Below are positions 1 to 64,000 of a DNA stretch of 64,000 nucleotides, in pieces (positions within the stretch are counted from its first letter, which is position 1; each line of letters opens with the position of its first letter). The DNA lies in NCBI RefSeq assembly GCF_002105535.1, contig NZ_CP015848.1:3514926-3578925 (forward strand), in the 5' to 3' direction. This stretch comes from Magnetospirillum sp. ME-1 (GTDB lineage Bacteria > Pseudomonadota > Alphaproteobacteria > Rhodospirillales > Magnetospirillaceae). The notes below the pieces were generated by a model. That model searched no databases. It saw nothing but the letters and a program-made list of their open reading frames with translations, and was not told the DNA's origin. The position numbers were made by a program, and so were the translations under genes.

Positions 1-1
1 C

Positions 2-1393
2 ATCGCCACGCCATCGTTTGCCGCCCTGGACGGCGACGGTTGGCTGTCCCGGGCCTTGAAGCGCCTGGGCTTCGACGGCGATGCCGAGGAGACGGAGCTG
101 CTGCTGGCCCCCAAGCCGCCGCTGACCACCCTGGTGGCGTTCGGGCTGGGCAAGGGGCGCAGGCTGAAGGCAAAGCGCCTGCGCCGCATCGGCGCCTGCC
201 TGCTGGACGAACTGGACGAAAGCCGCGCCCGGTCGGCCACCGTCCTGCTCGACCTTCCCCCCGATCAGGTGGCCGAACTGGCCTACGGGCTGCGGCTCAA
301 ATCCTATCGCCCTCTGTCCAAGTACCGCACCAAGTACGATCCCGACGACGAGGACGACATTCCGCCGGTGCTGGAGCACGTGGCGGTCTGCTGCGCCCAG
401 CCCGACGAGGCCGAACGGCTGTTCGCGTCCCACGAGGCGGTGGCCAGGGGGGTGTTCCTGGCCCGCGACCTCACCGACGAGCCGGGCAATGCGCTGGGAC
501 CCGACGAATTCGCCGGGCGGGCCCGCCTGCTGGGCAGCCTGGGCGTAGAGGTCACCGTGCTGGACGAGGACGCGATCGCCCGGCAGGGACTCAACCTGCT
601 GGCGGGCGTGGGGCAGGGCAGCAAGCGGCCGCCGCGCCTGGTACTGCTGCGCTGGAAGGGGGCGGAGGGACGGCCGCTGGTGCTGGTGGGCAAGGGCATC
701 ACCTTCGATACCGGCGGCATCACCATCAAGGACGCCGAGGACATGGAGCTGATGAAGGCCGACATGGCCGGGGCGGCGGCGGTCATGGGTGCGCTGTGCG
801 CCGTGGCCGGGCGCAAAGCCCGCGCCCATGTGTGCGGCGTGCTGGCCCTGGCCGAGAACATGCCCTCGGGCTCCGCCCAGCGCCCCGGCGACGTGGTCAA
901 ATCCTTTTCGGGCCGGACGGTGGAGGTGATCGACACCGACGCGGAAGGCCGCCTGGTGCTGGCCGACGCCCTGGCCTGGGCGGCGGAACGCCTGAAGCCC
1001 GCCGCCATGGTGGACATCGCCACGCTCACCGGCACCACCGAGGAATTGCTCGACGCCGAGTATGCCGGCCTCTACTGCAACGACGACGGACTGGCCCAGC
1101 GTCTGCTGCGGTACGCCAAGGCGGAGGAGGAACCGCTGTGGCGGCTGCCGCTGACCAAGGCCTGCGACGAGGACCTGAAGTCGGACATCGCCGATCTCAA
1201 GCACTGCGCCTGGGGTGACGTGCCCGACAACGACGACGCGGCCCGCTTCCTCGAGCATTTCGTGCCCGAAAGGCTGCCCTGGGCCCATATCGACATGGCC
1301 GGGCGCGAATTCGCCGACGAGGACGACCCGCTGTGCCCTGAGACGGCGACGGGGTATGGGGTCAGGCTGTTCGACGCCCTAGCGGGAGGCTGA
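2..1393 (+). CDS. pepA: Leucyl aminopeptidase family M17 (5' end outside window)
   Basis: Cytosolic di-metal aminopeptidase that removes N-terminal residues from peptides. The frame is open from base 2, so the true start lies upstream and the N-terminal domain is incomplete. The M17 catalytic signatures are clear: a GKGITFDTGG block (usual form FDSGG) carrying the metal-binding Lys and Asp, then a DTDAEGRLVLADAL block (usual form NTDAEGRL) carrying the second Asp/Glu metal ligands and the catalytic Arg. The Ser-to-Thr and Asn-to-Asp changes are conservative. The C-terminus (HIDMAGREF and YGVRLFDAL) matches the end of the family. Its last 15 bases overlap the end of the convergent glycosyltransferase gene. 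Family call is sure; substrate preference is unknown. Confidence 0.93.
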   Translation: MATPSFAALDGDGWLSRALKRLGFDGDAEETELLLAPKPPLTTLVAFGLGKGRRLKAKRLRRIGACLLDELDESRARSATVLLDLPPDQVAELAYGLRLKSYRPLSKYRTKYDPDDEDDIPPVLEHVAVCCAQPDEAERLFASHEAVARGVFLARDLTDEPGNALGPDEFAGRARLLGSLGVEVTVLDEDAIARQGLNLLAGVGQGSKRPPRLVLLRWKGAEGRPLVLVGKGITFDTGGITIKDAEDMELMKADMAGAAAVMGALCAVAGRKARAHVCGVLALAENMPSGSAQRPGDVVKSFSGRTVEVIDTDAEGRLVLADALAWAAERLKPAAMVDIATLTGTTEELLDAEYAGLYCNDDGLAQRLLRYAKAEEEPLWRLPLTKACDEDLKSDIADLKHCAWGDVPDNDDAARFLEHFVPERLPWAHIDMAGREFADEDDPLCPETATGYGVRLFDALAGG

Positions 1394-2320
1394 GCGCGGC
1401 TTGGGCGCCGACTGGACGTCGTGGGCGATGGCCTGGAGCAGCAGCTGGAAGCCCAGGATGGTGGGCATGGCGGCCAGCATGACGGTGCCGGCGGTGCGCG
1501 GCACGCCCGAGGCCACCGAGGCGATCCACTGCGCCGTCCCTTCCACCATCCCGAAGACCAGCAGCGGCATGCCGATCAGCAGGTAGAGCGAGGCGATGGT
1601 GAAGTCGCTGATGAAATAGCGGAACAGCAGGCGCTTCAGGAATCCGCGCAGCAGCAGCGGCGGGAAGTCGCGCAGCACCTTGGCCACCGACAGCGACGAG
1701 ACCTCGTCGCCATAGCGCGCCGGCATGGGCACGTCCTCCACCGGCAACCCGGCCATGCCCAGCTGGATCAGCATGTCGCTTTCGAAGAAATAGCGCTCGG
1801 CCAGCCGGCCCAGGTCCAGCTCCTCCAGGGCGCGGCGGTGAATGGCGGTGTAGCCGTTGCTGGGGTCCATCACCCCCCATTGGCCCGACGCCGCCTTGAC
1901 CAGGAACGACAGGCCCGAATTACCGATCAGGCGGACCGGCGGCATGGCTTTCAGTTCCGGCAGATGGCGGAAGCGGTTGCCCTTGGTGTAGTCCACCCGG
2001 CCCGATTCCAGGGGCTCGATCAGCCGCGGCAGCTCGGCCGGGTCCATCTGGCCGTCGCCGTCCATCTTGACGCAGATGTCCGCGCCCAGCTCCAGCGCCC
2101 GGCGATAGCCGGTGACCACCGCGCCGCCCACGCCCTTGTTGACGGCATGGCGGATCACCTCGACCCGCGGATCGGTCGTCTTGGCCGCCACGTCGCCCGA
2201 GCCCTCGGGGCAGCAATCATCAACCACCAGGATGTGGTGGATGGACTGGGGAATGCCGGCCAGCACCGCCTCGATATGGCGGGTCACCTTGTAGCAGGGG
2301 ATAATCACGGCGATCTTCAT
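1379..2320 (-). CDS. Glycosyltransferase family 2, dolichol-phosphate-mannose-synthase-like, membrane anchored
   Basis: Inverting GT-A glycosyltransferase of 313 aa that probably moves a sugar from a nucleotide donor to a lipid carrier or glycan. It opens with the GT2 pattern AVIIPCYKV, followed by VVDDCCPEGS and a DGDGQMDP block, the DXD-type metal/nucleotide site. A GNRF block and a DPSNGYTAI block follow, as in polyprenyl-phosphate glycosyltransferases. Two hydrophobic segments near residues 235-300 should anchor it in the inner membrane. It is convergent with the aminopeptidase gene and divergent from holC across 57 bp. No polysaccharide genes are adjacent, so the acceptor cannot be inferred. 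Confidence 0.88.
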   Translation of the reverse strand: MKIAVIIPCYKVTRHIEAVLAGIPQSIHHILVVDDCCPEGSGDVAAKTTDPRVEVIRHAVNKGVGGAVVTGYRRALELGADICVKMDGDGQMDPAELPRLIEPLESGRVDYTKGNRFRHLPELKAMPPVRLIGNSGLSFLVKAASGQWGVMDPSNGYTAIHRRALEELDLGRLAERYFFESDMLIQLGMAGLPVEDVPMPARYGDEVSSLSVAKVLRDFPPLLLRGFLKRLLFRYFISDFTIASLYLLIGMPLLVFGMVEGTAQWIASVASGVPRTAGTVMLAAMPTILGFQLLLQAIAHDVQSAPKPRSASR

Positions 2321-2377
2321 GGGCAGGGATTATACCTCCGCCTCGCCGGAACGCCATTCCCATGGTAAACCTGGGGC

Positions 2378-2833
2378 ATGACCCAGATCGGCTTCTACCA
2401 CCTGACGCGCCTGCCGCTGGAGCAGGCATTGCCCAAGCTGCTGGACAAGGCGCTGGCCGCCGGCTTCCGCGCCGTGGTTCTGGCCGGCTCGCCCGAGCGG
2501 GTGGAGGCATTGAACGACCGGCTGTGGACCTTCGAGCCGGATTCGTGGCTGCCCCACGGCTCGGCCAGGGACGGCGAGGCCGCCATGCAGCCCATCTGGC
2601 TGACCCATGTGGACGAGAATCCCAATGGCGCCACCATCCTGGTGATGTGCGACGGCGCGGCGTCGGAGAAGGTGGGGGGCTTCCAGCGCGGCCTCGACCT
2701 GTTCGACGGCAACGACCCGGATGCGGTCGAGAAGGCGCGGGAACGCTGGAAGCGCTGGAAGGCCGAGGGCCACGAACTGGTCTATTACCAGCAGACCGAA
2801 CGCGGCGGCTGGGAGGAAAAGGCGCGGGGGTGA
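2378..2833 (+). CDS. holC: DNA polymerase III subunit chi
   Basis: Chi subunit of the DNA polymerase III clamp-loader complex; in the family it contacts single-strand binding protein and helps hand off primers. At 151 aa it has the usual length. The N-terminal GFYHLTRLPLEQALPKLLDK, the LWTFEPDSWLPHG block and the FDGNDPDAVEKARERWKRWK block are typical of alphaproteobacterial HolC. It starts at ATG 2378, preceded by the short divergent gap with the glycosyltransferase. It ends 4 bp from the end of the convergent small gene at 2838. No psi subunit gene is nearby, as is usual. Confidence 0.93.
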   Translation: MTQIGFYHLTRLPLEQALPKLLDKALAAGFRAVVLAGSPERVEALNDRLWTFEPDSWLPHGSARDGEAAMQPIWLTHVDENPNGATILVMCDGAASEKVGGFQRGLDLFDGNDPDAVEKARERWKRWKAEGHELVYYQQTERGGWEEKARG

Positions 2834-2837
2834 GGCG

Positions 2838-3044
2838 CTACTCGTAGCGCTTGATGTCCAGCTCTTCCGGTGAACTGGCCACCAGTTGCAGGGCCACGGT
2901 GCCGTTGCCGGTGCGGATCAGCAGTTCAAGAAACCAGGTGCCGTCCTCCAGTTCCATGGGCTGGGCGGCGCCGATATAGCTCACCCCTTCCACGTCCATG
3001 CTGAGGCTGTGGTTGTCATTGAACGAAATGGCCGCGACCTTCAT
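2838..3044 (-). CDS. Small conserved hypothetical protein, 68 aa
   Basis: Small soluble protein of unknown function beginning MKVAAISFNDNHSLSMDVEG. The start at ATG 3044 is chosen because a strong Shine-Dalgarno (GAAGGAG) sits about 8 bases upstream; the longer open frame upstream has no such signal and overlaps the kinase region. The protein alternates hydrophobic and polar residues (SYIGAAQPMELEDGTWFLELLI and TVALQLVASS in two stretches), suggesting a compact beta-rich fold. There is no signal peptide, Cys pair or membrane segment. It lies 55 bp downstream of the sensor kinase on the same strand and may be co-transcribed. I do not recognise a family. Confidence 0.7.
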   Translation of the reverse strand: MKVAAISFNDNHSLSMDVEGVSYIGAAQPMELEDGTWFLELLIRTGNGTVALQLVASSPEELDIKRYE

Positions 3045-3099
3045 GGTCGAACACTCCTTCTGGACGCCGGCTCGAGAGTCTCGCAATTGGCCGGCGGCG

Positions 3100-5526
3100 T
3101 CAATGTGCCGGTTGGCTGGGTTTGTCCTGAAGGGCGGCCGGCAGGGCGACCAGGAAGGTGCAGCCCCGCCCGGGCTCGGATTCCACCCAGATCCGGCCAT
3201 GGTGGCTGGTGACGATCTTGCGGCAAATGGCCAGCCCGATGCCGGTACCTTCGTACTCGCCCTCGCCGTGCAGGCGCTGGAACATGCCGAAGATGCGCTC
3301 GAAGTGGTCGGGATCGATGCCCATGCCGTTATCCGTCACCGAGATGATCCATTCCTCCCCATTCCGGCGGGCGCCGATGCGGATTTCCGGCTTGCGGTCG
3401 GGGTGGCGGTACTTCACCGCGTTGCCGATCAGGTTCTGGAACAGCCGGACCAGTTCGCTGGGAATGCCGGGAAGGGTGGGAAGCGGAAGCTCGACCGTAA
3501 CCTCGGCCTCCTCGTTGCCGTCGTCCAGGCCGAGATTGGCGCGGGACGCGGCGACGATCTCGGTCAGGTCGACGGGAATCATGGTCTCCTCGCCACGCCC
3601 CACCCGTGAATATTCCAGCAGGCCCTTGATCAGGGCATCCATGCGCTTCACCCCCGAGACGGCATAGCCGATGAACTCGCGGGTGCTGTCATCCAGGCGC
3701 TCGCCCAGGTGGCGTTCCAGCAAGGTGACGTAGGAGCTGACCATGCGCAGCGGCTGGCGCAGATCGTGGCTGGCGACATAGGCGAACTGCTCCAGTTCGG
3801 CGTTGGACCGGGCCAGTTCGGCGGTCTTGGCCTGAAGCTCCGCCTCGAAGCGGTTGCGGTCCGAGACGTCCACGATGAAGCTGCTGAGATAGATTCGCCC
3901 GCCCACGTGCAGCGGCGAGGAATAGACTTCCACGTCGCGGATCTCGCCCGATGACAGGCGGTGGTGGAAGCGCAGGAACTTGCGTCCCTCGTGCTCGACG
4001 GCCGCCATCTCCCGCTGGATGTCCTCGGGCGACGCGGTGTTGATGTCGCCGATGCGCATCCGCTTCAGCACCTCGATGGGATAGCCGTAGAACAGGGCCG
4101 CCGAATCGTTGGCATCGTTGATGGCCCCGGTCTTGGGGTCGATCAGCAGCTTGATGGCCGGGTTGCGGTGGAAGCTTTGGCTGTAGAGCTCCTCACGCTC
4201 CGAGATGGCCTGCTGCGCCCGGTGGGAATCGGTGACGTCGCGGCCCACCGTCTGATAGCCCGTCAGATTGCCCAAGGTGTCGTACAGCGCCGTGGTCCGC
4301 CATTCGATCCAGCGTTCCTGGCCATCGGGGCGCACCACCCGGCGGTGGTCCTCGCGATAGGGCTGGTCATGGTTCAGGGCTTGCAGGCAGGACAGGATGA
4401 AGGGGTGTTCCTCCTGGGCGAGGAAGTCGATCCACCTCGTTCCGATCAACTGGTCGGGGTCCTTGCCGTAGAAGCGGGCATAGGCCCGGTTGACGGTCTG
4501 CAGCGTGGTGTCGGGGGTATAGCGGTGAATCAGGTCGTCCTGGTCGTTGACCAGGATGCGGTAGCTCTCCTCGCTGGTCTTGAGGGCAGCCTCGGCGGCC
4601 AGCCGCTCGCGCTCGCGCCGTTCCAGTTGAATCGCCGTGCGCAGCGCCAGCAGGGAGAACAGCAGGCCGCCGCCCGCCAAGATCATGGTGTTCTGGGTCC
4701 AGCGCCGCAGGGCCGCCGTGGTGGTGATGCCCACCGACACCACGATGGGCTGGTGATCCAGCACCTGATAGGACGCCAGGCGGTCCAGACCGTCGAAGGC
4801 GCTGGGCGCGATGAAGGTGCCCGATCGCGCCTTGGGCAGGTGTTGGGTGAACAAGGGGCCGGAACGGATCGAGGCCCCCACGTGGCTGCCGGGGTCGGGC
4901 AGGCGGGCGAGCACGTCGCCGTTGAGATTGGCGATCACCGCCCGGTCCACGTCGCCGGCCATCACGCCGCCCAGCGCCTCGGAAAAGAATTCGGGGTTCA
5001 GAGCCGCCGCCGCCAGCCCGGCGAAGGTTCCCAGCGGGCTGATGATCGGCCGCGCCACCACCAGCCCCGACTTGCCGGTGACCGGGCTGACGGCCGGTGG
5101 CGCGATGATCAGGCCGGGACGGAGCGGCCCCGATGCCGCCGCCTCGAAATAAGGACGGCGCGACAGGTCCATGCCCATCATGGATTGCAGCGTCGCCGCC
5201 TTGACCCGCCCGTCCGCGCCGATGATGAAGGTGTTGCGCACCTCGGGCATGCCGGCGCTGCGATAGCGCATCAGGGTCAGCAATTCCGCGGGGGACGCCT
5301 TGTTCTGGGATTGGCCGGCGATGTCGTGCAGCATCAGGTCCAGGCCGCGCAGCGACCCCGACAGGCGCTCGGCCACCACGCGGGTCAGGGCCTCGGTCAG
5401 GCGCGCGCTGTCGGCCAGGCTGTCGTTGCGGTCCCGCCACGCCACCAGTATGCCGCTGCTCCAGATGAACAGCAGCACCGCCACCGTATAGGCCAACGGC
5501 CGATATGGCCTCGCAACGACGTTCAG
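3100..5526 (-). CDS. Membrane sensor histidine kinase: Cache-like sensor, two PAS domains, HisKA, HATPase
   Basis: Inner-membrane sensor kinase of about 808 aa. A TM helix (LAYTVAVLLFIWSSGILVAW) is followed by a periplasmic dCache/PDC-like region with RRPYFEAA and SGLVVARPI patterns. A second TM helix (around LAGGGLLFSLLALR), two PAS domains, a short coiled coil, the H-box ASHDLRQPLRMV and an HATPase (N-box NLIGNAVKY, then TDNGMGID and GTGIGLAICRK) complete it. The start is unclear. A good SD (AAGGGGG) precedes a CTG codon at 5526 and the basic pre-TM residues RPYRP; the first conventional alternative is TTG at 5496. ATG 5718 would lie inside the upstream bacterioferritin gene. No response regulator is adjacent, so the output is unknown. 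Confidence 0.85.
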   Translation of the reverse strand: MNVVARPYRPLAYTVAVLLFIWSSGILVAWRDRNDSLADSARLTEALTRVVAERLSGSLRGLDLMLHDIAGQSQNKASPAELLTLMRYRSAGMPEVRNTFIIGADGRVKAATLQSMMGMDLSRRPYFEAAASGPLRPGLIIAPPAVSPVTGKSGLVVARPIISPLGTFAGLAAAALNPEFFSEALGGVMAGDVDRAVIANLNGDVLARLPDPGSHVGASIRSGPLFTQHLPKARSGTFIAPSAFDGLDRLASYQVLDHQPIVVSVGITTTAALRRWTQNTMILAGGGLLFSLLALRTAIQLERRERERLAAEAALKTSEESYRILVNDQDDLIHRYTPDTTLQTVNRAYARFYGKDPDQLIGTRWIDFLAQEEHPFILSCLQALNHDQPYREDHRRVVRPDGQERWIEWRTTALYDTLGNLTGYQTVGRDVTDSHRAQQAISEREELYSQSFHRNPAIKLLIDPKTGAINDANDSAALFYGYPIEVLKRMRIGDINTASPEDIQREMAAVEHEGRKFLRFHHRLSSGEIRDVEVYSSPLHVGGRIYLSSFIVDVSDRNRFEAELQAKTAELARSNAELEQFAYVASHDLRQPLRMVSSYVTLLERHLGERLDDSTREFIGYAVSGVKRMDALIKGLLEYSRVGRGEETMIPVDLTEIVAASRANLGLDDGNEEAEVTVELPLPTLPGIPSELVRLFQNLIGNAVKYRHPDRKPEIRIGARRNGEEWIISVTDNGMGIDPDHFERIFGMFQRLHGEGEYEGTGIGLAICRKIVTSHHGRIWVESEPGRGCTFLVALPAALQDKPSQPAH

Positions 5527-5555
5527 CCCATCCCCCTTTACGTCTTTCTCCCGGC

Positions 5556-6526
<971 letters not shown>

Positions 6527-6666
6527 CGGCCGTCTCCTGATACGGAATTGACCTTATGCCAGCCTAGCATCCCGTCAGGGGAAGGCAAGCGGGCACTCGG
6601 ATAAATCCATCACTTGGTGACGGCCTGGGCTTTGATCCAGTCCTTGGCCGCTTGAGCGGCCGGGCT

Positions 6667-7563
6667 TTATTCCACCATCTCGTCGTCGGTATAGCCCTGG
6701 GCGTAAAGCAGATTGACCAGATCGCCGTGATCGACGCGGACGCGGGCCTCGGCGGCCACCACCGGCTTGGCGTGGAAGGCGACGCCCAGGCCGGCGGCGC
6801 GCAGCATGTCCAGATCGTTGGCGCCGTCGCCCACCGCCACGGCCAGTTCCGGGGTGATGCCCAACTCGGCCGAGACGGCGTTGAGCGTCGCCAGCTTGGC
6901 CTCGCGGCCGATGATGGTGTCGCCCACCTGACCGGTCAGCCGGCCATTCTCGACGATCAGCTCGTTGGCGATGTCGCGGTCGAAGCCGCAGGATTCGCGG
7001 ACCTTGGACGTGAAGAACTTGAAGCCGCCCGACACCAAGACCGCATAGGCCCCGTGTTTGGTCATGGTGCGCACCAGCTTGTGGGCGCCCGGCGTGAACT
7101 CGATCAGGTCCCAGGTCTTCTGCAGGCACTCTTCCGGCAGGTCCTTCAGCAGGCCGACCCGTTCGCGCAGCGCGGCCTCGAAGCCGATCTCGCCGTTCAT
7201 GGCGCGCGCCGTGATCCGCGCGATATGGTCCTTGAGGCCGGCGAAATCGGCCAGTTCGTCCAGGGTCTCGCCGGTGACCATGGTGGAATCCATGTCGGCG
7301 ACCAGCAGCTTCTTGCGGCGCCCCTCGGCCTTCTGGGCGACCACGTCGATGTTCCAGCCTTCCAGGATGCGGGCGGCCACCTGATCGGCCTCGCGCGGGT
7401 CCAGCTCGGAGAAGTCCAGGTCGCAGGCGTGTTCCGGGCTCAGCCAGCGGGCATGCCCCACCTCGGCGCCCAGCGCGCGGAGCGCGCCGCGCACCTCGAA
7501 CACCAGCGAGGAATCGAGTCCCTCTCCGCCATGTCCGGCGATCAGGGTCAGAACATTGATCAT
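6667..7563 (-). CDS. serB: Phosphoserine phosphatase
   Basis: HAD-superfamily phosphatase of 298 aa for the last step of L-serine synthesis (O-phosphoserine to serine plus phosphate). An N-terminal ACT-like region of about 85 residues precedes the HAD core. The nucleophile motif DMDST (VADMDSTMVTGET), motif II VLVSGGF, a conserved Lys (REAKLATL) and motif III VGDGANDLDML are all intact. The start at ATG 7563 (MINVLTLIAGHGG) is chosen because the longer frame upstream runs into a repeat sequence and lacks family similarity. After the TAA stop the frame stays open for 18 codons (see findings). The next gene upstream is divergent, with a family A repeat between them. Confidence 0.93.
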   Translation of the reverse strand: MINVLTLIAGHGGEGLDSSLVFEVRGALRALGAEVGHARWLSPEHACDLDFSELDPREADQVAARILEGWNIDVVAQKAEGRRKKLLVADMDSTMVTGETLDELADFAGLKDHIARITARAMNGEIGFEAALRERVGLLKDLPEECLQKTWDLIEFTPGAHKLVRTMTKHGAYAVLVSGGFKFFTSKVRESCGFDRDIANELIVENGRLTGQVGDTIIGREAKLATLNAVSAELGITPELAVAVGDGANDLDMLRAAGLGVAFHAKPVVAAEARVRVDHGDLVNLLYAQGYTDDEMVE

Positions 7564-7587
7564 GGCGGGTCCTTGGGGGGAGAGAAG

Positions 7588-7605
7588 AAAAACGGTCCCG
7601 TTTAC
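7588..7605. promoter_or_regulatory. Palindrome upstream of serB
   Basis: Inverted repeat AAACGG-TC-CCGTTT about 27 bases upstream of the serB start, immediately followed by a second partly palindromic stretch around CTGCAG. It could be an operator or part of the serB leader. Seen in sequence only; no regulator can be assigned. Confidence 0.3.
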
Positions 7606-7686
7606 TGCACTGCAGCACGGATTGGCAAGCACGAAGCCCTTGGCGGCATCCTTCCCTGGGGATAAACCTGTAGGGCCGCTTTCTCT

Positions 7687-7793
7687 TGTCATCCCGAGAG
7701 AGCAACGCGACCGAGGGATCCCGTCCTGGACGGACCGAGCCGCCCCGGCACCATTGCGCCAGGCGGAGATCCCTCGCCTACGCTCGGGATGAC
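7687..7793. repeat. Dispersed palindromic repeat, family A copy 1
   Basis: Roughly 107-bp element with terminal inverted repeats starting TGTCATCCCGAG and ending CTCGGGATGAC. Its left subterminal part is the GCAACGCGACC type and its right part is the GCCTACGCTC type. A TCCTGG ... CCAGGCGGAGAT frame surrounds a variable core. It lies in the divergent gap between serB and the DUF1015 gene. It encodes no convincing protein; open frames through it are artefacts. Confidence 0.85.
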
Positions 7794-7816
7794 GCCATGG
7801 TTTCAGGAGGCCCCAA

Positions 7817-9064
7817 GTGTCCGTGCCGCTGCTCCGCCCCTTCCCCGGCCTGCGCCCCACGCCCGAGACCGCGCCCCAGGTGGCGGCGCCGCCCTACGAC
7901 GTGCTGTCGTCGGACGAGGCCCGCGAGATGGCGGCGGGCAAGCCGCTCTCCTTCCTGCACGTCTCCAAGCCCGAGATCGACCTTCCGCCCGGCACCGACG
8001 TCTATTCCCCCGCCGTCTACGCCAAGGCGGCCGAGAGCCTGCGCTCCATGGTGGGCTCGGGCGTGCTGGTCCGGGACGCCAAGCCCTGCTTCTACGTCTA
8101 TCGCATCCGGATGGGCAGCCACGTGCAGACCGGCATCGTCGGCGGCGGCTCGGTGGCGGCCTATGATTCCAACCGCATCCGCAAGCACGAATTCACCCGC
8201 CCCGACAAGGAGGACGACCGCGTCCGCCAGATCGATGCCTGCGACGCCCAGACCGGCCCGGTGCTGCTGGCCCATCGCGACACGCCGGAGATCAATGCCG
8301 CCGTCAATGCGGTGACCTCGGGCGCTCCGGCCTATTCGGTCACCGCCGCCGACGGCATCGAGCACACCGTGTGGGTGATGGACGACGAGGCCCAGATCAA
8401 GGCGGTGACCAAGTCCTTCGATGCCATGAAGGCGGTCTACATCGCCGACGGCCACCACCGTTCGGCCGCCGCGTCGCGCGTCGCCATGGTGCGGCGCGAG
8501 AGGAAGTGCTGCGCCTCGGGCGAGGAGGCCTATGAAAGCTTCCTGGTGGTGACCTTCCCCATCCATGAGATGAAGATCTTCGACTACAACCGGGTGGTCA
8601 CCGACCTGGGCGGCCTGTCGCCCGAAGCCTTCCTGAAGGCGCTGGAGGCCGAGTTCACGGTGGAGCCGGCCTCGGAGCAGGCCCGCCCCGCCCATGCCCG
8701 CCAGTTCGGCCTGTATCTCAAGGGCCGGTGGTACCGGCTGGGCTTGAAGAATCCGCCGCCCGCCGATCCGGTGGCCCGCCTCGACGTCAGCCTGCTGTCC
8801 GACCGGCTGCTGGGGCCGGTGCTGGGCATCACCGACCTCAGGAAGGACAAGCGCATCGACTTCGTCGGCGGCAAGCGCGGCCTGGGCGAGTTGGAGCGCC
8901 GGGTGGATTCGGGCGAGATGGCCGCCGCCTTCGCCCTGTTCCCGACGCAGATGGAGGATCTGGTGGCCGTCGCCGATTCCAATCAGGTGATGCCGCCCAA
9001 ATCCACCTGGTTCGAGCCCAAGCTGGCCGACGGGCTGGTCAGTTACCCGCTGGATTGGCGATGA
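7817..9064 (+). CDS. DUF1015 family protein
   Basis: Cytosolic protein of 415 aa in the DUF1015 family, whose biochemical role is not established. Family hallmarks are visible: an opening RPFPGLRP block, then APPYDVLSSDEAREMA, the YVYR block, HEFTRPDKEDDRV, and a central YIADGHHRSAAA motif with a conserved Asp-Gly-His-His. It starts at GTG 7817, with a perfect AGGAGG 8 bases upstream. It sits alone between a family A repeat and, directly after its stop codon, a family B repeat. In many bacteria members lie near serine-synthesis genes, which agrees with the divergent serB; that link is an inference. Confidence 0.9.
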   Translation: MSVPLLRPFPGLRPTPETAPQVAAPPYDVLSSDEAREMAAGKPLSFLHVSKPEIDLPPGTDVYSPAVYAKAAESLRSMVGSGVLVRDAKPCFYVYRIRMGSHVQTGIVGGGSVAAYDSNRIRKHEFTRPDKEDDRVRQIDACDAQTGPVLLAHRDTPEINAAVNAVTSGAPAYSVTAADGIEHTVWVMDDEAQIKAVTKSFDAMKAVYIADGHHRSAAASRVAMVRRERKCCASGEEAYESFLVVTFPIHEMKIFDYNRVVTDLGGLSPEAFLKALEAEFTVEPASEQARPAHARQFGLYLKGRWYRLGLKNPPPADPVARLDVSLLSDRLLGPVLGITDLRKDKRIDFVGGKRGLGELERRVDSGEMAAAFALFPTQMEDLVAVADSNQVMPPKSTWFEPKLADGLVSYPLDWR

Positions 9065-9067
9065 TAT

Positions 9068-9183
9068 CGGGCTATCGCCCAAACCCATCCGGGGCGGATG
9101 CCCCGGACCCCCTTTTCGTATTTATAAATCAAAGGGAGGTTTGGAGGCATCGCCTCCAGCCGGGGAGCGGGGCGGGAGCCCCG
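9068..9183. repeat. Dispersed structured repeat, family B copy 1
   Basis: Element of about 116 bp beginning directly after the DUF1015 stop codon. It shows four successive hairpins: CGGGCTATCGCCC, then CCGGGGC/GCCCCGG, then GGAGGCATCGCCTCC, then CCGGGG.../...CCCCG. The same order of hairpins with compensatory changes occurs at 51850-51957. It may act as a bidirectional terminator between the convergent DUF1015 and MFS genes. Confidence 0.8.
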
Positions 9184-9193
9184 CATGCGCAAT

Positions 9194-10396
9194 CTATTCG
9201 GCGGCGGCGGGGACGGCGCCCCGTTCCCGCTCGACCGGCAATTGCCAGGCGGCCAGCGCCACCAGACCGGCGGAGACGGCCAGCACGGTGAACACCGTCT
9301 CGAAACCGCCGCCCCAGCTGCGGATCAGCGAGACCATGGGCACGCCCAGGCCCGAAACCCCGAAGGACAGGATGAACTTCATGCCGAAGGCGGTGCCCCG
9401 CCACTTGGCCGGCGTGTAGCGCGACAGCAGCAGGTTCTCGGCGGGAATGCCCGCCATGTTGAAGCTGACGGCGAAGACGGCGATCAGCAGCAATCCCAGG
9501 CCGCTGGCATGAGCGACGCCCAGCAGCAGCGGCACCTGCACGGCGGCCACCAGCATGTAGAGGCGCTTAGGGCTGTAGCGGTCGGCCAGATGGCCGGCCA
9601 GGATCTGGGTGAAGCCCGCCAGCAGGTAGACCACGCTGACGCCCCCCGCCGCCGCCAACAGGCCGAACTCGCCCAGGCGTTCCTCGAACAGCTTGGGCAG
9701 CGAGGGCTGGGTGGCCTGATAGACCAGGCCGGCGCACAGCATGGTGACGGACAGCACGATGAAGGCCCGCACCGTGTCGCCCCGGTCGGCCACCGGCTCG
9801 GGCTTGCGGTCGGCCTTGGTCTCGATCACCACGCCCCGGGCCACCATCACCAGAAACAGCAATCCCGTCCCCAGCACCACGACGCCCGGCACGATGAAGG
9901 CGGCGCGCCAGCCCGACAGCGCGATCAGCCCGCCCGCCACCACGCCGGCCAAGGCGGGGCCGATGCCGCCGAACACGCCGTTCAGGCCGATGGCCTTGCC
10001 CTTGTCCACGGCGTTCCTGACCAGCCAGCTGATCCCCACCGGATGGTAGATGGAGCCGAACAGCCCCAGGAAGCCCAGGGCCACCGCCAGCATCACCGGC
10101 CCCTGGGCCAGCCCGACGCCGATGGCCGACATCCCTAAGCCGATGAAATAGACCGCCATCATGCCCACCGTGCTCCAGCGGTCGCCCAGCCAGCCGGCCA
10201 GGGGGGCGGGCAGGCCGTAGAGCAGCTTGCCGGCGATGATCAGGGCCAGAACCTCCTCGTAGCTCATCCCCAGTTCGGCCGGCAGCACCAGGGCGACGAT
10301 GAAGAAGATGGGCTCGAAGATATGGGCATAGGCGTGGCCGGCGCAGGAAAAGGCCAGCGACGCCTGGGCGGAACGAAGGGGAACGGCGGACGACAT
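9194..10396 (-). CDS. MFS transporter, fosmidomycin-resistance (Fsr)-like
   Basis: Major facilitator superfamily permease of 400 aa with about 12 hydrophobic helices. The first helices carry CAGHAYAHIFEPIFFIVALVLP and the A-motif-like GWLGDRWSTVGMM; the second half has GHLADRYSPKRLYM. The conserved His in helix 1 and the FGSIYHPVG segment resemble the Fsr/fosmidomycin-resistance branch, a drug-efflux type; the true substrate is unknown. The start at ATG 10396 (MSSAVPLRSAQ) fits the family N-terminus, though the Shine-Dalgarno is weak. The C-terminal region is short and cytoplasmic. It is divergent from the coiled-coil membrane protein gene across about 180 bp. Confidence 0.88.
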   Translation of the reverse strand: MSSAVPLRSAQASLAFSCAGHAYAHIFEPIFFIVALVLPAELGMSYEEVLALIIAGKLLYGLPAPLAGWLGDRWSTVGMMAVYFIGLGMSAIGVGLAQGPVMLAVALGFLGLFGSIYHPVGISWLVRNAVDKGKAIGLNGVFGGIGPALAGVVAGGLIALSGWRAAFIVPGVVVLGTGLLFLVMVARGVVIETKADRKPEPVADRGDTVRAFIVLSVTMLCAGLVYQATQPSLPKLFEERLGEFGLLAAAGGVSVVYLLAGFTQILAGHLADRYSPKRLYMLVAAVQVPLLLGVAHASGLGLLLIAVFAVSFNMAGIPAENLLLSRYTPAKWRGTAFGMKFILSFGVSGLGVPMVSLIRSWGGGFETVFTVLAVSAGLVALAAWQLPVERERGAVPAAAE

Positions 10397-10576
10397 GGAA
10401 AAACGCGGCTCGGGACAGGGGGGGCGGGTGTGGTCTGACCAATGTGGCACCCCGGCCGAAGGCAAAGCAATAATTACGTAACGGCCGGAACGGGCCGGGC
10501 GGGCTTGCATCGGTCCGGGCTTTGGACGACATTAACGTATTGGAAACTTTTTCGCGGCACCCGGCGGTTTCATTTC

Positions 10577-11176
10577 ATGAGCATGTCCACCGTTCTCATC
10601 ATCAGCCTTGCGGCGGGAGTGATCCTGGTCGTGGGCGGCGGCTTGCTGATGTACATGGCTCAGCTGGTCAAGAACGCCTACGAGCTGAAGGTCCAGATCA
10701 ACTCGGAGGTGGACGAACGCCTGACCAAGATGGCCGAGGATCTGGACAAGAAAAGCCGCTGGATCAAGCGCGACCTGATCGAGGAAATCGAGAAGATCAA
10801 GATCGCCATGGAGACCTCCAACGCCCAGAAGTTCGCCGAGCTGACCCAGCCGTTCATGCAGCGCCTCGAGGCCATGGAGGAGATGCTGCGCAAGGACCGG
10901 GCGGAATGGACCAAGGCGCTGAACGAGGACCGCGAGGTCATCAAGGCGCTGGACGCCAAGCTGGGCGCCGTCCGCCGCGAGATCAAGCAGGCGGCCGAAG
11001 GTTCCAATCCGTCCCTGGACGCCGCCATGGCCAGCCTGGCCGCCGCCAAGGCCGCCGCCGAGGCGCAGCCGGGCGAGGCCGCCCCGCCGCCCGCCGACGC
11101 GCCGCCGCCGCCGCCGCCCGCCGCCGCCAACAACACCATGAGCGGCTTTCTGCCCGATCTCGGCCGCAAGGCCTGA
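10577..11176 (+). CDS. Membrane-anchored coiled-coil protein with Ala/Pro-rich tail
   Basis: Protein of 199 aa that I cannot place in a named family. Residues about 4-28 form one strongly hydrophobic helix (VLIISLAAGVILVVGGGLLM). Residues about 30-135 are highly charged heptad-like sequence (LTKMAEDLDKKSRWIKRDL and following) that should form a long cytoplasmic coiled coil. The last 60 residues are Ala/Pro-rich with a run of six prolines and end in a short conserved-looking SGFLPDLGRKA. The start at ATG 10577 is chosen over a frame extension with no membrane-protein character; ATG 10583 is also possible. It precedes the HerA-like ATPase gene by 92 bp and may work with it; that is an inference from position only. 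Confidence 0.75.
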   Translation: MSMSTVLIISLAAGVILVVGGGLLMYMAQLVKNAYELKVQINSEVDERLTKMAEDLDKKSRWIKRDLIEEIEKIKIAMETSNAQKFAELTQPFMQRLEAMEEMLRKDRAEWTKALNEDREVIKALDAKLGAVRREIKQAAEGSNPSLDAAMASLAAAKAAAEAQPGEAAPPPADAPPPPPPAAANNTMSGFLPDLGRKA

Positions 11177-11268
11177 CCTCATCCGCTCCAGCGTGATCTC
11201 AGGCATGGAAAAAGCCGGGCGGTTATGGTCTATGATCACGCCCCAAACCTTCACTAGGGTCCCCAGAC

Positions 11269-12792
11269 TTGGACATTGAACTCGGTACGACGTCCTCCGG
11301 CGCCCCCGCCCTCATGTCGCTCGAGGAGTTGCTGGCCACCCGTCTGCTGGTGCAGGGCAATTCCGGCAGCGGCAAGTCGCACCTTTTGCGCCGCCTGATC
11401 GAGCAGAGCGCCAATGCCGTCCAGCAGGTGGTGATCGATCCCGAGGGCGATTTCGCCAATCTGGCCCAGGTGTTCGGCCACATCGTCATCGACGCCGCCG
11501 CCCAGAGCGAGAACGGCATGCGCCTGATCGCCAGCCGCACCCGCCAGACCCGGGTCTCGGTGGTGGTCAACCTGGAGAACCTGGACACCGAGCGCCAGAT
11601 GCGCCACGCCGGCACCTTCCTCAACGGCCTGTTCGACACCGACCGCCAGTACTGGACCCCTGCCCTGGTGGTGGTGGACGAGGCCCAGCTGTTCGCGCCC
11701 GCCGTGGCCGGCGAGGTGGCCGACGACGCCCGCAAGACCTCGTTGGAGGCCATGACCAACCTGATGTGCCGGGGCCGCAAGCGCGGGCTGGCCGGCATCA
11801 TCGCCACCCAGCGTCTGGCCAAGCTGGCCAAGAACGTCGCCGCCGAGGCCAGCAACTTCCTCATGGGCCGCACCTTCCTCGACATCGACATGCAGCGCGC
11901 CGCCGATCTCTTGGGCATCGACCGCCGTCAGGCCGAGGTGTTCCGTGATCTGGAGCGGGGCCGCTTCGTCGGCCTGGGGCCCGCGCTGTCGCGGCGCTCC
12001 ATCACCATCCGCATCGGCGACGTCCAGACCCGCAGCCATGCCGGGGGCGCCGGGCTGGTGCCGCTGCCCGAACTGACCCAGGAAGAGGCGAGGGGGCTGC
12101 TGTTCAAGGCCAACACCCCGCCGCCGCCGCCCTATGTGCCGGAGCAGGGGCCGGGGACCGAGGCGCTGCTCGATGCCATCGACCACACCCGGCCGGTGGC
12201 CGCCGCGCCGCCGCCCCCGCCGCCGCCGCCCGCTCCCGCGCCCAAGCCCGCGCCCGCCGCCGAGGTCACGCCGCTGCCCGAACCCGCCGAGCGCGCCCTG
12301 GGGATCGATGCCGTCCTCGAGCAGCTGTTCGGCGAAAGCAGCGCCCTGGGGCGCTCGGTGTCGAGCCTCTACGACGACTTCCTGGCCCGCTGCCGGGCGC
12401 AAAGGCTGCCGGGCCGGGCGCTGGACATCACCCATTTCCGCCGCCGTCTGGTGCTGGCCCAGGCGGGCGTCACGACGGCCGTCGCCGCGCTGCCCGGCTG
12501 GGACAAGGCCGCCGCCATCGCCCATGGGCTGGAGGAGCAGTTCCAGGGCATCTACCTGCACCTGGCCGCCGCCGCCGCCCAAGGTTTGCCCTGCCCCAGC
12601 GATGCCATGATCACCCAGGCCTTCGGCAGCCATTCGCCGCGCCGCGCCCTGGCGGCGCTGGCCCGCATGCAGCAGTTGGGCGTGGTGGAACTCTACGAGG
12701 AACTGGACGGCCAGCGGGTGATCGTCCTGCCGGCCCTGCAATGGCGGACCGCGCCGGGCCATGCCAGCGACGCCATGGCCTGGAGCGGCTGA
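11269..12792 (+). CDS. HerA/FtsK-like P-loop ATPase (DUF87-type) with Pro-rich linker
   Basis: Predicted ATPase of 507 aa. Walker A is GNSGSGKS near residue 32, in a [18 protein letters not shown] context. Walker B is [11 protein letters not shown] near residue 140. A following FLMGRTF...[20 protein letters not shown] region is typical of HerA/VirB4-like ATPases that eject mismatched subunits. Residues about 285-335 are a Pro/Ala-rich linker. The C-terminal 170 residues are helical and may include a winged-helix segment. The start is TTG 11269, the first usable start after an upstream in-frame stop. It is not paired with NurA, SIR2 or other known HerA partners here, so its role (DNA translocation, repair or defence) is open. 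Confidence 0.8.
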
Positions 12793-12806
12793 ACCCCGAA
12801 AGGAAA

Positions 12807-13157
12807 ATGATGAGCGACGGATTGAAGTGCCCCAAATGCGGCTCGGAACACGTCTATCAGGATGCAAGCCTGTGGATCTGCCCCGAATGCGCCCATGAAT
12901 GGAACCCGGAAGCGGCGGCGGGCGACGCGGGCGATGATTTCGTGGTCAAGGATGCCAACGGCAACGTTCTCGCCGACGGCGACAGCGTCAGCGTGATCAA
13001 GGACCTGAAGGTCAAGGGCTCGTCCCTGGTGGTCAAGGGCGGCACCAAGGTCAAGGGCATCCGCCTGGTGGACGGCGCCGACGGGCACAACATCTCGTGC
13101 AAGATCGACGGCATCGGCGCCATGAACCTGAAGTCGGAATTCGTCAAGAAGGCGTGA
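12807..13157 (+). CDS. yjdM: Zinc-ribbon protein YjdM (PhnA family)
   Basis: Small protein of 116 aa with an N-terminal zinc ribbon ([11 protein letters not shown] ... [10 protein letters not shown]) and a conserved C-terminal beta-barrel-like domain ([25 protein letters not shown] and [17 protein letters not shown]). It matches the YjdM/PhnA family over its whole length. Despite the old name, the family is not shown to act in phosphonate breakdown. It starts at ATG 12807 with AAAGGA five bases upstream; ATG 12810 is an alternative. It follows the HerA-like gene by 14 bp and is probably co-transcribed. ModA follows 38 bp later. Confidence 0.93.
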
Positions 13158-13195
13158 GTTCCCTGGACCTGGGAATCCGCCGCAGGAGTGACGCC

Positions 13196-13963
13196 ATGCT
13201 GATGAAACGCCTGTTGGGGGCCGTCGCCGGCCTCGCCCTTTCCGTGGCCGCCGCCCAGGCCCATGCCGAGGACGTGGTGGTGTTCGCCGCCGCCTCGCTG
13301 ACCAACGCCCTCAACGAGATCGGGGAATCCTTCGCCGCCCGGACCGGCCACCGGATGGTTGCCTCCTACGCCGCCTCGTCGGCCCTGGCCAAGCAGGTGG
13401 AGCAGGGCGCCCCCGGACAGGTCTTCGCTTCCGCCGACCTGAAGTGGATGGATTATCTGGCCGGCAAGGCACTGATCAATCCCGAGACGCGCTTCAATCT
13501 GCTGGGCAACACCCTGGTGCTGGTGGCGCCCGCCGATTCCAGGCTGGGCAGGATCGAGCTTTCGCCCAAGACCGACATCGCCGCCCTGGCCGGTCCGGGC
13601 CGCATCGCCACCGGCAATCCCGATTCCGTGCCGGTGGGCCTGTATTTCAAGCAGGCCATGGAGCGGGCCGGGCAGTGGACGGCGGTGGAGCCCAAAATCG
13701 CCGCCACGGATTCGGTGCGCGCCGCCCTGGCCTTCGTCGAGCGGGGCGAGGTGCCGCTGGGCGTGGTCTACGCCACCGACGCGGCGGTCTCCAAAAAGGT
13801 CAAGGTGGTCGGCGTGTTCCCCGAGTCCATGCACGATCCCATCACCTACCCCTTCGCCCTGGTGGCCGGCAAGGAAACCCCCGCTGCCCGGGCGCTGCTG
13901 GATTACATCAGGGGCCCCGAGGCCAAGGGTGTGTTCGCCAAGTACGGCTTCAAGATCAATTAG
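13196..13963 (+). CDS. modA: Molybdate ABC transporter periplasmic binding protein
   Basis: Periplasmic molybdate/tungstate-binding protein of 255 aa. A Sec signal peptide (LLGAVAGLALSVAAAQAHA) precedes the mature start EDVVVFAAASLTNALNEIGESF, where the AASL Ser binds oxyanion. Further family blocks are ASSALAKQVEQGAPGQVFASAD, NPDSVPVGLYFKQAME and GVVYATDA. It starts at ATG 13196 with AGGAG seven bases upstream. The permease and ATPase genes modB and modC are not next to it, which is unusual: the next gene is convergent 10 bp away. Either it serves a transporter encoded elsewhere or this is a split locus. Confidence 0.93.
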   Translation: MLMKRLLGAVAGLALSVAAAQAHAEDVVVFAAASLTNALNEIGESFAARTGHRMVASYAASSALAKQVEQGAPGQVFASADLKWMDYLAGKALINPETRFNLLGNTLVLVAPADSRLGRIELSPKTDIAALAGPGRIATGNPDSVPVGLYFKQAMERAGQWTAVEPKIAATDSVRAALAFVERGEVPLGVVYATDAAVSKKVKVVGVFPESMHDPITYPFALVAGKETPAARALLDYIRGPEAKGVFAKYGFKIN

Positions 13964-13973
13964 GATACCGCCC

Positions 13974-14963
13974 TCAGTGATGGCCCCGGAAGCGGTTTGC
14001 CTGGGGTGACGACAGGCAGATGCTGCGCAGGGTCTCGGCGACGAAGGCCAGGGTGTCGGGGGGCGGCGCGCCGCCCTGGTACCAATGGCCCAGCAGCCAG
14101 CCCTCGGGACTGACCAGGAACTGGCTTCCTGCGATGTCGTCGGGGGTGAGGTTCAGGGTGACGGCCAGGGCCTGGCGGGCCTCAGCCTCCTCGACGGCGC
14201 AGGCCGACGCGCGGGGCTGGCCGCCGATCAGGAGGGTGGGCAGGTCCGCGCCCTCGGCCAGTCCGTCCACTCCCTCGACGATGATGTGGACCGCCTTTCC
14301 CCGCCATTGGGACAGCGACACCCGGCCGCCATCGGCGCAGCGGGCGGTCATGTCGGGCGCCATGAAGTCATGGGGCCAGCGCCCGGTGCGGGCCAGTTCC
14401 GCTCCGGCGGCGTTGGCGTGCAGGAAATCGATCACCGCCCAGCGTTCGGCCTCGGACAGCTTCCCGGCGAAGCCCGGCATGGCCGGGCGCCCATCGACCC
14501 CCGTCATCCCCCGGCTCACCCACCAGAACAGATCGCCGATGGGGTGGTCCCACAGATGGTCGGCGGTGAGGTCGGCGGGCGGCACCGGCTGCTTGTGCGC
14601 CTCGGGGCCGTCGCCGCGTCCGTCGATGCCGTGGCAGCTCTGGCAATGAGCGGCGTAGGCCGCCTTTCCGTCCGCCACGGAGCGGGCGGAAAAGCCGGTG
14701 GGCGAGGTGTGAAAGCTGGTGGGCGTGGCCGGGACCAGCAGCAGGTCCAGGCGGGAGGCGGAGAGATAGGCCAGGGGGATCACCCCCAGGATCAGCCACC
14801 GCCACCGCCATGCCGCAAGGCAAAGGACCAGGGCGGTTACGGCCAGGGCGGCGCCCGCCAGGATCTCGTCCTGAAAGCGCGGCTCGGCCCAGGCCGCCAG
14901 GCTGGGGCGGACCGCGAAGGGCCAGTGCGGGGGCCAGGACGGTTCATAGGGTGGCGACGTCAA
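13974..14963 (-). CDS. Membrane-anchored cytochrome c with redoxin-like tail, resembling the C-terminal half of CopD-cytochrome fusions
   Basis: Protein of 329 aa. Two TM helices (about residues 33-55 and 57-77) are followed by a monoheme cytochrome c domain with CQSCH at 107-111, likely Met162 as sixth ligand in RPAMPGF, and GDLFWWVSRGM between. Residues about 200-329 look like a thioredoxin/redoxin fold without a CXXC pair. This order matches the C-terminal part of CopD-type copper-resistance fusions, but the preceding CopD helices are missing, so it may be a truncated or split relative. It starts at TTG 14963, 30 bp after the HlyD stop and in the same frame, so it probably reads from the secretion operon. 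Function in electron transfer is inferred. Confidence 0.75.
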   Translation of the reverse strand: MTSPPYEPSWPPHWPFAVRPSLAAWAEPRFQDEILAGAALAVTALVLCLAAWRWRWLILGVIPLAYLSASRLDLLLVPATPTSFHTSPTGFSARSVADGKAAYAAHCQSCHGIDGRGDGPEAHKQPVPPADLTADHLWDHPIGDLFWWVSRGMTGVDGRPAMPGFAGKLSEAERWAVIDFLHANAAGAELARTGRWPHDFMAPDMTARCADGGRVSLSQWRGKAVHIIVEGVDGLAEGADLPTLLIGGQPRASACAVEEAEARQALAVTLNLTPDDIAGSQFLVSPEGWLLGHWYQGGAPPPDTLAFVAETLRSICLSSPQANRFRGHH

Positions 14964-14993
14964 ACCCCGGGCAACTCCAGCACGATCCCCGCC

Positions 14994-16678
14994 TCAGCGT
15001 TCCCGGAACGCCTCGTGGCGCAGCTTGATCACCGGCTTGATCAGGAATTCCATGATCGAGCGGGTGCCGGTGTGGATTTCCACCGTGGCCTGCATGCCGG
15101 CGCTGATCAGGCGCTTGGCCTGCTCGTCGCCGATATAGGCGCGGTCGGTCTGCACCACCACCCGGTAATAGGGCTGGGCGTTGGGCGTCTGCGGCACGGT
15201 GGTGTCGGGGGCGACCAGGATCACGTCGCCGTCCAGCCCGCCATAGGTGGTGTAGTCGTAGGCGCTGATCTTCACCGTGGCCCGCTGGCCGGTCTGGACG
15301 TAGCCGCGGTCCATGGGGTTGAGCTTGGCATCCACCTGCAGGCGTTCGTGCAGGGGCACGATCTCCATGATGGGGTCACCCGGGCGCACCACGCCGCCGA
15401 TGGTGTTGGACCGCATGTTCTTGACGATGCCCTCGATGGGGCTGCTGATCAGGGTGCGGCGCTGCTGGTCGGTGGCCTGGATGAACAATTCGCGGGTGCG
15501 CGCGATGTTCAGTTCGGCCTCCGACATCTCGCTCTGGGCGGTGCGCTGGAAACGGGCCTTTTCCTCGTCGACGCGGCCCCTGGCCTCTTCCTGGGCGGCC
15601 TGGGCGCGGGGGATGGAGGCGCGCACCGATTCCAGCTGGCCCTTCAGGTCCTCCACCTGGGCCTGCATCTGGACGTGGTCCATCTTGGAGGCCAGGCCCG
15701 ACTTGATCAGGTCGGTGGACATGGCCAGGCGTTCCTGGGCGAGGCGCAGGCTGGTGGTGATGGAACGCTGCTTGGTCTCGTATTCCTGCACCTCCAGCCC
15801 CTTCTGGCGGACCTGGTCGCCCAGCACGGTGAGCGTGGCCCTCAGCGCCTGTTTGCGGGCCTCGAACGAGCGGCGCTCGGATTCCACCAGGGCCGGCTGG
15901 CGTTTGGCCTCTTCCTCGGGGAAGGCCACCGGCTTGTCGTGCAGCTCGGCCTCGAGGCGGGCGCGCTGCAGCATGTAGCCGTCCATGCGGGCCTGCAACT
16001 CCTCCTTGTTGAGCGAGCTGACCGGCAGGTCCAGCAGGATCAGCGGCGCGCCCTCCTTCACTTCCGAGCCGTCGGTGACCATGATTTCGCGGATCACGCC
16101 GCCTTCCAGGTGCTGGATGACCTTGACCTTGCCCTCGGGCACCACCTCGCCCTCGGCGATGGCCACCTCGTCCAGGCGGGCGACGAAGGACCAGACGACG
16201 AAGATGGCCGACAGCGTCATCACCACCCGGGCCAGCGGCCGCCAGGTGGGCAGCGGATAGGAATTGGCCAGCCCGTAAAGGCGCGAGCCGAATTCCGGCG
16301 CGTGGTAGTCCTGCAGCGGCGCCGGACCGATGGGATTCATGGCGGGCAGGAACCAGTCGCGGGTGCCGATCAGGATGCGCCGCGGCCAGGCCAGCGGGCC
16401 CTTGGGCGCATTCTCCGGCGTCTCGGGGGCGGCCAGCAGCCAGCGGGTGACCTTCCAGAAGGTGCGCAAGCCCCCCAGCACGGACTGCGCCGCCGTGGGG
16501 GGCGGTCCCTTCTGGGCGCCGGGCGGTCCGCTAGCGCCCATCATGGCGGCCATGGCCTGCATCAGCTGTTCCTGGGACATCTGCGGCTGGGCCGGCGGCG
16601 GCGTTCCCGGAACGGCCTGATCGGCGGGAACCTGGGCCGGAGTGATCCGGCCGAGCGGTTCTTGCGGCGGCGGCTGGG

Positions 16679-16682
<4 letters not shown>
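14994..16682 (-). CDS. Type I secretion membrane fusion protein, HlyD family
   Basis: Periplasmic adaptor of 562 aa that bridges an ABC exporter to an outer-membrane TolC-type channel. An unusual N-terminal cytoplasmic extension of about 145 residues is rich in Pro, Gln and Ala. It precedes one TM helix (LARVVMTLSAIFVVWSFVA). Then come the lipoyl-like half-motif VIQHLEGGVIREIMVTDGSEVKEGAPLI (in two short blocks), a long alpha-helical hairpin (residues about 250-410) and the HlyD C-terminal beta-barrel with GMQATVEIHTG. Its start overlaps the stop of the upstream ABC gene (ATGA, 16679-16682). No TolC or obvious secreted repeat protein lies in the window. Confidence 0.92.
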
Positions 16683-18487
<1,805 letters not shown>

Positions 18488-18566
18488 CGCCGCCGATTGT
18501 CGCCTGCCTCGGCCGGGATGCAAAGGGGTAAGTATGGCGTGAAGTGCGTAGGTGGAAATTCATATA

Positions 18567-18625
18567 TGGTGGATTTAGGAATCCACTTTTTGGTAACGTC
18601 TTTTGACGTATATCAACGTTGATGG
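18567..18625. promoter_or_regulatory. AT-rich divergent promoter region with three palindromes
   Basis: The 198-bp gap between the type I secretion operon and the chemoreceptor gene holds a local AT-rich patch. It contains GTGGATT-TAGG-AATCCAC (18569-18586), ACGTC-TTTT-GACGT (18596-18609) and the perfect 12-mer ATCAACGTTGAT (18612-18623). These look like operator sites serving one or both divergent genes. No matching regulator can be named. Confidence 0.45.
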
Positions 18626-18685
18626 ATTCTGGCGCTCCTGATCGGGTAGGGACGGCAGGATTGGGCATTGCGAGGGGGTAAGGGA

Positions 18686-20377
18686 ATGCGGATCGGGAAG
18701 CGTCTCTGGCTGGGGTTCGGAATCCTGTGCGCGTTGATCGCCGTGGTGACGGGAACCATCATCTTCGAGGCCCTGGGCGTCAACAAGGCGGCGGACCGCA
18801 TGATCGGCTTCCGCATGCCGGTGGCCCAGACCAGCGCCGCCATCGAAAACGAGATGTTCGCCTCGGTGGGGGCGTTGCGCGGCTATCTGCTGACCGGTCA
18901 GGACGGCTTCAAGGTCGAACGCGCCGACGCCTGGGCGGCCCTGATGAACAGCATGGCCGAGATGGACAAGCTGGCGGCCCGGTTCACCAACCCCAAGAAT
19001 GTGGAGTTCTGGCGCGAGGCCCGGGGCTTGCTGATCGAGCTCCGTGACGCCCAGGGGCGGATCGAGGCCATGGGCGCCACCAAGGAGGCGGCCGAGGCCA
19101 TGCCCAGGGAAACCGCCCCCAAGATCCGCCGGCTGGTGGTCCTGTTCGAGGGCGAGAAGGGCCCCGACGGCAAGCGCTCGGGCGGCATGATCGACAATCA
19201 GAAGCAGATGCTCGACCAGGACGCCAAGGAGGTCTCGGACCTGGTCAACCTGATGATCACCGTGGCCGTCGTGGCGCTGATCGCCGGACTGGTCGCCGCC
19301 ATGATCACCGCCCAGCGCACCGCCGCCTCCATCGTGCCGCCGCTGGTGGCCATGACCGGGGCCATGGACAATCTGTCCAAGGGCGACACCAGCGTGGTCA
19401 TTCCCGCCGCGGGCCGCGGTGACGAGGTGGGCGAGATGGCCGCCGCCATGGAGGTCTTCCGCGCCAACCTGATCCGCCAGCGCGAACTGGAGGAAAAGCA
19501 GAAGCTGGCCGACGAGGCCGCCCGCGTGCGGGCCGAGCGCATCGGCAAGCTGTGTTGCGACTTTGACGGCGCCGCCAGCGCCATGGTCAAGGAAGTGGCC
19601 GCCGCCGCCAGCCAGTTGCAGGCCACCGCCGGGGCCATGAGCGCCACCGCCGCCCAGACCAGCCATCAGGCCACATCCGTGGCCGCCGCCTCGGAGGAGG
19701 CTTCGGTCAACGTCCAGACCGTGGCCGCCGCCGCCGAGGAGCTGTCGGGCTCGATCAACGAGATCGGCCGTCAGGTGGCCCATTCCTCCACCATCTCCCA
19801 GGATGCGGTGGGCGAGGCGTCCAAGGCCGGCGAGGTGGTCGGCCAACTGGCCGAGACCGCCCAGAAGATCGGCGAGGTCATCAACCTCATCACCGACATC
19901 GCGTCGCAGACCAACCTGCTGGCCTTGAACGCCACCATCGAGGCCGCCAGGGCCGGCGAGGCGGGCAAGGGCTTCGCCGTGGTGGCGGGCGAGGTCAAGA
20001 ACTTGGCCAACCAGACGGCACGCGCCACCGACGACATCGGCCGCCAGATCGCCGCCATTCAGGACCAGACCCATCGGGTGGTGGAGACCATCGGCGCCAT
20101 CGTCAAGGTGATCGAGGAGATCGGGCATATTTCCGGCGACGTGGCCGCCGCGGTGGAGGAGCAGAGCGCCGCCACCCAGGAGATCGCCCGCAACGTCGAG
20201 CAGGCCGCCGCCGGCACCGCCGAGGTGTCGGGCAACGTGGTCCAGGTGCAGGATGCCGCCGACCAGACCGGCGCCTCGTCGCGCGAGGTGCTGGAGGCGT
20301 CGCGCACCCTGGCCGATCAGTCCTCCGCCCTGCGCGCGACCATCGAAACCTTCCTGAAGGAGGTAAGGGCGGCCTGA
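18686..20377 (+). CDS. Methyl-accepting chemotaxis protein
   Basis: Chemoreceptor of 563 aa that feeds the CheA/CheW kinase complex. It has TM1 at residues about 8-30, a short periplasmic helical sensor (about 35-185, four-helix-bundle/CHASE3-like), TM2 at about 190-215 ([19 protein letters not shown]), a HAMP domain and a signalling domain. The highly conserved tip reads [20 protein letters not shown], followed by [19 protein letters not shown]. No C-terminal CheR-tethering pentapeptide is visible (ends FLKEVRAA). ATG 18686 is chosen for its AAGGGA immediately upstream. The ligand is unknown. It is divergent from the type I secretion genes. Confidence 0.93.
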
Positions 20378-20466
20378 TCCCCGCCCCTGGCTTAAGACTG
20401 CCTCGACGCCGGCGCCCCGGTCGGGTATGAAGATGCTCCGGCCGGGGAGGGCTGGGCTGAATTCGG

Positions 20467-21180
20467 ATGGGGGAAGCATTGAAGACCTGCGTCGCCATCC
20501 GCCATGTGGCGTTCGAGGACCTGGGCAGCTTCCAGGCGCCGATCGCGGCGGCCGGCTATTCCATCCGCACCGTGGAGGCCGGGCTCGACGATTTCGCCGC
20601 CCTGGACGATGCCGCCATCGACCTGCTGGTGATCCTGGGCGGCCCCATCGGCGCCTACGAGGACGACAACTACCCCTTTCTCGGCCCCGAACTGGCGCTG
20701 ATCGGCTCGCGCTTGCGGGCCGGGCGGCCGACCATCGGCATCTGCCTCGGCGCCCAGTTGATGGCCCGCGCGCTTGGCGCCCGGGTCTATCCCAACGGCG
20801 GCGTCAAGGAGATCGGCTGGTCGGCGCTGGACCTGACCGAGGCCGGGCGCAATTCCCCCTTGGGCGTGCTCGACGGTGTGCCGGTGCTGCATTGGCACGG
20901 CGACACCTTCGACCTGCCTGACGGCGCCGTTCTGCTGGCATCCACGGCCATCACCCGCAATCAGGCCTTTTCCTGGGGCAAGGCGGCGCTGGGGCTGCAA
21001 TTCCACGTGGAGGCCACCGGGGCGGGACTGGAGCGCTGGTTCATCGGCCACGCCGCGGAAATCGGCGGCGTGCCTGGCCTGACGGTGCCCAAATTGCGGG
21101 TTGAAACGGCCAATTGCGCCGCCGGCCTGGAAGCGCTCGCCCCACAGGTGCTGGGGGCGTTTTTGTCTGATATGATGTAA
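20467..21180 (+). CDS. Class I glutamine amidotransferase (GMP-synthase-type domain)
   Basis: Free-standing class I glutamine amidotransferase of 237 aa. It has the oxyanion patch VILGGPIGAYEDDNYPFL, the nucleophile elbow GICLGAQL with its Cys, and the His/Glu pair in LQFHVEAT, so the catalytic triad is intact. Related proteins are annotated as GMP-synthase-like or as gamma-glutamyl hydrolases, but no synthetase partner is adjacent, so the acceptor reaction is unknown. ATG 20467 is listed as the start; TTG 20479 is a real alternative because GGGGGAAG lies just ahead of it. It follows the chemoreceptor gene by 89 bp and precedes the DUF2336 gene. Confidence 0.87.
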   Translation: MGEALKTCVAIRHVAFEDLGSFQAPIAAAGYSIRTVEAGLDDFAALDDAAIDLLVILGGPIGAYEDDNYPFLGPELALIGSRLRAGRPTIGICLGAQLMARALGARVYPNGGVKEIGWSALDLTEAGRNSPLGVLDGVPVLHWHGDTFDLPDGAVLLASTAITRNQAFSWGKAALGLQFHVEATGAGLERWFIGHAAEIGGVPGLTVPKLRVETANCAAGLEALAPQVLGAFLSDMM

Positions 21181-21262
21181 GTCACTTCCCTTAAGGCTTC
21201 CCGCCTGTTCAGGGCGCAGGAAGCATTGTATAGTCCGCCCAAAGGGGCAAGAGAACACAGCC

Positions 21263-22378
21263 GTGGACCAGAAGCTCAACGAAGAAGACGTCAAGCGCCT
21301 GCTCTCCAATCCGACCGGGGACGTGCGTGCCGAAATCGCCGACAAGATCGCGTCTCAGCACCAGGGGTTGAGCGATGGCGAGCGCAAGCTGGCCGAGGAT
21401 ATCTTCCGGCTCATGGTCCGCGACGCGGAAGTCCGCGTGCGTGAGGCGCTGGCCCGCCAGCTCAAGGAGAACCCGACGGTTCCCCACGACGTGGCGCTGT
21501 CGCTGGCCCGCGACGTCGAGGACGTATCGCTGCCCATGCTGCAGTTCTCGGATGTCCTGACCGACGAGGACCTGGTCGAGATCGTCCGCAGCCAGAGCCC
21601 GGAGAAGCAGGTGGCCGTCGCCGGCCGCGCCCACGTTTCCGCCACCCTGGCCGATGCCCTGGTCGATACCGGCAATGAAGCGGCCGTGGCCACCCTGGTG
21701 TCCAACGAGGGCGCCGAGTTGACCGAGAACACCCTGAACCGCGTGGTCGACCGCTACGGCGAGTCCGAGCAGGTGGGGCAGTCCCTGGTCGAGCGCAAGG
21801 TGCTGCCCATCACGGTGGCCGAGCGCCTGATGACCAAGGTGTCGGAGAATCTGCGCCAGCACCTGATGGCCCGTCCCGACCTCACCCCCGAGGCCGCCGC
21901 TGCCATGATGATCCAGGCCCGCGAACTGGCGGTGCTGGGGCTGTCCAATTCCGAAAGCGACGTGGCCCAGCTGGTGGGTCACCTCTACAATGTGGGGCGC
22001 CTCACGCCCTCCATCATCCTGCGCGCCGTGTGCATGGGCGACATGACCTTCTTCGAGGTGGCCATCGCCAAGCTGGCCAAGATCAAGGTGGAGAACTGCC
22101 GCACCCTGATCCACGACGCCGGCAAGCGCGGCTTCGAGGCCCTGTTCGAGAAGGCGGGCCTGCCCAAGGCCTTCTATGCGGCCATGCGCGCCGCCATCGA
22201 CGTATCCTACGAGATGGAATACGACGGCGGCCCCAACGACCGCGAGCGATTCTCCCGGCGCATGATCGAGCGCATTCTGACGCAGTACGGCGACCTGGGC
22301 GTCGATTTCGAAAACGACGACCTGGAATATCTGCTGTCCAAGATGAATCAGCTGCCGGCCACCATGCTGGGCGAGTGA
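21263..22378 (+). CDS. DUF2336 domain protein
   Basis: Cytosolic all-helical protein of 371 aa in the DUF2336 family, common in alphaproteobacteria and of unknown function. HEAT-like helical pairs are visible, for example VRAEIADKIASQ, VRVREALARQLKENPTVPHD and VSLPMLQFSDVLTDEDLVEI. The C-terminal half carries ALFEKAGLPKAFYAAMRAAI, as in other members. It starts at GTG 21263 (MDQKLNEEDVKRLLSNPTGD). The preceding gap of 82 bp is short and may hold its own promoter. The next gene, 149 bp downstream on the same strand, is also of unknown function; the pair may be functionally linked. Confidence 0.85.
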   Translation: MDQKLNEEDVKRLLSNPTGDVRAEIADKIASQHQGLSDGERKLAEDIFRLMVRDAEVRVREALARQLKENPTVPHDVALSLARDVEDVSLPMLQFSDVLTDEDLVEIVRSQSPEKQVAVAGRAHVSATLADALVDTGNEAAVATLVSNEGAELTENTLNRVVDRYGESEQVGQSLVERKVLPITVAERLMTKVSENLRQHLMARPDLTPEAAAAMMIQARELAVLGLSNSESDVAQLVGHLYNVGRLTPSIILRAVCMGDMTFFEVAIAKLAKIKVENCRTLIHDAGKRGFEALFEKAGLPKAFYAAMRAAIDVSYEMEYDGGPNDRERFSRRMIERILTQYGDLGVDFENDDLEYLLSKMNQLPATMLGE

Positions 22379-22527
22379 TCGGGCCGGCCGACGTTTTAAC
22401 CACACATCCCGGCCGGCCTAGGGTCGCCATTGGGGCGGCGGCCAGGCGGGCTTAGGGGCCGCGCTCGGGCAGTGGGGCAATAGGTGGGCCGATTTTGTCG
22501 GCCAGTTGGGATTAAGAGGGGAAAAGC

Positions 22528-23694
22528 ATGTCCGGGAGCGCGAAGCCCGCGGCCAAGCCGCTCGACAAGGATGCGGCCAACCGCAAGGAAATCATCACCA
22601 CCATCAAGGGGCCGGTGACCGCCCGCGTCACCCAGCTGATTCCCGCCCTGGCCGCCTTCCCCAATCCCTATTCCGCCGTGCTGGCCACGCCGGACCTGCT
22701 TTACGCCTGCATGCAGCTGGTCAAGACCAAGCGCGACCAGTTCCAGGACCTGCTGGTGGACAAGGACGGCAACCCGGTCACCACCGATGATGCTCCGTTG
22801 CGCTGCGAGCGCTCGCTGGATCAGGTGATCTCCATGGTGGTGCGTTCGGGCGCCAAGGCCTATGCGGAAAAGCGCTTCGGCACCGCCGACAAGCCCGCCG
22901 CCCCGGTGGCGGTCAAGAAAGAGCCCAAGACCCTGCTGGAGAAGATCCAGTCCCTGGTCTCTGGCAAGTGGGGTGACATGGAGGTTCCCAAGGCCTCACC
23001 CACCCAGGCCGACCAGTTCTATGGCGCCATCAAGGATTACCTGGATTACGACTGGCAGGTTCCGCTGATCCCCTGCTTCGCCGAACTGCCGGTCAAGCTG
23101 ATCCGCGAGATGGGGCGCGGCGTCACCACGCTGCGCACCGCCGAAGGCATCGCCGCCCTGGCCGATATCGGCCGCCACTCCATGGATTCGGCCAAGCGCA
23201 TCCTGTCCGACGACATGATGCGCGAGATGCTCGACACCCAGCCCTTGGCCGCCAAGGGCGTGGCCTTCCTGGGCAAGGACCGCTACGACTACCTGCACGG
23301 CACCGTCTACGGCAAGATGGGCGAGAAGTTCTGGGAAATGTGCGTCGATTGCGACCGCCTGGAAGCCATGGAGGTCCAGAACGCCAAGGATCTGGAGCAG
23401 CTGGCCAGCCACCTGCACATCCTGTCGGGCGAATCCATCAACCAGATCGTCCGCTTCCTCAACTACTCGCAGATCCCCATCTTCCTCGAGATCGGCTCGG
23501 AAAAGCTGGGCGAGGAGAAGTTCGCCGAGATTTTCGGCGTCCCGGGCAACAAGAAGCTGATCAAGATGTTCTGCGAGAAGATCAAGATGTGGAAGCTGGA
23601 TCAGGACGATCCGGACACCGATCTGCGCAACAAGCTTCCCGACGTGTTCGGCGCCTATCTGCGGGCGCCGGCGGATTTCGAAAAGGGGCTGTAG
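22528..23694 (+). CDS. Conserved hypothetical protein, 388 aa, unknown function
   Basis: Soluble, mostly helical protein that I do not recognise. A Lys/Ala-rich N-terminus (residues 1-25) is followed by TARVTQLIPALAAFPNPYSAV and a central basic linker (about 125-145, PAAPVAVKKEPKTLLEKI). A larger C-terminal domain has the odd run MCVDCDRLEAMEVQNAKDLE and ends DVFGAYLRAPADFEKGL. There are no membrane helices, signal peptide or Walker motifs. The start at ATG 22528 has GAGGGGAAA upstream. It ends 9 bp before a strong bidirectional hairpin and is convergent with lysS. Base composition is like the neighbours, so there is no sign of recent transfer. Confidence 0.8.
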   Translation: MSGSAKPAAKPLDKDAANRKEIITTIKGPVTARVTQLIPALAAFPNPYSAVLATPDLLYACMQLVKTKRDQFQDLLVDKDGNPVTTDDAPLRCERSLDQVISMVVRSGAKAYAEKRFGTADKPAAPVAVKKEPKTLLEKIQSLVSGKWGDMEVPKASPTQADQFYGAIKDYLDYDWQVPLIPCFAELPVKLIREMGRGVTTLRTAEGIAALADIGRHSMDSAKRILSDDMMREMLDTQPLAAKGVAFLGKDRYDYLHGTVYGKMGEKFWEMCVDCDRLEAMEVQNAKDLEQLASHLHILSGESINQIVRFLNYSQIPIFLEIGSEKLGEEKFAEIFGVPGNKKLIKMFCEKIKMWKLDQDDPDTDLRNKLPDVFGAYLRAPADFEKGL

Positions 23695-23703
23695 CCCCGG
23701 TCC

Positions 23704-23737
23704 GTCATCACCGGGACCGGCCCGGTGATGACGTTTT
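23704..23737. terminator. Rho-independent terminator, convergent genes
   Basis: Perfect 12-bp stem GTCATCACCGGG / CCCGGTGATGAC with a 5-base loop, followed on the plus strand by GTTTT. It lies between the convergent 388-aa protein gene and lysS and probably ends the former. Confidence 0.8.
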
Positions 23738-23749
23738 CCGCAGACGTGC

Positions 23750-25336
23750 CTACATGTCCTCGCCCCTGATCGCCTTGTCTAAGAGGGCGATGGTCTCGGT
23801 GACGCCGAACAGCTTGATGAAGCTGCCCATGCGCGGGCCCTGGTCGTTGCCCAGCAGCACCTCGTAGCAGGCCTTGAACCACGCCTTGAGATCGGCGAAG
23901 CAGGGGCGCTTGCCGATCTCGTAGACCAGATTCTGGATATCCTCCACCGACGGGTCGGCGGACAGGGCTTCCAGGCCGGTCTTCAGGGCGGTGAAGGCCT
24001 CCACCTCGTCGGGCGTCGCCTTGCGGTAGGTTTTGTTGGGCAGGACGAAGTCGCGGTAATAGGCGATGGCGTAGCCCACCAGCCCGTTCAGGATGGGGGC
24101 GGTGTCGGGCGCCGCACCCGGCGCATAGCGCTTGATGAAGCCCCAGATCACCGCCGGATCGTCGGAATGGCAGACGCTGACCAGGTTCAGCAGGATGTTG
24201 AACGACAGGTGGGCATCCTCGGCCGGCGGCTGGCCGCCGTGGATATGCCACACCGGATTGTCCAGCTTCTTGCCGGCTTCTTCCCCAGGGAACTTGCCGA
24301 GATAGGCCAGGTACTCGTCCACGGCGCGCGGGATGACGTCGAAATAGAGCCGCTTGGCGGTCTTGGGCTTCTGGTACATGAACAGCGCCAGGCTTTCCTG
24401 GGGCGCGTATTTCAGCCAGTCCTCGACGGCCAGACCGTTGCCCTTGGACTTGGAGATCTTCTGGCCCTGGTCGTCCAGGAACAGCTCGTAGGTCAGGTTC
24501 ATGGGGGCCTTGCCGCCCAGGATGGAGGCGATGCGGGTCGACAGCTGGACCGAGGGGATCAGGTCCTTGCCGCTCATCTCGTAATCGACGCCGAGAGCCA
24601 CCCAGCGCATGCCCCAATCGGCCTTCCACTGCAGCTTGCACGCGCCGCCGGTGACCGGGGTCTCCACCTTCTTGCCGTCCTCGCGCTGGTAGACGATGGT
24701 GCCGGCCTCGACATTGCGCTCGATCACCGGGACCTGGAGGACCACGCCGGTTTCCGGGCAGACGGGCAGGAAGGGGGAATAGGTGGCGCGGCGCTCGTCG
24801 CCGAGCGTCGGCAGCACCACGTTGATCACCTGGTCGTAGTGCTTGAGCACGCCCAAGAGCGCGGAATCGAAACGGCCCGAGGTGTACCAGTCGGTGGCCG
24901 ACTGGAACTCGTATTCGAAGCCGAAGGCGTCGAGGAACGAGCACAGCCGCGCGTTGTTGTGATGCCCGAAGCTTTCATGGGTGCCGAAGGGATCGGGAAT
25001 GCGGGTCAGCGGCTTGCCCAGATGCTTGGCCACCATCTCCTTGTTGGGGATGTTGTCGGGCACCTTGCGCAGGCCGTCCATGTCGTCGGAGAAGGCGAAC
25101 AGGCGGGTGGGAATCTCGGGCGCCAGCAGGGCGAAGGCGCGGCGCACCATGGTGGTGCGCGCCACTTCGCCGAAGGTGCCGATATGGGGCAGGCCCGAGG
25201 GGCCGTAGCCGGTCTCGAACAGCACATAGCCCTTGTCCGGCGCTTTCCCTTTCAGACGCTCGTCCAGCAGGGCGCGGGCTTCCTGAAAGGGCCAGGCGGT
25301 AGCGGAGCGGGCGAGGTCGCGGGTATCGGAGGACAT
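23750..25336 (-). CDS. lysS: Lysyl-tRNA synthetase, class I
   Basis: Class I LysRS (LysK type) of 528 aa that charges tRNA-Lys, as used by many alphaproteobacteria in place of the class II enzyme. The Rossmann signatures are intact: the HIGH-like GLPHIGTF (HIGTF at 51-55) and KMSKS-like KISKSKGN (from residue 293). Other family blocks include PDNIPNKEMV and KLQWKADWGMRWVALGVDYE (given here as short pieces). The C-terminal part is the helical anticodon-binding domain. The start at ATG 25336 (MSSDTRDLAR) matches the family length. It stands alone and is convergent with the upstream hypothetical gene. Confidence 0.95.
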   Translation of the reverse strand: MSSDTRDLARSATAWPFQEARALLDERLKGKAPDKGYVLFETGYGPSGLPHIGTFGEVARTTMVRRAFALLAPEIPTRLFAFSDDMDGLRKVPDNIPNKEMVAKHLGKPLTRIPDPFGTHESFGHHNNARLCSFLDAFGFEYEFQSATDWYTSGRFDSALLGVLKHYDQVINVVLPTLGDERRATYSPFLPVCPETGVVLQVPVIERNVEAGTIVYQREDGKKVETPVTGGACKLQWKADWGMRWVALGVDYEMSGKDLIPSVQLSTRIASILGGKAPMNLTYELFLDDQGQKISKSKGNGLAVEDWLKYAPQESLALFMYQKPKTAKRLYFDVIPRAVDEYLAYLGKFPGEEAGKKLDNPVWHIHGGQPPAEDAHLSFNILLNLVSVCHSDDPAVIWGFIKRYAPGAAPDTAPILNGLVGYAIAYYRDFVLPNKTYRKATPDEVEAFTALKTGLEALSADPSVEDIQNLVYEIGKRPCFADLKAWFKACYEVLLGNDQGPRMGSFIKLFGVTETIALLDKAIRGEDM

Positions 25337-25424
25337 GGATTGATGCTTTCCGTTCAAACAAGACAAGAGCGGAAAGCTAGTCTTCGGCAGCGGCGGCGTC
25401 AATCGCAGCGCGGCGCATGGCCCC

Positions 25425-26924
25425 TCAGCGCCGCTTCTCCGTCTCGTCCGCCTCGCGGTTGGCGAGGTAGTTGGAGAGTTCCTTCATCTGGCTCTGCCAT
25501 TCCTGCTCGGCATTGCGCTCGCGCAGCCAGATGTCCGGGTCCTCCTTGACCTGGCGGAGGTAGCGCACCGTGTAGGGCACATGCAGCTCGCGCTGGCCCT
25601 CGGTGGTGCCGAAATTGCAGACGAAGCTTTCCAGGAAGGCCGAGGAGACGCGGGGGAAGACCCGGTGGCAGGCCAGGACCAGGAAGTCGCCCCATTCCGG
25701 CGGGAACTTGGCGAAGGCACCCAGCAGGTTGTCGCGCAGCGCGCCCTCGCGGGCTTTCTGCTGGAAGATGCGCGGGTCCTTTTCCTGCTCGTAGAGATCG
25801 TGGCAGATGCGCCAGGCGTGGTTGAGGCGCTTCCACCAGTCGTTCCGGGGGTCGAGCAGCGAGCGCAGCGTCTCGATCTCGCGGTTGCCGATCTTGGGGA
25901 TGTCGTAGGCCTCGGGCGAGGACGGGGCGAGCATCTCGCGCAAGGCCTTGGTGTTGTCCTTGACCTGGAAGACCTTGGTGCCGTCGGGCTTCTTGGTCTC
26001 CACCAGCTTCAGCTCGTCCCAGCCGCTGTTCCAGCCCTGGAGGATGCTGTCCTCCAGGGGCTTGGTGACGTGGTCCCAGAAGCTGTCGGTATCGTCCTCG
26101 GCCCATTCGTAGCTGGTGGCCAGCATGCGGATGTTGCGGCTTTCCCAGATGGCGGGGAAAATCAGCTTGGTCACCGCCGCCTTGAACTTCTCGGCGAATT
26201 CAGGCGACGCCAGGAAGAAGGGGGGCAATTCCCGCTTCAGGGCGGGGTTGTGGCGCTGGAAGAACACCAGCACCTTGTCGATGCGCCGGCCGATGGCCGC
26301 TTCGCATAATTTGTCGAAGCTTTCGAACCCCTTGGCCGGTTCGGGAAGCTCCGGCACCACGTATTCCAGACGGGTCAGCAGGTGGGCGAGGTTGGGCGGC
26401 AGCTCGTACTCGATGTCCTTGTTGCGCGCTTCGCGCCGCGCCTTGCGGGCTTCCTCGTCCTCCTTGGGCGGCAGGCCGGAATACATCTCCATGACGGGCG
26501 CCGGGGGGGGAGGCGGGGGCGCCTTCTTGGGGATGAAGGGCTTGTACTTCATGTCCTCCTTGAGGATATGGGTGACCAGCCAGTCGGTCAGAACCCGGAT
26601 CAGCACCTGGGAGCAGGTCTTCAGATCCTCTTCTTGGGTGGCGGCCCTGAACTTGTCGTGCAGCAGCTTGGCCTTGAAGGCCAGGGCCTCGTGCCCCTTC
26701 TTGTGCGCGTCGATCTCGGGATATTTGGTGGCGGCCATCACCGCCTCTTCGCGGCGGAAATGCTCGTCCACATAGCGCAGCAGGTCGTCGGTGACGGTCG
26801 AGACCTGGCGCCAGTTGTCCTGGCCGATCCACTGCTCGGTCATATTGATCAGGTCAATCAGCCGCTTGTGGTCGGCATCCAGTGCCGGCGCTCCAACGGA
26901 CATGGCATCGCGCCATACGATCAT
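25425..26924 (-). CDS. Bacteriohemerythrin fused to a large uncharacterised domain
   Basis: Protein of 499 aa. Residues 1-130 are a complete bacteriohemerythrin: His19, His55, Glu59, His74, His78, His119 and Asp124 give all seven di-iron ligands, so it should bind O2 or NO reversibly. A Pro-rich hinge (about 130-150, with runs of prolines) leads to a charged linker. The C-terminal domain of about 330 residues, helical and Trp-rich, contains the pattern RNDWWKRLNHAWRICHDLYE (shown as one 20-residue piece). I cannot assign that domain. The start at ATG 26924 (MIVWRDAMSVG) is where hemerythrin similarity begins. It may sense oxygen; no signalling domain is obvious. Confidence 0.85.
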   Translation of the reverse strand: MIVWRDAMSVGAPALDADHKRLIDLINMTEQWIGQDNWRQVSTVTDDLLRYVDEHFRREEAVMAATKYPEIDAHKKGHEALAFKAKLLHDKFRAATQEEDLKTCSQVLIRVLTDWLVTHILKEDMKYKPFIPKKAPPPPPPAPVMEMYSGLPPKEDEEARKARREARNKDIEYELPPNLAHLLTRLEYVVPELPEPAKGFESFDKLCEAAIGRRIDKVLVFFQRHNPALKRELPPFFLASPEFAEKFKAAVTKLIFPAIWESRNIRMLATSYEWAEDDTDSFWDHVTKPLEDSILQGWNSGWDELKLVETKKPDGTKVFQVKDNTKALREMLAPSSPEAYDIPKIGNREIETLRSLLDPRNDWWKRLNHAWRICHDLYEQEKDPRIFQQKAREGALRDNLLGAFAKFPPEWGDFLVLACHRVFPRVSSAFLESFVCNFGTTEGQRELHVPYTVRYLRQVKEDPDIWLRERNAEQEWQSQMKELSNYLANREADETEKRR

Positions 26925-27017
26925 TCCGGCCCCCGCCCTACATACATGCCAAAGGCATTTCCCACCCTTCATCAGATGTGACTTTAGGCATGCTTGTCAA
27001 CGGTGATAGGGCGAAAG

Positions 27018-27236
27018 TCAGCCGGGAACCATCTCATGAGGGTGGCGGCCATGCTCGGCCAGCAGCGAGGCGCTCAGGATGGTGCAGTAATCGCCGAACT
27101 CGCACGTCTTGAGGCGCGGGCAGGCCAGAATTTCACGGGTGAACTGGATCAAGGCCTGCGGATCGTCCGCATCGATCAAGCGCTGCCCGGTGTCCGAGAC
27201 CAATCGGAATGTGCAGTCTGGGGTTCGCAGCGTCAT
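27018..27236 (-). CDS. Small Cys-containing hypothetical protein, 72 aa
   Basis: Small protein just upstream of the hemerythrin fusion (94 bp) on the same strand. It has four Cys: one near residue 8 and three in CPRLKTCEFGDYC, a spacing (C-x5-C-x5-C) that could bind metal or form a redox site. There is no signal peptide or membrane helix. It starts at ATG 27236 with GAGG nearby. It is preceded by a 160-bp AT-rich stretch likely to hold its promoter. Association with the hemerythrin protein suggests an oxygen- or redox-related role, but this is inference only. Confidence 0.65.
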   Translation of the reverse strand: MTLRTPDCTFRLVSDTGQRLIDADDPQALIQFTREILACPRLKTCEFGDYCTILSASLLAEHGRHPHEMVPG

Positions 27237-27396
27237 GGACGCCTCTGTCTCTCAAATAATCCGAATCGCCACTTCTGTGGCTCGGCTCATGGAAAAATTA
27301 TACCTAAGGTGATTATTTAGATAAAGGCATATTCATTAGTGGTGCAAAATAATACTTACGAATTAAGCAAAAGACGTCGGAAAATTCCGTAAAATT
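27237..27396. promoter_or_regulatory. AT-rich intergenic region: promoter plus possible terminator
   Basis: A 160-bp gap strikingly richer in A/T than its surroundings. It should contain the minus-strand promoter of the small Cys protein. Close to the helicase end it holds CGGAA-AA-TTCCG (27378-27389) and the palindrome TAAAATTTTA (27390-27399). These may form the end signal of the helicase transcript. Confidence 0.45.
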
Positions 27397-30153
27397 TTAT
27401 GCATCCGATGGCTCCAGCAGGTGCCTGCATTGCCGGACCGCTTCCGCCAGCCCGACCTTCAGCGGCTCGACGCCCGGCGGAAAGGCTCCGAACAGGCGGG
27501 ACGGCATCATGGGGTCCAAAAGGACGAAGACGCCCCGGTCGTCGGCGCGGCGCACCAGCCGGCCGAAGGCCTGCTTCAGGCGCAGGCGGGTGATCATGTC
27601 GTCATAGGCCCTGCCGCCGAACTCGGCGCGCCGCGCCTTGTGCAGGATGTCGGGGCGCGGCCACGGCACCCGGTCGAAGACGATCAGGTGCAGCGAGCGG
27701 CCGGGTACGTCGACGCCGTCCCTCACCGCGTCGGTCCCCAGCAGGCAGGAGCGTTCCTCGGCGCGGAAGATGTCCACCAGGGTCGAGGTGTCCATGTTGT
27801 CCAGATGCTGGGCCAGGAGCGGCAGGCCGGCATCCTCCAGGGGCGCGCTGATGCGCTTGTGGACGGCCTTCAGGCGCGAGATGGCGGTAAACAGGCCCAG
27901 CGCTCCGCCGTTTGCGGCAAAGAACAGCTCGCGATAGGCCGCCGCCACCTGGTCCATGTCGTCCTTGCGCACGTCGGTGACGATCAGCACCTTGGTGCGG
28001 GCGGGATAGTCGAAGGGCGAGGCCACCTCGGCGCGCACCGGGGCCGACGGCAGGTGGATGGCGCCGGTGCGCCGCTCGGCCGCCCGCCAGTCGGTCTCCA
28101 CGTCGCCCGACCCGTCTTTGAGCGTCGCCGAGGTGACGACGACGCCGTGGGCGGGCTCCACCACCACCTTGGCGAAGGGCTGGGTGGGATCGATCCAGTG
28201 GCGGTGCATGCCGGTGTCGTAGTCGCGGCCGTCGATCCGTTCCACAGAGAACCAATCGATGTACTGCCGATCCATGGAGCCGCCCTGGACGATGCCGTCC
28301 AGCATGCCCTTCCACCCGGCCAGCGGCATCAGCACCCGTCGCTCGATGGAGCGGCAGATACCTTCGATGCGCGACCGCGTGGCGGAGTCCAGTTCCGCCG
28401 CTTCGTCGTCCAGCAAAGCGGCCAGCGCCTTGGCCAGCACCTGCAGCGGCAAGGCGATGCGCCCCAGGGCGGCGGCCAGGGCGGCGGCGGCTTGCGGAAG
28501 GCCCTCGATGGGGGCGGTGGTCTCGGTCTCCAGGCTGTAGGGGGAATCGGGATGGGCGGCGCGGGCATAGACTTGGCGGCGAAGAAGGGCCAGGAAGGCC
28601 TCGGCCGGTCCCTGGGGCTCGCCTTCGGTGATGCGCGCCATCCAGCCGGGGCCGGGCAGGGCGCGGGCGGCGGCCAGGGCGGCGTCGAGGGAGGCGATGG
28701 CGTCCTCGGACCCGCCCACCAGATCCTCGGCCCGGCGGTGCAGCCCGCGGGCGCGGGACCGGGACGCCATCTCGCCCTCGGGGCCCAGGATCCAGCGCCG
28801 CACCTCGGCGGCCTCCAGACCGGTGAGGTGGGCGGAAAAGGCGGAATCGGCGGCATCAAAAACGTGATGGCCCTCGTCGAACACCAGCCGGGTCGGCTGG
28901 GTGCCGTCGTCCAGGCCGCCGAGCGCCGCCTGGATCATCACCAAAGCGTGGTTGGCCACCACGATGTCGGCCCGGCGCGCCCGGCGCACGGCGCGCTCGA
29001 TGAAGCATTTGCGGTAATGGACGCAGGCCGAAAAGATGCACTCGCCCCGCCGGTCGGCGATGCCAAGGGTGCGGGCGCGGCCCAGCACCTCGGTCAGCCA
29101 GCCGGGGAAGTCGCCGCCCACCATGTCGCCGTCACGGGTGGCCAGCAGCCAGCGGGCCATCAGGCCCAGGGCGGCGGCATCCTGGCTGCGGTTGCGGGTG
29201 ACCATCTCCTCGTAGTTCAGCAGGCAGGCGTAGTTCTCGCGGCCCTTCCTGATCACCACCTTGCGCGCCTTGTCGTGCGGATTGGGGAACAGGCGGTCCA
29301 GTTCGCCGTCCAGCTGGCGCTGCAGGTTGCGGGTGTGGGTGGAGATCCACACCGGCGCGCCGTTCTTCTCGGCCCACAGCCCGGCGGGCGCGATGTAGCC
29401 CAGCGTCTTGCCGGTGCCGGTGCCGGCTTCGGCCAGCACCAGATGGGGATGGCCTTCCGCCTCGCGCGGCAGGAAGGCGCGGCTGACCGCCGAGGCGTAA
29501 TCGGCCTGGGTCGGGCGCTGCTCGGCCCCTTCGCCCAGCATCCGGGCCAGGCGGGTGCGGGTCTCGGCCGGGTCCACCGGAATGTTGCCGGGTGGCGGCT
29601 CGGGCGCGTATTCGGTCCATTCGGGCAGGCGGTCCCAGACGCGCAGCGCCCCGCCGCCGCGGCCCGAATCGCCCTGGACGCCCAGGGCGGCCAGCACCGC
29701 GTTGCCCCAGCCCCAGCCGCCCCGGGCCATCATCCAGGCCAGGCCGCGCGTATCGACGGCCTTGGCGGCGGTGTCGGCGTTGGTCCGCGCCGCCAGTTCC
29801 TCCAGCAGGCGGCGGGTGCCGGTCATCAGCGCCTCGGCCTCGTCCTCCAGGTCGGCGGGATGGGGCAGTCCCATGGCATCGGCCAGCCCGCGCGGCGTGG
29901 GCAGGCAGAAGCGGGCGGGCCGCACGAAGGCGAAAAGCTCCAGAATGTCGAGGCGCAGGAAATCCTCGATCCCAAGACGCGCCGCCACCGCCGGGCCATG
30001 GCAGATCAGCGGGCTCTCGTTCCTGGCATAGCGCGCCGCCTCACTGCGCGACAGCCGCCTGAACTCGCCGTCGGGCTCCAACGCCACCGCACCCCGAATT
30101 CCGGCGACCAGCACCGGGACATGGGGCAGCACTATGCGGGACGGGGCGGACAT
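27397..30153 (-). CDS. DinG/XPD-like ATP-dependent DNA helicase with Fe-S cluster motif
   Basis: Superfamily 2 helicase of 918 aa. An N-terminal region of about 200 residues resembles the clipped exonuclease-like part seen in alphaproteobacterial DinG relatives. Walker A is AEAGTGTGKT at 241-250 and the DEAH-type box is DEGHH at 426-430. Between them Cys310, Cys372, Cys377 and Cys383 have the spacing of the XPD/DinG 4Fe-4S cluster. C-terminal motifs include LLGTDAVRDGVDVPG and QAFGRLVRRADDRG. It should unwind 5'-to-3' on single-stranded DNA, with roles in repair or replication restart. It starts at ATG 30153, 41 bp downstream of the nucleotidase gene. It is an independent gene with no obvious operon partners. 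Confidence 0.92.
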   Translation of the reverse strand: MSAPSRIVLPHVPVLVAGIRGAVALEPDGEFRRLSRSEAARYARNESPLICHGPAVAARLGIEDFLRLDILELFAFVRPARFCLPTPRGLADAMGLPHPADLEDEAEALMTGTRRLLEELAARTNADTAAKAVDTRGLAWMMARGGWGWGNAVLAALGVQGDSGRGGGALRVWDRLPEWTEYAPEPPPGNIPVDPAETRTRLARMLGEGAEQRPTQADYASAVSRAFLPREAEGHPHLVLAEAGTGTGKTLGYIAPAGLWAEKNGAPVWISTHTRNLQRQLDGELDRLFPNPHDKARKVVIRKGRENYACLLNYEEMVTRNRSQDAAALGLMARWLLATRDGDMVGGDFPGWLTEVLGRARTLGIADRRGECIFSACVHYRKCFIERAVRRARRADIVVANHALVMIQAALGGLDDGTQPTRLVFDEGHHVFDAADSAFSAHLTGLEAAEVRRWILGPEGEMASRSRARGLHRRAEDLVGGSEDAIASLDAALAAARALPGPGWMARITEGEPQGPAEAFLALLRRQVYARAAHPDSPYSLETETTAPIEGLPQAAAALAAALGRIALPLQVLAKALAALLDDEAAELDSATRSRIEGICRSIERRVLMPLAGWKGMLDGIVQGGSMDRQYIDWFSVERIDGRDYDTGMHRHWIDPTQPFAKVVVEPAHGVVVTSATLKDGSGDVETDWRAAERRTGAIHLPSAPVRAEVASPFDYPARTKVLIVTDVRKDDMDQVAAAYRELFFAANGGALGLFTAISRLKAVHKRISAPLEDAGLPLLAQHLDNMDTSTLVDIFRAEERSCLLGTDAVRDGVDVPGRSLHLIVFDRVPWPRPDILHKARRAEFGGRAYDDMITRLRLKQAFGRLVRRADDRGVFVLLDPMMPSRLFGAFPPGVEPLKVGLAEAVRQCRHLLEPSDA

Positions 30154-30193
30154 GGCCGGAGACTACAGGGAGAACGGATCGGGGACAAGCACC

Positions 30194-31681
30194 CTACCGC
30201 ACCGCCTTGACCCGCCCCTCCACCTTGGGCGCCACGGTGCCCTTGGCGGCCACATGGTCGGCGACCACGTTGACCAGCAAGGGCGCGGCCTCGGCGTTGA
30301 CCAGGACCTTGCCCTCCTTCAGGGCGCCATAGCCGTCGCCGCCGCCCGCCAGGTAATCGGTGGTGGCGAGACGGTAGCGGCGTTTGGGGTCCAGGGGCTT
30401 GCCCCTGGCCATGGCCTTGACGATGCGTTTGCCCGGCGGGCGGGCGGGGTCGTAGGTGATGGACAGTCCCGACACCTGGGGGAAGCGCCCGGCCTTGGCC
30501 TCCACCGCCGACAGGGTGAATTCCAGCACGCCCAGCAATTGGGCGCCGCTGATCTCCACCAGCATCACGGTGTTGCCGAACGGCATCTCGGACAAGAGGT
30601 CGCGCCGGGTCAGCGCCTGGCCCGGCTGGTACTGGCGGTTGCCGCGCAGGCCCCCGCCGTTGATCAGCGCCATGTCGGCGCCGAAATGGGCGGACAGCGC
30701 GTCGGCCACCAGATTGCCCAGCGCCGCCTCCTCGCCCCGCACCGTGGTGGTGCGGCTGTCCATGGGGGTGGCCAGCGTCGCCAGATTCACGTCCAGCGCC
30801 TCGCCCAGCAAAGCGTCGGTCCTGGCGACCAGTCCGGCCAAGGCGGGGGCGGGGGCTTCGCCCTGAACCGGAAGGAAGCGCCAGCCCAGAGTGCTGATCG
30901 TGGTGGGGCCGGTCTTGCCCGGATCGGGGCGGTCCACCAGCAGCTCGGCCATGGCCACCCAATGGGCGTCATGGCCGGCTTTGAGCACCAGCGGGCCGTT
31001 CTCCAGGATGCTGATGGGGTCGTGGTCGTGGCCGCCCAGCACCAGGTCGACACCCTTGACCGCGCCGGCCAGCTTGCGGTCGTCGTCCAGGTCCAGATGG
31101 GTCAGCGCCACCACGACCTCGGCGCCCTGGGCGCGAAGCTGGCCGACCACGGTTTCGGCGGTGGCGCGCTCGTCGGCGAAACGGGCGCCCTCGGCGGTGG
31201 ACATGCGGGCGGTGGCCCGGGTCAGGACGCCGACGAACCCCACCTTGACCCCGCCGATCTCGGCCAGCAGCAAGGGCTTCACGCCCTCCACGCCGTCGAT
31301 GTTGGAGCCCACCCAGGGGAAGGTGGAGGCCTTGATCCGGGTGACGAAATTGGCGGTGCCGAAATCGAATTCGTGGTTGCCGGGCACGGCGGCCACCGGG
31401 GCCAGGGCGTTGAAGAACTCCACCATATGGGCGCCCTTGGTGACGTTGGACGCCAGCGAGGGGCTTAAGAGATCGCCGCCGAAGGTGAAGACCGGGTTGG
31501 GATGGCGGGGCTTCTCACGCTCCAGCACGGTCATCAGCTCGGCCAGCCCGCCCTTGCCCTCCACGGGGCGGTATTCGTAGATGTCGTTGACGTGCAGGAA
31601 GGTCAGCCGGACCTGCTCGGCCACGGCGTCTTGCGTCCAGGCCGCCAAGGCCAGGACGGCGACGATCATCCGCATCTTCAT
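30194..31681 (-). CDS. Periplasmic 5'-nucleotidase / UshA-like metallophosphatase
   Basis: Secreted calcineurin-like phosphatase of 495 aa that probably hydrolyses nucleotides or sugar nucleotides. A signal peptide (MIVAVLALAAWTQDAVA) is followed by the metal motifs HVNDIYEYRP, FGGDLLSP, PGNHEFDFG, THLDLDDD and GGHDHD. The C-terminal 5'-nucleotidase domain (from about residue 300) has LGNLVADAL, INGGGLRGNR and the substrate loop YLAGGGDGYGAL. It starts at ATG 31681; ATG 31675 is an alternative. It is upstream of the helicase gene on the same strand and separated from the AhpD-like gene by about 30 bp, so it may belong to a loose operon. Confidence 0.92.
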   Translation of the reverse strand: MKMRMIVAVLALAAWTQDAVAEQVRLTFLHVNDIYEYRPVEGKGGLAELMTVLEREKPRHPNPVFTFGGDLLSPSLASNVTKGAHMVEFFNALAPVAAVPGNHEFDFGTANFVTRIKASTFPWVGSNIDGVEGVKPLLLAEIGGVKVGFVGVLTRATARMSTAEGARFADERATAETVVGQLRAQGAEVVVALTHLDLDDDRKLAGAVKGVDLVLGGHDHDPISILENGPLVLKAGHDAHWVAMAELLVDRPDPGKTGPTTISTLGWRFLPVQGEAPAPALAGLVARTDALLGEALDVNLATLATPMDSRTTTVRGEEAALGNLVADALSAHFGADMALINGGGLRGNRQYQPGQALTRRDLLSEMPFGNTVMLVEISGAQLLGVLEFTLSAVEAKAGRFPQVSGLSITYDPARPPGKRIVKAMARGKPLDPKRRYRLATTDYLAGGGDGYGALKEGKVLVNAEAAPLLVNVVADHVAAKGTVAPKVEGRVKAVR

Positions 31682-31711
31682 GGTGCCCCCGATGAAACTA
31701 AGCGATGAAAC

Positions 31712-32287
31712 TCAGCGGTCCATCTTGTGGTATTCGGGATTGGGCATCATGTCCAGCCCGTGCGCCATGCGGTTGGTGTAATTGAAGAAGGCGGCGGTGT
31801 CGGTGATGTCGAAGATGTCGGCGTCGGAGAAGCCGGCATCGCGCAGGCTGGCCCGGTCGGACTCGGCGATATCGTGGGGGGTCTTGGTCAGCTTCCAGGC
31901 GTAGTCCAGCATGGCGCGCTGGCGGGGCGACAATTCGGCCACGCGGTAGTTCATCACCATCATCTCGCCCAGCTGGGCATCGCCGGACAGCTGGCGGATG
32001 GCCTGGCCGTGGGCCACCAGGCAGTAATAGCAGCGGTTGGCCGAGGAGACGACCACGGCGATCATCTCGCGCTCCAGCTTGGAAAGACCAGAATCCTCGG
32101 CCAGCATCAGCTGGTTGTAGAAGCGGGTGAAGGTGCGGAACTTCTCGGGCCGCGCCGTATAGGCCTGCAGCACGTTGGGCCGCATGCCCAGCTTTTCGTC
32201 GCACTTGGCGAAATAGCCGGCGATGTCGTCGGGATAGTTCGCCGGCGAGGGCAGGTCGATGCGGACGATATGGTCGGGCTGGGGCAT
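31712..32287 (-). CDS. AhpD-like peroxidase-related protein (carboxymuconolactone decarboxylase fold)
   Basis: Protein of 191 aa in the AhpD/CMD family, peroxidase-related branch. The redox motif is CYYC at residues 86-89 with His93 (CYYCLVAHG), and a nearby acidic residue precedes it (LEREMIAVVVSSANR). It may use thiol chemistry to reduce peroxides or protect dehydrogenases. The N-terminal RIDLPSPANYPDDIAGYFAK and the C-terminal NYTNRMAHGLDMMPNPEYH match the uncharacterised peroxidase-related group. It starts at ATG 32287. It lies 15 bp downstream of the thioesterase gene and 30 bp upstream of the nucleotidase gene on the same strand, probably one transcript. Confidence 0.88.
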   Translation of the reverse strand: MPQPDHIVRIDLPSPANYPDDIAGYFAKCDEKLGMRPNVLQAYTARPEKFRTFTRFYNQLMLAEDSGLSKLEREMIAVVVSSANRCYYCLVAHGQAIRQLSGDAQLGEMMVMNYRVAELSPRQRAMLDYAWKLTKTPHDIAESDRASLRDAGFSDADIFDITDTAAFFNYTNRMAHGLDMMPNPEYHKMDR

Positions 32288-32302
32288 GAAAGGCTCCGGA
32301 AG

Positions 32303-32755
32303 TTACGCCGGGTCGGGGGAATCCGCCAGGCAGATCATGGTGGCCAGCATGGTCGCCACCAGGGTTTCCCGGCCGCCTTCCACTCCGAACACGTCGGAGC
32401 GCACCACGATCAGGGTGCGGCCGGGCTTGATGACCTCGGCGCGGGCGACCAGTTTCTCGCCCTTGGCGGGGCTCAGCAGGTTGACCTTGAACTCGGTGGT
32501 CAGCACCGCCGATCCCGCCGGCATCAGGGAAAAGGCGGCATAGCCGGCGGCGGTGTCGGCCAGCGTGGTGGTGGCCCCGGCATGGACGAAGCCGTGCTGC
32601 TGACACAAATCGGGGCGGGTGGGCATTTCCAGGGTGCAGCGCCCCGGTTCGAGGTCCGCCATGCGCGCCCCGATGGTGGCCAGAAACGCCTGCCGGGCGA
32701 AACTGGCCTCCACCTTGGCGCGGTAATCGGGGTCCTTGGGCGTGAAGTGCGTCAC
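32303..32755 (-). CDS. PaaI-like hotdog thioesterase
   Basis: Hotdog-fold acyl-CoA thioesterase of 150 aa. The catalytic region QQHGFVHAGATTTLADTAAGYAA carries the HGxxHxG-like signature here written HGFVHAG, with the acidic residue in LADTAAGYA. FKVNLLSPAKGEKLVARAEV is the usual second strand pair. Substrates in the family include phenylacetyl-CoA and other aryl- or acyl-CoAs, which would suit the catabolic genes just upstream. It starts at GTG 32755. A family A repeat begins only 5 bp upstream, so its ribosome site and any promoter must lie in or beyond the repeat. Confidence 0.88.
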   Translation of the reverse strand: MTHFTPKDPDYRAKVEASFARQAFLATIGARMADLEPGRCTLEMPTRPDLCQQHGFVHAGATTTLADTAAGYAAFSLMPAGSAVLTTEFKVNLLSPAKGEKLVARAEVIKPGRTLIVVRSDVFGVEGGRETLVATMLATMICLADSPDPA

Positions 32756-32759
32756 GTCC

Positions 32760-32865
32760 TGTCATCCCGAGCGAAGGCGAGGGATCTCATCCTGGTCCGC
32801 GGGTGCCAAGTCGGAAACCGTGCTCCAGGCGGAGATTCCTCCTCCCGATGGTCGTCGGAATGACA
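32760..32865. repeat. Dispersed palindromic repeat, family A copy 2
   Basis: Element of 106 bp with ends TGTCATCCCGAGCG and CGGAATGACA. The left end is the GCGAAGGCGAGGG type and the right end is the CCTCCCGATGGTCGTC type. It fills almost the whole gap between the thioesterase start codon and the end of the universal stress gene. Confidence 0.85.
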
Positions 32866-32876
32866 GGCTAGGGACA

Positions 32877-33692
32877 TCAATTGCTCATCAGCACCGGAAC
32901 GGTCATGTGGGCCAGCACATAGCGGGTGCCGGTACCGCGCTTCAGGGACAGGCCGTAATGGCCGTGCGCGCCCATGACCACCAGATCGGCGCCCAGGTCG
33001 CACAGGCGCGACAGCAGCATGTCCATCTTGCCGATATGCTCGCCGGCCAGCCGTTCGGCATTGGCATTGATGCCGCAGGCGGCCAGATGGTCGATGACGT
33101 CCACCTGGGGCACTTCGCCCATGCTGGCGGCGGCGTCGTCGGAGGGGCCGCGCAAGCTGAGCACGGTCACCGACTTGGCGATGGCCATCAGCGGCTTGGC
33201 GTCGTTCAGCGCGCGCACCGCTTCCTTGCCGGCGTTCCAGGCCAGGGCGATGCGTTCGCCCACGCTGGGGAACACGCCGGTATGGGGGATCACCAGCACG
33301 GGACGGCCGCAATGCAGGATCACGTGCTCGACCATCTCCTCGGGCACCAGCTTGCTCTTGGGCTCGGACTGGCCCATCACCACCAGATCGGCGTAGCGGG
33401 CGCAGAACATGGTCTCGCTCACCACGTGGCCGGGCTCGCCATGGGCCAGCTGCCACCAGCGCGACGTGACGCCGGCGGTGGCGCAGGCCTGGTTGAACTT
33501 CTCCTTGGCGGCGTCGCGGGCCTGGACCAACTGGTCGCTGGCCTTGTGGGCGACGGCGCTGGGGCGGTGGCTCTCGGTGCGGGCGAACAGGCCGGTGAGC
33601 CGCGCGCCGAAGGTCTTGGCCAGTCCGACGGCGATGTCCAGACGGGCGGTGCAGCGTTCGCTGTCGTCGATGTGGACGAGAATGTCTTTCAT
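32877..33692 (-). CDS. Universal stress protein, tandem UspA domains
   Basis: Cytosolic protein of 271 aa with two Usp (adenine-nucleotide alpha-hydrolase-like) domains. The first begins MKDILVHIDDSERCTARLDI; the second ends with the ATP-binding-type loop VVMGAHGHYGLSLKRGTGTR, the G-x2-G-x9-G(S/T) pattern. The first domain also has VVMGQSEPKSK, a degenerate version, so only the C-terminal domain is expected to bind ATP. ATG 33692 is chosen since the upstream frame extension overlaps the acyl-CoA dehydrogenase gene. It lies 17 bp downstream of that gene and is probably read with it. Role: stress survival, partner unknown. Confidence 0.92.
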   Translation of the reverse strand: MKDILVHIDDSERCTARLDIAVGLAKTFGARLTGLFARTESHRPSAVAHKASDQLVQARDAAKEKFNQACATAGVTSRWWQLAHGEPGHVVSETMFCARYADLVVMGQSEPKSKLVPEEMVEHVILHCGRPVLVIPHTGVFPSVGERIALAWNAGKEAVRALNDAKPLMAIAKSVTVLSLRGPSDDAAASMGEVPQVDVIDHLAACGINANAERLAGEHIGKMDMLLSRLCDLGADLVVMGAHGHYGLSLKRGTGTRYVLAHMTVPVLMSN

Positions 33693-33709
33693 GCGTGCTA
33701 TTCCCCTAC

Positions 33710-34846
33710 CTATTCCGTCGCCAGCGCGCGGGAGATGACGAGGCGCTGGATGTCGCTGGTACCCTCGTAAATCTGACAGACCCGGACGTCGCGGTAAATG
33801 CGTTCCACCGGGAAATCGGCGAGATAGCCATAGCCGCCGTGTATCTGGATGGCGTCGGAACACACCCGTTCCGCCATCTCGGAGGCGAACAGCTTGGCCA
33901 TGGAGGCCTCTTTCAGGCACGGCCTGCCGGCATCGCGGAGCGTGGCGGCATGCAGCACCATCTGCTCGGCCACCTCGACTTTGGTCGCCATGTCGGCCAG
34001 GCGGAAGGCCACGGCCTGATGCTCGAAGATGGGCTTGCCGAACTGCTTGCGCTCACGCGCATAGGCCAGCGCGTGGTCCAGCGCCGAGCGCGCCATGCCG
34101 ACGCTTTGCGCCGCGATGCCCAGCCGCCCGCCTTCCAGATTGGCCAGCGCGATCTTCAGGCCTTCGCCTTCCTCGCCCAGGCGGTACGACGCCGGGATGC
34201 GCATGTCCTCGAAGGCCAGTTGGCAGGTGTCCGACAGGTGCTGGCCCAGCTTGTCCTCGACGCGCACCACGGTGAAGCCGGGGGTGTCGGTAGGCACCAC
34301 GAAGGCCGAGATGCCGCGCTTGCCCGCACTCGGGTCGGTGACGGCGAAGACGATGGCCACCTGGCCGTTTTTCGCCGTGCTGATGAACTGCTTGGCACCC
34401 GACAGGACGTAATGCTCGCCGTCCTTGCGTGCCCGGGTGCGGATCGAGGCCGCGTCGGAACCCGCTTCCGGCTCGGTCAGGCAAAAGCAGCCCAGCTTCT
34501 CGCCCCTGGCCATGGGACGCAGGAACTGTTCCTTCTGGGCGTCGGTGCCGTAAGACAGGATGGGCATGCAGCCCACCGAGTTGTGGACGCTCATGATGGT
34601 CGACAGCGGCCCGCAGCTGGCGGCGATCTCCATCACCGCCATGGCGTAGGAGACGTAATCGGTGCCCGCCCCGTCCCATTCCGGCGGCACCACCATGCCG
34701 AGGAAGCCCAGCTCGCCCATTTCGGCGATGGCGTCCCTGGGGAACAGGTGCTCGCGGTCCCACAGGGCGGCGTTGGGGGCCAGTTTTTCGCGCGCGAAGG
34801 ACCGCGCCATGTCGCGGATGAGCTGTTGTTCTTCCGTCGCGATCAT
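33710..34846 (-). CDS. Acyl-CoA dehydrogenase (short/branched chain type)
   Basis: FAD enzyme of 378 aa that introduces the alpha-beta double bond of acyl-CoAs and passes electrons to ETF. N-terminal [20 protein letters not shown], the FAD/substrate block [20 protein letters not shown], and the C-terminal [20 protein letters not shown] with the catalytic Glu in YEGTSDIQR are intact. Family resemblance is to short-chain or branched-chain enzymes. It starts at ATG 34846, overlapping the thiolase stop (ATGA, 34843-34846), so it is translated with it. It belongs to the large catabolic operon that reads in from 45.9 kb. Confidence 0.93.
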
Positions 34847-36027
34847 GCCAGTTCCACCATCATGGCGGTGGCCTCGCCGCCGCCGATGCACAAGGACGCC
34901 ACGCCGCGCTTCATGCCGTACTGTTTCAGCGCCGACAGCAGGGTGACGATGATGCGCGCCCCCGAGGCGCCGATGGGATGGCCCAACGCGCAGGCGCCGC
35001 CATGGACGTTGACCCGCTCGTGGTCGAGCTTGAGGTCATGCATGGCCGCCATGGTGACCACGGCGAAGGCCTCGTTGATCTCCCACAGGTCGACGTCGCC
35101 GGCCTTGGCTCCCACCTTGTCCAGCAGCGCCTTGATGGCTCCGACGGGGGCTGTGGTGAACAGGTTGGGGGCCTGGGCGAAATTGGTGTGCCCTAAGATG
35201 GTGGCCAGCGGCTTCAGGCCGCGTTTGGCGGCTTCGGACGCCCGCATCATCACCAGGGCGGCGGCGCCGTCGGAAATGGACGACGAATTGGCCGCCGTCA
35301 CCGTGCCGTCCTTGGCGAAGGCGGGCTTGAGCGTCGGAATCTTGTCGGGCATGGCCTTGCCCGGCTGCTCGTCGATGCTGATCAGGACGTCGCCCTTGCG
35401 GCCCGCCACGGTGACGGGGGCGATTTCGGCGGCGAACGAGCCCTCGGCGATGGCCTTCTGGGCTCGGCTCAGCGAGGCCAGCGCGAAGCCGTCCTGGGCC
35501 TCGCGCGAGAACTTGTAGGAACGAGCGCATTCCTCGGCGAAGGTGCCCATCAGACGCCCCCGGTCATAGGCGTCCTCGAGGCCGTCCAGGAACATGTGGT
35601 CCAGCACCTTGCCGTGGCCCAGGCGATAGCCGCCGCGGGCCTTGTCCAGCAGGTAGGGGGCGTTGGACATGCTTTCCATGCCGCCCGCCACCATCACCTT
35701 GGCGGTGCCGGCCGCCAGCAGGTCATGGGCCAGCATGGCGGCCTTCATGCCGGAGCCGCAGACCTTGGAAATGGTGGTGCAGCCCGCCGAACGCGGAAGG
35801 CCCGCGCCCAAGGACGCCTGCCGCGCCGGAGCCTGGCCGACGCCCGCCGGCAGCACGCAGCCCATGAACACCTCGTCCACCTGATCGGGCGCGATGCCGG
35901 CCCGCTCGACCGCCGCCTTGATGGCGACGGCGCCGAGGGCCGGGGCGGCCAGCGAGGCGAAGTCGCCCTGGAAGCCGCCCATGGGGGTGCGGGCGGCGCC
36001 GACGATGACGATGGGGTCGGTGGTCAT
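34843..36027 (-). CDS. Acetyl-CoA acetyltransferase / beta-ketothiolase
   Basis: Thiolase of 394 aa for the last step of beta-oxidation (3-ketoacyl-CoA plus CoA to acetyl-CoA plus a shorter acyl-CoA) or the reverse condensation. The acylated Cys90 sits in [10 protein letters not shown]; the C-terminal [17 protein letters not shown] and [13 protein letters not shown] hold the catalytic His and the second Cys. There is no membrane or targeting sequence. It starts at ATG 36027. A family C repeat lies just upstream, between it and the aldehyde dehydrogenase gene. Followed by an overlapping acyl-CoA dehydrogenase, it suggests degradation of an acyl-CoA formed by the neighbouring ligases. Confidence 0.94.
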
Positions 36028-36050
36028 GGCTTGGTCCTTTACAGTCCGGC

Positions 36051-36107
36051 GTCACCCCCGGGCTCGCCCCGGGGGTCCATGGATGCCCGGGTCAGGCCCG
36101 GGCATGA
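36051..36107. repeat. Dispersed palindromic repeat, family C copy 1
   Basis: Short GC-rich element beginning GTCACCCCCGGGC and ending GGGCATGAC, with two hairpins (CCCCCGGGCTCGCCCCGGGGG and GCCCGGGTCAGGCCCGGGC, each given in part). It sits in the 97-bp gap between the aldehyde dehydrogenase and thiolase genes. Related to the copy at 38861. Confidence 0.75.
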
Positions 36108-36124
36108 CAGGAAATGGGAGGCGC

Positions 36125-37615
36125 TCACTTCATGTTGAAGATGATGGTCTTCTTGTGGGTGAAGTGCTCCAGCATGGATTCCAGCGAGGCTTCCTTGCCG
36201 ATGCCCGACGTCTTGACGCCGCCATAGGACAGCGTCGGCTGGACGACCAGGTTCTGGTTGACCTGGACGAAGCCGGCTTCCAGGCGCCTTGTGGCGTCCA
36301 TGGCGACCTTGATGTCCCGGGTCCAGATGGAGGCGGCCAGGCCGTATTCGGAATCGTTGGCCTGGGCGATGACCTCTTCGTAGTCGTTCCACTTGATGAC
36401 GGCGCAGACGGGTCCGAAGATTTCTTCCTGGCACAGGCGGTCGGAATTCTTCATGCCGGTGAAGATCACCGGCTGGACGAAGCGGCCCTTCTTCAGCTTC
36501 GGGTCCGTGGGCATGGACGAGCACACATGCTTGGTGGCGCCCTTGGTCTCCTCGCCGATCTTGATGTAGCTGCGGACCCGCTCCAGCTGGCCGTCCGAGA
36601 CGATGGTGCCGATATCGGTCTTCTCGTCCAGGGGGTCGCCCATCACCATGGCGTCCACCTTGGCCTTCACGCGGGCGACGAACTCGTCATGGATACTCTC
36701 GTGCACGAACAGGCGCGAGCTGGCGGTGCAGCTCTGGCCCTGGCGGGTGAAGCGCATGCCGGCCAGGGCGCCGGCGACGGCCTGATCCATGTCGGCGTCG
36801 GCGCAGACGATCATCGGGCTCTTGCCGCCCAGTTCCAGGGTGACGGGGATCAGCTTCTCGGCCGCCGCGCGATAGACGATGCGCCCGGTCTCCACCGAAC
36901 CGGTGAAGCTCACCTTCTTGACGTCGGGATGTTCGACCAGCGGCGCGCCGCATTCGGGGCCGAAGCCCGACAGCATGTTGAACAGGCCAGGGGGCAGCAC
37001 GGTGTTCATGATCTCGGCGACGCGCAGCACGGTGAGCGGCGCCTCTTCCGCCGACTTGACGATGACGGCGTTGCCGGCGACCAAAGCGGCGGCGGCCTTC
37101 ATGGCCATCAGCAGCAGCGGCACGTTCCAGGGAATGATGCAGGCCACCACGCCCACCGGCTCCCTGACCGTGACGGTCAGCATGTCGGGGTTGAAGGGGA
37201 TGGTCTCGCCCTTGAGCTCGGAGCCCAGGCCGCCGAAGAAGGTGAACATGTCGGCCAGCACCCCGGCCTCGACCCGGCTTTCGGTGCGGAGCGCCTTGCC
37301 GGTCTCGAGCGCCACCAGGCGGCCCAGTTCCTCCACGTGGTTGGTCAGCACCCGGCCGCATTCGGCCACCAGCTTGCCTCGGCTTCGCGCCGGAAGCCTC
37401 GCCCATTCCTTCTGGGCGGCCTTGGCGGAGATGACGGCGGCATCCACGTCCTCCTTGGTGCCGAAGGCGGCGGTGCCGATGATCTCGCCGGTGGCGGGAT
37501 TGTCCACCTCGAAGACCTCGCCGCAACCGGCGGCGACGAACTTGCCGCCGATCAGGTGCTTGGCCGAAAGCTGCTTGGCCAGCTTGAAGGGATCGAGTTC
37601 AGGCGTGAGGGTCAT
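36125..37615 (-). CDS. NAD(P)-dependent aldehyde dehydrogenase
   Basis: Aldehyde dehydrogenase of 496 aa converting an aldehyde to its acid. The nucleophile Cys296 lies in RQGQSCTASS, the general base Glu261 in LELGGKSP, the cofactor loop in FTGSVETGR, and Asn164 in IPWNVPLL. It resembles broad aromatic/aliphatic aldehyde dehydrogenases. It lies 3 bp downstream of a phenylacetate-CoA-ligase-like gene. A plausible pathway is aldehyde to acid (this enzyme) to acyl-CoA (the ligase), for example phenylacetaldehyde to phenylacetyl-CoA. The substrate is inferred, not proven. It starts at ATG 37615. Confidence 0.92.
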   Translation of the reverse strand: MTLTPELDPFKLAKQLSAKHLIGGKFVAAGCGEVFEVDNPATGEIIGTAAFGTKEDVDAAVISAKAAQKEWARLPARSRGKLVAECGRVLTNHVEELGRLVALETGKALRTESRVEAGVLADMFTFFGGLGSELKGETIPFNPDMLTVTVREPVGVVACIIPWNVPLLLMAMKAAAALVAGNAVIVKSAEEAPLTVLRVAEIMNTVLPPGLFNMLSGFGPECGAPLVEHPDVKKVSFTGSVETGRIVYRAAAEKLIPVTLELGGKSPMIVCADADMDQAVAGALAGMRFTRQGQSCTASSRLFVHESIHDEFVARVKAKVDAMVMGDPLDEKTDIGTIVSDGQLERVRSYIKIGEETKGATKHVCSSMPTDPKLKKGRFVQPVIFTGMKNSDRLCQEEIFGPVCAVIKWNDYEEVIAQANDSEYGLAASIWTRDIKVAMDATRRLEAGFVQVNQNLVVQPTLSYGGVKTSGIGKEASLESMLEHFTHKKTIIFNMK

Positions 37616-37618
37616 GGT

Positions 37619-38842
37619 TCAGGCTCGCTTGTCTTGGATGACGATGCCGTCGTTGGGCAGGCTGCCGGGGGTATGGAACACCACCTCGGTCTTCAGCTTG
37701 CACAGCGACTGGAAGGAATCCTTCAGCGCCGCGTCCAGGCCGGTGGCGCTGGTCTCGACATGGAGGGTCAGGCGGTCGTTCTCGCCGTCTTTTTCCACCA
37801 CCAAGCGGGTGCGGATCACCTCGGGGTGGCGCTTGGCCACCTCGGCGATCTGGCGGGGATGGACGAACATGCCCTTGATCTTGGTGGTCTGGTCGGCGCG
37901 GCCCATCCAGCCCTTGAGGCGCATGTTGGTGCGGCCGCAGGGCGACTGACCGGTCAGGATGGCCGACAAATCGCCGGTGGCGAAGCGGATCAGGGGGTAA
38001 TCCTGGTTGAAGGTGGTGACCACCACCTCGCCCACCTCTCCCTCCGGCACCGGGTCGCCGGTGCCGGGGCGCACGATCTCGACGATCACGCCCTCGTCCA
38101 CCACCAGGCCCTCGCGGGCACGGGTTTCATAGGCGATGAGGCCGAGATCGGCGGTGGCGTAGCACTGGGTGACGTCGACGCCCAGGTCCTTCAGGGACTG
38201 GCGCAAGGGAGGCAGCAGCGCCTCGCCCGAGACGCAGGCCTTGGTCAGCGAGGAGTGATCCAGGCCCATCTCCTCGGCCCGCTCCAGGATGATCTTCAGG
38301 AAGGACGGGGTGCCGCCGTAGCCGGCGGGTTTCAGGTCGGCCACCGCCTTGGCCTGCTGGTCGGTGTTGCCGACGCCCGCCGGAAACACCGGACAGCCGA
38401 GCGCGTGCGCCCCGGTCTCGAACATCACGCCGCCTGGCGTGAAGTGATACGAGAAGCAATTGTGCATCAGATCGCCGCGGCGAAAGCCGGCGGCATAGAG
38501 CGCCCGGGCGATGCGCCACCAGTCGTTGTCCCAGCCCTCGGGGTCGTAGATGGGGCCCGGCGAGGCGAAGACGCGGCGCAGTTCACTCTTGGGCGTCGCG
38601 ATCAGCGAGGCGAAGGGCGGATCGGCCTGCTGGGCGTCGATCAGTTCGGATTTCCTGGTCACCGGCAGACGCGCCAGGGCGGCACGGTCGGTGACCGCGC
38701 CCGGGTCCACCTCGGCCAGCAGACGGGCAAAGGCGGGGGAATCGGCCTTGGCCAGGGCGATCTGGGCGGGCAGGGCTTCGAAATGGGCCGCCTCGCGCTC
38801 GTCATCTGAGCGGGTTTCCAGGGAATCGTAGAATTCGGTCAT
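37619..38842 (-). CDS. Phenylacetate-CoA ligase-like (PaaK family) adenylate-forming enzyme
   Basis: ANL-superfamily CoA ligase of 407 aa, slightly shorter than typical PaaK. Family landmarks are the NCFSYHFTPGGVMFETGAHA stretch, GGTPSFLKIILERAEEMG, CYATADLGLIAYET (the adenylate-binding motif), and the C-terminal RADQTTKIKGMFVHPRQIAE hinge region. It should form an aryl- or arylacetyl-CoA from acid, ATP and CoA. The start at ATG 38842 is the best family match; ATG 38851 and 38854 sit closer to the GGAGGA site. A family C repeat lies directly upstream, between this gene and livF. Confidence 0.88.
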   Translation of the reverse strand: MTEFYDSLETRSDDEREAAHFEALPAQIALAKADSPAFARLLAEVDPGAVTDRAALARLPVTRKSELIDAQQADPPFASLIATPKSELRRVFASPGPIYDPEGWDNDWWRIARALYAAGFRRGDLMHNCFSYHFTPGGVMFETGAHALGCPVFPAGVGNTDQQAKAVADLKPAGYGGTPSFLKIILERAEEMGLDHSSLTKACVSGEALLPPLRQSLKDLGVDVTQCYATADLGLIAYETRAREGLVVDEGVIVEIVRPGTGDPVPEGEVGEVVVTTFNQDYPLIRFATGDLSAILTGQSPCGRTNMRLKGWMGRADQTTKIKGMFVHPRQIAEVAKRHPEVIRTRLVVEKDGENDRLTLHVETSATGLDAALKDSFQSLCKLKTEVVFHTPGSLPNDGIVIQDKRA

Positions 38843-38860
38843 GCTTCCCATCATTCCTCC

Positions 38861-38940
38861 GTCACCCCCGCGAAAGGCGGGGGTCCATGGTTCCGCCATG
38901 GAGTTGTTGACGCATGGATTCCCGCTTTCGCGGGAATGAC
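38861..38940. repeat. Dispersed palindromic repeat, family C copy 2
   Basis: Element of 80 bp from GTCACCCCCGCG to CGCGGGAATGAC, with CCCCCGC..GCGGGGG and CCCGCTTTCGCGGG hairpins and a GGTTCCGCCATGGA core. It occupies most of the livF to PaaK-like gap. The CCCGCTTTCGCGGGAATGAC-type end is common in proteobacterial intergenic repeats. Confidence 0.8.
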
Positions 38941-38952
38941 GATTTCCTGAGT

Positions 38953-39777
<825 letters not shown>

Positions 39778-39806
39778 GGCCGTATCCAATTCCCTTGAAT
39801 AAGTGA

Positions 39807-39836
39807 CGGGAGGCGGCTTTGGCCGCCTCCCGTTTT
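39807..39836. terminator. Hairpin between substrate-binding protein gene and livF
   Basis: Perfect 11-bp stem CGGGAGGCGGC / GCCGCCTCCCG with a TTTG loop. The T-run follows it on the plus strand only. On the coding (minus) strand it lacks a U-tract, so it probably protects or attenuates mRNA, giving the binding protein more message than livF. Confidence 0.7.
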
Positions 39837-39844
39837 CGCGTGAC

Positions 39845-41083
39845 TTACCAGCCCAGCCATTCCTTACGGCGCGGGATATCGGCGGTGTAGACCTGCTTCA
39901 TGCCGATGGTGCCGCCCTTGGTCGAGGCCTGGTAGACCTTGACCGTGGTGGTGCCGCGATGGTCGTCGCCGGTCCAGGTGGACGGCAGGCAGACGCCTTC
40001 CAGGCCGGCCGGCACCCAGTCCTTGGCATGGGTTTCCATGGCCTTCTTGATGTTGGGGCCGTTGATGCCGCCGGCCTTGGCGGCGGCCTCCATGGCTTCC
40101 TTCATGTAGTAGACCGAGCAGATGGCGCGGATGTAGTGGACCGGACGGGCCTCGGCGCCGGTGGGATCGGAAATCTTGGAGATCTCCTTCACCAGCTTCA
40201 TGCCGGGGGTGTCGTCGTTCCAGGTGGCGGCGCCCACCACCCAGACCAGCTTGTCGGCGGCCTCGCCGGTGGCCTTGAGCGAGCTTTCGTCGGTGCCCCA
40301 GATGTTCGCCAGGAACTGGGTGGTGACGCCCACGGTCTCGCACGACTTCAACAGCGAGATGGTCGAGCCCGAGGTGTTGCCCAGATAGGCGTAATGGGCG
40401 CCCGATTCCTTCAGGGACAGGCACTGGGCCTTGAAGTCGCCGGGCTTCAGCGAGTACTGGATCTCGTTGCCGATATCGAAGCCCAGCTCCTTGGCATAAG
40501 CGCCGCAGGCCATCTTGGGGGCGTTGGGATAGGGGTGGTTGTCGCCCATGTGGACGAACTTGGGCTTGCCCGACCCGCCCTTCTTCTTCCAGTCCTCATG
40601 CGCCCACTGGACCAGGCCGCGGCAGGCGTCGGAATAGCTGGGGCCGTAGAAGAAGTTGTAGGGCGCGCCCTTCACCGAGGTGGCGCCCTTGGGATCGGTC
40701 AGGTGGCCGGAATAGGACGCCGAGAAATAGGGAATCTCGTCCTTGGCCACGGAGCTCACCAGCGCTTCGGTATCGCCGGTGCCCCAGCCCTGGATGGCGG
40801 TGGCCTTGGTCGAGCCGGTCAGCTTCTTGTAGGCCGCCATGGCGCGCGGCACTTCGTAGGCGTAGTCCACGGTCTCGAAGATGATCTTCTGGCCCGCCAC
40901 GCCGCCATTGGCGTTGATGTAGTTCATGGCGTCGGCGATGCCCTGGCCGTAGGGCTTGCCCACCGCCGAGGTGGCGCCGGTGATGTCGGCGATATGGCCG
41001 ACCAGGATGCCGTCGGCGGCCATGGCCGCTCCGGCGGACAGCAGGGCGGCGACAGCGGTTCCGGCGAACAGGGTATGCTTCAT
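39845..41083 (-). CDS. ABC transporter periplasmic substrate-binding protein, LivK-like
   Basis: Type I periplasmic binding protein of 412 aa. The signal peptide is FAGTAVAALLSAGAAMA and the mature part begins ADGILVGHIADITGATSAVG. It has the two-lobed ANF/LivJ fold pattern, including GYGQGIADAMNYINANGGVAG-like sequence (read here as YGQGIADAMNYINANGG) and a central VWVVGAATWNDDTPG hinge. Six or so Cys residues (for example LVQWA preceded by ACRG, and MACGAYA) suggest a disulfide. It starts at ATG 41083 with GGGAGGAA nine bases upstream, the best ribosome site in the operon. It binds the transported acid or amino acid; identity unknown. Confidence 0.93.
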   Translation of the reverse strand: MKHTLFAGTAVAALLSAGAAMAADGILVGHIADITGATSAVGKPYGQGIADAMNYINANGGVAGQKIIFETVDYAYEVPRAMAAYKKLTGSTKATAIQGWGTGDTEALVSSVAKDEIPYFSASYSGHLTDPKGATSVKGAPYNFFYGPSYSDACRGLVQWAHEDWKKKGGSGKPKFVHMGDNHPYPNAPKMACGAYAKELGFDIGNEIQYSLKPGDFKAQCLSLKESGAHYAYLGNTSGSTISLLKSCETVGVTTQFLANIWGTDESSLKATGEAADKLVWVVGAATWNDDTPGMKLVKEISKISDPTGAEARPVHYIRAICSVYYMKEAMEAAAKAGGINGPNIKKAMETHAKDWVPAGLEGVCLPSTWTGDDHRGTTTVKVYQASTKGGTIGMKQVYTADIPRRKEWLGW

Positions 41084-41141
41084 CGTGTGATTCCTCCCAT
41101 GAAATCGAGACAACGGTTTTTTGTGTTGTTGTTTTTCTTGG

Positions 41142-42212
41142 TCAGTACGAGAACGGATACAGCTTCCAATAAGATTTGATCAGACGCCAGCGGTGAACCA
41201 GACCATCGGGCTCGAAGATCAGGAACAGCACGATGGCCAGGCCGATGGTGGCCTCCTTGATGTAGGCCAGCGCATTGGTCAGCGCCGGAATGTCGCCGGC
41301 GAAGTGCTTGACCGTGCTGACGGCGGCCTCGGTGGCTTCGGGCAGCAGCACCATGAAGGCGGTGCCCATCAGGGTCCCCATCACCGAGCCCATGCCGCCG
41401 ATGATGATCATGCCGAGGAACTGGATGGACAGCAGGATGGTGAAGCCCTCGGCCGAGACGTAGCCGAGATAGTGGCCGTAGAGCGCGCCGCCGACGCCGG
41501 CATAGAACGACGAGATGCCGAACGACAGGATGCGGTACTTGGTGAGGTTGATGCCCATCACCTCGGCCGACAGGTAGTGGTCGCGCACCGCCACGAAGGC
41601 GCGGCCGTCGCGGGTGCGCAGCAGGTTGGTGCCCAACAGGTACATCACCACCGTGAAGGCCAGCACCACGTAGAAGAACCCTTTGTCGCCGCCCACCTCG
41701 TAGCCGAACAGGCTGATGGGGTTGGCCATGGCGCCGCTTGATCCGCCGGTGAACCAGTTGGCCCGGGCGAAGAAGTCTTCCAGGATGAACTGGGAGGCGA
41801 AGGTGGCGATGGCCAGATACAGGCCCTTGAGGCGGCCGGCGGGAATGCCGAACAGGAGGCCCAGCAGGGTGGTCATCACGCCGGCCAGCGGAATGGCCAG
41901 CAGCACCGGAATGCCGAAGCTGTTGTTGAGCCAGGCCGAGGCGAAGGCGCCGAAGCCGAAGAAGGCGGCGTGGCCCAGGGAAATCTGGCCGGTACAGCCC
42001 ACCAGGATGTTCAGGCCCAAGGCGGCGATGCCGTAGAAGCCGATCTGGATCATCAGGGCCAGCAGGTAATTGCTGAACACCATCGGCGCGGCCGCCGCGG
42101 CGATGATGCCGGCGATGCACCAGTTCCTGGACGCGGGCGTCAGGAAGATGGTGGTGTCGGCCGCGTAGGTGGTCTTGAACTGGCCGCAGGGAATGAGGCT
42201 GGACGAGATCAT
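41142..42212 (-). CDS. livM: ABC transporter permease, LivM type
   Basis: Inner-membrane permease of 356 aa with about ten TM helices. LivM landmarks are GYGIAALGLNILVGCTGQISLGHAAFFG (read in part as ALGLNILVGCTGQISLGHAA), RLKGLYLAIATFASQFILE and the EAA-like RDHYLSAEVMGINLTKYRIL. ATG 42212 is chosen because GGGGAA lies eight bases ahead; ATG 42218 is two bases from it. A family A repeat directly precedes that ribosome site. It pairs with LivH, whose gene ends 113 bp upstream beyond the repeat. The insertion within the operon may affect expression of the downstream genes. Confidence 0.92.
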   Translation of the reverse strand: MISSSLIPCGQFKTTYAADTTIFLTPASRNWCIAGIIAAAAAPMVFSNYLLALMIQIGFYGIAALGLNILVGCTGQISLGHAAFFGFGAFASAWLNNSFGIPVLLAIPLAGVMTTLLGLLFGIPAGRLKGLYLAIATFASQFILEDFFARANWFTGGSSGAMANPISLFGYEVGGDKGFFYVVLAFTVVMYLLGTNLLRTRDGRAFVAVRDHYLSAEVMGINLTKYRILSFGISSFYAGVGGALYGHYLGYVSAEGFTILLSIQFLGMIIIGGMGSVMGTLMGTAFMVLLPEATEAAVSTVKHFAGDIPALTNALAYIKEATIGLAIVLFLIFEPDGLVHRWRLIKSYWKLYPFSY

Positions 42213-42228
42213 TGCCATTTCCCCTTCA

Positions 42229-42330
42229 TGTCATTCCGAGGCATCGCCGAGGAATCTCCGCTTGGTGCATTGGTGCCGGTTCTGACGCGCCGCGCCAGGA
42301 TGAGATCCCTCGCCTGCGCTCGGGATGACA
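42229..42330. repeat. Dispersed palindromic repeat, family A copy 3
   Basis: Element of about 102 bp with TGTCATTCCGAG and CTCGGGATGACA ends. It fills the gap between livH and livM inside the transporter operon. Its right end is the GCCTGCGCTC type; the left is a diverged form of the same type. Confidence 0.85.
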
Positions 42331-42342
42331 GGCTGTTGCGCA

Positions 42343-43236
42343 TCACACCCTCTCGATGGTCTTGGTGCCGAACAGGCCGTAGGGCTTGATCATCAGGATG
42401 ATGACCAGCACGTAGAACGGCGCCACGGTGTAAAGGTTGCCCACATGCAGGAACTGGCTGTCGGTGTATTCCGCCAGATTCTCCAGCACGCCGATGATCA
42501 GGCCGCCCAGCACCGCGCCGATGATGGAATCCAGGCCGCCGACGATCACCGCCGGAAAGACCTTGATGCCGAAGAACGACAGGGCCGAGGACACGCCGTT
42601 GACCATGCCCACCACCACGCCGGCCAGGGCCGAGACCATGGCCGAGATGGCCCAGGCGGTGGCGAACACCGCCTTGACCGAGATGCCGAGGCTTTGCGCC
42701 ACCTGCTGGTTGAAGGCGGTGGCCCGCATGGCCAGACCCATGCGCGAGTATTTGAAGAACCAGGCGAAGGCGCCCATGATCACCACCGACACCACCAGGC
42801 TCATCAGATAGGCGGGCTGGACCGACAGGCCCAGGATGTCCACCGACTTGACCGGGAAGATCTCGGGGAAGGGCTGGGCCCACACGCCGAAGATGGACTT
42901 CATCACCGCCTGGAAGAAGATGGACAGGCCGATGGTCACCATGATCACCGAAATGACCGGCTCGCCGATCAGCGGCCTCAGCACGATCATCTGCAGCGCG
43001 ATGCCGAAGATCATCATGAAGACGAAGGTCATGGGGAAGGCGACGTAGAAGGGCAGCGCCATGCTGGTGACCAGCCACCAGCAGGTCCAGGCGCCGATCA
43101 GCAGGAACTCGCCCTGGGCGAAGTTCACCACCTGGGTCGACTTGTAGATCAGCACGAAGCACATGGCGACCACGCCATACAGCGTGCCGACGATCAGCCC
43201 GTTGACCAGGAGTTGGAGAAACAGCGAGGAACCCAT
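42343..43236 (-). CDS. livH: ABC transporter permease, LivH type
   Basis: Inner-membrane permease of 297 aa with about eight TM helices. Landmarks include LLVNGLIVGTLYGVVAMCFV, VVNFAQGEFLLIGAW and the EAA-like loop MRATAFNQQVAQSLGI, followed by VVVGMVNGVSSALSF and GLDSIIGAVLGGLIIGV. The start at ATG 43236 has AGGAG eight bases upstream. It follows the acyl-CoA synthetase gene by 11 bp. With LivM it forms the membrane channel. The clustering of livG, an acyl-CoA synthetase, livH, livM, a binding protein and livF recurs in proteobacteria that grow on aromatic or fatty acids. Confidence 0.93.
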   Translation of the reverse strand: MGSSLFLQLLVNGLIVGTLYGVVAMCFVLIYKSTQVVNFAQGEFLLIGAWTCWWLVTSMALPFYVAFPMTFVFMMIFGIALQMIVLRPLIGEPVISVIMVTIGLSIFFQAVMKSIFGVWAQPFPEIFPVKSVDILGLSVQPAYLMSLVVSVVIMGAFAWFFKYSRMGLAMRATAFNQQVAQSLGISVKAVFATAWAISAMVSALAGVVVGMVNGVSSALSFFGIKVFPAVIVGGLDSIIGAVLGGLIIGVLENLAEYTDSQFLHVGNLYTVAPFYVLVIILMIKPYGLFGTKTIERV

Positions 43237-43247
43237 GATGCGTTCTC

Positions 43248-45178
43248 CTATTCCGCGGCCAGCTGTTGGGTGGGGGGCGGCAGCAGGGTCACGACCTTCA
43301 GTTCGGTCTTGACCCGGGTGGTGGTGCCGTCCTGGAAGGTGATCACCGCGTCCACCGGCACCATCTGGCGATCGGCGTACATGGAATCGATGATGTCGCC
43401 GTACTTCTCGTTGATGACGCCGCGCCGCACCTTGCGGGTGCGGGTCAGCTCGCCGTCGTCGGCATCCAGCTCCTTGTAGAGCAGCAGGAATTTGCGGATG
43501 CGCTGGGGCTCGGGCAGGGTGGCGTTGACCTTCTCCACCTCGGCCTGCAACAGGTCGTAGACCTGGGCCTGGGCCGACAGATTGGTGTAGTTGGTGAACG
43601 AGATGCCCTTGGACTCGGCCCACTTGGACACGATGGAGAAGCGGATGCAGATCAGCGCCGAGAGATAGGGCTTGGTGTCGCCCAGGATCACCGCCTCGGC
43701 GATGAAGGGCGAGAACTTCAGCTTGTTCTCGATGAATTGCGGCGAGAAGCGCACGCCATGGGAGGTGGTGGCCAGGTCCTTGATGCGGTCGATGACCACC
43801 AGATGGCCGTTTTCCTTCTTGATGTAGCCGGCGTCGCCGGTCTTCAGCCAGTTGCCGTCGACGATGTCGGCGGTACTGGCTTCCGGGTTCTTGTAATAGC
43901 CGGTGAACATGCCGTCGGTGGTGGCGACGATCTCGCCCACCCCGTTGGCGTCGGGGTTATCGATGCGCAGCTGGGCGTCGTCGAAGGGCACGCCCACCGA
44001 ATCGAAGTCGATGTCGCCCGCCCGATGGACGGTATAGGCGCCGGCCAGTTCGGTCTGGCCGTAGATCTGCCTGAGCGGCACGCCCATGGCCAGGAAGAAG
44101 CGGAAGGTGTCGGGCCCCAGCGCCGCGCCGCCGGTGGCGGCCGACTTCAGGAACGAGAAGCCGATGCGGTCTTTGAGCGCGTCGAACAGGATCCAGTCGG
44201 CCAGCTTGGAGCGCTTGCCCTGGTCCAGCGCGGCCATGCCCAGCTTCATGCCCAGATTGAACATCCACTGCTTGAAGGGCGTGGAATCCATCATGCGGGC
44301 GCGCACGTCGGCGGCGATGCCTTCCCACATGCGCGGTGCCAGCAGCACGAAATTAGGGCCGATTTCCCGCATGTCGGCCATCATCGTCTCGGGTTCCTCG
44401 ACGAAGTTGACGATGTTGCGGCAGATCAGCGGCTGGGCCACGGCGTAGATCTGTTCCATGATCCACGGCAGCGGCAGCACCGAGACGTAATTGTCCCCCG
44501 CCGCCTTGGGATCGGCGCGCAAATAGGCGGTGGAATGGCGCAGGAAGGGGCCGGCCTGCAGCATGGCCAGCTTGGGGTTCGAGGTGGTGCCGGACGTGGT
44601 GCACAGGATGGCCACGTCGTCGCCCTTGCCCTTGGCCACTTCCTCGTCGAAGCGCGACGGGTTGGCGGCGGCCACTTCCTGGGCCTTGCGCTTCAGATCC
44701 TCGGCCGAGATCAGGCGCGGGTCCTTGTGCTTGCGCATGCCGCGCGGGTCGAAATAGACGATGTGGCGGATGGTGGGAACCTCGGCCGAGATTTCCAGCA
44801 GCTTGTCCACCTGCTCCTCGTCCTCGGCCAGCACGATGGCCGCGCCGGTATAGGACAGCAGGTAGGCCACCTCGGCGTTCATGGAATCGTGGTAGATGCC
44901 AAGACTCATGGCGCCCACCGCATGGGCCGCCACCTCGCCCCACAGGCTTTCCGGGCGGTTCTTGCCCAGGATGGCGACCACGTCGCCGCGGGCGACGCCC
45001 AGCGACAGCATGCCGAGAGCCAGATCCCTCACCCGGTTCAGGTAGTCGGACCAGGTGAAGGCGTTCCAGATGCCGAATTCCTTCTCCCGCATGGCGATTT
45101 CGCCGGGCCAGCGCTGGGCGTTGTGCACCAGGGCCTTGGGGAAGGTGTCGTGAATGGTGGTGTCGAGGTATTCGCTCA

Positions 45179-45179
<1 letters not shown>
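43248..45179 (-). CDS. AMP-dependent acyl-CoA synthetase (long-chain type) in transporter operon
   Basis: ANL-family CoA synthetase of 643 aa (FAA1/COG1022-like). P-loop-like LCTTSGTTSNPKLAMLQAG, the adenylate motif YGQTELAGAYTVHRAG, and WLKTGDAGYIKKENGHLVVIDRIKD (shown here only in pieces) with the Asp of TGD are intact. The C-terminal ends with GELTRTRKVRR, where the catalytic Lys is expected. It activates an imported acid to its acyl-CoA, trapping it in the cell. The start at ATG 45179 overlaps the livG stop by one base (TGATG), so it is translationally coupled to livG. Its place between livG and livH argues it acts on the transported substrate. Confidence 0.92.
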
Positions 45180-45976
<797 letters not shown>

Positions 45977-46047
45977 CGTCTATCGCTCCCGAACCGGGAC
46001 GGAGCCTTTTGCGGCGCCTGCCCCGAACCACCCTGATGACTCCTCTT

Positions 46048-46090
46048 GATGGGAGTCTCCCTATTTGTGAAAACGAGCATACGTTTTTTT
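46048..46090. promoter_or_regulatory. Candidate promoter/operator of the livG operon
   Basis: Between mmsB-like and livG genes lie GGGAG-T-CTCCC (46051-46061) and AAAACG-AGCATA-CGTTTT (46070-46087) inside an AT-rich patch. The second is a good candidate for a TetR-type operator, common in acyl-CoA regulons. No TetR gene is nearby. Confidence 0.4.
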
Positions 46091-46109
46091 AATTGCCGTG
46101 CAAGTGTGT

Positions 46110-47000
46110 TCAGGCCTTGCCGCGCAGCATGTGAATGATTCCCGAGAAATCCAGGCCGCCCTGGCCCATTCCCGCCATCATGGCGTAGAGCTGGGCGGCT
46201 TCCGCGCCCAGCGGAATGGAGGCGCCGCAGCCTTGCGCGGCCTCGACCGCCAGCTTCAGGTCCTTCAGCATCATGGCCGCCGCGAAGCCCGCCTTGTACT
46301 CGCGGTTGGCGGGCGAGGCGGGCACCGGGCCGGGCACCGGGCAGTACGAGGTCATGGACCAGTTCTGGCCCGACGACTTGGACGAGATGTCGAACAGCTT
46401 CTGCGCGTCCAGGCCCAGCTTCTCGGCGAGCGCGAAGGCCTCGCAGGTGCCGATCATGGAAATGCCCAGCAGCATGTTGTTGCAGATCTTGGCCGCCTGG
46501 CCGTTGCCGGGGCCGCCGGCGTGGACGATGGTCTTGCCCATGGCGGCCAGGATCGGCTCGGCGCGGGCGAAGGCGGCATCCGCGCCGCCCACCATGAAGG
46601 TCAGCGTCCCGGCCTCGGCTCCACCCACGCCGCCCGACACGGGGGCGTCGATCAAAGCGTGACCGGCCTTGGCGGCCTCGTCGGACAGCAGCCGCGCGGT
46701 GGCCACGTCGATGGTCGAGGAATCGATGAACAGGCAGCCCTTGGGCGCGGCGGCGAACAGCCCGGCCTCGCCCAGCATCACCGACTTCACGTGGGCGCCG
46801 GCGGGCAGCATGGAGACCACCACCTCGGCGCCCCTGGCGGCGTCGGTCGCCTTGGCGCAGGCGGTGGCGCCCGCTTCGGCCGCAGCCTTCAGGGCCGCTT
46901 CGGACAGATCGAAGGCGGCGAGTTTGTGCCCGGCCTTGATCAGGTTGCGCATCATCGGCGCACCCATGTTGCCCAGACCGATGAACCCGATGCTCGCCAT
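46110..47000 (-). CDS. mmsB: 3-hydroxyisobutyrate dehydrogenase
   Basis: NAD-dependent beta-hydroxyacid dehydrogenase of 296 aa, which in valine breakdown turns 3-hydroxyisobutyrate into methylmalonate semialdehyde. The N-terminal Rossmann motif is GFIGLGNMGAPMMRNLIKAG, the substrate loop is DAPVSGGVGGAEAGTLTFMVGG (read as DAPVSGGVGGAEAGTL), and the catalytic Lys is in NGQAAKICNNMLLGI. The C-terminus KDLKLAVEAA and DFSGIIHML match the family. It starts at ATG 47000 and is 26 bp downstream of the acyl-CoA dehydrogenase. Its partner methylmalonate-semialdehyde dehydrogenase is not in the window. Confidence 0.93.
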   Translation of the reverse strand: MASIGFIGLGNMGAPMMRNLIKAGHKLAAFDLSEAALKAAAEAGATACAKATDAARGAEVVVSMLPAGAHVKSVMLGEAGLFAAAPKGCLFIDSSTIDVATARLLSDEAAKAGHALIDAPVSGGVGGAEAGTLTFMVGGADAAFARAEPILAAMGKTIVHAGGPGNGQAAKICNNMLLGISMIGTCEAFALAEKLGLDAQKLFDISSKSSGQNWSMTSYCPVPGPVPASPANREYKAGFAAAMMLKDLKLAVEAAQGCGASIPLGAEAAQLYAMMAGMGQGGLDFSGIIHMLRGKA

Positions 47001-47026
47001 ATGACGTCTCCCTGTCTGAATTCTGG

Positions 47027-48163
47027 TTAGGTGGTCAGCGCCCGGCCGATGATCACCCGCATGATCTCGTTGCTGCCTTCCAGGATCTGGTGGACGCGCA
47101 GATCGCGGAAATAGCGCTCGATGGGATATTCCTTGATGTAGCCGTAGCCGCCATGCAGTTGCAGCGCCGCATCGACCACGGCGAAGCCCACATCGGTGGC
47201 CAGGCGCTTGGCCATGGCGCATTGCACCGTTGCCTGGGGCGACCGGGCGTCCAGGGAATGGGCGGCGCGGTGGATCATCAGGCGCGCCGCCTCCAGTTCG
47301 GTGGCCATGTCGGCCAGCTTGAACTGGGTGGCCTGGAAGGCGCTGATGGTCTGGCCGAACTGCTGGCGCTGGCCGGTGTACTCGATGGCGTGTTCCAGGC
47401 AGCGGCGCGCGCCGCCCAAGCTACAGGCGCCGATATTGATGCGGCCGCCGTCCAGGCCCTTCATGGCGATCTTGAAGCCGTCGCCTTCCTCGCCGATGCG
47501 GTTGGCCACCGGAACGCGGCAATCCTCGAAGATCACGCTGGCGGTGGGCTGGGTCTTCCAGCCCAGCTTCTTCTCCTGCTTGCCGAAGGACAGGCCGGGG
47601 GTGCCGGCCTCGACCACCAGGCACGAGATGCCCTTGGGGCCGGGGCCGCCGGTGCGCACCATCACCACATAGACGTCCGAGCGTCCGCCGCCCGAGATGA
47701 AGGCCTTGGAGCCGTTCAGGACGTAGTGGTCGCCGTCGCGCTCGGCCTTGGTGCGCAAGCTTGCGGCGTCGGACCCGGCATTGGGCTCGGTCAGGCAATA
47801 GGAGGCGAATTTGGCCATGCGGCACAAATCGGGCAGCCATTTGCGGCGCTGCTCGTCGTTGCCGAAGCTGTCGATCATCCACGACGCCATGTTGTGGATG
47901 GAGATATAGGCGGCGGTGGAGGGGCAGGCGCTCGCCAGTTCCTCGAAGATCAGGGCGGCGTCCAGGCGGGAAAGATGCGAGCCGCCCACGTCGTCCCGGA
48001 CGTAGATGCCAGCGAAGCCCAACTCGGCGGCCTTGCGCAAGGTGTCCTCGGGGAACAGGCCTTCCTCGTCCCAATGGGCGGCGTGGGGCGCCATCTCGCC
48101 TTCGGCGAAATCGCGGGCCGCCTGACGAAAAGCCTCCTGGTCCGGGGTCAGTCCGAAATCCAT
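47027..48163 (-). CDS. Acyl-CoA dehydrogenase, isobutyryl-CoA-type
   Basis: FAD-dependent acyl-CoA dehydrogenase of 378 aa. Landmarks are [60 protein letters not shown] and the C-terminal catalytic Glu in [10 protein letters not shown]. Coupled to 3-hydroxyisobutyrate dehydrogenase, it probably oxidises isobutyryl-CoA to methacrylyl-CoA in valine catabolism. It starts at ATG 48163. The 220-bp upstream region is shared with the divergent GntR gene and carries TGTATAC-type sites, so the regulator may control it. Confidence 0.92.
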
Positions 48164-48269
48164 GCGCTTCGCTTCCCAAGGCCGGGATCTGTCGTCCCGG
48201 TTGTTGCCGACGAGGGTACCGTTCAACGGACCCGATGGGTAGGAATTATCACAAGGGATGCGGCGGGTC

Positions 48270-48352
48270 CATCTCTTGTATACGTGATACGCAGTTTTTG
48301 TGTCCGAGATGCGGATTGGCCTTAGACAGCCATGCGGGTAGATGTATACTCC
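48270..48352. promoter_or_regulatory. Divergent promoter with TGTATAC-type candidate operators
   Basis: The gap between the isobutyryl-CoA-type dehydrogenase and the GntR gene contains TTGTATACGTGATAC (48276-48290) and a second TGTATAC (48343-48349). GTATAC half-sites recur in the palindrome at 49046-49077. They are candidate sites for the GntR protein. Confidence 0.5.
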
Positions 48353-48383
48353 TTCCCGCCACGACAAGGGTTCTGGAGGCCCG

Positions 48384-49043
48384 ATGAGCGAGCAGAAGAA
48401 GCCGGCGACCCGGGCGGACGAGATCCGGCAGGTGATCGAGAAGGAGATTTTCACCGGCGTGCTGCGCCCCGGCACCCGCCTGGACGAGGAAAGCCTGGCG
48501 GCGCGCTTCGGCCTGTCGCGCACCCCGGTGCGCGAAGCCATCCTGCAGCTGGTCTATTCCGGCCTGGTGGTGAAGAAGCCGCGCCAGGGCGCGGTGGTGG
48601 CGCCCTTGGACCTGCACCGCATGGTGCAGATGTTCGAGGTGATGAGCGATATCGAGGGCCTGTGCGCCCGCTATGCCGCGCGGCGCATGTCGCCCGACGA
48701 GAAGTCCAGGCTTTCCGCCATGGTGGACGAGGCGGACGCCTTGTGCCGGGCCCGCGACCTGGACGGCTATTACGCCGTCAACCGCGCCTTCCACGACGCG
48801 GTCTACGACGGCAGCCACAACGAGGTCCTGAAGGAGATGGCGCGCTCGCTGTTCGCCCGTCTGGCGCCTTATCGCCGCTACCAGCTGAACCATCCCGGCC
48901 GCGTCGACGGCTCGCTGTCCGAACATGCCGAGGTGGTGGCGGCCATCCAGGCGGCCGACCCCGACCGCGCCCAGGCGGTGATGCGCAAGCATGTCACCAT
49001 TCAGGCCGATATCTTTGCCGAATTCGTGTCCATCATGACCTAG
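48384..49043 (+). CDS. GntR family transcriptional regulator (FadR/FCD subfamily)
   Basis: DNA-binding repressor or activator of 219 aa. The N-terminal winged HTH reads [20 protein letters not shown] with TPVREAI as the usual end of the recognition helix. The C-terminal FCD ligand domain (about residues 80-215) has a D-x(n)-H-type metal site suggested by [15 protein letters not shown] and [10 protein letters not shown]. Such proteins respond to carboxylic acids or acyl-CoAs. The start at ATG 48384 is preceded by TGGAGG. It sits between divergent valine-catabolism genes and malonyl-CoA synthetase, so it is a likely regulator of both. Confidence 0.92.
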
Positions 49044-49045
49044 GC

Positions 49046-49077
49046 TTGTATCCATGAAACGTGTTTCTTGGATACAA
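49046..49077. promoter_or_regulatory. 32-bp near-perfect palindrome, candidate GntR operator
   Basis: Inverted repeat with arms TTGTATCCATGAAAC and GTTTCTTGGATACAA around GT, with one mismatched pair. It starts two bases after the GntR stop and lies 71 bases before the malonyl-CoA synthetase start. No T-run follows on the plus strand, so an operator seems more likely than a terminator. Confidence 0.6.
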
Positions 49078-49147
49078 AAATGTGGCGCCCAGAGCCACCG
49101 TATGGTATCGGCGTAATCCGGGTTTGATGACAAAGGGGTGCGCCCAT

Positions 49148-50674
49148 ATGACCGACAATCTGTTCGAGCTGTTCCGCTCGCGCTTTCCCGCCGACCGGTC
49201 GCGCACCTTCATCGAGGTTCCCGGCGGGGTGACTCTCAGCTACGCCGATCTCGAGGCATCAAGCGCCCGCTACGCCCACGCTCTGGTGGAGGCGGGGGTC
49301 AAGCCCGGCGACCGGGTAGCGGTGCAGGTGGACAAGTCAGCCGAGGCGGTAGTGCTGTATCTGGCCTGCGTGCGGGCCGGTGCCGTGCTGCTGCCCCTGA
49401 ACACCGCCTATCAGGCGGGCGAGCTGGAATACTTCCTGTCCGACGCCGCTCCGTCCGCCGTGGTGTGCCAGCCGCACCGTCTGGCCGAGCTGGAGGGGCT
49501 GGCGGTCACGGCCGGCATCAAAACCTGCGTCATGACGCTGGGCACGGGCGGCGACGGCACCTTGCCCGGGCGGGCCAAGGGGCTGGCGGAGACCTTCGCC
49601 ACCGTGGCGCGGGGCGGCGACGACATGGCCGCCATCCTCTATTCCTCGGGCACCACCGGGCGGCCCAAGGGCGCCATGATGAGCCACACCAACCTGGCCT
49701 CCAACGCGCTGACGCTGCACAGGCTGTGGGGGTTCAAGCCCGACGACGTGCTGCTGCACTGCCTGCCGATCTTCCACACCCACGGGCTGTTCGTGGCCAT
49801 CAACTGCGTGCTGCTGAACGGCGGCCCCATGATCTTCTGCCCCAAGTTCGACGCCGAACAGGCCATCGGGTTGCTCAAGCGCGCCACGGTGTTCATGGGG
49901 GTGCCCACCTTCTACACCCGCTTCCTCGCCAGCCCCAACCTGACTCCGGCGGCCTGCTCCAACATGCGGCTGTTCATCTCGGGCTCGGCCCCGCTGCTGG
50001 AGGAGACCTTCAACGCCTTCCGGGGCAAGACCGGCTTTACCATCCTGGAACGCTACGGCATGACCGAGGGCGGCATGTTCACCTCCAATCCCCTGGACGG
50101 CGACCGCCGGGCGGGCACGGTGGGCTTTCCCCTGCCCGACGTGGAACTGCGCATCACGGGCGAGGAGGGCCAGGTGCTTCCCCAGGGCGAGGTGGGCATC
50201 ATCGAAGTCAAGGGACCGAACATCTTCAAGGGTTACTGGAACATGCCCGAGAAGACCAAGGCCGAGTTCACCCCTGACGGGTTTTTCAAGTCGGGCGACG
50301 TGGGCGTGGTGGACGAGCGGGGCTACGTCTCCATCGTCGGGCGCGCCAAGGACCTGATCATCTCGGGCGGCTACAACGTCTACCCCAAGGAGGTGGAGGA
50401 CTTCATCGACCGGCTGCCGGGCGTGGTGGAATCCGCCGTGGTGGGCATGCCCCACCCCGATTTCGGCGAGGCCGGCCTGGCCGTCGTGGTGGCCGAGAAG
50501 GGTGCGGCGCTGACGGGCGAGGGGGTGATCGACGCCCTGAAAGGCCGTCTCGCCAATTACAAGGTGCCCAAGCTGGCGGTGGTGGTGAGCGAACTGCCGC
50601 GCAACGCCATGGGCAAGGTGCAAAAGAACGTGCTGCGCGAGTCCTATGCCGAGATGTGGAAGGCCAATCTGTGA
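49148..50674 (+). CDS. matB: Malonyl-CoA synthetase (MatB-like acyl-CoA synthetase)
   Basis: ANL-family ligase of 508 aa that joins malonate (or methylmalonate) to CoA with ATP. The P-loop is YSSGTTGRPKGAMMSHTNLA, the adenylate motif ERYGMTEGGMFTSNP with the MatB-like RRAGTVGFPLPDVELRI block, and the catalytic Lys in NAMGKVQKN. It starts at ATG 49148, with AAAGGGG upstream. The gene follows the GntR regulator, an arrangement known for mat operons (matR, matA, matB, matC), but decarboxylase and transporter genes are absent. It could instead act on methylmalonate from valine breakdown. Confidence 0.85.
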   Translation: MTDNLFELFRSRFPADRSRTFIEVPGGVTLSYADLEASSARYAHALVEAGVKPGDRVAVQVDKSAEAVVLYLACVRAGAVLLPLNTAYQAGELEYFLSDAAPSAVVCQPHRLAELEGLAVTAGIKTCVMTLGTGGDGTLPGRAKGLAETFATVARGGDDMAAILYSSGTTGRPKGAMMSHTNLASNALTLHRLWGFKPDDVLLHCLPIFHTHGLFVAINCVLLNGGPMIFCPKFDAEQAIGLLKRATVFMGVPTFYTRFLASPNLTPAACSNMRLFISGSAPLLEETFNAFRGKTGFTILERYGMTEGGMFTSNPLDGDRRAGTVGFPLPDVELRITGEEGQVLPQGEVGIIEVKGPNIFKGYWNMPEKTKAEFTPDGFFKSGDVGVVDERGYVSIVGRAKDLIISGGYNVYPKEVEDFIDRLPGVVESAVVGMPHPDFGEAGLAVVVAEKGAALTGEGVIDALKGRLANYKVPKLAVVVSELPRNAMGKVQKNVLRESYAEMWKANL

Positions 50675-50681
50675 GGTGGCG

Positions 50682-50789
50682 TGTCATCCCGAGCGCATGC
50701 GAGGGATCCCCGTCTGGCATGCCGCTGCCAATTCGGAGAAGCCGTCACAGACTGGGATCCCTCGGTCGCGTTGCTTCCTAGGGATGACA
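50682..50789. repeat. Dispersed palindromic repeat, family A copy 4
   Basis: Element of 108 bp with TGTCATCCCGAGCG and TAGGGATGACA ends. The left subterminal part is the GCATGCGAGGG type and the right is the GGTCGCGTTGC type. It fills most of the gap between the malonyl-CoA synthetase gene and the hydrolase gene. Confidence 0.85.
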
Positions 50790-50814
50790 ATGGGTATTTG
50801 CCGGAGAGTATTTG

Positions 50815-51849
50815 ATGACCGCTGAAATTCATTTCGACCGTACCGGCCATCTGGGCCGCATCATCCTCGACCGGCCCAAGGCGCTGAACGCCCTGACGCT
50901 GGATCAGGTGCACGCCATTCATCCCAAGCTGGATGCCTGGGCCACTGACTCTGACGTCACCTGCATTACCATCGAGGGTGCGGGCGAGAAGGCGTTCTGC
51001 GCCGGCGGCGACATCAAGCAGCTGTACGAGGCCTGCAAGGCGGGCGAGCTGGATTACGTCACCGCCTTCTACCGCGACGAATACCGCCTCAACCGCCGCA
51101 TCCACACCAGCCCCAAGCCCTATGTGGCGCTGATCGACGGCATCGTCATGGGCGGCGGCGTGGGGGTTTCCGTCCATGGGCTGTACCGGGTCGCCACCGA
51201 GCGCACCCTGTTCGCCATGCCGGAAACCGGCATCGGCTTCTTTCCCGACGTGGGCGGCTCGTACTTCCTGCCCCGTCTGCCGGGCGCCATCGGCATGTAT
51301 CTCGGCCTGACGGGGGCACGGCTGAAGGCCGCCGACACCCTGCACGTGGGCGTGGCCACCCATTACGTGGATTCCGCCCGCATGCCCGCCCTGGTCGAGG
51401 CGCTCTCCGAGGCCCGCGACGCCGCCGAGGTCAAGGCGACCCTGGACGGTTTCGCCTGCGATCCCGGCCCGGCCGCCATCGATGCCAAGCGCGCGCTGAT
51501 CGACCGCTGCTTCGGCAAGGCCACGCTGGCCGAGGTGATCGCCGCGCTGGAAGGGGAAAGCGATCCCTTCGCCGCCGAGACGCTGGCGACGCTGAAGTCC
51601 AAGTCGCCCCATCTGGTGGCGGTCAGCTTCGAGATGATCCGGCGCGGCAAGGCGCTCAGCTTCGACCAGTGCATGACGATGGAATTCCGTCTGGCGCTGT
51701 CGCTGGCCCCCGCCCACGATTTCGTGGAAGGAATCCGCGCCCTGCTGATCGACCGCGACAACAAGCCCGCCTGGAATCCGGCGGGGAGCGAGTCCCAGGT
51801 CCTGGCCCATTTCGACGCGGTTCCGGCCTGCGGGGATCTGACCTTTTAG
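50815..51849 (+). CDS. 3-hydroxyisobutyryl-CoA hydrolase (enoyl-CoA hydratase family)
   Basis: Crotonase-fold enzyme of 344 aa. Its length and the signature FCAGGDIKQLYE, GIVMGGGVGVSVHGLYRVAT and MPETGIGFFPDVGGSYFLPR place it in the 3-hydroxyisobutyryl-CoA hydrolase branch, which releases free 3-hydroxyisobutyrate in valine breakdown. That product is the substrate of the dehydrogenase at 46110. It starts at ATG 50815 with GGAGAG upstream; a TTG directly before it is unlikely. A family A repeat precedes it and a family B repeat begins right after its stop. Confidence 0.91.
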   Translation: MTAEIHFDRTGHLGRIILDRPKALNALTLDQVHAIHPKLDAWATDSDVTCITIEGAGEKAFCAGGDIKQLYEACKAGELDYVTAFYRDEYRLNRRIHTSPKPYVALIDGIVMGGGVGVSVHGLYRVATERTLFAMPETGIGFFPDVGGSYFLPRLPGAIGMYLGLTGARLKAADTLHVGVATHYVDSARMPALVEALSEARDAAEVKATLDGFACDPGPAAIDAKRALIDRCFGKATLAEVIAALEGESDPFAAETLATLKSKSPHLVAVSFEMIRRGKALSFDQCMTMEFRLALSLAPAHDFVEGIRALLIDRDNKPAWNPAGSESQVLAHFDAVPACGDLTF

Positions 51850-51957
51850 TCGGGCTATCGCCCGAACCCATTTGGGGCGATGCCCCAAACCCCCTTTTCG
51901 AATCAAAGGGAGGTTTGGAGGTTCACCTCCAGCCGGGGTGCGGGGCGGAAGCCCCGG
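51850..51957. repeat. Dispersed structured repeat, family B copy 2
   Basis: Element of 108 bp starting directly after the hydrolase stop codon, with the same four hairpins as at 9068-9183. Stems differ by paired changes, for example TTGGGGC/GCCCCAA here against CCGGGGC/GCCCCGG there. It lies between two same-strand genes. Confidence 0.8.
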
Positions 51958-51987
51958 TATGAAAAAGACCGAGGGGAGTAAGACAGA

Positions 51988-52749
51988 ATGAACGTCAACG
52001 GATTGGCCGCCATCGTCACCGGCGGCGGCTCGGGTCTGGGGCAGGCCACCGCCCGCGCGCTCGCCAAGGCCGGCGCCAAGGTCGCGGTGTTCGACATCAA
52101 CGCCGCCAATGCCGAAGCCACCGCGCGTGAGATCGGCGGCGTCTTCGCCCAATGCGACGTCACCGACGAGGCTTCGACCCTGGCCGCCCTGGCCCATGCG
52201 CGCGAGGCGCACGGCCCGGCCCGCATCGCCGTCAGCTGCGCCGGCGTGGTGACGCCGGGCAAGGTGGTGGGGCGCAAGGGGCCCATGCCGCTGGAGACCT
52301 TCGCCCGGGTCATCCAGGTCAACCTGATCGGCACCTTCAACGTCATGCGCCTGGCCGCCGCCGAGATGGCCGCCCTCGACCCGCTCGACGGCGGCGAGAG
52401 GGGGGTGATCGTCAATACCGCCTCCATCGCCGCCTGGGACGGGCAGGTGGGCCAGTGCGCCTATGCCTCGTCCAAGGGCGGCGTCGCCGCCCTGTCGCTG
52501 CCCGCCGCCCGTGAATTCGCGCCGCTCGGCATCCGGGTGATGGCGGTGGCGCCCGGCTACATGGAGACCCCCATGCTGGCCGGCATGCCCGACGAGGTGA
52601 TGGAGGGGCTGGTGGCCTCGACCCTGTTCCCCCACCGCCTGGGACGGCCCGAGGAATTCGCGAAGATGGTGCTGGCCATCTGCGACAATCCCATGCTCAA
52701 CGGCAGCGCCATCCGCCTGGACGGCGCGGTCAGGATGCCGCCGCAGTAA
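51988..52749 (+). CDS. Short-chain dehydrogenase, 3-hydroxyacyl-CoA dehydrogenase type II (HSD10-like)
   Basis: NAD-dependent short-chain dehydrogenase of 253 aa. The cofactor motif is VTGGGSGLGQATARALAKAG; the catalytic Ser is in NTASIAAWDGQ and Tyr/Lys in YASSKGGV. The C-terminal PGYMETPML follows. It resembles HSD17B10-like enzymes that oxidise 3-hydroxy-2-methylbutyryl-CoA in isoleucine breakdown or other 3-hydroxyacyl-CoAs. It starts at ATG 51988 after GAGGGGAG. Together with the upstream hydrolase it points to branched-chain acyl-CoA oxidation. Convergent with the histidine kinase gene 7 bp downstream. Confidence 0.9.
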   Translation: MNVNGLAAIVTGGGSGLGQATARALAKAGAKVAVFDINAANAEATAREIGGVFAQCDVTDEASTLAALAHAREAHGPARIAVSCAGVVTPGKVVGRKGPMPLETFARVIQVNLIGTFNVMRLAAAEMAALDPLDGGERGVIVNTASIAAWDGQVGQCAYASSKGGVAALSLPAAREFAPLGIRVMAVAPGYMETPMLAGMPDEVMEGLVASTLFPHRLGRPEEFAKMVLAICDNPMLNGSAIRLDGAVRMPPQ

Positions 52750-52756
52750 GGCGGGT

Positions 52757-53944
52757 TCAGCCGTCGGCCGGCAGCAGCACGGTTACCGTGGTGCCCAGGC
52801 CGGAGGTCGAGGTCACATGGATGGAACCGCCATGGGCCTCGATCATCTTGGCGCAGATGTAGAGGCCCAGACCGATGGATGCCTCTCCCGCCGTGCCTGT
52901 CACCCCTTTGCGGAAGGGGTGGAACAGGGTCTCGAGCCTTTCGGGCGGCATGCCGATGCCCGTATCGGTCACGTCGATACGGGCCTGTGGGTGGCCATCC
53001 GCGTCCTTGCCCGCGGACACGGCCAGGGTGATGGACGAGTTCGAGTGGGAGAACTTGACGGCATTGCTCAGCAGGTTGGTCATGACCTGCTCGATCTTGA
53101 GGGCGTCCACCGCGGCCCACACGGGCGGAACCGGCGGAAACAGGATGGTGATGGATTTCTGTTCGCCGAGGACCGAGGTCAGCGCCGCGACCCTTTGCAT
53201 CAGTTCGGTCAGGTCGCAGGGCTGGCGGTTGAGGGCGAGGTGCCCGCTCTCGATGGCCGACAGCGACAGCACATCCTCGATCAGGGCCAGCATGTAGCGG
53301 ATGGATTGGTGGATATTGCCCACATACTTCCTCAGCCTCGGATCGCTGTCGGGGGCAAGCAGCATGTCGAGGATTTCCGAATATCCGGAAATCACCGACA
53401 GCGGCGTGCGCAGATCGTGGGCCAGCACGCCGAACAGCCGGTTCTTCTGGTCGTTGGCGGCGGTCAGCCGGGCATTGGCCTTGGCCAGCTGGCGCTGGGT
53501 GTTGACCAGTTCGCTGTTCAGCTCGCTCATGGATTCGTAGATGGCGCCGCTGGCCGGTCTGGCCGAGCGCTCCTTGAGCAGGCGGCGCAGCAAGGTGACG
53601 TGGTCGCTGTTCAGCCGCGCCAGATCCTGAATCAGCAGATCGCCATCGCGGTCGGCGGGAATGGCGGCCACCGCCAGCCCCGCCTCGATCACCGCTCCCG
53701 ACAGGCGATAGGGCTCGAGCCGGCCGTTGGTCTCGATGGTCACTTCCCAGTCATAGGCGCTTTCATCCCGGCGCAGGGCGGCGAGGAAGTCGAATGCCTT
53801 GGAAAAGCATTCCCTCGACACCACGGCGGCCAGGGGCTGTCCCACACGGGCGTTGGCATGGGGCTGTCCGCCTTCATGCAGGACCTCGGTGATCATGCCG
53901 TCATGATCGCACAGCAGGATCAGCCCCGATCGCGATGGCGCCAT
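52757..53944 (-). CDS. Soluble sensor histidine kinase coupled to B12-binding protein
   Basis: Histidine kinase of 395 aa without membrane helices. Residues about 1-100 form a PAS-like domain and 105-168 a coiled coil. The H-box is LFGVLAHDLRTPLSVISGYS with His176. The HATPase shows MTNLLSNAVKFSH, DVTDTGIGMP and the G-box-like IGLGLYICAKMIEAHGG. The start at ATG 53944 shares one base with the stop of the cobalamin-binding gene (TGATG), which argues that the two proteins act together, with the B12 protein as the likely input. No response regulator is adjacent. Convergent with the SDR gene. Confidence 0.9.
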   Translation of the reverse strand: MAPSRSGLILLCDHDGMITEVLHEGGQPHANARVGQPLAAVVSRECFSKAFDFLAALRRDESAYDWEVTIETNGRLEPYRLSGAVIEAGLAVAAIPADRDGDLLIQDLARLNSDHVTLLRRLLKERSARPASGAIYESMSELNSELVNTQRQLAKANARLTAANDQKNRLFGVLAHDLRTPLSVISGYSEILDMLLAPDSDPRLRKYVGNIHQSIRYMLALIEDVLSLSAIESGHLALNRQPCDLTELMQRVAALTSVLGEQKSITILFPPVPPVWAAVDALKIEQVMTNLLSNAVKFSHSNSSITLAVSAGKDADGHPQARIDVTDTGIGMPPERLETLFHPFRKGVTGTAGEASIGLGLYICAKMIEAHGGSIHVTSTSGLGTTVTVLLPADG

Positions 53945-54972
53945 CACCAGCCCCCCCGTTCCGCCAGCCGGACGGCATCGTCGGCATTCTGGGCCGTGCC
54001 GTCGGCCCCCAGGCGGCTCCACAATGTCTCATCGATGTTGAAGGGATAGCCCCCCACCAGGATGGAAACCTTGGTGCCGAAGCGCTGGCGGGCGGACGTG
54101 ATCAGATTGGCCACCAGCCCCACATGGGAGGTGAGCGTGGCCGAGACGGCGATAAGTTCGGCGTTCACGGATTGCGCCATGTCGAGCGTCTCGCCCACCG
54201 GGGCGTTGGCTCCGAGATAATGGCTGTCCCAGCCGCTCATCTCGAAGCAATCGGCCACCATGCGCACGCCGATCTCGTGCAGTTCACCGCTGACGCAGCA
54301 GGCCACCATGGAGCGGTTCTTGGCCTCGGCCCCGAAGATGCGGGGATAGAGCTGGGACATGATCCCCTGGGTGACGGCGGTAATGTAGTGTTCCTGGGCC
54401 ACCGAAACCCGGTTCATCTGCCACAGGCGGCCGACTTCGCGCAGCACCGGCTGGAAGACGTCGAGATAGACGGTCTTGACGGGCATGCCGTCTTCCACGG
54501 CGTTCAGAATCAGGGCGGCGGCCGCGTGCCGGCGGCAGCCGAGCAGGGCGTCCAGGTATTGCCGGGCCAGATCCGCCGCGGGGCCGATCTGCGTCAGATG
54601 GCCGGGGGGCTCGGACGGCATGAAACGCAGCTGCTCGCGGGCCGAGGCGATCAGGTCCCGGGCGGCCTGGGCCGAACCGTTCTCCAGGTCCTTGGGCAGG
54701 GCCAGGGAGACGGCGGCAAGGGCCGCGTCGATCTCGGTTTCCGGCAAGCCCTGACCGGCCAGAAGGGATTTGCGCCAGCCGACATAGTGAAGGAACAGCG
54801 CCGGCGAAGCGTGGCACAGCGCCTCGGACAGATACAGCAGCATGGCGCGCAGCTCATCGGCATCGGCCGACAGGCCGCCGGCCTTCATGATCCCCATGGC
54901 GTCGGCGGCGATTTCCGCGCGCCTGTTCCCGATGATAGCCGGATTGTTCAATAGGCACCCTCCAAACGTCAT
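53944..54972 (-). CDS. Cobalamin-binding sensor protein with W-x9-EH photoreceptor motif
   Basis: Soluble protein of 342 aa. After a helical N-terminal region (1-130), a B12-binding helical bundle (about 135-215) contains Trp184 and Glu194-His195, the W-x9-EH motif that cradles adenosylcobalamin in CarH/LitR-type photoreceptors. The Rossmann B12 domain has ELHEIG at 230-235 (usual D-x-H-x2-G, with the ligand His232 kept), then SATLTSH and VGGYPFN. There is no HTH, so it is not itself a CarH repressor. Coupled by overlap to a histidine kinase, it is a candidate light- or B12-responsive input. Start ATG 54972; Shine-Dalgarno weak. Confidence 0.87.
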   Translation of the reverse strand: MTFGGCLLNNPAIIGNRRAEIAADAMGIMKAGGLSADADELRAMLLYLSEALCHASPALFLHYVGWRKSLLAGQGLPETEIDAALAAVSLALPKDLENGSAQAARDLIASAREQLRFMPSEPPGHLTQIGPAADLARQYLDALLGCRRHAAAALILNAVEDGMPVKTVYLDVFQPVLREVGRLWQMNRVSVAQEHYITAVTQGIMSQLYPRIFGAEAKNRSMVACCVSGELHEIGVRMVADCFEMSGWDSHYLGANAPVGETLDMAQSVNAELIAVSATLTSHVGLVANLITSARQRFGTKVSILVGGYPFNIDETLWSRLGADGTAQNADDAVRLAERGGW

Positions 54973-55138
54973 AGTGCCTACGGATCGGAATTAATACAAG
55001 TCCGGGGCGGGCCCCGTCATGGAATTGCCATACTCCCATGGGACATTCCCGGCATCCCACCGTCACGGAACCTTCGCTTGAGGCGCGGGGCCCGAGGCAC
55101 TAGGACTTTCGCAGCGAAACAAGGACGACCGGACCATC

Positions 55139-55348
55139 ATGATCCCGACCCAGGACGAATTCTGCCACTGCCCCCATTGCGGACGCCGCACCCGGCATTC
55201 CGTGGTGCGGGAACGGGTGCTGGCTCCGGTTCTGTGGTGCCTGTCGTGCTTTGGCACCCGCGTCGAGGCGGTCGAGGCCGCGCCGGTTCCCACGGTGCGG
55301 ATGACGCGCTCCGCCGACGCAGGGCAGACCTTCCGCCTCGCCGGTTGA
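55139..55348 (+). CDS. Small zinc-ribbon protein, 69 aa
   Basis: Small protein with CHCPHCGRRTRHSVV and, about 20 residues later, WCLSC, giving the CxxC...CxxC pairs of a zinc ribbon. The rest is a short hydrophilic tail. No family is recognised beyond that. It starts at ATG 55139. It precedes the Rop-like gene by 68 bp on the same strand. Role could be nucleic-acid or protein binding; nothing in the context narrows it. Confidence 0.65.
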   Translation: MIPTQDEFCHCPHCGRRTRHSVVRERVLAPVLWCLSCFGTRVEAVEAAPVPTVRMTRSADAGQTFRLAG

Positions 55349-55416
55349 TGGGGCGGGTGGGGCAAGGCTACACTCGGCCTCGCCGCCACGCCCCTCTGAC
55401 CGGAGTTTTTCCCATC

Positions 55417-55614
55417 ATGAGCGACGTCGAAGCCCTCAAGGCCGAGGTCAGGAAGCTGAACGCCCAGGCGACCCAGGCCAAGATGGACCTGCACGACCTG
55501 TCCGAAGAACTGCCCATCGGCTGGGAGAAGATCCCCGAGGTGGCGGCCTTTTGCCATGATCTCTACGCCCGCCTGGCCCAGGCCCGCGCCGCCCTGAAGG
55601 CGGCGGGGGGCTGA
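55417..55614 (+). CDS. CCE_0567 / Rop-like family small protein
   Basis: Helical-hairpin protein of 65 aa, MSDVEALKAEVRKLNAQATQ then AKMDLHDLSEELPIGWEKIP. The KMDLHDLSEELP core is typical of the Rop-like (PF05082, CCE_0567) family, usually encoded within nitrogenase clusters between nifX/nifB and fdx genes. In the family a four-helix assembly binds metal. Here there are no nif genes around, so it is an orphan copy or serves another Fe-S pathway. It starts at ATG 55417 after CCGGAG. A family A repeat begins 12 bp after its stop. Confidence 0.85.
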   Translation: MSDVEALKAEVRKLNAQATQAKMDLHDLSEELPIGWEKIPEVAAFCHDLYARLAQARAALKAAGG

Positions 55615-55626
55615 TCACGGCCGCCT

Positions 55627-55734
55627 TGTCATCCCGAACGCAGTGAGGGATCTCCGCCTGGATCGTCAGGGCCGAATCGGACCCGCCGGATCAGGATGAG
55701 ATCCCTCGGTCGCTTTTGCTCTCTCGGGATGACA
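55627..55734. repeat. Dispersed palindromic repeat, family A copy 5
   Basis: Element of 108 bp, TGTCATCCCGAACG to CTCTCGGGATGACA. The left end is the GCAGTGAGGG variant and the right is the GGTCGCTTTTGC type. It fills the gap between the convergent Rop-like and murI genes. Confidence 0.85.
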
Positions 55735-55739
55735 ATCGT

Positions 55740-56561
55740 TTATCCCAGGTCGATGGACTCGACCTCGGCTTCCCGGATGATCCAGGGAACGAAGACCTTC
55801 GACACCCGGGCGAAGCGCTCGGGCGCGTCGGTGGCGAGGTAGCGGATGCGCGCCCCGCCGTCCTCGGTCTTCAGGTTTCGCAGGTTCAGCAGGTCGTCGA
55901 GCACCATGGCGGTGGTCGAGGCGGAATCCACCACCGCCACCTCGCGTCCCAGCAGGCGGCGGAACAAGGGCGCCAAGGCGGGGAAGTGGGTGCAGCCCAG
56001 CAGCAGGCAATCGGCGCGATCGGGGCCGGAAAACAGCGGGTCCAGGTAATGCCGGGCGATCTGTTCGGCGATGGGGCCGTCCACCAGCCCTTCCTCGACC
56101 ATGGGGACGAACAGCGGGCAGGGCAACTGCGTCACCTGGGCGTTGGGCCGCGAATGCAGGATGGCGCGGGGATAGGACCCGGCCTGCACGGCGCTTTCCG
56201 TGGCGATGACCACGATGCGTCCGCGGGCCGAGGCGGCCGCCGCGGCCGCCGCGCCCGGTTCCACCACGCCGATCACCGGCAGGCCGGGAAAGGCGGCGCG
56301 CAACGCGTCCAGCGCATGGGCCGACGAGGTGTTGTCGGCCACCAGCAGGGCCTTGATCCCCTGGGCGACCAGCGCCCTGGTGGCTTCCAGGGCGTACGCC
56401 GCCACGGTCTGGGCGCTTTTGGTGCCGTAGGGCAGGCGAGCGGTGTCGCCCAGATAGATCAGCGATTCGCCGGGCAGCCGTTCGCGCACCGCCTTCAGCA
56501 CGGTCAGCCCCCCGACGCCCGAGTCGAAGATGCCGATGGGAAGGGTGGCGCTGTCTGTCAT
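55740..56561 (-). CDS. murI: Glutamate racemase family protein with Asp at first catalytic Cys
   Basis: Cofactor-independent amino acid racemase family protein of 273 aa. It makes D-glutamate for peptidoglycan in its family. The N-terminal IGIFDSGVGGLTVLKAVRER and YLGDTARLPYGTKS are canonical. The second catalytic Cys190 with His192 (LLGCTHFPAL) is present. The first catalytic site, normally CNTAS, reads DNTSS here, so the Cys is Asp76, and the usual GTV loop reads ESAVQAGSY. Racemisation needs two bases, so activity may be altered. Start ATG 56561. A second murI elsewhere is possible. Confidence 0.88.
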   Translation of the reverse strand: MTDSATLPIGIFDSGVGGLTVLKAVRERLPGESLIYLGDTARLPYGTKSAQTVAAYALEATRALVAQGIKALLVADNTSSAHALDALRAAFPGLPVIGVVEPGAAAAAAASARGRIVVIATESAVQAGSYPRAILHSRPNAQVTQLPCPLFVPMVEEGLVDGPIAEQIARHYLDPLFSGPDRADCLLLGCTHFPALAPLFRRLLGREVAVVDSASTTAMVLDDLLNLRNLKTEDGGARIRYLATDAPERFARVSKVFVPWIIREAEVESIDLG

Positions 56562-56707
56562 GATGTCCGGATGTGACTGTCCCTTGATGCATACTTAGCG
56601 GTCCCGCCGCCATCGGGCAAGAGGCGGGGTATTTAGGGACTGGAACGGGGCGTCGCTTCGGCGTACGGTGCCCTCCGATTGACCAGAGTCACATGGGGAA
56701 TCCACGC

Positions 56708-57406
56708 ATGACGCAGGCGCTCGACCGCGAGGTGCTGCTGCAACTGCAATTCGCGCCGCTGTTCACCGGCCTGGCCGAGAAGGACGTGCGCGAACTGCTG
56801 GACGGCGCCGAATTGCTGGTCCTGGGGCACGAGCACCTGCTCTACCGCGAGGGCGAGACGGTCAGCCGATTCTACGTGGTGCTGGACGGCCATGTGGAGC
56901 TGTCGCTGGACGTGGACGGCAAGAAGAGCGTGGTCGAGGTGGCGCGCCGCTCCACCGTGCTGGGCGACGCCGCCATGTTCGGACCGGGGCGCTACATCAT
57001 GACCGCCCGGGTGCTGACCGGGGCGACCCTGCTGGCCATTCCCGCCGGCTCGTTCCGCGCTCGCCTGGAAGAGCGCCTGGACATCACGCTGCACATGCTG
57101 ACCACCATGAGCTTCCGCCTGCGCATGCTGGTCCGCCAGATCGCCGAGCTGAAGTTGAAGACCACCGCCCAGCGCCTGGGCAGTTTCCTGCTGACCATGG
57201 TCGAGGCCGAGGACGGCAAGGCCGAGCTGCGCTTTCCCTACGACAAGAAGCTGGTGGCCGACCAGCTGGGCATGAAGCCGGAAAGCCTGTCGCGCGCGCT
57301 GGGCAAGCTGGGGCGCATCGGGGTCGAATCCCTGCCCGACAATCTGGTGGTGATCGCCGACGTGGCGCGCCTGCGCGAATTCTGCGCCGAAGAAGAAGGC
57401 ATCTGA
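56708..57406 (+). CDS. Crp/Fnr family regulator 1
   Basis: Transcription factor of 232 aa: N-terminal cyclic-nucleotide-binding-fold domain (about 15-130, with GETVSRFYVVLDGHVELSL), a dimer helix, and a C-terminal HTH (KLVADQLGMKPESLSRALGK). The FNR-type N-terminal Cys cluster is missing, so it is not an Fe-S FNR; it fits NnrR/Dnr-like or heme/NO-sensing branches. ATG 56708 is preceded by GGGGAA; ATG 56693 is an alternative. It is 4 bp upstream of a paralogous gene, so the two are co-transcribed, and sits ahead of the DUF2249/hemerythrin operon. Confidence 0.88.
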   Translation: MTQALDREVLLQLQFAPLFTGLAEKDVRELLDGAELLVLGHEHLLYREGETVSRFYVVLDGHVELSLDVDGKKSVVEVARRSTVLGDAAMFGPGRYIMTARVLTGATLLAIPAGSFRARLEERLDITLHMLTTMSFRLRMLVRQIAELKLKTTAQRLGSFLLTMVEAEDGKAELRFPYDKKLVADQLGMKPESLSRALGKLGRIGVESLPDNLVVIADVARLREFCAEEEGI

Positions 57407-57410
57407 CGCC

Positions 57411-58109
57411 ATGGCCCTCAGCCCCGCCGAACTGGAACTCGTCGCCAAGGCTCCCCTGCTGGCCGGCCTGTCGCCCGCCGACCTCGCGCTGCTGATGGAC
57501 GGTGCCCATTCCGCCACGTACCCCGAGACCGAGCTGCTGTTCAGCCAGGGCGACAAGGCCGACCGCTTCTTCGTGCTGCTGGAGGGACGGGTCAACGTCT
57601 TCGCCCTGACCGAGACCGGCGACCAGTCTATCATCGAGGTGTTCGACCCCATCGTCACCTTCGCCGAGGCCGCCATCTTCTCGTCGGGCATCTTCCCGCT
57701 GAACGCCGAGGTGATGGCCGGCTCGAAGCTGGTGCACGTGCCGGCCCCGCTGTTCCTGAAGCGCCTGGCCGACAACCGCTCGCTGGGCCTGTTGCTGCTG
57801 GGCGGCCTGTCCCAGTGGCAGTTCCGCCTGGTTCACGAGATCAGCGAGCTGAAAAGCAAGTCGCCGGGCCAGCGCCTCGCCACCTTCCTGCTGGCGCTGG
57901 CCGCCAAGGCGGGGGCGGATACCGCCGGACGGGTGCGCCTGCCGCTGACCAAGGCGGTGCTGGCCAGCCGTATCGGCATCGCGCCGGAAAGCCTGTCGCG
58001 CGCGCTCAACCGTCTCAAGGCCTATGGCGTCGAGACCCATGGCCGCGAGGTGGAGATCACCGATATCGAGGCCCTGCGCCGCATGGTGCGTGAGGGCGGC
58101 GGGGAATAG
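57411..58109 (+). CDS. Crp/Fnr family regulator 2
   Basis: Paralogue of the preceding gene, 232 aa with the same layout: cNMP-fold domain (GDKADRFFVLLEGRVNVFAL), dimer helix and HTH (AVLASRIGIAPESLSRALNR). The recognition helix shares the PESLSRAL pattern with its neighbour, so the two likely bind similar sites. It lacks an Fe-S Cys cluster. It begins 4 bp after the first gene and precedes the DUF2249 gene by 120 bp. Two adjacent regulators with near-identical recognition helices might heterodimerise or respond to different effectors on shared promoters. Confidence 0.88.
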   Translation: MALSPAELELVAKAPLLAGLSPADLALLMDGAHSATYPETELLFSQGDKADRFFVLLEGRVNVFALTETGDQSIIEVFDPIVTFAEAAIFSSGIFPLNAEVMAGSKLVHVPAPLFLKRLADNRSLGLLLLGGLSQWQFRLVHEISELKSKSPGQRLATFLLALAAKAGADTAGRVRLPLTKAVLASRIGIAPESLSRALNRLKAYGVETHGREVEITDIEALRRMVREGGGE

Positions 58110-58229
58110 CCGCGCGGCCCCGGCTGCGCAGACTGCATCCAATCGGCACAGAAAGTCACAGCTTAACAAACGTCAAGGCGGCGCTTTGGCCATGGGGGCA
58201 GCCTTGCATCACCTTTGCGGAAGGTGTTC

Positions 58230-58814
58230 ATGATGGCCGGTGACGTGGCGAGTGCGGGTATCAACGAGGCTGGCGGGCCGCCGGAATGGCTGTCCCTGGC
58301 GCTCGACGCCGCGCCGCTGGACGTCCGCCCGCTGCTGGCCCAGGGCGTCGATCCCTTCGCCACCGTCATGGAGGCGGCCGCGTCCATCGAGTTCGGCGGC
58401 TCCCTGGTGGTGGACGCTCCCTTCAATCCCTCGCCTCTGCGGCGCATTCTGGCCGGGCGGGGCTTCTCGTCCTATGGCCGCAAGCTGAACGAGGGGCATT
58501 GGCGGGTGTTCTTCCACCTGGACGGCGGCGCCGACTGGGAAAGCGGCGCCGAGGTCAGCGTCGGGCCCGAAGGCGCCATGAGCTGGCGGGAAGAGGACGG
58601 CCTGCACATCGACGTGCGCAAGCTCAGCCCCCCCAATCCCATGCTGGCCATCCTGCGGCTGGTGGAAAACGTCGGGCCGGACGAGACGGTGGTCGTGCAT
58701 CACGAGCGCGAACCCCACTTTCTGGCGCCGGAGCTGGCCGAGCGCGGCTGGCGCATCGCCCGGGTATCGTCCGAGGTGGTCAATGTCAGGCTGTGGCTGG
58801 AGCGGATGAACTGA
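58230..58814 (+). CDS. DUF2249 double-domain protein
   Basis: Soluble protein of 194 aa with two TusA-like DUF2249 modules: residues about 22-100 (SLALDAAPLDVRPLLAQGVD) and about 125-194 (LHIDVRKLSPPNPMLAILRL). DUF2249 proteins cluster with hemerythrins, NnrS and Crp/Fnr regulators in denitrifiers; function not settled. ATG 58230 follows GGAAGG by six bases. Its stop overlaps the next gene by one base (TGATG), so the products are coupled. It probably belongs to a nitric-oxide or low-oxygen response operon. Confidence 0.85.
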   Translation: MMAGDVASAGINEAGGPPEWLSLALDAAPLDVRPLLAQGVDPFATVMEAAASIEFGGSLVVDAPFNPSPLRRILAGRGFSSYGRKLNEGHWRVFFHLDGGADWESGAEVSVGPEGAMSWREEDGLHIDVRKLSPPNPMLAILRLVENVGPDETVVVHHEREPHFLAPELAERGWRIARVSSEVVNVRLWLERMN

Positions 58815-60109
58815 TGTTTCCGGGCAGCTTCATGATGGGGGCGAAGGATCGCCTCCTGCCTCCGTCCGTCCCCTATCGTTTTTTCGTGGCGGCCGTGGCC
58901 TTCCATCTGCTGGCCTGGGTGCTGCTGCTGGTGGGCAATGACGGCGTGCTGGGCTTCGTCGGCGGCCAGGGCATGGTTCTGGCCGCCCTTCACCTGATCA
59001 CGCTGGGCACCCTGGCCATGACCGCCATGGGCGCCGCCATCCAGCTGCTGCCGGTGGCCACCCGCCGTCCGCTGGGGCCCATCTGGGCCATCAAGCTGAT
59101 GTTCATCCTTTACGCCCCCGGCGTGGCGCTGTTCGCCGCCGGGCTGGCCCATTCCTTCGCCTGGGCCCAGCATGCCGGCGCCACCCTGTCCGTCGCCGGG
59201 CTGGCTATCTTCGCCACTCTGGTGGGGACCAACCTGCGCAAGGTCGACGACCTGCCGGGCGTCACCCGCCACGCCTGGCTGGCGGTGGCGTCGCTGATCG
59301 GCCTGGCCGTTCTGGGGCTGCTGCTGGTCATCGACTTCACCAAGGGATTCCTGCCCGACCACATGGCCGCCGCCGCCGCCCACGCGGCGCTGGCCGGCTA
59401 CGGCTTCATGGGCATGCTGGCGCTGGGCTTCTCCTATGTGCTGATCCCCATGTTCGTGCTGGGCTCGGCCGTGCCCGATTCGGTGGGCAAGCGGACGGCT
59501 CTGCTGTCGGGGCTGGGCCTGGCGCTGGGCGCCGGCGGGGCACTGGCCGGAATCGGTCCGGTTGCGGCGCTGGGCATCATTCTGGGGCTGGCGGCGTCGG
59601 TGATCTATCTGCGTGGCATGCTGGCCAGCCTCAAGACCCGCATGAAGAAGCGTCTGGAGCCGTTCTTCCGCATGGTGTGGATCGCCTGGGCCCTGCTGCC
59701 CGTCAGCCTGCTGGCCGCCCTGGCCCCGGCCCTGGGCGCGCCGCTCGACCCCTGGGCCGGGCTGTGGGGATTTCTGCTGGTGTTCGGCTGGCTCTTGTCC
59801 TTCGTCACGGCGATCCTGCAGCGGATCATGCCATTCCTGGCCTCCATGCATTCCTCGGCCTTAGGCGGCAAGCCGGCGCTGCTGTCGCACCTTAGCCCCA
59901 AACTGCCGGTGGACATTCATCTGGGCTGCCACGCGGCCGCCCTGGTCCTGGTTTCCGTCGCCATCGCCGGCGGCTGGGTCTGGCCCATGCGGCTGGGCCT
60001 GCTCGCCGGCCTGATCGGCGCCATCGCCTTCGGCGTCTACACCATCGAGGTGTTGCGCCGGTACCGTTCCCACATGGCCGCCGCCGCCGCGGCCAACCAA
60101 CAAGGATGA
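58814..60109 (+). CDS. NnrS-like / heme-copper-oxidase-like polytopic membrane protein
   Basis: Inner-membrane protein of 431 aa with about twelve TM helices. Conserved His residues lie in HLITLGTLAMTAMGAAIQLL and HAALAGYGFMGMLALGFSYV, patterns found in NnrS and in subunit-I-like proteins that may bind heme. The N-terminus is MFPGSFMMGAKDRLLPP. It starts at ATG 58814, sharing one base with the DUF2249 stop, and is followed 7 bp later by a hemerythrin gene. NnrS in other bacteria protects against nitric oxide; a similar role is inferred from the neighbours. Metal or heme binding is not proven by sequence alone. Confidence 0.8.
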   Translation: MFPGSFMMGAKDRLLPPSVPYRFFVAAVAFHLLAWVLLLVGNDGVLGFVGGQGMVLAALHLITLGTLAMTAMGAAIQLLPVATRRPLGPIWAIKLMFILYAPGVALFAAGLAHSFAWAQHAGATLSVAGLAIFATLVGTNLRKVDDLPGVTRHAWLAVASLIGLAVLGLLLVIDFTKGFLPDHMAAAAAHAALAGYGFMGMLALGFSYVLIPMFVLGSAVPDSVGKRTALLSGLGLALGAGGALAGIGPVAALGIILGLAASVIYLRGMLASLKTRMKKRLEPFFRMVWIAWALLPVSLLAALAPALGAPLDPWAGLWGFLLVFGWLLSFVTAILQRIMPFLASMHSSALGGKPALLSHLSPKLPVDIHLGCHAAALVLVSVAIAGGWVWPMRLGLLAGLIGAIAFGVYTIEVLRRYRSHMAAAAAANQQG

Positions 60110-60116
60110 GCGTTTC

Positions 60117-60608
60117 ATGAATACCCAGACCGGCGCCCTGCTGCATCAGGCCCACATGACCACCATCGAGGCGTTGCAGTCGCTGGACGAGTTGCTCGGC
60201 TCCAACAAGAAGGCGCCGGCCAAGGACGACCTGCTGGCCCGCAAGCTCAAGCAGCTGGCCCGTATTCTCAAGTCCGAGGTGGAAAGCCATTTCGGCTTCG
60301 AGGAGAACCACCTGTTCAAGGTGTTCGTCGAGCAGGGCGAGACCGGCATCGTCACCATGCTGACCCACGAGCACCGCTCGATCCTGCCGCTGGCGCTGCA
60401 GGTGGCCGATCTGGCCGTCGCCGCCGCCGAGGCCGGCTTCACCGATGCCACCTGGACCGAGTTCAAGGATGCCGGCGCCGAACTGGTCGAACGCGAGATC
60501 TTCCACATCCAGAAGGAAGAGATGGGCCTGCTGTCGGCCATCTCCGCCCTGGTCGATCCCGAGACCGACGAGGAACTGGCCGACATCTACCGCCGCGAAG
60601 TGGGCTGA
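60117..60608 (+). CDS. Hemerythrin HHE-domain protein
   Basis: Soluble helical protein of 163 aa with the HHE cation-binding domain. Likely iron ligands are His13 (QAHMTT), His58 and Glu62/63 (ESHFGFEENH), the THEHRSI pair, and the His/Glu of FHIQKEEMGLL, so a di-iron site is plausible. Such proteins bind O2 or NO or repair Fe-S clusters. It is the last gene of the DUF2249/NnrS-like operon and starts at ATG 60117. A family A repeat and a strong bidirectional terminator follow. Confidence 0.88.
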   Translation: MNTQTGALLHQAHMTTIEALQSLDELLGSNKKAPAKDDLLARKLKQLARILKSEVESHFGFEENHLFKVFVEQGETGIVTMLTHEHRSILPLALQVADLAVAAAEAGFTDATWTEFKDAGAELVEREIFHIQKEEMGLLSAISALVDPETDEELADIYRREVG

Positions 60609-60632
60609 GATCGGCGGATTTCCGGTTTGACC

Positions 60633-60738
60633 TGTCATCCCGACGACCATCGGGAGGAGGGATCTCGTTCTGATCCGGCTTTTCCGGGACGGACGCGCCG
60701 TTCCAGGCGGAGATCCCTCGGCTTCGCTCGGGATGACA
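60633..60738. repeat. Dispersed palindromic repeat, family A copy 6
   Basis: Element of 106 bp, TGTCATCCCGACG to GCTCGGGATGACA. The left end is the CCATCGGGAGGAGGG type and the right is the GGCTTCGCTC type. It sits between the hemerythrin gene and a terminator. Confidence 0.85.
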
Positions 60739-60747
60739 TCGGCATTG

Positions 60748-60785
60748 AAAAAGGCCCCCCGGTCGCCGACCGGGGGGCCTTTTTT
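60748..60785. terminator. Strong bidirectional Rho-independent terminator
   Basis: 12-bp perfect stem GGCCCCCCGGTC / GACCGGGGGGCC with a GCC loop, flanked by A5 on the left and T6 on the right. It ends both the hemerythrin operon (plus) and the acidic protein gene (minus). Confidence 0.95.
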
Positions 60786-60798
60786 CCGTGAGAGGACC

Positions 60799-61140
60799 TT
60801 ACTCCGCCTCGATGCCGGCGGCGGGCAGCACGGTGACGCCGGTGCCGTCCTCGTCCTCGATCAGGACGATGTCGCCTTCGATGCGGTCACCGTCCTCGAC
60901 CAGATTGTTGAAGTAGTGCCACAGGAACGACACGGCGATGGTCTGGTCGATCTCGTCGTCCTCGTCCATCTCGTCTTCGTCCATGGCCGAGATGTCGCGC
61001 AGGATTTCCAGCGAATCCTCGAACATCTCGTTCACGTCGGGCTTGTCCTCGAGCACGTTCTTGATGATGTAGTCGTGCTCGGTATCTTCCAGCTCGTACT
61101 TCCACTGGGCATTGCCCGACTTGTAGTAAACGGTGATCAT
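60799..61140 (-). CDS. Highly acidic conserved hypothetical protein, 113 aa
   Basis: Soluble protein beginning MITVYYKSGNAQWKYELEDT with a very acidic middle (SAMDEDEMDEDDEIDQTIA) and predicted isoelectric point well below neutral. There are no Cys, signal peptide or membrane helices. I do not recognise a family. ATG 61140 is chosen because it is preceded by GGAG and the longer upstream frame is basic and unlike the rest. It stands alone, divergent from purU across 130 bp, and its end abuts a shared terminator. The acidic run could bind metal or mimic nucleic acid. Confidence 0.72.
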   Translation of the reverse strand: MITVYYKSGNAQWKYELEDTEHDYIIKNVLEDKPDVNEMFEDSLEILRDISAMDEDEMDEDDEIDQTIAVSFLWHYFNNLVEDGDRIEGDIVLIEDEDGTGVTVLPAAGIEAE

Positions 61141-61270
61141 CGAGCCTGCTCCGTGGGCGAAAGTCTTGTTCCGGACCTTCGGGCATTTGCGGAGAAAAGG
61201 CAAGGGCGGGATTGCCCATCGGGGCCGGGTCGGCTAAACCCATTGCTCTGTTTGAACGAGGAATCTGCTC

Positions 61271-62131
61271 ATGGCCGAAAAGCCCGCCTGGGTCCTGACC
61301 ATCACCTGTCCCGACACGGTTGGAATCGTCGCGGCGGTATCGGGTTTTCTCAGCACGCATGATTGCTTCATCACCGAGGCGGCCCAGTTCGGCGACCCGC
61401 TGTCGTCGCGGTTCTTCATGCGCATCGTGTTCGGCGCCGGGGCCATGACCCCGCCCATCCCTGAGCTGGAGAAGCTGTTCACCGAGGTGGCCGCCCGGTT
61501 CCAGATGATCTGGAAGCTGCACGACGCCACCCGCAAGGCCCGGGTGGTGATCCTGGTGTCCAAGTTCGGCCACTGCCTGAACGATCTCTTGCACCGCTAC
61601 CACACCGGCTCGCTGCCCATCGAGATTCCGGCGGTGATCTCCAACCACCAGGACATGCGCTCCATCGTCGAGTGGCACGGCATTCCCTATCACTACATGG
61701 CGGTGGACAAGCACGACAAGGCCGCCCAGGAAGCCCGCGTGATGGAGGTGATCGAGCGTGCCGACGCCGAGCTGGTGGTGCTGGCCCGCTACATGCAAAT
61801 CCTGTCTTCCGACATGTGCACCCGGCTGCAGGGCAAGGCCATCAACATCCACCACTCGTTCCTGCCCAGCTTCAAGGGGGCCAAGCCCTATCATCAGGCC
61901 CATTCCCGGGGCGTGAAGATCATCGGCGCCACCGCCCATTACGTCACCCCCGACCTGGACGAGGGCCCGATCATCGAGCAGGGCGTCGAACGCGTCGACC
62001 ATACCCACACCCCCGACGATCTGGTGGCCATCGGCCGCGACATCGAGAACGTGGTGCTGGCCCGCGCGGTGCGCTGGCACACCGAGCACCGGGTGCTGCT
62101 CAACGGCTCGAAGACGGTGGTGTTCCGGTAA
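61271..62131 (+). CDS. purU: Formyltetrahydrofolate deformylase
   Basis: Enzyme of 286 aa that hydrolyses 10-formyl-THF to formate and THF, balancing one-carbon pools and feeding purine synthesis. An N-terminal ACT domain (WVLTITCPDTVGIVAAVSGF) precedes the formyltransferase fold. That fold carries NHQDMRSIVEWHGIPYHYMA, LARYMQILSSDMC, the HHSFLPSFKGAKPYHQA loop with the catalytic His, and TPDLDEGPIIEQ with the catalytic Asp. It starts at ATG 61271 with GAGGAA upstream. It is convergent with the FecR-domain gene 3 bp downstream. Family call is very secure. Confidence 0.95.
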   Translation: MAEKPAWVLTITCPDTVGIVAAVSGFLSTHDCFITEAAQFGDPLSSRFFMRIVFGAGAMTPPIPELEKLFTEVAARFQMIWKLHDATRKARVVILVSKFGHCLNDLLHRYHTGSLPIEIPAVISNHQDMRSIVEWHGIPYHYMAVDKHDKAAQEARVMEVIERADAELVVLARYMQILSSDMCTRLQGKAINIHHSFLPSFKGAKPYHQAHSRGVKIIGATAHYVTPDLDEGPIIEQGVERVDHTHTPDDLVAIGRDIENVVLARAVRWHTEHRVLLNGSKTVVFR

Positions 62132-62134
62132 GGC

Positions 62135-62761
62135 TTAATTACCGAAGCTGACCGTGGCGAAGGCGCGGCTGATCCGGTCCTCGCCCCAGAAGGACGGCGG
62201 GCGCGGCGCCTGGCCGGGGCCGCCCACCGAGGTGCCGGCGCCGGGTGTGTCCAGGTCCACGGTGCCGGCGGCGGAGCTGACCACCACGCGGCCTTCGAGC
62301 AGCAGTACGCTGAGCGGCGCATCCAGCGGCCCGCCCCAGAATCGGGTGCCGCGCACCCCCACCGAGGCCAGGGGCGTCTTCACCGTCAGGGGATGGTCGG
62401 GCAGCTTGCCCACCGCGCCGGTCGCGAGCAGAAACGAGCCCTCGGACAGGGCCAGTTCCGCCTTGCCCGCCTTGCGGTCCGGCGCCCAGTCATAGGCCGC
62501 CAGGGTCATCTCGGCGCCGTCGCTCAAAGTCAGTTCCATGCCGTCGCTGAACTGGACCAGCAGGCGCGAGCCGGGGCCGGTGCGCAGGGTCTCGCCCGAC
62601 CGCACCGGGTCGCCGACCGCCAGGGGGCGGCTGGCGGCGCCGTCGCGGGCCTGGGCGGCGCCCTGCAGGCGGATCACCTTGGCGGCATCCTCGGCGCGGC
62701 CTTCACCGGCCAGCAGGCCCAGGCCCAGCAACAGGGCAAGCAGGATGCGCGGAACGGCCAT
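62135..62761 (-). CDS. Secreted FecR-domain protein
   Basis: Protein of 208 aa with a signal peptide (LLALLLGLGLLAGEGRA) and a FecR-type beta-rich domain: GDPVRSGETLRTGPGSRLLV, FSDGMELTLSDGAEMTL and VKTPLASVGVRGTRFW. This stand-alone periplasmic form is not the TonB-linked sigma regulator FecR, as there is no cytoplasmic or TM part. Role unknown; such proteins often bind extracellular polymers or form surface structures. It starts at ATG 62761. It is divergent from the DUF423 gene across 78 bp and convergent with purU. Confidence 0.87.
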   Translation of the reverse strand: MAVPRILLALLLGLGLLAGEGRAEDAAKVIRLQGAAQARDGAASRPLAVGDPVRSGETLRTGPGSRLLVQFSDGMELTLSDGAEMTLAAYDWAPDRKAGKAELALSEGSFLLATGAVGKLPDHPLTVKTPLASVGVRGTRFWGGPLDAPLSVLLLEGRVVVSSAAGTVDLDTPGAGTSVGGPGQAPRPPSFWGEDRISRAFATVSFGN

Positions 62762-62839
62762 TCCAATATCCCCCCGTGGCGGTCAAACGTGGTTCTATAT
62801 TTCGTGCGGCGGAGCGGACGGATCAAGGAGGCGAGACGC

Positions 62840-63208
62840 ATGCGTATCTGGTTGGTGCTGGCCGGGCTGAACGGAGCCATGGCCGTGGGGTTCGCGGCCT
62901 GGGGCTCCCATGGGCTGGAGGGCGATTCCGCCCGCTGGGTGGGGCTGGCCAGCCAGTTCCAGCTACTGCACGCCGCCGCCCTGCTGGGGCTGGCGCGGTT
63001 CTGCGCCGAAGGGCGCCGCCTGTTCCGGCCCGCCGCTTTCCTGATGGTCGCCGGCATCGTCTTGTTCTCCGGCTCGCTCTATGCGAAGGCCCTGGGCGTG
63101 GCCTTGCCGGTGCCCATGCTTACACCCCTGGGAGGCATCACTTTCATCGTGTCGTGGCTGCTGCTGATCCCGGCGGGCTGGTTAGCCGGCGATCATGCTC
63201 GGGTTTGA
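62840..63208 (+). CDS. DUF423 membrane protein (YgdD-like)
   Basis: Small inner-membrane protein of 122 aa with four hydrophobic helices. Family features are the opening GLNGAMAVGFAAWGSHGLEG, the LHAAALLGLARF segment and the closing LTPLGGITFIVSWLLLI. It has the usual DUF423 length; the family has no established function. ATG 62840 is backed by a strong AAGGAGGCG ribosome site. It precedes the divK-like gene by 88 bp and is divergent from the FecR-domain gene, so it may have its own promoter in that 78-bp gap. Confidence 0.92.
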   Translation: MRIWLVLAGLNGAMAVGFAAWGSHGLEGDSARWVGLASQFQLLHAAALLGLARFCAEGRRLFRPAAFLMVAGIVLFSGSLYAKALGVALPVPMLTPLGGITFIVSWLLLIPAGWLAGDHARV

Positions 63209-63296
63209 CTTGGGCCCGGGAATTGCCCATGATGCCAGGAAGCGGGCAGCCTGCGCCATCGGGGGCATATCGGGCTGAGTGGGAAACGGGTAGGTC

Positions 63297-63662
63297 ATGG
63301 CCAAGTCAGTGCTGATCGTCGAAGATAACGACTTGAATATGAAGTTGTTCAACGATTTGCTGCAGGCAAACGGCTACGAGACCATCCAGACCAAGGATGG
63401 CCGCGAGGCCATGGATATCGCCCGCAAGCATCATCCCGACCTGATCCTGATGGACATTCAGCTGCCCGAGATTTCCGGTCTGGAAATCACCAAGATGCTG
63501 AAGAACGACGCCGAGCTGAAGGCCATTCCGGTGATCGCCGTCACCGCCTTCGCCATGAAGGGCGACGAGGAAAAGATCCGCGAGGGCGGCTGCGAGGGCT
63601 ATATCGCCAAGCCCATCTCGGTGGCCAATTTCCTGCAGACCGTGGCGCGCTTCCTGGAATAG
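63297..63662 (+). CDS. divK: Single-domain response regulator, DivK
   Basis: Stand-alone receiver domain of 121 aa. The acidic pair lies in [12 protein letters not shown], the phospho-acceptor Asp in [15 protein letters not shown], the Thr in [13 protein letters not shown] and the Lys in [12 protein letters not shown], so all receiver residues are intact. Sequence and length match DivK, which in alphaproteobacteria relays PleC/DivJ signals to control cell division and polarity through DivL/CckA. PleD often follows divK, but here a repeat and structured spacer come next. It starts at ATG 63297, with GGGTAGG upstream. Confidence 0.93.
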
Positions 63663-63693
63663 GGCGCGTCTATTTTCGGAACACGGCAGAACC

Positions 63694-63799
63694 TGTCATC
63701 CCGACGACCACCGGGAGGAGGGATCTCGTCCTGGCGCGATGTTGCCGGTTCGGCTCCGCCATGCCAGGAGGGGATCCCTCGCATACGCTCGGGATGACA
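63694..63799. repeat. Dispersed palindromic repeat, family A copy 7
   Basis: Element of 106 bp, TGTCATCCCGACG to GCTCGGGATGACA. The left end is the CCACCGGGAGGAGGG type and the right is the GCATACGCTC type, the same combination as copy 6. It begins 31 bp after divK. Confidence 0.85.
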
Positions 63800-63914
63800 T
63801 ATTCCTTAGAGCATCGAGCCTCAAATATGAGGCGCGGTGCTCCTGCGCCCATTGAGGGCGCGGCCAAGCGCGTGGAGGCGCGCGCTAAGGCAGAGGGTCA
63901 ACGAATAAACTGAG

Positions 63915-63947
63915 AGAGCGTGATGCACATTTTGGGCATCACGCTCT
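63915..63947. other. 12-bp perfect stem-loop
   Basis: AGAGCGTGATGC / GCATCACGCTCT with a 9-base loop. It has no T-run after it, so it may be an RNA structure element, operator or part of an unlabelled small RNA. Confidence 0.5.
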
Positions 63948-63961
63948 GGCGGACAAACGAA

Positions 63962-63991
63962 AAGGGCGCCCCCTTGGGACGCCCTTTGATC
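63962..63991. terminator. Probable terminator hairpin
   Basis: AAAGGGCG / CGCCCTTT stem with an 11-base loop that can itself pair in part (CCCCC with GGG). The T-run is weak (TTTGATCC), so efficiency is uncertain. Confidence 0.5.
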
Positions 63992-64000
63992 CTTGCTGTC

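Follow-up and report, generated by a model that had tools for sequence, protein, structure and literature searches.

The window, a stretch of 64,000 nucleotides from Magnetospirillum sp. ME-1, contains two overlapping genes on its minus strand (Table 1). The first encodes a 342-residue protein that is, by its sequence, of the photocobilin type, and its kinase partner is encoded by a separate gene. The pair is read here, with a probability of about 0.52, as a two-gene, trans-acting photocobilin-kinase switch with adenosylcobalamin (AdoCbl) as its green-light input. One base is common to the TGA stop of the sensor and the ATG of the kinase (TGATG), as the initial annotation had described, and this overlap suggests translational coupling of the two genes. 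The kinase length of 395 residues assumes this ATG, the mechanical open reading frame extending 26 codons upstream to a GTG. Pfam identified B12-binding_2 (E 7e-16) and B12-binding (E 2.9e-19) in the sensor, and HisKA (8.4e-18) and HATPase_c (3.2e-26) in the kinase. The AlphaFold2 model of the sensor has a mean pLDDT of 90.3 and a pTM of 0.86, and the best PDB relatives in phmmer are the photocobilins 8j2x and 8j2w (E 5e-27). Since a photoglobin was found by profiles in addition to the cobalamin domain, the protein is assigned to the photocobilin kind.

Table 1. Features of the sensor-kinase pair, with positions in the window
Feature	Position	Strand	Basis
Photocobilin-type protein, 342 aa (photoglobin and cobalamin-binding domain)	53944..54972	-	ORF, Pfam, AlphaFold2, PDB relatives
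Photoglobin (bilin-globin) domain, residues ~12-120	54613..54939	-	six helices in AlphaFold2 model
Apparently eroded bilin motif D37-A-D-E40, CxxD in many relatives	54853..54864	-	alignment with SasPcob
Trp66, equivalent of SasPcob Trp296, which packs on biliverdin ring D (passage of PMC10979010)	54775..54777	-	alignment
Four-helix bundle of cobalamin domain, residues 133-212	54337..54576	-	Pfam PF02607; helices in AlphaFold2 model
Trp184 of GxxW, adenosyl-stacking Trp; equivalents TtCarH W131, SasPcob W61	54421..54423	-	sequence, alignment
Glu194-His195 (W-x9-EH)	54388..54393	-	sequence, alignment
Rossmann cobalamin domain, residues 217-342	53947..54324	-	
His232, predicted lower axial Co ligand (GELH: GxxH and E-x-H)	54277..54279	-	sequence, alignment
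G254-ANA-P258, GxxxP element of light signature	54199..54213	-	signature from PMC11796333
TGATG stop/start overlap	53942..53946	-	sequence
Soluble histidine kinase, 395 aa from overlapping ATG	52757..53944	-	Pfam HisKA, HATPase_c; boxes
PAS-like partner domain, kinase residues 7-96, without Pfam match	53657..53926	-	profile searches, AlphaFold2 model
Conserved coiled linker, kinase residues 133-168; docking or transmission helix proposed by analogy	53441..53548	-	alignment A7; order-wide scan

The cobalamin half of the sensor presents the complete signature of light-responsive cobalamin-binding domains (SignatureFinder), formed by G181-W184, E194-H195, G229-H232 and G254-P258. The photocobilin motifs W-x(9-10)-EH and E/D-x-H are represented by W184, E194, H195 and E230-L-H232, and the B12-binding cap and Rossmann domain characteristic of photocobilins are both present. 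Residues W184, E194, H195 and H232 were found, on reading the sequence, at the positions given in the initial annotation, and all four belong to the 16 invariant columns of alignment A2, which comprises 22 rows (without L021 and L023, which resemble L020 and L022, and without L026, L027 and L028). The W-x9-EH and H232 motif is, from its conservation, not a chance occurrence. The earlier description as a CarH-type B12 protein lacking a DNA-binding domain holds in two respects: the light signature, shared with CarH, LitR and CtMerR, is present, and no MerR-type DNA-binding domain was identified in the 342 residues by Pfam (E<=0.01). The B12 domain does not stand alone, an N-terminal photoglobin (residues ~12-130) having been overlooked. 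CtMerR (8jbs) was the top Foldseek match of the sensor model (E 9.8e-11), with photocobilins also among the nearest structures, the fold-search matches being taken up by the cobalamin part. Unlike CarH, LitR and CtMerR, the sensor has no MerR-type domain, and the residue after Trp184 is Gln185, as in SasPcob, and not the His of the bis-His state (H132 in TtCarH), a position where CtMerR likewise lacks His. Membership in CarH was rejected for want of the MerR domain and of the bis-His residue. Genes for CobO-type and PduO-type adenosyltransferases are present in the genome, and synthesis of AdoCbl appears possible.

In the dark, the sensor would bind AdoCbl with His232 as lower ligand and would form a dimer, the adenosyl group being held by W184 and E194-H195. 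Green light would break the Co-C bond, the adenosyl group would leave and the dimer would rearrange or split; the altered four-helix bundle would then shift its putative contact with the kinase linker and switch autophosphorylation. Gln in place of His at residue 185, a feature reported also for SasPcob, makes aquo- or hydroxo-cobalamin the expected light state, and not bis-His. The contact between the AdoCbl domain and the partner linker is proposed by analogy with AerR-CrtJ, AppA-PpsR and the effects of photocobilins in trans. According to passages of PMC9144470, aerR is cotranscribed with crtJ, and the SCHIC (cobalamin-like) domain of AppA contacts the Q-linker helix between two PAS domains of PpsR. 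In vitro, a separate diguanylate cyclase is activated or inhibited by photocobilin domains added in trans, depending on light and chromophore state (sections of PMC10979010). The same sensor residues would suit a role in cobalamin availability or redox sensing equally well. The cofactor state (AdoCbl availability, or redox and oxygen) would then be transmitted to the kinase with light not being the physiological input, as in the SCHIC/AerR relatives with haem or hydroxocobalamin. Such a function is considered unlikely: all four elements of the light signature are kept, also at a congeneric locus without photoglobin (G058), and the sensor is 15% identical to AerR (7te2) and SCHIC (4heh) as against 29% to SasPcob.

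The globin-like bilin domain in the same chain, as expected of a photocobilin, was identified by sequence profile, fold searches being taken up by the cobalamin part. A leave-one-out profile (without the window row; database size 177,635) gave 59.7 bits for the first 130 residues (E 2.8e-15), and the best of 1000 shuffles, of which 992 were reported, reached 6.1 bits. A weak second stretch in phmmer aligned residues 33-92 to the C-terminal bilin domain of SasPcob (i-Evalue 0.46). In the PDB, a profile of 16 N-terminal domains matched SasPcob (5e-8) and allophycocyanin (9.3e-7) and also, via its last helices, several designed helical proteins, the first of them a helical repeat protein (1.7e-6). 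Phycobiliproteins and the globins associated with bilin biosynthesis belong to the same family; unlike phycobiliproteins, the window protein has no Cys and its globin is attached to a cobalamin domain. The chromophore motif is CXRD in phycobiliproteins and CXQD in photoglobins (passage of PMC10151467), and the CxxD of the relatives falls on the CLRD of allophycocyanin in the profile alignment.

In the window protein the Cys position of this motif is Asp, about 11 residues are deleted before it, and the equivalent of SasPcob Asp270, the key residue for biliverdin binding, is Glu40 (this equivalence, like that of Trp296 and Trp66, was counted from the phmmer alignment with an offset derived from Trp61). 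Asp at this site is not strictly defining of photocobilins, AbDPcob having His there. The 27 other rows with a letter at position 40 comprise 20 with Asp, four with His, two with Asn and one with Gly, Glu being found only in the window protein. Trp66 is invariant in the 22 rows of A2 and missing in the more distant L026 and L028. The photoglobin is also the most diverged relative to its cobalamin-binding domain among 17 sequences, with a mean residual of -8.0 points (next -6.2) from a line fitted to 120 pairs of 16 relatives, window excluded, single window pairs lying 0.5 to 2.1 sd below it. Because of Glu40, the deletion and the raised divergence, the bilin site looks eroded, and the bilin half is most likely a structural or allosteric cap with little part in biliverdin sensing.

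A fully working photocobilin with two chromophores, in which biliverdin would remain bound and make AdoCbl responsive to red light, would agree with the retention of Trp66, with the helices being confident in the model and with Glu for Asp as a conservative exchange. The genome has one haem oxygenase-family gene above the cut-off (26.8 bits), and a divergent haem oxygenase gene, identified by Pfam, adjoins the pair in a relative labelled Telmatospirillum (L053; L040 is the same stretch). This possibility is nevertheless quite unlikely, given the three changes at the bilin site, the divergence of the photoglobin and the position of the haem oxygenase gene of this genome, far from the locus and beside a PAS hybrid kinase. 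AbDPcob, an accepted photocobilin, has His at the Asp270 site and a biliverdin occupancy of about 20% (section of PMC10979010). Haem oxygenase as a general neighbour was rejected, Pfam finding one at the Telmatospirillum-type locus only among the ORFs scanned; phmmer with two queries found no further one beside a photocobilin in the ORFs of 40 loci, a search of low sensitivity as the queries match each other at 18 bits.

The kinase has intact H- (H176), N-, G1- and G2-boxes. The soluble PAS histidine kinase of the initial annotation is supported by HisKA and HATPase_c and by the AlphaFold2 model of the N-terminus (mean pLDDT 76), which presents PAS topology followed by helices and has the PAS domain 8px4 as its best PDB match (E 3.8e-4); in the first 135 residues no Pfam family was identified at E<=0.1 and no PAS model at E<=1. 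The model was obtained with alignment A5, from which L048, a row without the PAS-like domain included in the first alignment (A4), had been removed. When 297 genomes of the order were searched with the first 150 residues, 13 matches were obtained; a comparison of positions by hand places ten of them no more than 50 bases from where a photocobilin match ends. Nine of the linked matches have E<=9.5e-8, and the tenth (G246, 5.8e-5) is barely ahead of the first unlinked one (G155, 6.8e-5). The three unlinked matches are weak (6.8e-5 to 5.4e-4) and no photocobilin was found around them (L100-L102). The ten linked domains are carried by six kinases and four LuxR-type regulators, typed by Pfam (kinases in the window, L052, L054 and L061; LuxR-type in L056, L057 and L059), by kinase-core match (L053 and L055) or by eye (L058).

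Profile A6 of the PAS-like domain recovered the same ten, all of them rows of its query alignment, and added, with weak E-values (6.1e-5 to 0.009), genes that directly follow photocobilin-type genes in G113, G086 and G097. It also matched two ordinary PAS kinases (G214, 4.2e-8; G088, 6.5e-7), with no photocobilin on the available contig stretch around them. As these unlinked matches are kinases with an ordinary Pfam PAS, the partner domain is taken as a diverged PAS. A scan of the class identified the domain in one of 385 genomes, the window's own; as photocobilin matches at E<=1e-30 occur in only 3 of these genomes, the scan says little about specificity.

A coiled linker with the consensus YExxxxLNNELxNxQRxLAKxN follows the PAS-like domain. 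It was also identified in partners without the PAS-like domain, namely a GGDEF protein (L046), a kinase-receiver hybrid (L048) and the partner of L060, and the PAS-like domain is not universal among photocobilin partners. The linker is present in a MAG labelled Methanomicrobiales (L045), and L041, at a contig end, shows the PAS-like domain, the linker and the start of a GGDEF sequence (by eye). In 260 genomes, the linker profile matched seven places at E<=3.1e-13, each directly downstream of a photocobilin-type gene; six are rows of the query profile and one (G025) is not. G246 ranks next (0.0016) and is likewise a photocobilin partner, and nine further places range from 0.0029 to 0.0088. The LuxR partners of G071 and G126 gave no linker match at 0.01. 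At L039, a linker-like match (7e-5) lies in an upstream ORF.

When the gene pair was surveyed across Rhodospirillales, a check suggested in the initial annotation, the pairing proved recurrent and patchy within the order, and it is not confined to it. The 297 genomes contain 19 full-length-type photocobilin matches (those beginning at query residue 60 or before), of which all but G067 entered the partner tally; at ten of the 19 the PAS-like domain is present in the partner next downstream. Five more form family f19 (four from one genus, one from another) and abut a frame of about 1065 residues without a PAS-like partner, an RND pump in the one scanned. Other full-length-type loci present a kinase with the linker only (G059) or weak PAS-like matches (G121, 0.004; G097, 0.003). 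LuxR-type regulators and a GGDEF protein also occur as partners. In seven of a set of ten loci (L039, L040, L042-L045 and L048) the next frame downstream is a kinase, the kinase of L039 showing neither PAS-like domain nor linker, and no partner was recognised downstream of L047 (Skermanella). The labels of MAGs with the pairing include Armatimonadetes, Thiogranum, Betaproteobacteria and Methanomicrobiales. Rows excluded from counts were L040 (a duplicate of L053 and L012), the near-identical L042 and L043, and L003 and L009, which are the window itself.

Distances between cobalamin-binding domains correlate with those between partner domains (Mantel r 0.81, P 2e-4, 14 pairs), which shows a shared history of co-travelling genes and not contact. 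It is hardly credible that the sensor serves as a corrinoid carrier or methyltransferase subunit and neighbours the kinase by chance, without relation to it, as the partner adjacency recurs at distant loci, Pfam identified no methyltransferase among the neighbouring frames scanned, and the best NCBIfam match is CarH, though with 67.7 bits against a cut-off of 400. The assignment to a methyltransferase subunit was set aside.

The same chromosomal slot was identified in another species of the genus (G058, contig 25), with the flanking SDR 95% and MurI 89% identical. There, the first gene has no photoglobin match and the second comprises linker and kinase without the PAS-like domain. Cobalamin-binding domain and kinase are 65-66% identical to those of the window, linker residues 142-166 are identical in 24 of 25 positions and the rest of the kinase in 45 of 65 and 97 of 160. 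The dN/dS of the pair is 0.34 (cobalamin-binding domain) and 0.38 (kinase) versus 0.10-0.17 in four flanking genes, dN being 0.23 versus 0.04-0.08 and dS 0.61-0.68 versus 0.29-0.49. Because dS is also raised, part of the divergence may come from an older, xenologous split. The slot is empty in G152, the closest species by SDR (99%), and the pair is absent from ten other congeneric regions around the SDR gene (G152 included; the far flank is missing in some). Given the empty slot, the ten regions and a dN/dS well below 1, the pair is, as judged from these comparisons, accessory, fast-evolving and still constrained.

A degenerating remnant with little function would be consistent with the elevated dN/dS, with the ten regions lacking the pair and with a photoglobin eroded here and lost in the congener. 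It is very unlikely in view of the constraint on the pair, the intact cobalamin-site and kinase catalytic residues and the near identity of the linker between the two species. Joint loss of photoglobin and PAS-like domain was seen in one instance (G058, contig 25) and was rejected as a rule, since at L046 and L048 a full photoglobin match coexists with a partner that lacks the PAS-like domain. For the photocobilin-kinase switch, a tentative and rather doubtful history is that in Magnetospirillum a two-chromophore photocobilin system has been cut stepwise to a minimal green-light B12 two-component switch, with the bilin site eroding here, photoglobin and PAS-like domain gone in the congener, and AdoCbl domain, linker helix and kinase left. 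Stand-alone photocobilins would then act on kinases, LuxR-type regulators and diguanylate cyclases by docking to this linker.

Among known systems, the sensor resembles the photocobilins SasPcob and AbDPcob (PDB 8j2w, 8j2x and 8j2y), which join a cobalamin domain with W-x-EH and E/D-x-H to a bilin-globin domain. Unlike in these, the bilin domain is N-terminal and its site appears eroded, and unlike AbDPcob, which is fused to a diguanylate cyclase, the proposed output is a separate kinase. Passages of PMC10979010 mention a photocobilin group with the AdoCbl domain at the C-terminus, name M. magnetotacticum MS-1 as one of four species with more than one of 506 photocobilin hits, and call the function of stand-alone photocobilins and the role of SasPcob 'less clear'. 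The initial annotation regarded the architecture as uncommon and possibly undescribed; the photocobilin kind had already been described with crystal structures (PMC10979010), and the overlapping pairing with a kinase is recurrent.

As judged from sequence and model, the pair also resembles AerR-CrtJ, AppA-PpsR and PpaA-PpsR in combining a cobalamin-type or SCHIC protein with a PAS/linker-helix partner, and systems of this kind are among the structural matches of both halves. The place of the PAS-HTH repressor of the AerR, PpaA and SCHIC systems is taken here by a histidine kinase, or in some relatives by a LuxR-type regulator, and the sensor, at 15% identity, contains the AdoCbl light signature and a photoglobin, unlike AerR and SCHIC. 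Neither the close sequence relation nor the PAS-HTH partner expected of the AerR/PpaA/SCHIC group was found, the resemblance being one of the proposed mode of action. No publication joining B12-binding, photoglobin and histidine kinase was identified in a literature search made partly by title. A 2022 photoglobin survey reportedly describes an association with B12 domains and with signal-transduction domains, and may already list kinase neighbours. The word 'kinase' is absent from the main text of PMC10979010, whose supplements, with neighbourhood networks that include M. magnetotacticum MS-1, may also list them.

The overlapping pair, with its recurrent partner domain and linker, offers a concrete candidate for the native partner of stand-alone photocobilins, and the linker is a place to look for contact between sensor and partner. 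The congeneric locus is a natural deletion that separates the B12 half from the bilin half. If the kinase is controlled by light in trans, the pair would provide a B12-based green-light input to a phosphorelay and a compact optogenetic part.

In two of the fetched loci, a second regulator, which combines receiver and LuxR domains, comes after the LuxR-type partner of the photocobilin. In the window, two Crp/Fnr-family regulators lie in tandem near the photocobilin-kinase pair. A frame of about 1065 aa abuts the photocobilin-type gene in five genomes of family f19 (L062-L066); the one from L062, the only one of these frames scanned, is an AcrB-type RND pump.

A haem oxygenase gene of a Telmatospirillum-type genome is divergent from that genome's photocobilin-kinase pair and is a possible local source of biliverdin. 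The haem oxygenase-family gene of the window's own genome, located far from the window's pair, is adjoined by a PAS hybrid kinase whose 995 aa include receiver and Hpt domains.

Coordinates of the features in the window and in the fetched loci (L numbers, own coordinates)
Locus	Coordinates	Feature
L056	6813-8568	LuxR-type partner, second regulator
L059	4622-5989	LuxR-type partner, second regulator
Window	56693-58109	Crp/Fnr-family tandem
L053	5103-5666	haem oxygenase
L071	5893-9912	PAS hybrid kinase, haem oxygenase-family gene
L045	5833-8152	photocobilin, partner kinase
L041	2880-3500	PAS-like domain, linker, GGDEF-like start
L039	4794-5867	ORF with linker-like match

The PAS-like domain and linker are borne by the partner kinase of a photocobilin in a MAG labelled Methanomicrobiales, and a linker-like match (7e-5, residues 18-44) was identified in an ORF upstream of another photocobilin. 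In L041, where the contig ends, this domain and linker run on, as judged by eye, into a GGDEF-like start, and thus the PAS-like partner domain may drive cyclases as well.
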